From contig NZAU01000103.1 of NCBI GenBank assembly GCA_002686215.1, positions 12,546-19,197 of the forward strand: a stretch of 6,652 nt of DNA. Reading direction: 5' to 3'. Origin of the DNA: Candidatus Woesearchaeota archaeon (GTDB lineage: Archaea; Nanoarchaeota; Nanoarchaeia; UBA10117; ARS21). This document shows positions 1-6,652 of this stretch, one piece after another. Position 1 is the stretch's first letter; each line of letters starts with the position of its first letter. The position numbers were made by a program, and so were the translations under genes. The notes beneath the pieces were generated by a model. The model had not been told where the DNA came from. It saw only the letters and a list, made by a program, of their open reading frames with translations, and did not search any database.

Positions 1-1011
1 GTCAATAAAATAGAAGGAGCATCTGATTTTAATTTTCAGATTAATATGCCCGCAGCGGCACATCTGAACATTAGAGGATCATTTGCTATTGATGAGTCGT
101 CTGGACTAAAACTCCCTGTAGGAACTACTGCTGAGAGACCTACAACTCCTGTTGCTGGAATGATTCGATTTAATTCGACTCTAGGAAACGTAGAGGGATA
201 TGATGGTGGTAGTTGGATAAACTTAATGACCCCTGAGGGTGCTGCTGCCGCTGGAGGCGGCGCGAGTGCTGATGTTCCTAGAGAAGGATTACTTATATGG
301 TTAGATGCCAATAATCCTGCATCCTTGAAACCGAATTCAACAGATCAGGATGCGAATTATTGGTATGATGTTTCAGGATCAAATTTTCACTTTAGTATTC
401 CCACCGATAGATACGCTCAAGAGTCTATCAATGGATCTCCAGTGAAATATATGGACTTTTCAGAAAATGGTGGTGGGTGTGCTAAATTTTCACATGCTAA
501 CTATATTGATACTCCTTGGTTTCCTCATGTATCCGTTGTATTCTTTATGAAATGGAGAACTACTAATAGTCAGTGGAGGACACCTTTACGTTCTCGTGAT
601 GCTGACCACCATATCATTGTGCAAGACGGTACATATAACCTAGGCATGTATGATAATAATGGTGCAGGTTTCCAAGATACTGGATATGATATTAACAATT
701 TCCCTAACTGGAATACTAAGTTCAACATGTATACTTGGAGATTATCAAACTATACTTCTGGTCAGTATTCTCCCTGTTACCAGTGTTATTTTGCTGATGA
801 GCAAAATGCTAGAGCAACTAATAATAGTGGAAATGCACAATTCAATAGAGGATTTCACTCTTTAGGTGCTTATCATAGTGGTGACAGAAATCCCCATACT
901 TCATCTCAGAATGCTGGTGGTATTGGTGTGTTCATGTATTACAGTAGACATATTTCTCAGGCAGAAAGAGCGCAGATATATAACTACTACAAGGATACAT
1001 ACGATATCTGA
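1..1011 (+). CDS. Tail-fibre/adhesin-like protein with jelly-roll (LamG-like) C-terminal head, 5'-partial
   Basis: Probable phage tail-fibre or host-attachment protein, truncated by the left window edge. The frame is open from base 1. The residues before the first ATG (46-48) read VNKIEGASDFNF, typical of the N-terminus of phage fibres of this kind, so I place the true start just upstream. The AAGGAG at 14-19 is about 27 bases from that ATG, too far to serve it. Counting from base 1, residues 38-75 form a short module (LPVGTT, RP, PVAGMIRFN, VEGYDG, W) repeated in the next gene. An Ala/Gly-rich linker follows at about 78-90, then a head of about 240 residues. That head begins GLLIWLDA and ends in VFMYYSRHISQAE..QIYNYYKDTYDI, the usual closing pattern of LamG/concanavalin-like jelly-roll domains, which suggests glycan binding. 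The frame has 336 visible codons and ends in TGA. The fibre class is well supported; the lectin-like fold is inferred from motifs. Confidence 0.8.
   Translation, partial: VNKIEGASDFNFQINMPAAAHLNIRGSFAIDESSGLKLPVGTTAERPTTPVAGMIRFNSTLGNVEGYDGGSWINLMTPEGAAAAGGGASADVPREGLLIWLDANNPASLKPNSTDQDANYWYDVSGSNFHFSIPTDRYAQESINGSPVKYMDFSENGGGCAKFSHANYIDTPWFPHVSVVFFMKWRTTNSQWRTPLRSRDADHHIIVQDGTYNLGMYDNNGAGFQDTGYDINNFPNWNTKFNMYTWRLSNYTSGQYSPCYQCYFADEQNARATNNSGNAQFNRGFHSLGAYHSGDRNPHTSSQNAGGIGVFMYYSRHISQAERAQIYNYYKDTYDI
112..225 (+). repeat. Fibre module copy 1 (PVGTT..RP..PV.GM.R.N)
   Basis: This is a coding segment of about 38 residues, with LPVGTTAERP at its start and GMIRFN and VEGYDG near its end. A second copy lies in the next gene at 1235-1366. 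The DNA match is closest around 'cctgtaggaactactgc' and looser elsewhere. In both genes the module sits between the N-terminal stalk and a Gly/Ala-rich linker, which suggests a shared shaft or adaptor element. Confidence 0.75.
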
Positions 1012-1017
1012 TAAATA
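1010..1017 (+). promoter_or_regulatory. Putative T4-like late promoter (GATAAATA)
   Basis: GATAAATA lies across the TGA stop of the first fibre gene (1009-1011) and the 28-base gap after it. T4 late promoters have TATAAATA as their -10 element, and cyanophage late promoters are reported with close variants, so this fits apart from its first base. Transcription would start about 6-7 bases downstream, leaving a leader of about 16-17 bases before the ATG at 1040. That leader contains GAAGG at 1022-1026, a possible ribosome binding site with slightly long spacing. No other equally good copy was found in the window. The short AT-rich motif could occur by chance, but its position in the only gap supports it. 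Confidence 0.5.
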
Positions 1018-1039
1018 ATACGAAGGTACAAGACTAGGT

Positions 1040-2437
1040 ATGTCCCAACTTAATGTAGATAGAGTAGTTTCTTTAAGTGGTGGTGGCGGAACGGCACAAT
1101 TCCAACTGGAATCTAGTGGCAATTTTAACTTTGATTCGGGCACGCTGTATGTCGATAGTGCGAATAACGAAGTTGGTATTAACACTACAAATCCGCGATC
1201 AAACTTAGATATTGCTGGAACGGGTAGTGTTGTTGTTCCTGTTGGAACGACTGCACAGCGCCCTGGAGCACCCGTAGAGGGTATGTTCCGATATAATTCA
1301 GAAGAACGACAGTTTGAGGGATATTCCTTAAATAGTGGAACTAATCAGGTTGAATGGGGTGCTATTGCTGGCGCTGGTGGTGGAGGAACACCTCAACAAT
1401 CTACAGATAGATATAGCAATGACTATTCTGTTGGTGCTGTTCTTAAATCTGACGGAACTGAAGCATATTGGTCTTTTGAAGGTGTCCTAAGTGATTGGGG
1501 CATGGCAAGAATTTGGACCCATGGATATGTTGGTGGTGGGTATCAAAGTGGTTCGCCATGGAGAAACGTGAACAGAACTGTTCATGCTACAGATACATCA
1601 ACAAACTTAGGTGATACTCTCGATAGATCTGGTGCTTATATGGCAGGATCTTTCCATGATACTAGACACTTCTTCCACTCTATGGAGAACACTTATAGAG
1701 GTTCTTCTAACTATACGTCTGGTTTCAGTATGACCTCCGAATCTGGTATCACCCACCAGAACTCTTGGGATATGACTGTAAACCGTGCATCAATGGGTTC
1801 ATTCCAAGACTACATTTTTGCAGGCGGTTATTCTTATCTACAGGGTGGTGGTAACGCTAGAACTGATGCATTTAATCTCTCTACAGAGGTTATGAGAACG
1901 TCTGGATTCCCTCCTAACCATGGTGATGGTGGTGATGACCCCACATGGGGTGGTAACTCTAGAACAAAAGGATGGTATAAGCGTTCTGGCACACGTCAAG
2001 GATTCACTTGGAAGACTGAATCTTGGGTTACTTGGAACCATGGACCTGGTGGTGATGGATGGAAGAAAATCCTCGGTACTATGTTAGGTCACATGTATGT
2101 TGGAACTGGTAACAACGCACAGAATGGTAATCAAAAGTGTGATGATACAACAGGTATTCAGGTTAGAGGTTTGAACTTCGGTAATATGGGTGAGGAAAAC
2201 TTTGAAATTGGAATGAGAAAAGGTTATTGCTTGGGTAACTATAATGGTGCTCAGAATAATAATACCTTCAAGGTGAACTATGCAACCGATGGTCACACAA
2301 ACCTTGGTGGATCTTCACCTCCGTCTGGTCATGGTGGTATGAGTTCTGCTCACTGCTCCTCTGCATCTGCTGTATCGGGTGTTAACACCGATGGTTCTCA
2401 GGCATACAATTACGGCACAACTATTCCTAACTTCTGA
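1040..2437 (+). CDS. Tail-fibre-like protein with kelch-like repeat head
   Basis: Probable phage tail-fibre or receptor-binding protein of 465 residues, complete. The N-terminus MSQLNVDRVV resembles the start of the preceding fibre. Residues 44-60 (EVGINTTNPRSNLDIAG) match the 'VGIGTT.P...LDV.G' motif common in phage fibres and S74-type tail proteins. Residues 66-109 repeat the PVGTT..RP module of the first fibre, then comes a glycine linker (GAGAGGGG-like, 108-117). The remaining 345 or so residues are rich in Gly, Asn, Ser, Thr, Trp and His. They show recurring aromatic-glycine strand starts at about residues 163 (YVGGGY), 200 (YMAGSF), 258 (YIFAGGY), 313, 353 (YVGTGN) and 396 (YCLGNY), 37-58 residues apart, as in kelch-type beta-propellers. 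The stop TGA overlaps the next ATG by one base. The role is inferred from architecture; the propeller is a hypothesis. Confidence 0.82.
   Translation: MSQLNVDRVVSLSGGGGTAQFQLESSGNFNFDSGTLYVDSANNEVGINTTNPRSNLDIAGTGSVVVPVGTTAQRPGAPVEGMFRYNSEERQFEGYSLNSGTNQVEWGAIAGAGGGGTPQQSTDRYSNDYSVGAVLKSDGTEAYWSFEGVLSDWGMARIWTHGYVGGGYQSGSPWRNVNRTVHATDTSTNLGDTLDRSGAYMAGSFHDTRHFFHSMENTYRGSSNYTSGFSMTSESGITHQNSWDMTVNRASMGSFQDYIFAGGYSYLQGGGNARTDAFNLSTEVMRTSGFPPNHGDGGDDPTWGGNSRTKGWYKRSGTRQGFTWKTESWVTWNHGPGGDGWKKILGTMLGHMYVGTGNNAQNGNQKCDDTTGIQVRGLNFGNMGEENFEIGMRKGYCLGNYNGAQNNNTFKVNYATDGHTNLGGSSPPSGHGGMSSAHCSSASAVSGVNTDGSQAYNYGTTIPNF
1235..1366 (+). repeat. Fibre module copy 2 (PVGTT..RP..PV.GM.R.N)
   Basis: This is the second copy of the module at 112-225, here as residues 66-109 of the second fibre. 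The shared core is PVGTTA.RP, PV.GM.R.NS and EGY, ending in W. This copy carries a small insertion (SLNSGTNQVE) before the closing tryptophan. The two genes probably arose by duplication followed by head replacement. Confidence 0.75.
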
Positions 2438-3192
2438 TGGCAACTACTAATCCCGATATTATCGTTCTCGATGAAGAGAAATGGTCTCAGATTAAAATCT
2501 GGGGTAGGAGAATTGGTGACTTCTTAGGTCTAGAAGTCTATGAATTGGAAGATCAATATTTTGATTACATTCCTCAATACATCAATTATCTTAGATTTGA
2601 TTACAAGACTGGCACCTTTGGTCATAAGTACTGGGGTGAATACAGATCAGAAAGATCTGAGTATGGTGAGAATGAAGAAGGAACTACACAGAAAGATAAA
2701 GTATCAGTTGATTCTACTCTTCAGCAGAAATATACACTGCCTTTCATGAAGCAAGTAATTACATTGGCAGTGCAAGAAGTATTTGAAAAAAGATATCAAT
2801 CACTCCGTGCTACATATAGTAGTCTTGAAGATGCAACGTGGGGAGACCAACTTGCAGAATCTCAAGCATATTTGGCAGACAGTGATCACGAAACCAAGTT
2901 AATTCATAGGTTAGCAGAACTTCGTGGGTTGACAACTGAACAGTTTGCTGGTAAAGTTGTCGAGAAGCAGGGTGAGTGGAAAGGCAAACTTTTTGATCTC
3001 GCCGTGGCAGAACAAACGTTGATTGTTAAATTGAAAGCAATCACAAATGTCGCTGATGCCAATGTATTCCTAGAAGATTACTTCGGAATATCAATGTCAA
3101 ATCAACAATGTCTAAATTACGGTAGGTGTATTGAAAATGAAGACGGACTCATCGTCAGAAAAGAACCTTTTAAGTACGGAATTAGATTCTGA
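2437..3192 (+). CDS. Unrecognised phage protein with tail-associated helical segment
   Basis: I do not recognise this 251-residue protein as a named family. Residues 1-75 are acidic and aromatic-rich (ELEDQYFDYIPQYINYLRFDYKTGTFGHKYWGEY). Residues 133-217 form a predicted helical stretch (TWGDQLAESQAYLAD, LAELRGLTTEQFAGKV, then an AEQTLIVKLKAI helix). This resembles the 'W..Q..EA.AY..D.....L..LA..RG.T...LA.KV' pattern in various phage tail-associated or tail-fibre-assembly proteins. It has no signal peptide or membrane segment. The start ATG overlaps the fibre stop (TGATG) with no clear ribosome binding site, pointing to translational coupling with the fibre gene. A tail-fibre chaperone or minor virion protein is the most reasonable inference from position; the sequence does not prove it. 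Confidence 0.7.
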   Translation: MATTNPDIIVLDEEKWSQIKIWGRRIGDFLGLEVYELEDQYFDYIPQYINYLRFDYKTGTFGHKYWGEYRSERSEYGENEEGTTQKDKVSVDSTLQQKYTLPFMKQVITLAVQEVFEKRYQSLRATYSSLEDATWGDQLAESQAYLADSDHETKLIHRLAELRGLTTEQFAGKVVEKQGEWKGKLFDLAVAEQTLIVKLKAITNVADANVFLEDYFGISMSNQQCLNYGRCIENEDGLIVRKEPFKYGIRF

Positions 3193-4018
3193 GAGACTGC
3201 CTTTATCTAAAACAATCGAAGACCTAGAGAACATTGATCCCTGGGTCTTATCTGATTTTGATGAAGGACTGGTCGGGTGGAGTGATTCTCAATTCTTTGG
3301 TCAAACTGATTATCAAAACAAATATTTTGTTGTCAACTCACAGGTGACACCTTGGCGTCAAATGCGTCAAGCAATTATGGAGATCCAGACGCGATTAAAT
3401 GCTCTCCAGAAAGTAACCATTTCATATAAGCGAACACTCAACGATATCGCTAGAATTCGTCATGAAATGGAGACTGAGGAAGATCCATATTACAAGCAAG
3501 ATAAAGAATATGAAATCGAGATTTTGCTTCTCGATAAACAAGTATGGCACAACAAACTGCGTCAGTGTAAGAGGGAGATTGAAGGTCTGTTGCGTATCAT
3601 CAAAGAGCGCACAGGAGAGAATGTCGATCTCGAAGATCTGGAAGTATTGAAAGAAACTATTCTCGCTAAAGAGAATGAGGAAGGTGAAGAGATTAAGTAT
3701 TGGATTGCTCGTTTAGCAAAACAATGCTCTATCGATCTTCTCACCACTGGTAGGATTCAAGCAGGCAATCTAGATAGTATGCTTATGATGAGTCCTGAAG
3801 ATCAAGCAGCAGTGACTGATCTGGCAATGACATATTCTACTGCTATGAATATCAATGTCGGCAAGATTAAAGCAGCAGCAGAAGATAAAGTAGAGAATAT
3901 GTTAAAAGGTCAAGGACCTCAAATGTTTGATACCGCTGGAGTACTAACTGATTATGCAAACAACAACGTTGAAGACCGCTATCTTCAGTCTGCCGATAAA
4001 TCCGAAACTGGATCTTGA
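3137..4018 (+). CDS. Unrecognised coiled-coil protein, probable structural or assembly protein
   Basis: A 293-residue protein of unknown function. I chose the ATG at 3137 over the in-frame TTG at 3131 because GGTAGGTG (3121-3128) gives an SD-like site with normal spacing to the ATG. The gene overlaps the preceding one by 56 bases. The N-terminal 70 residues are acidic and include an aromatic patch (DPWVLSDFDEGLVGWSDSQFFG). Residues of about 73-195 are charged and helical (MRQAIMEIQTRLNALQK, YEIEILLLDKQVWHNKL, CKREIEGLL), as in a long coiled coil. A second Ala/Met-rich helical region follows (SPEDQAAVTDLAMTYSTAMN, about 219-238). There is no membrane segment or catalytic motif. It closes the block that begins with the fibres, and a terminator-like hairpin lies 8 bases after its stop, which supports a virion or assembly role by context only. 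Confidence 0.72.
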   Translation: MKTDSSSEKNLLSTELDSERLPLSKTIEDLENIDPWVLSDFDEGLVGWSDSQFFGQTDYQNKYFVVNSQVTPWRQMRQAIMEIQTRLNALQKVTISYKRTLNDIARIRHEMETEEDPYYKQDKEYEIEILLLDKQVWHNKLRQCKREIEGLLRIIKERTGENVDLEDLEVLKETILAKENEEGEEIKYWIARLAKQCSIDLLTTGRIQAGNLDSMLMMSPEDQAAVTDLAMTYSTAMNINVGKIKAAAEDKVENMLKGQGPQMFDTAGVLTDYANNNVEDRYLQSADKSETGS

Positions 4019-5675
4019 TTACATTGAGGAAGGGTTAATCCCCTTCCTTTTGCAGAATCAACATCTAATTTACGATTTATATTTCACATCTAGGATGCCA
4101 CCATTCTCGCAAGATGCGATGGGTGATGTGTTTCGTTCGGAGACAGATGCACAGCAAGTTGCTATCAATGCTCTAGTAATTGGTGAGAAGACTGGTATTC
4201 CCCTGTCTGCCACTTTTAATAACATCTGGGTGCGTCCAGATCAAAAGAACTTAGATGAGTTTATTAAGAACTTTAAGTTCTTGTATGATGCTGGTGTTAG
4301 GACTGCAACTATTCCTCACACATCATGGGTGATGACAGGACAAATTCAAAAGGAATATCCTGAACTAAAGATCAAGAACACTATTCTTCGTGAGGTAGTC
4401 AAACCTAACGAGATTGTCACTCTTGCTAGTGCTGGATTCAATTATATCAATCTGGATCGTGATATTATGCGAGACAGAGAGGCATTGGATCGTATCAAAC
4501 AAGCAAAAGAATATTGTGCGGAGAAAGGTAATCCTGTAGAGTTGTCATTACTTGCTAATGAACATTGTTGGGGTGGTTGTCCTATCATGCCTGAACATTA
4601 TCAGTACAACAGCACACGACAGGGAACAGAACCGCAATACTTCAATAGTGAGATCAGTCGTATTTCATGTTCACGATGGGATGCAGTTGATCCTGCACAT
4701 GAACTTAAGGTCGCTAATCTTCCCCCATGGAAGAGTGATTGGAAAGAGTTCTTAGATGTTATTGACGTATTCAAACTGCATGGCAGAGAAGATACTATGC
4801 GACTATTAGAGTCCATGGATCTTATTAAGCGATGGGATGATCCCACTTGTAGTTTAATGTATCCTGAGTTTAAGGATTACATGCAGGATGTTGATATGCC
4901 TGATGCTCCTATCAACAAATGGCGTGAAAAGATCAAGACATGTAAGTTTGACTGTTGGGATTGTAACTATTGCGAAACTGTGGTAGAATTCCGACTGAAG
5001 AAACAAAAACGTGAAATGAATCCTCTGGTAGATAGAGTCATCCGTGCCATTGATAATGCTGTGGACGATAACTCCAACTTCAAACCCGATGGGTATAATG
5101 TTCTTGGTCTATCTTCTAACAAGGTTAGACATTTCTTGAACAATCTATGTTCTGAGCGTGGTACAATCTATGCAGATGTTGGTTGTTACACAGGCAGCAC
5201 ATTGTTTGCTGCATTGATGGGTAATGAGTCAGTAAAAGCATATGCTATTGATGACTTCTCTGAAGGATGTATTCGTCCTAAAAATAAGAATCTGTTTGAC
5301 AAATATACCATTGATAATCCTATCGATGAGTTTATTCAGAACGCTGAGAAGTATTTCAATACAGATTGTTCGGTTGGTTTCTGTGTTAAACCTATCTTAC
5401 AGATGGAGTTTAATCCTGAGTTCAAACCTAACGTTATCTTCTATGATGCAGAGATTGAAGACAATATGATTCCCAACTTGGAACATATTCACAATCAAGC
5501 AGCAGATTCATATATTCTGGTTGTTGATGACGCAAACTTCAATGGTGCTGTTGATAATGCAAAAGAATTCTTGAAGGGTAAAGATGTTGTTTATGACAGA
5601 ATTATCAGGACAGAGATTGTAGAAGATGAGAAGGATTGGTGGAATGGTTTGTATATCGCAGTCATTGAAAAATGA
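3954..5675 (+). CDS. U32-peptidase-like domain fused to class I SAM methyltransferase
   Basis: A 573-residue two-domain protein. The N-terminal part (about 1-345) resembles the U32 barrel family. It opens with a strand (TAIFSLPIN), has YDLYFTSRMPP at 40-50, FNYINLDRDIMRDREALDRI at about 162-181, and the signature NEHCWGGCP....H at 202-215 (compare U32 'N..C...CP.R..H'). Cysteines 205, 209, 239, 330, 334, 337 and 340 could hold iron-sulfur clusters; the last four form C-x3-C-x2-C-x2-C. The C-terminal part (about 355-573) is a Rossmann methyltransferase: motif I DVGCYTG (408-414), AIDDFSEG (431-438), FYDAE (496-500) and VVDDANF (523-529), a pattern like TylF/caffeoyl-CoA O-methyltransferases. 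The ATG at 3954 is preferred because the residues before the next ATG (4095) fit the family fold and a GGAG lies 12 bases upstream. It overlaps the previous gene by 65 bases. The methyltransferase fold is firm; U32 relatedness is likely; the substrate is unknown. Confidence 0.82.
   Translation: MQTTTLKTAIFSLPINPKLDLDYIEEGLIPFLLQNQHLIYDLYFTSRMPPFSQDAMGDVFRSETDAQQVAINALVIGEKTGIPLSATFNNIWVRPDQKNLDEFIKNFKFLYDAGVRTATIPHTSWVMTGQIQKEYPELKIKNTILREVVKPNEIVTLASAGFNYINLDRDIMRDREALDRIKQAKEYCAEKGNPVELSLLANEHCWGGCPIMPEHYQYNSTRQGTEPQYFNSEISRISCSRWDAVDPAHELKVANLPPWKSDWKEFLDVIDVFKLHGREDTMRLLESMDLIKRWDDPTCSLMYPEFKDYMQDVDMPDAPINKWREKIKTCKFDCWDCNYCETVVEFRLKKQKREMNPLVDRVIRAIDNAVDDNSNFKPDGYNVLGLSSNKVRHFLNNLCSERGTIYADVGCYTGSTLFAALMGNESVKAYAIDDFSEGCIRPKNKNLFDKYTIDNPIDEFIQNAEKYFNTDCSVGFCVKPILQMEFNPEFKPNVIFYDAEIEDNMIPNLEHIHNQAADSYILVVDDANFNGAVDNAKEFLKGKDVVYDRIIRTEIVEDEKDWWNGLYIAVIEK
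4027..4051 (+). terminator. Putative intrinsic terminator inside the next gene's 5' coding region
   Basis: A perfect 8-bp stem (AGGAAGGG at 4027-4034 with CCCTTCCT at 4041-4048) encloses a 6-base loop (TTAATC) and is followed by a T run whose first T closes the stem (4048-4051). It begins 8 bases after the stop of the coiled-coil gene, where a structural-operon terminator would be expected. It lies within codons 25-33 of the U32-methyltransferase frame. The T tract is short, so termination may be partial. Confidence 0.6.
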
Positions 5676-6169
5676 TCAACATTATTGATAATTACTTACC
5701 TGAACAAACATATCATAACATCCGTAATCAGATGTTAGCATTTAATTTCCCTTGGTTTAGTTCAAAGATTGTCAATGATAGTCCTCAGAACTACAAGAGA
5801 AATGTTCAAATGATTCATATGTTTTATACGAATCATGCACCACAGACAGATCATTTGGAGATCATTTATCCAGTACTCGATAAGATTCAACCCCTGTCGA
5901 TCATAAAGATCAAAGCAAACTTTATGACAGGTACAGATCGTATCATTGAACATGGACTACATAATGATATCACAGAGGCAGAAGATCGCCCTTATATTAA
6001 GACATCGATCTATTATCTGAACACCTGTGATGGTTACACAATGTTTGAAGATGGCACTAAAGTAGAAAGTGTCGGCAATAGATTTGTAGAGTTTCCTAAC
6101 TCAATGAGGCACACAGGAACATCTACAACTGATGAATATCGTATGGTTTTGAATCTAAATTATGTTTGA
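5672..6169 (+). CDS. 2-oxoglutarate/Fe(II)-dependent dioxygenase
   Basis: A compact 165-residue 2OG-Fe(II) oxygenase, a cytosolic enzyme type that hydroxylates or oxidises a substrate using O2 and 2-oxoglutarate. It opens with MINIIDNYLPEQ.Y, the usual N-terminal helix entry of short phage and bacterial members. The iron-binding triad is visible: H97-N98-D99 (HxD) and distal H147 in SMRHTGTS, with R157 ten residues later for the 2-oxoglutarate carboxylate (YRMVLNLNYV). YIKTSIYYLN (about 110-119) and GYTMFEDG (about 123-130) match the core strands before the distal His. All key residues are present, so it is likely active. Start and upstream stop overlap as ATGA with no strong ribosome binding site, indicating translational coupling to the U32-methyltransferase gene. 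Such oxygenases are common in T4-like cyanophages, usually with unknown substrates; nothing here fixes this one's. Confidence 0.88.
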   Translation: MINIIDNYLPEQTYHNIRNQMLAFNFPWFSSKIVNDSPQNYKRNVQMIHMFYTNHAPQTDHLEIIYPVLDKIQPLSIIKIKANFMTGTDRIIEHGLHNDITEAEDRPYIKTSIYYLNTCDGYTMFEDGTKVESVGNRFVEFPNSMRHTGTSTTDEYRMVLNLNYV

Positions 6170-6652
6170 ATCTATCCTAAAAAATGAACTCTATATGGGT
6201 TACATTTTCGGTATCATGATCTTGGGTGGTTTCATCCGTGATTACCGTGCATTAGAAGATGTATATTCTCTTGCTAAAAAATATATCAAGGATGCTCGTG
6301 TTCTTGTTATCCTCACCTCATTGTTAGGTGGTATTCTTCCCATCCCTGGACGTGTGGCACTATCTGCACCTCTGCTGGATGCAATCGCACCCGCTGATAA
6401 AGAGAAACGATCTGCATTTGGTGTGATTGATTATCTGTCAGTGCATCATTATTATTGGTGGAGTCCACTTGAAAAGACTGTAGTTCTGCCGATGGCAGTG
6501 ATGGGTGTGTCATATTCTACATTCCTTGGATATACTGCTATCCCACTGATTATCACCCTTGCATATACTTGGTGGTATATCTTTTCTCGTGTTCCTGCTG
6601 CATCAGTCGTACCTAATCTTGAATATGTTCGAGACTTTAATTGGCGTCGTGC
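6162..6652 (+). CDS. DUF401-like integral membrane protein (permease-like), 3'-partial
   Basis: An open frame of 163 codons running off the right edge; its ATG overlaps the oxygenase stop by 8 bases. Hydrophobic segments fall at about residues 10-25 (YMGYIFGIMILGGFI), 46-77 (VLVILTSLLGGILPIPGRV..) and 106-141 (VVLPMAVMG...LIITLAYTWWYIF), so it is a membrane protein. The sequence GGILPIPGRVALSAPLLD (57-73), followed by IDYLSVHHYYWWSPLEKTVVLP (about 89-110), resembles the 'GLLP.PGGA..SAP' and 'NYWFRH.WE..WPLYPG' motifs of DUF401 proteins, relatives of ion-transporter-superfamily permeases. The glycine pair of that motif is GR here, a difference at a key site. The match is from memory of motifs, so the family is tentative; the membrane nature is firm. 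The transported substrate, if any, is unknown. Confidence 0.75.
   Translation, partial: MFESILKNELYMGYIFGIMILGGFIRDYRALEDVYSLAKKYIKDARVLVILTSLLGGILPIPGRVALSAPLLDAIAPADKEKRSAFGVIDYLSVHHYYWWSPLEKTVVLPMAVMGVSYSTFLGYTAIPLIITLAYTWWYIFSRVPAASVVPNLEYVRDFNWRR

Follow-up and report, generated by a model that had tools for sequence, protein, structure and literature searches.

A U32-like barrel fused to an O-methyltransferase-like domain in a cyanophage fibre cassette: a candidate maturation enzyme

'Peptidase U32' is a historical family name, and a requirement for prephenate has been reported for the family's RlhA and TrhP hydroxylases. Conserved four-cysteine motifs are described in eight of ten U32 families, with the spacing CX6CX15CX3/4C recurring (PMC6747719), and residues E162, C170 and C177 of TrhP are described as essential (PMC6599085). 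The U32 enzymes that act on RNA are required for pyrimidine C5 hydroxylation, and in Bacillus subtilis the U32 proteins TrhP1 and TrhP2 are encoded in one operon with TrmR (PMC6599085). In Phytophthora and Phaeodactylum, according to the same source, TrmR is joined to the tRNA hydroxylase TrhO (YceA), a member of the rhodanese family (PMC6599085). All U32 enzymes characterised in the literature cited here act on RNA or quinone, and none on protein.

Here we consider U32-MT, a phage protein in which a U32-like domain is joined to an O-methyltransferase-like domain. The protein is widespread in viruses of ocean cyanobacteria, yet it is without functional annotation, and a search of the open-licence PMC literature turned up no description of a phage protein that joins U32 to a methyltransferase.

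The fused protein and its domains

The window, by which we mean the whole stretch of 6,652 nucleotides analysed, lies within an IMG/VR virus record of 21,119 bases and resembles Synechococcus phage Syn19 (Kyanoviridae, Pontusvirus). Its open reading frame at 3954-5675 matches Syn19_046 ('hypothetical protein, T4-like GC 354') with 98.8% identity and belongs to a PHROGs family whose function label is 'unknown'. The features of the protein are as follows.

3954..5675, + strand: U32-MT, 573 aa, a U32-like domain joined to an O-methyltransferase-like one (phrog_1458 match, E 5.9e-289)
3954..5009, + strand: N-domain, residues 1-352, U32-like TIM barrel with C-terminal cysteine tail (fold prediction and search, profile alignments)
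4566..4670, + strand: cysteine group I, C205, C209 (H215) and C239, putative metal/Fe-S site (invariant in 113/113 rows)
4770..4787, + strand: FKLHGR, residues 273-278, counterpart of FKIEGR/LKIEGR/VKIEGR in RlhA, TrhP and UbiU
4941..4973, + strand: cysteine group II (C330-x3-C334-x2-C337-x2-C340), a second putative metal site, Fe-S or zinc (invariant in 113/113 rows)
5061..5672, + strand: C-domain, residues 370-573, COMT/TylF-like O-methyltransferase fold (fold match; PF13578 in relatives)
5169..5201, + strand: SAM motif I region, residues 406-416, with Y406, G410 and G414 invariant and D/E at 408 (alignment)
5445..5447, + strand: D498, first acidic residue of a putative metal triad (invariant in 113/113 rows)
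5526..5531, + strand: D525-D526, remainder of the putative triad (invariant in 113/113 rows)

Matches to U32-MT occur in 123 of 50,697 phage-collection records, all spanning at least 80% of the query, and 1935 proteins match at E <= 1e-3. From the best 120 of these we picked 44 full-length relatives (length 540-600, below 85% identity), and a scan of marine viral contigs with N-domain patterns from the protein alignment gave 563 confirmed stretches. The cultured cyanophages Syn19, P-SSM4 and S-RIM2 carry the gene, annotated as hypothetical in their records. A later start is annotated in the records of P-SSM4, P-RSM1, P-RSM3 and S-CAM4, which cuts off the first barrel strand; since F11-K18 is almost invariant across the 44 full-length relatives and forms that strand in the structure model, the long start is the right one.

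The fusion itself is strongly conserved. Loci were drawn from the protein-alignment scan (best 80 of the 563 kept, ranked by whole-protein match), from a search with a DNA-level pattern for CWGGCP, which involves no ranking by the C-domain and nothing that favours it, and from named phages. We counted 128 distinct complete ORFs that carry the N-domain; 127 also encode the C-domain, and within the loci found by the N-domain DNA pattern alone the count is 86 of 87. The sole exception, a 169-aa piece in L146, overlaps a further U32-MT piece that is read from a second frame of that contig. Recurrence in these ORFs and across the seven phage genera spanned by annotated examples led us to reject a chimera or frameshift artefact. 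With both folds predicted, the architecture first read from the sequence, a U32-fold domain and an O-methyltransferase-like domain in one phage chain, is near certain. PHROGs also lists an N-only family, phrog_36869.

The sequence-only reading assigned the first half of the protein to U32 on its C205-WGG-C209-P signature, with a following histidine and extra cysteine clusters. These residues proved to be invariant: H215, the cysteines of both groups and C188, eight cysteines in all, are kept in 113 of 113 aligned rows, as are K274, G277 and R278 of FKLHGR. Fold search with this half returned a U32-family TIM barrel, with 5d88 (Mk0906) as best match; structures of RlhA, TrhP and UbiU/V were missing from the match lists, which is not evidence of difference. 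Profile-profile comparison links the N-domain to relatives that bear PF01136 (hhalign probability 92.7, pairwise E 4e-7; in a second comparison 94.4 and 9e-8), and direct comparison with the Escherichia coli U32 proteins is weak (TrhP E 0.006, UbiU 0.02, RlhA 0.3, UbiV 0.45). Sequence searches of the PDB with full U32-MT, the N-domain and the C-domain found nothing, and one with TrhP found no relative.

Membership in U32 was thus borne out by the fold and by a remote sequence link, but not by the family profile or the cysteine spacing. PF01136 gave no match at E <= 1 for the window's U32-MT and did not score at E <= 0.01 in any of the 44 members. Across the 113 rows the classical CX6CX15CX3/4C spacing is replaced by C205-x3-C209-x29-C239 and a four-cysteine tail. 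The motif glutamate, on which TrhP and RlhA depend, also seems to be absent: when C205 is placed by eye on C170 of TrhP, E162 falls at or beside Ser198, which is invariant, as is E203 near the position of that glutamate. The chemistry may therefore differ from that of TrhP and RlhA, or be lost. Because the two classical sequence features tested are lacking, we do not file the N-domain as a plain U32 member; it probably descends from a U32 protein or functions in the manner of one. We rejected the idea that C330-C337, with its CX3CX2C spacing, is a radical-SAM site, as it lies after the barrel and not after its first strand, and a peptidase reading was set aside because no sign of proteolysis was found.

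A Rossmann methyltransferase in the second half was confirmed by fold search, which placed the C-domain in the SAM-binding COMT/TylF group; the glycines of its SAM motif are invariant. TrmR is among its structural matches, and identity to the solved methyltransferases among the matches listed is 9-18%. PF13578 scores in 22 of 36 relatives in one set and 29 of 44 in another, but not on the window's own copy; one relative matches TylF (PF05711). A PDB profile search with the C-domain gave no alignment. D498, D525 and D526 are presumably the counterparts of the metal ligands of COMT and NovP.

The fibre cassette and its late-promoter-like motif

U32-MT closes a cassette of conserved order, B-(C)-D-U32-MT, which in some loci is followed by a further gene, E.

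1012..1017, + strand: TAAATA, T4-late-promoter-like, 28 nt before the B start (motif search; position conserved)
1040..2437, + strand: B, a protein of fibre type with a variable anchor and a propeller-like body (phrog_1417, 'sericin 1 precursor-like')
2437..3192, + strand: C, cassette protein, phrog_1604 (PHROGs match, locus survey)
3131..4018, + strand: D, cassette protein, phrog_1409 (mechanical TTG start; PHROGs match, locus survey)
5672..6169, + strand: E, resembling 2OG-Fe(II) oxygenases and labelled 'endonuclease V' (PF13640 in relatives)

D overlaps the start of U32-MT by 65 nt, and in the Syn19 record D starts a few bases later. From its sequence repeats we read B as a propeller-like body behind a variable N-terminal anchor; in a set of 28 diverse B sequences, Tyr168 and Tyr200 never vary. 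PF13640 scores in nine of 15 aligned relatives of E, though not on the window's copy, and H97, D99 and H147 are invariant in the 15; E resembles a 2OG-Fe(II) oxygenase and would give some cassettes a second oxidase. PDB sequence searches found nothing with B and chance-level matches with D, E and the U32 protein of phage EcS1.

Among 112 loci, 72 had 3 kb upstream; B was present in 71 of these, D in 71 and C in 62. S-ShM2 alone departs from this for B and D: there about 5.7 kb separate B-C-D from U32-MT. That phage has a 'gnd' dehydrogenase and, at a distance of 8 kb, a cytidyltransferase, and in P-RSM3 a cytosine methyltransferase lies about 6 kb from U32-MT. A reciprocal survey from D, which covered the best 80 of 394 D relatives (nearer relatives, overlapping the first locus set), found U32-MT next in 71 of 71 loci with 1 kb downstream and B in 58 of 58 with 2.5 kb upstream. 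The genes GC 351-352-353-354 are consecutive in P-HM2 and P-SSM4. One contig (L154) carries two diverged copies of B-D-U32-MT-E, and another (L167) a second cassette with the end of a first.

In the 50,697-record collection the B body, D and U32-MT are found in 123 records apiece, and the organism counts visible for the three agree; as the counts are equal, we take the three record sets to be the same. C occurs in 115. A full-length B query reaches 142 records; among the 60 matches listed, the eight that are not full-length cover only its first 58 or 59 residues. For scale, gp6 is found at E <= 1e-30 in 458 records named Synechococcus, Cyanophage or Prochlorococcus. Shared descent accounts for part of the co-occurrence, and 52 of the 60 U32-MT matches listed, out of the 123 records, are S-RIM2 or S-RIM12 isolates.

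TAAATA is the core of the T4 late promoter. It occurs within 60 nt of the B start in 53 of 79 distinct upstream sequences, 37 of these at 28-31 nt, versus a mean of 9.2 and a maximum of 18 in 200 runs of shuffled sequences. With the start of a gene set at the first Met between two stops, it precedes the fibre gene before B in 19 of 49 cases, D in 10 of 101, U32-MT in two of 117, C in none of 74 and E in none of 46. Across the whole window TAAATA is not enriched (2 versus 5.7 expected), and the same holds for CTAAATA in the stretch of Syn19 (4 versus 6.6 expected). The motif pattern suggests one late transcription unit that would start at or before fibre gene B.

Such strict linkage to fibre genes would also suit a protein that is catalytically altered or inactive and serves as a structural part of the fibre or as its assembly chaperone, and the loss of the classical U32 cysteine spacing, apparently with the motif glutamate, is consistent with this. 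However, the putative metal triad, the SAM-motif glycines and the eight cysteines are invariant over 113 rows in which C-domain identity to the window's copy falls as low as 29%, which argues for retained catalysis. We consider a non-catalytic role quite improbable.

A proposed fibre-modifying reaction

We tentatively propose, with somewhat less than even confidence, that U32-MT is a bifunctional maturation enzyme of the cyanophage fibre cassette, which oxidizes and then O-methylates a virion protein of the cassette. A U32-fold barrel with cysteine sites joined to a COMT-like domain points to a reaction in which an aromatic group is first oxidized and then O-methylated, and the fibre cassette suggests a virion protein as the substrate. 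In the mechanism that we infer, from Fe-S binding and metal use through hydroxylation and methylation to the substrate, the two invariant cysteine groups of the barrel would hold one or two Fe-S sites, or an Fe-S and a zinc site, and the N-domain would add a hydroxyl to an aromatic or comparable group. The C-domain, as a metal-dependent COMT/TylF-type O-methyltransferase, would then methylate the new hydroxyl. Enzymes of this type bind two neighbouring oxygens via Mg2+, which fits a catechol-like product of the first hydroxylation. The order of oxidation before methylation in one chain, first suggested from the sequence, is plausible, and the TrhO-TrmR fusion provides a precedent (PMC6599085).

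That the substrate belongs to the cassette's own virion proteins is a serious candidate, though somewhat doubtful. B would come first, perhaps through a tyrosine, with Tyr168 and Tyr200 as candidates; these conserved tyrosines may be structural rather than modified, and D or C could be the substrate instead. Several points count against the proposal: the E oxygenase follows U32-MT in fewer than half of the loci with 3 kb downstream (28 of 61), direct profile scores with the E. coli U32 proteins are weak, and none of the characterised U32 enzymes in the literature cited acts on a protein. That U32-MT is the first U32-type enzyme to modify a protein, for instance by converting a fibre tyrosine to 3-methoxytyrosine via a DOPA-like intermediate, as a dedicated step in the maturation of a receptor-binding or fibre cassette, is on balance doubtful. 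Modification of a fibre protein, if true, would take U32 chemistry beyond RNA and quinones, bring a post-translational step into the assembly of phage fibres and offer a defined substrate for the study of a poorly understood class of Fe-S hydroxylases.

RNA, which the sequence-only reading inferred as the substrate by analogy while giving a glycan or small molecule equal standing, did not emerge as the foremost candidate. On that reading the barrel would hydroxylate a pyrimidine at C5 and the second domain would methylate it, giving an mo5U-like base in rRNA or in tRNA of the host or the phage, as the U32 RNA hydroxylases, the TrhP1/P2-TrmR operon (PMC6599085) and the structural match to TrmR would suggest; Syn19 also has six tRNA matches. 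Yet U32-MT sits in a fibre cassette, co-occurs with its members and is tied to a late-type promoter, and no Pfam domain, RNA-binding domains included, scored on the window's copy in a Pfam profile search. P-RSM3 carries U32-MT with no tRNA match and S-ShM2 has one, although a host RNA could still serve; an obligatory phage tRNA substrate is rejected on the P-RSM3 case. Modification of RNA is unlikely, if still appreciable. Whatever the substrate, U32-MT would be a natural fusion of oxidation and methylation that is open to expression and assay.

Comparison with known systems

The nearest relatives of the N-domain that we found are the phrog_5757 'peptidase' proteins of Tevenvirinae (EcS1 and phages of Yersinia, Serratia and Klebsiella), a protein of Shewanella phage Thanatos and metagenomic 'PrtC-like' proteins. 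The 'peptidase' labels look like database transfers. These relatives share with U32-MT the NE-x-C motif, a cysteine equivalent to C239, F-K-x-x-G-R and a closing four-cysteine tail. C205, C209 (H215) and C239 of group I align, partly by eye, with C196, C207 (C213) and C237 of the stand-alone relatives, and group II corresponds to the C344/C349/C353/C356 tail of the EcS1 protein. They differ in that they stand alone (about 360-390 aa), score with PF01136 and are 24-29% identical to the N-domain in profile alignments. Unlike U32-MT, the phrog_5757 genes in the two phages examined adjoin genes for thymidylate-synthase-like and nucleotidyltransferase proteins. In genome contigs, stand-alone relatives occurred at two bacterial loci, and the neighbours examined there, 10 of 91 predicted, were uninformative.

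TylF methylates a sugar. The PF13578 matches, the TylF match in one relative, the nucleotidyltransferase and thymidylate-synthase-like neighbours in T4-like phages and a PF00793 (DAHP synthetase I family) gene beside one stand-alone relative would fit an enzyme for the synthesis or editing of a sugar or small molecule that decorates the fibre or host surface, with the methyltransferase acting on a glycan. In the cyanophage stretches examined no glycosyltransferase is annotated, and we regard this as improbable. A DNA base modification, in which a pyrimidine of the phage DNA or its nucleotide pool would be hydroxylated and methylated, is highly improbable. The thymidylate-synthase homologue beside the phrog_5757 genes and the stand-alone relative in Thanatos, whose DNA carries a pentose-modified cytosine (PMC12838424), point towards it. 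However, 5-hydroxy-dCMP of Mosigvirus is described as made by a thymidylate-synthase homologue (PMC13390438), so that no U32 enzyme is needed for it, and in the cyanophage stretches U32-MT lies among fibre and hypothetical genes.

U32-MT, for which fibre-protein maturation is the reading we prefer, can be compared with three further described groups. Like RlhA, TrhP and UbiU/UbiV, its N-domain has the family TIM barrel and a site rich in cysteines behind the strand that leads up to C205, and the F/L/V-K-x-x-G-R stretch is common to U32-MT, RlhA, TrhP and UbiU but not UbiV. Unlike these enzymes it has C-x3-C-x29-C, a second four-cysteine tail and apparently a serine in place of the glutamate, as well as a fused methyltransferase and a fibre context. 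Like TrhP1/TrhP2 and TrmR of B. subtilis it pairs a hydroxylase-type domain with a COMT-like O-methyltransferase, but those act on RNA and are encoded by separate genes (PMC6599085). TrhO-TrmR is one gene, as is U32-MT, but differs in its RNA substrate and in a hydroxylase of the rhodanese family rather than U32 (PMC6599085). The C-domain shares with the COMT, TylF and Methyltransf_24 enzymes the Rossmann fold, the SAM-motif glycines and the acidic positions that we take to form a metal triad; unlike them, it is fused behind a U32-like barrel.

Gene E and its endonuclease V label

Directly downstream of U32-MT, the 573-aa protein joining a U32-like to an O-methyltransferase domain, lies gene E:

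5672..6169 (+), E, for which Syn19, P-SSM4 and PHROGs (phrog_274) give the label "DNA endonuclease V (denV)"

This label is doubtful, given that 9 of 15 relatives of E match the 2OG-Fe(II) oxygenase family (PF13640) and that an HxD...H motif is invariant among those aligned; judged from sequence, it looks wrong for E. Within the 41.7 kb examined of Syn19, three genes carry the label.

The gene at 6162-6650, truncated by the end of the window, matches DUF401 (PF04165; E 1.2e-6, 28.6 bits, cut-off 24 bits).

Cassette copies and start sites

On the viral contig IMGVR_UViG_3300020478_000062 (2317-12877), the cassette formed by B (a fibre-type protein), D (phrog_1409), U32-MT and E is present twice, in diverged copies. 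Another, IMGVR_UViG_3300006024_000107, holds the end of one cassette and a second copy.

The U32-MT homologues of P-SSM4, P-RSM1, P-RSM3 and S-CAM4 have annotated starts about 50 aa too late, which, in the predicted U32-like barrel, removes its first strand.

Stand-alone U32 proteins

In a BRC1 bacterium (locus L264, 3816-5144), the second gene upstream from a U32 relative matches guanylate kinase plus methyltransferase.

TH1_065 of Shewanella phage Thanatos is a stand-alone U32 protein; the words "peptidase" and "U32" are absent from the text of the Thanatos study, in which TH1_057-065 were modelled (PMC12838424). In two T4-like enterophages (L001, L002), a protein of this kind (phrog_5757) adjoins a thymidylate-synthase homologue and a nucleotidyltransferase.
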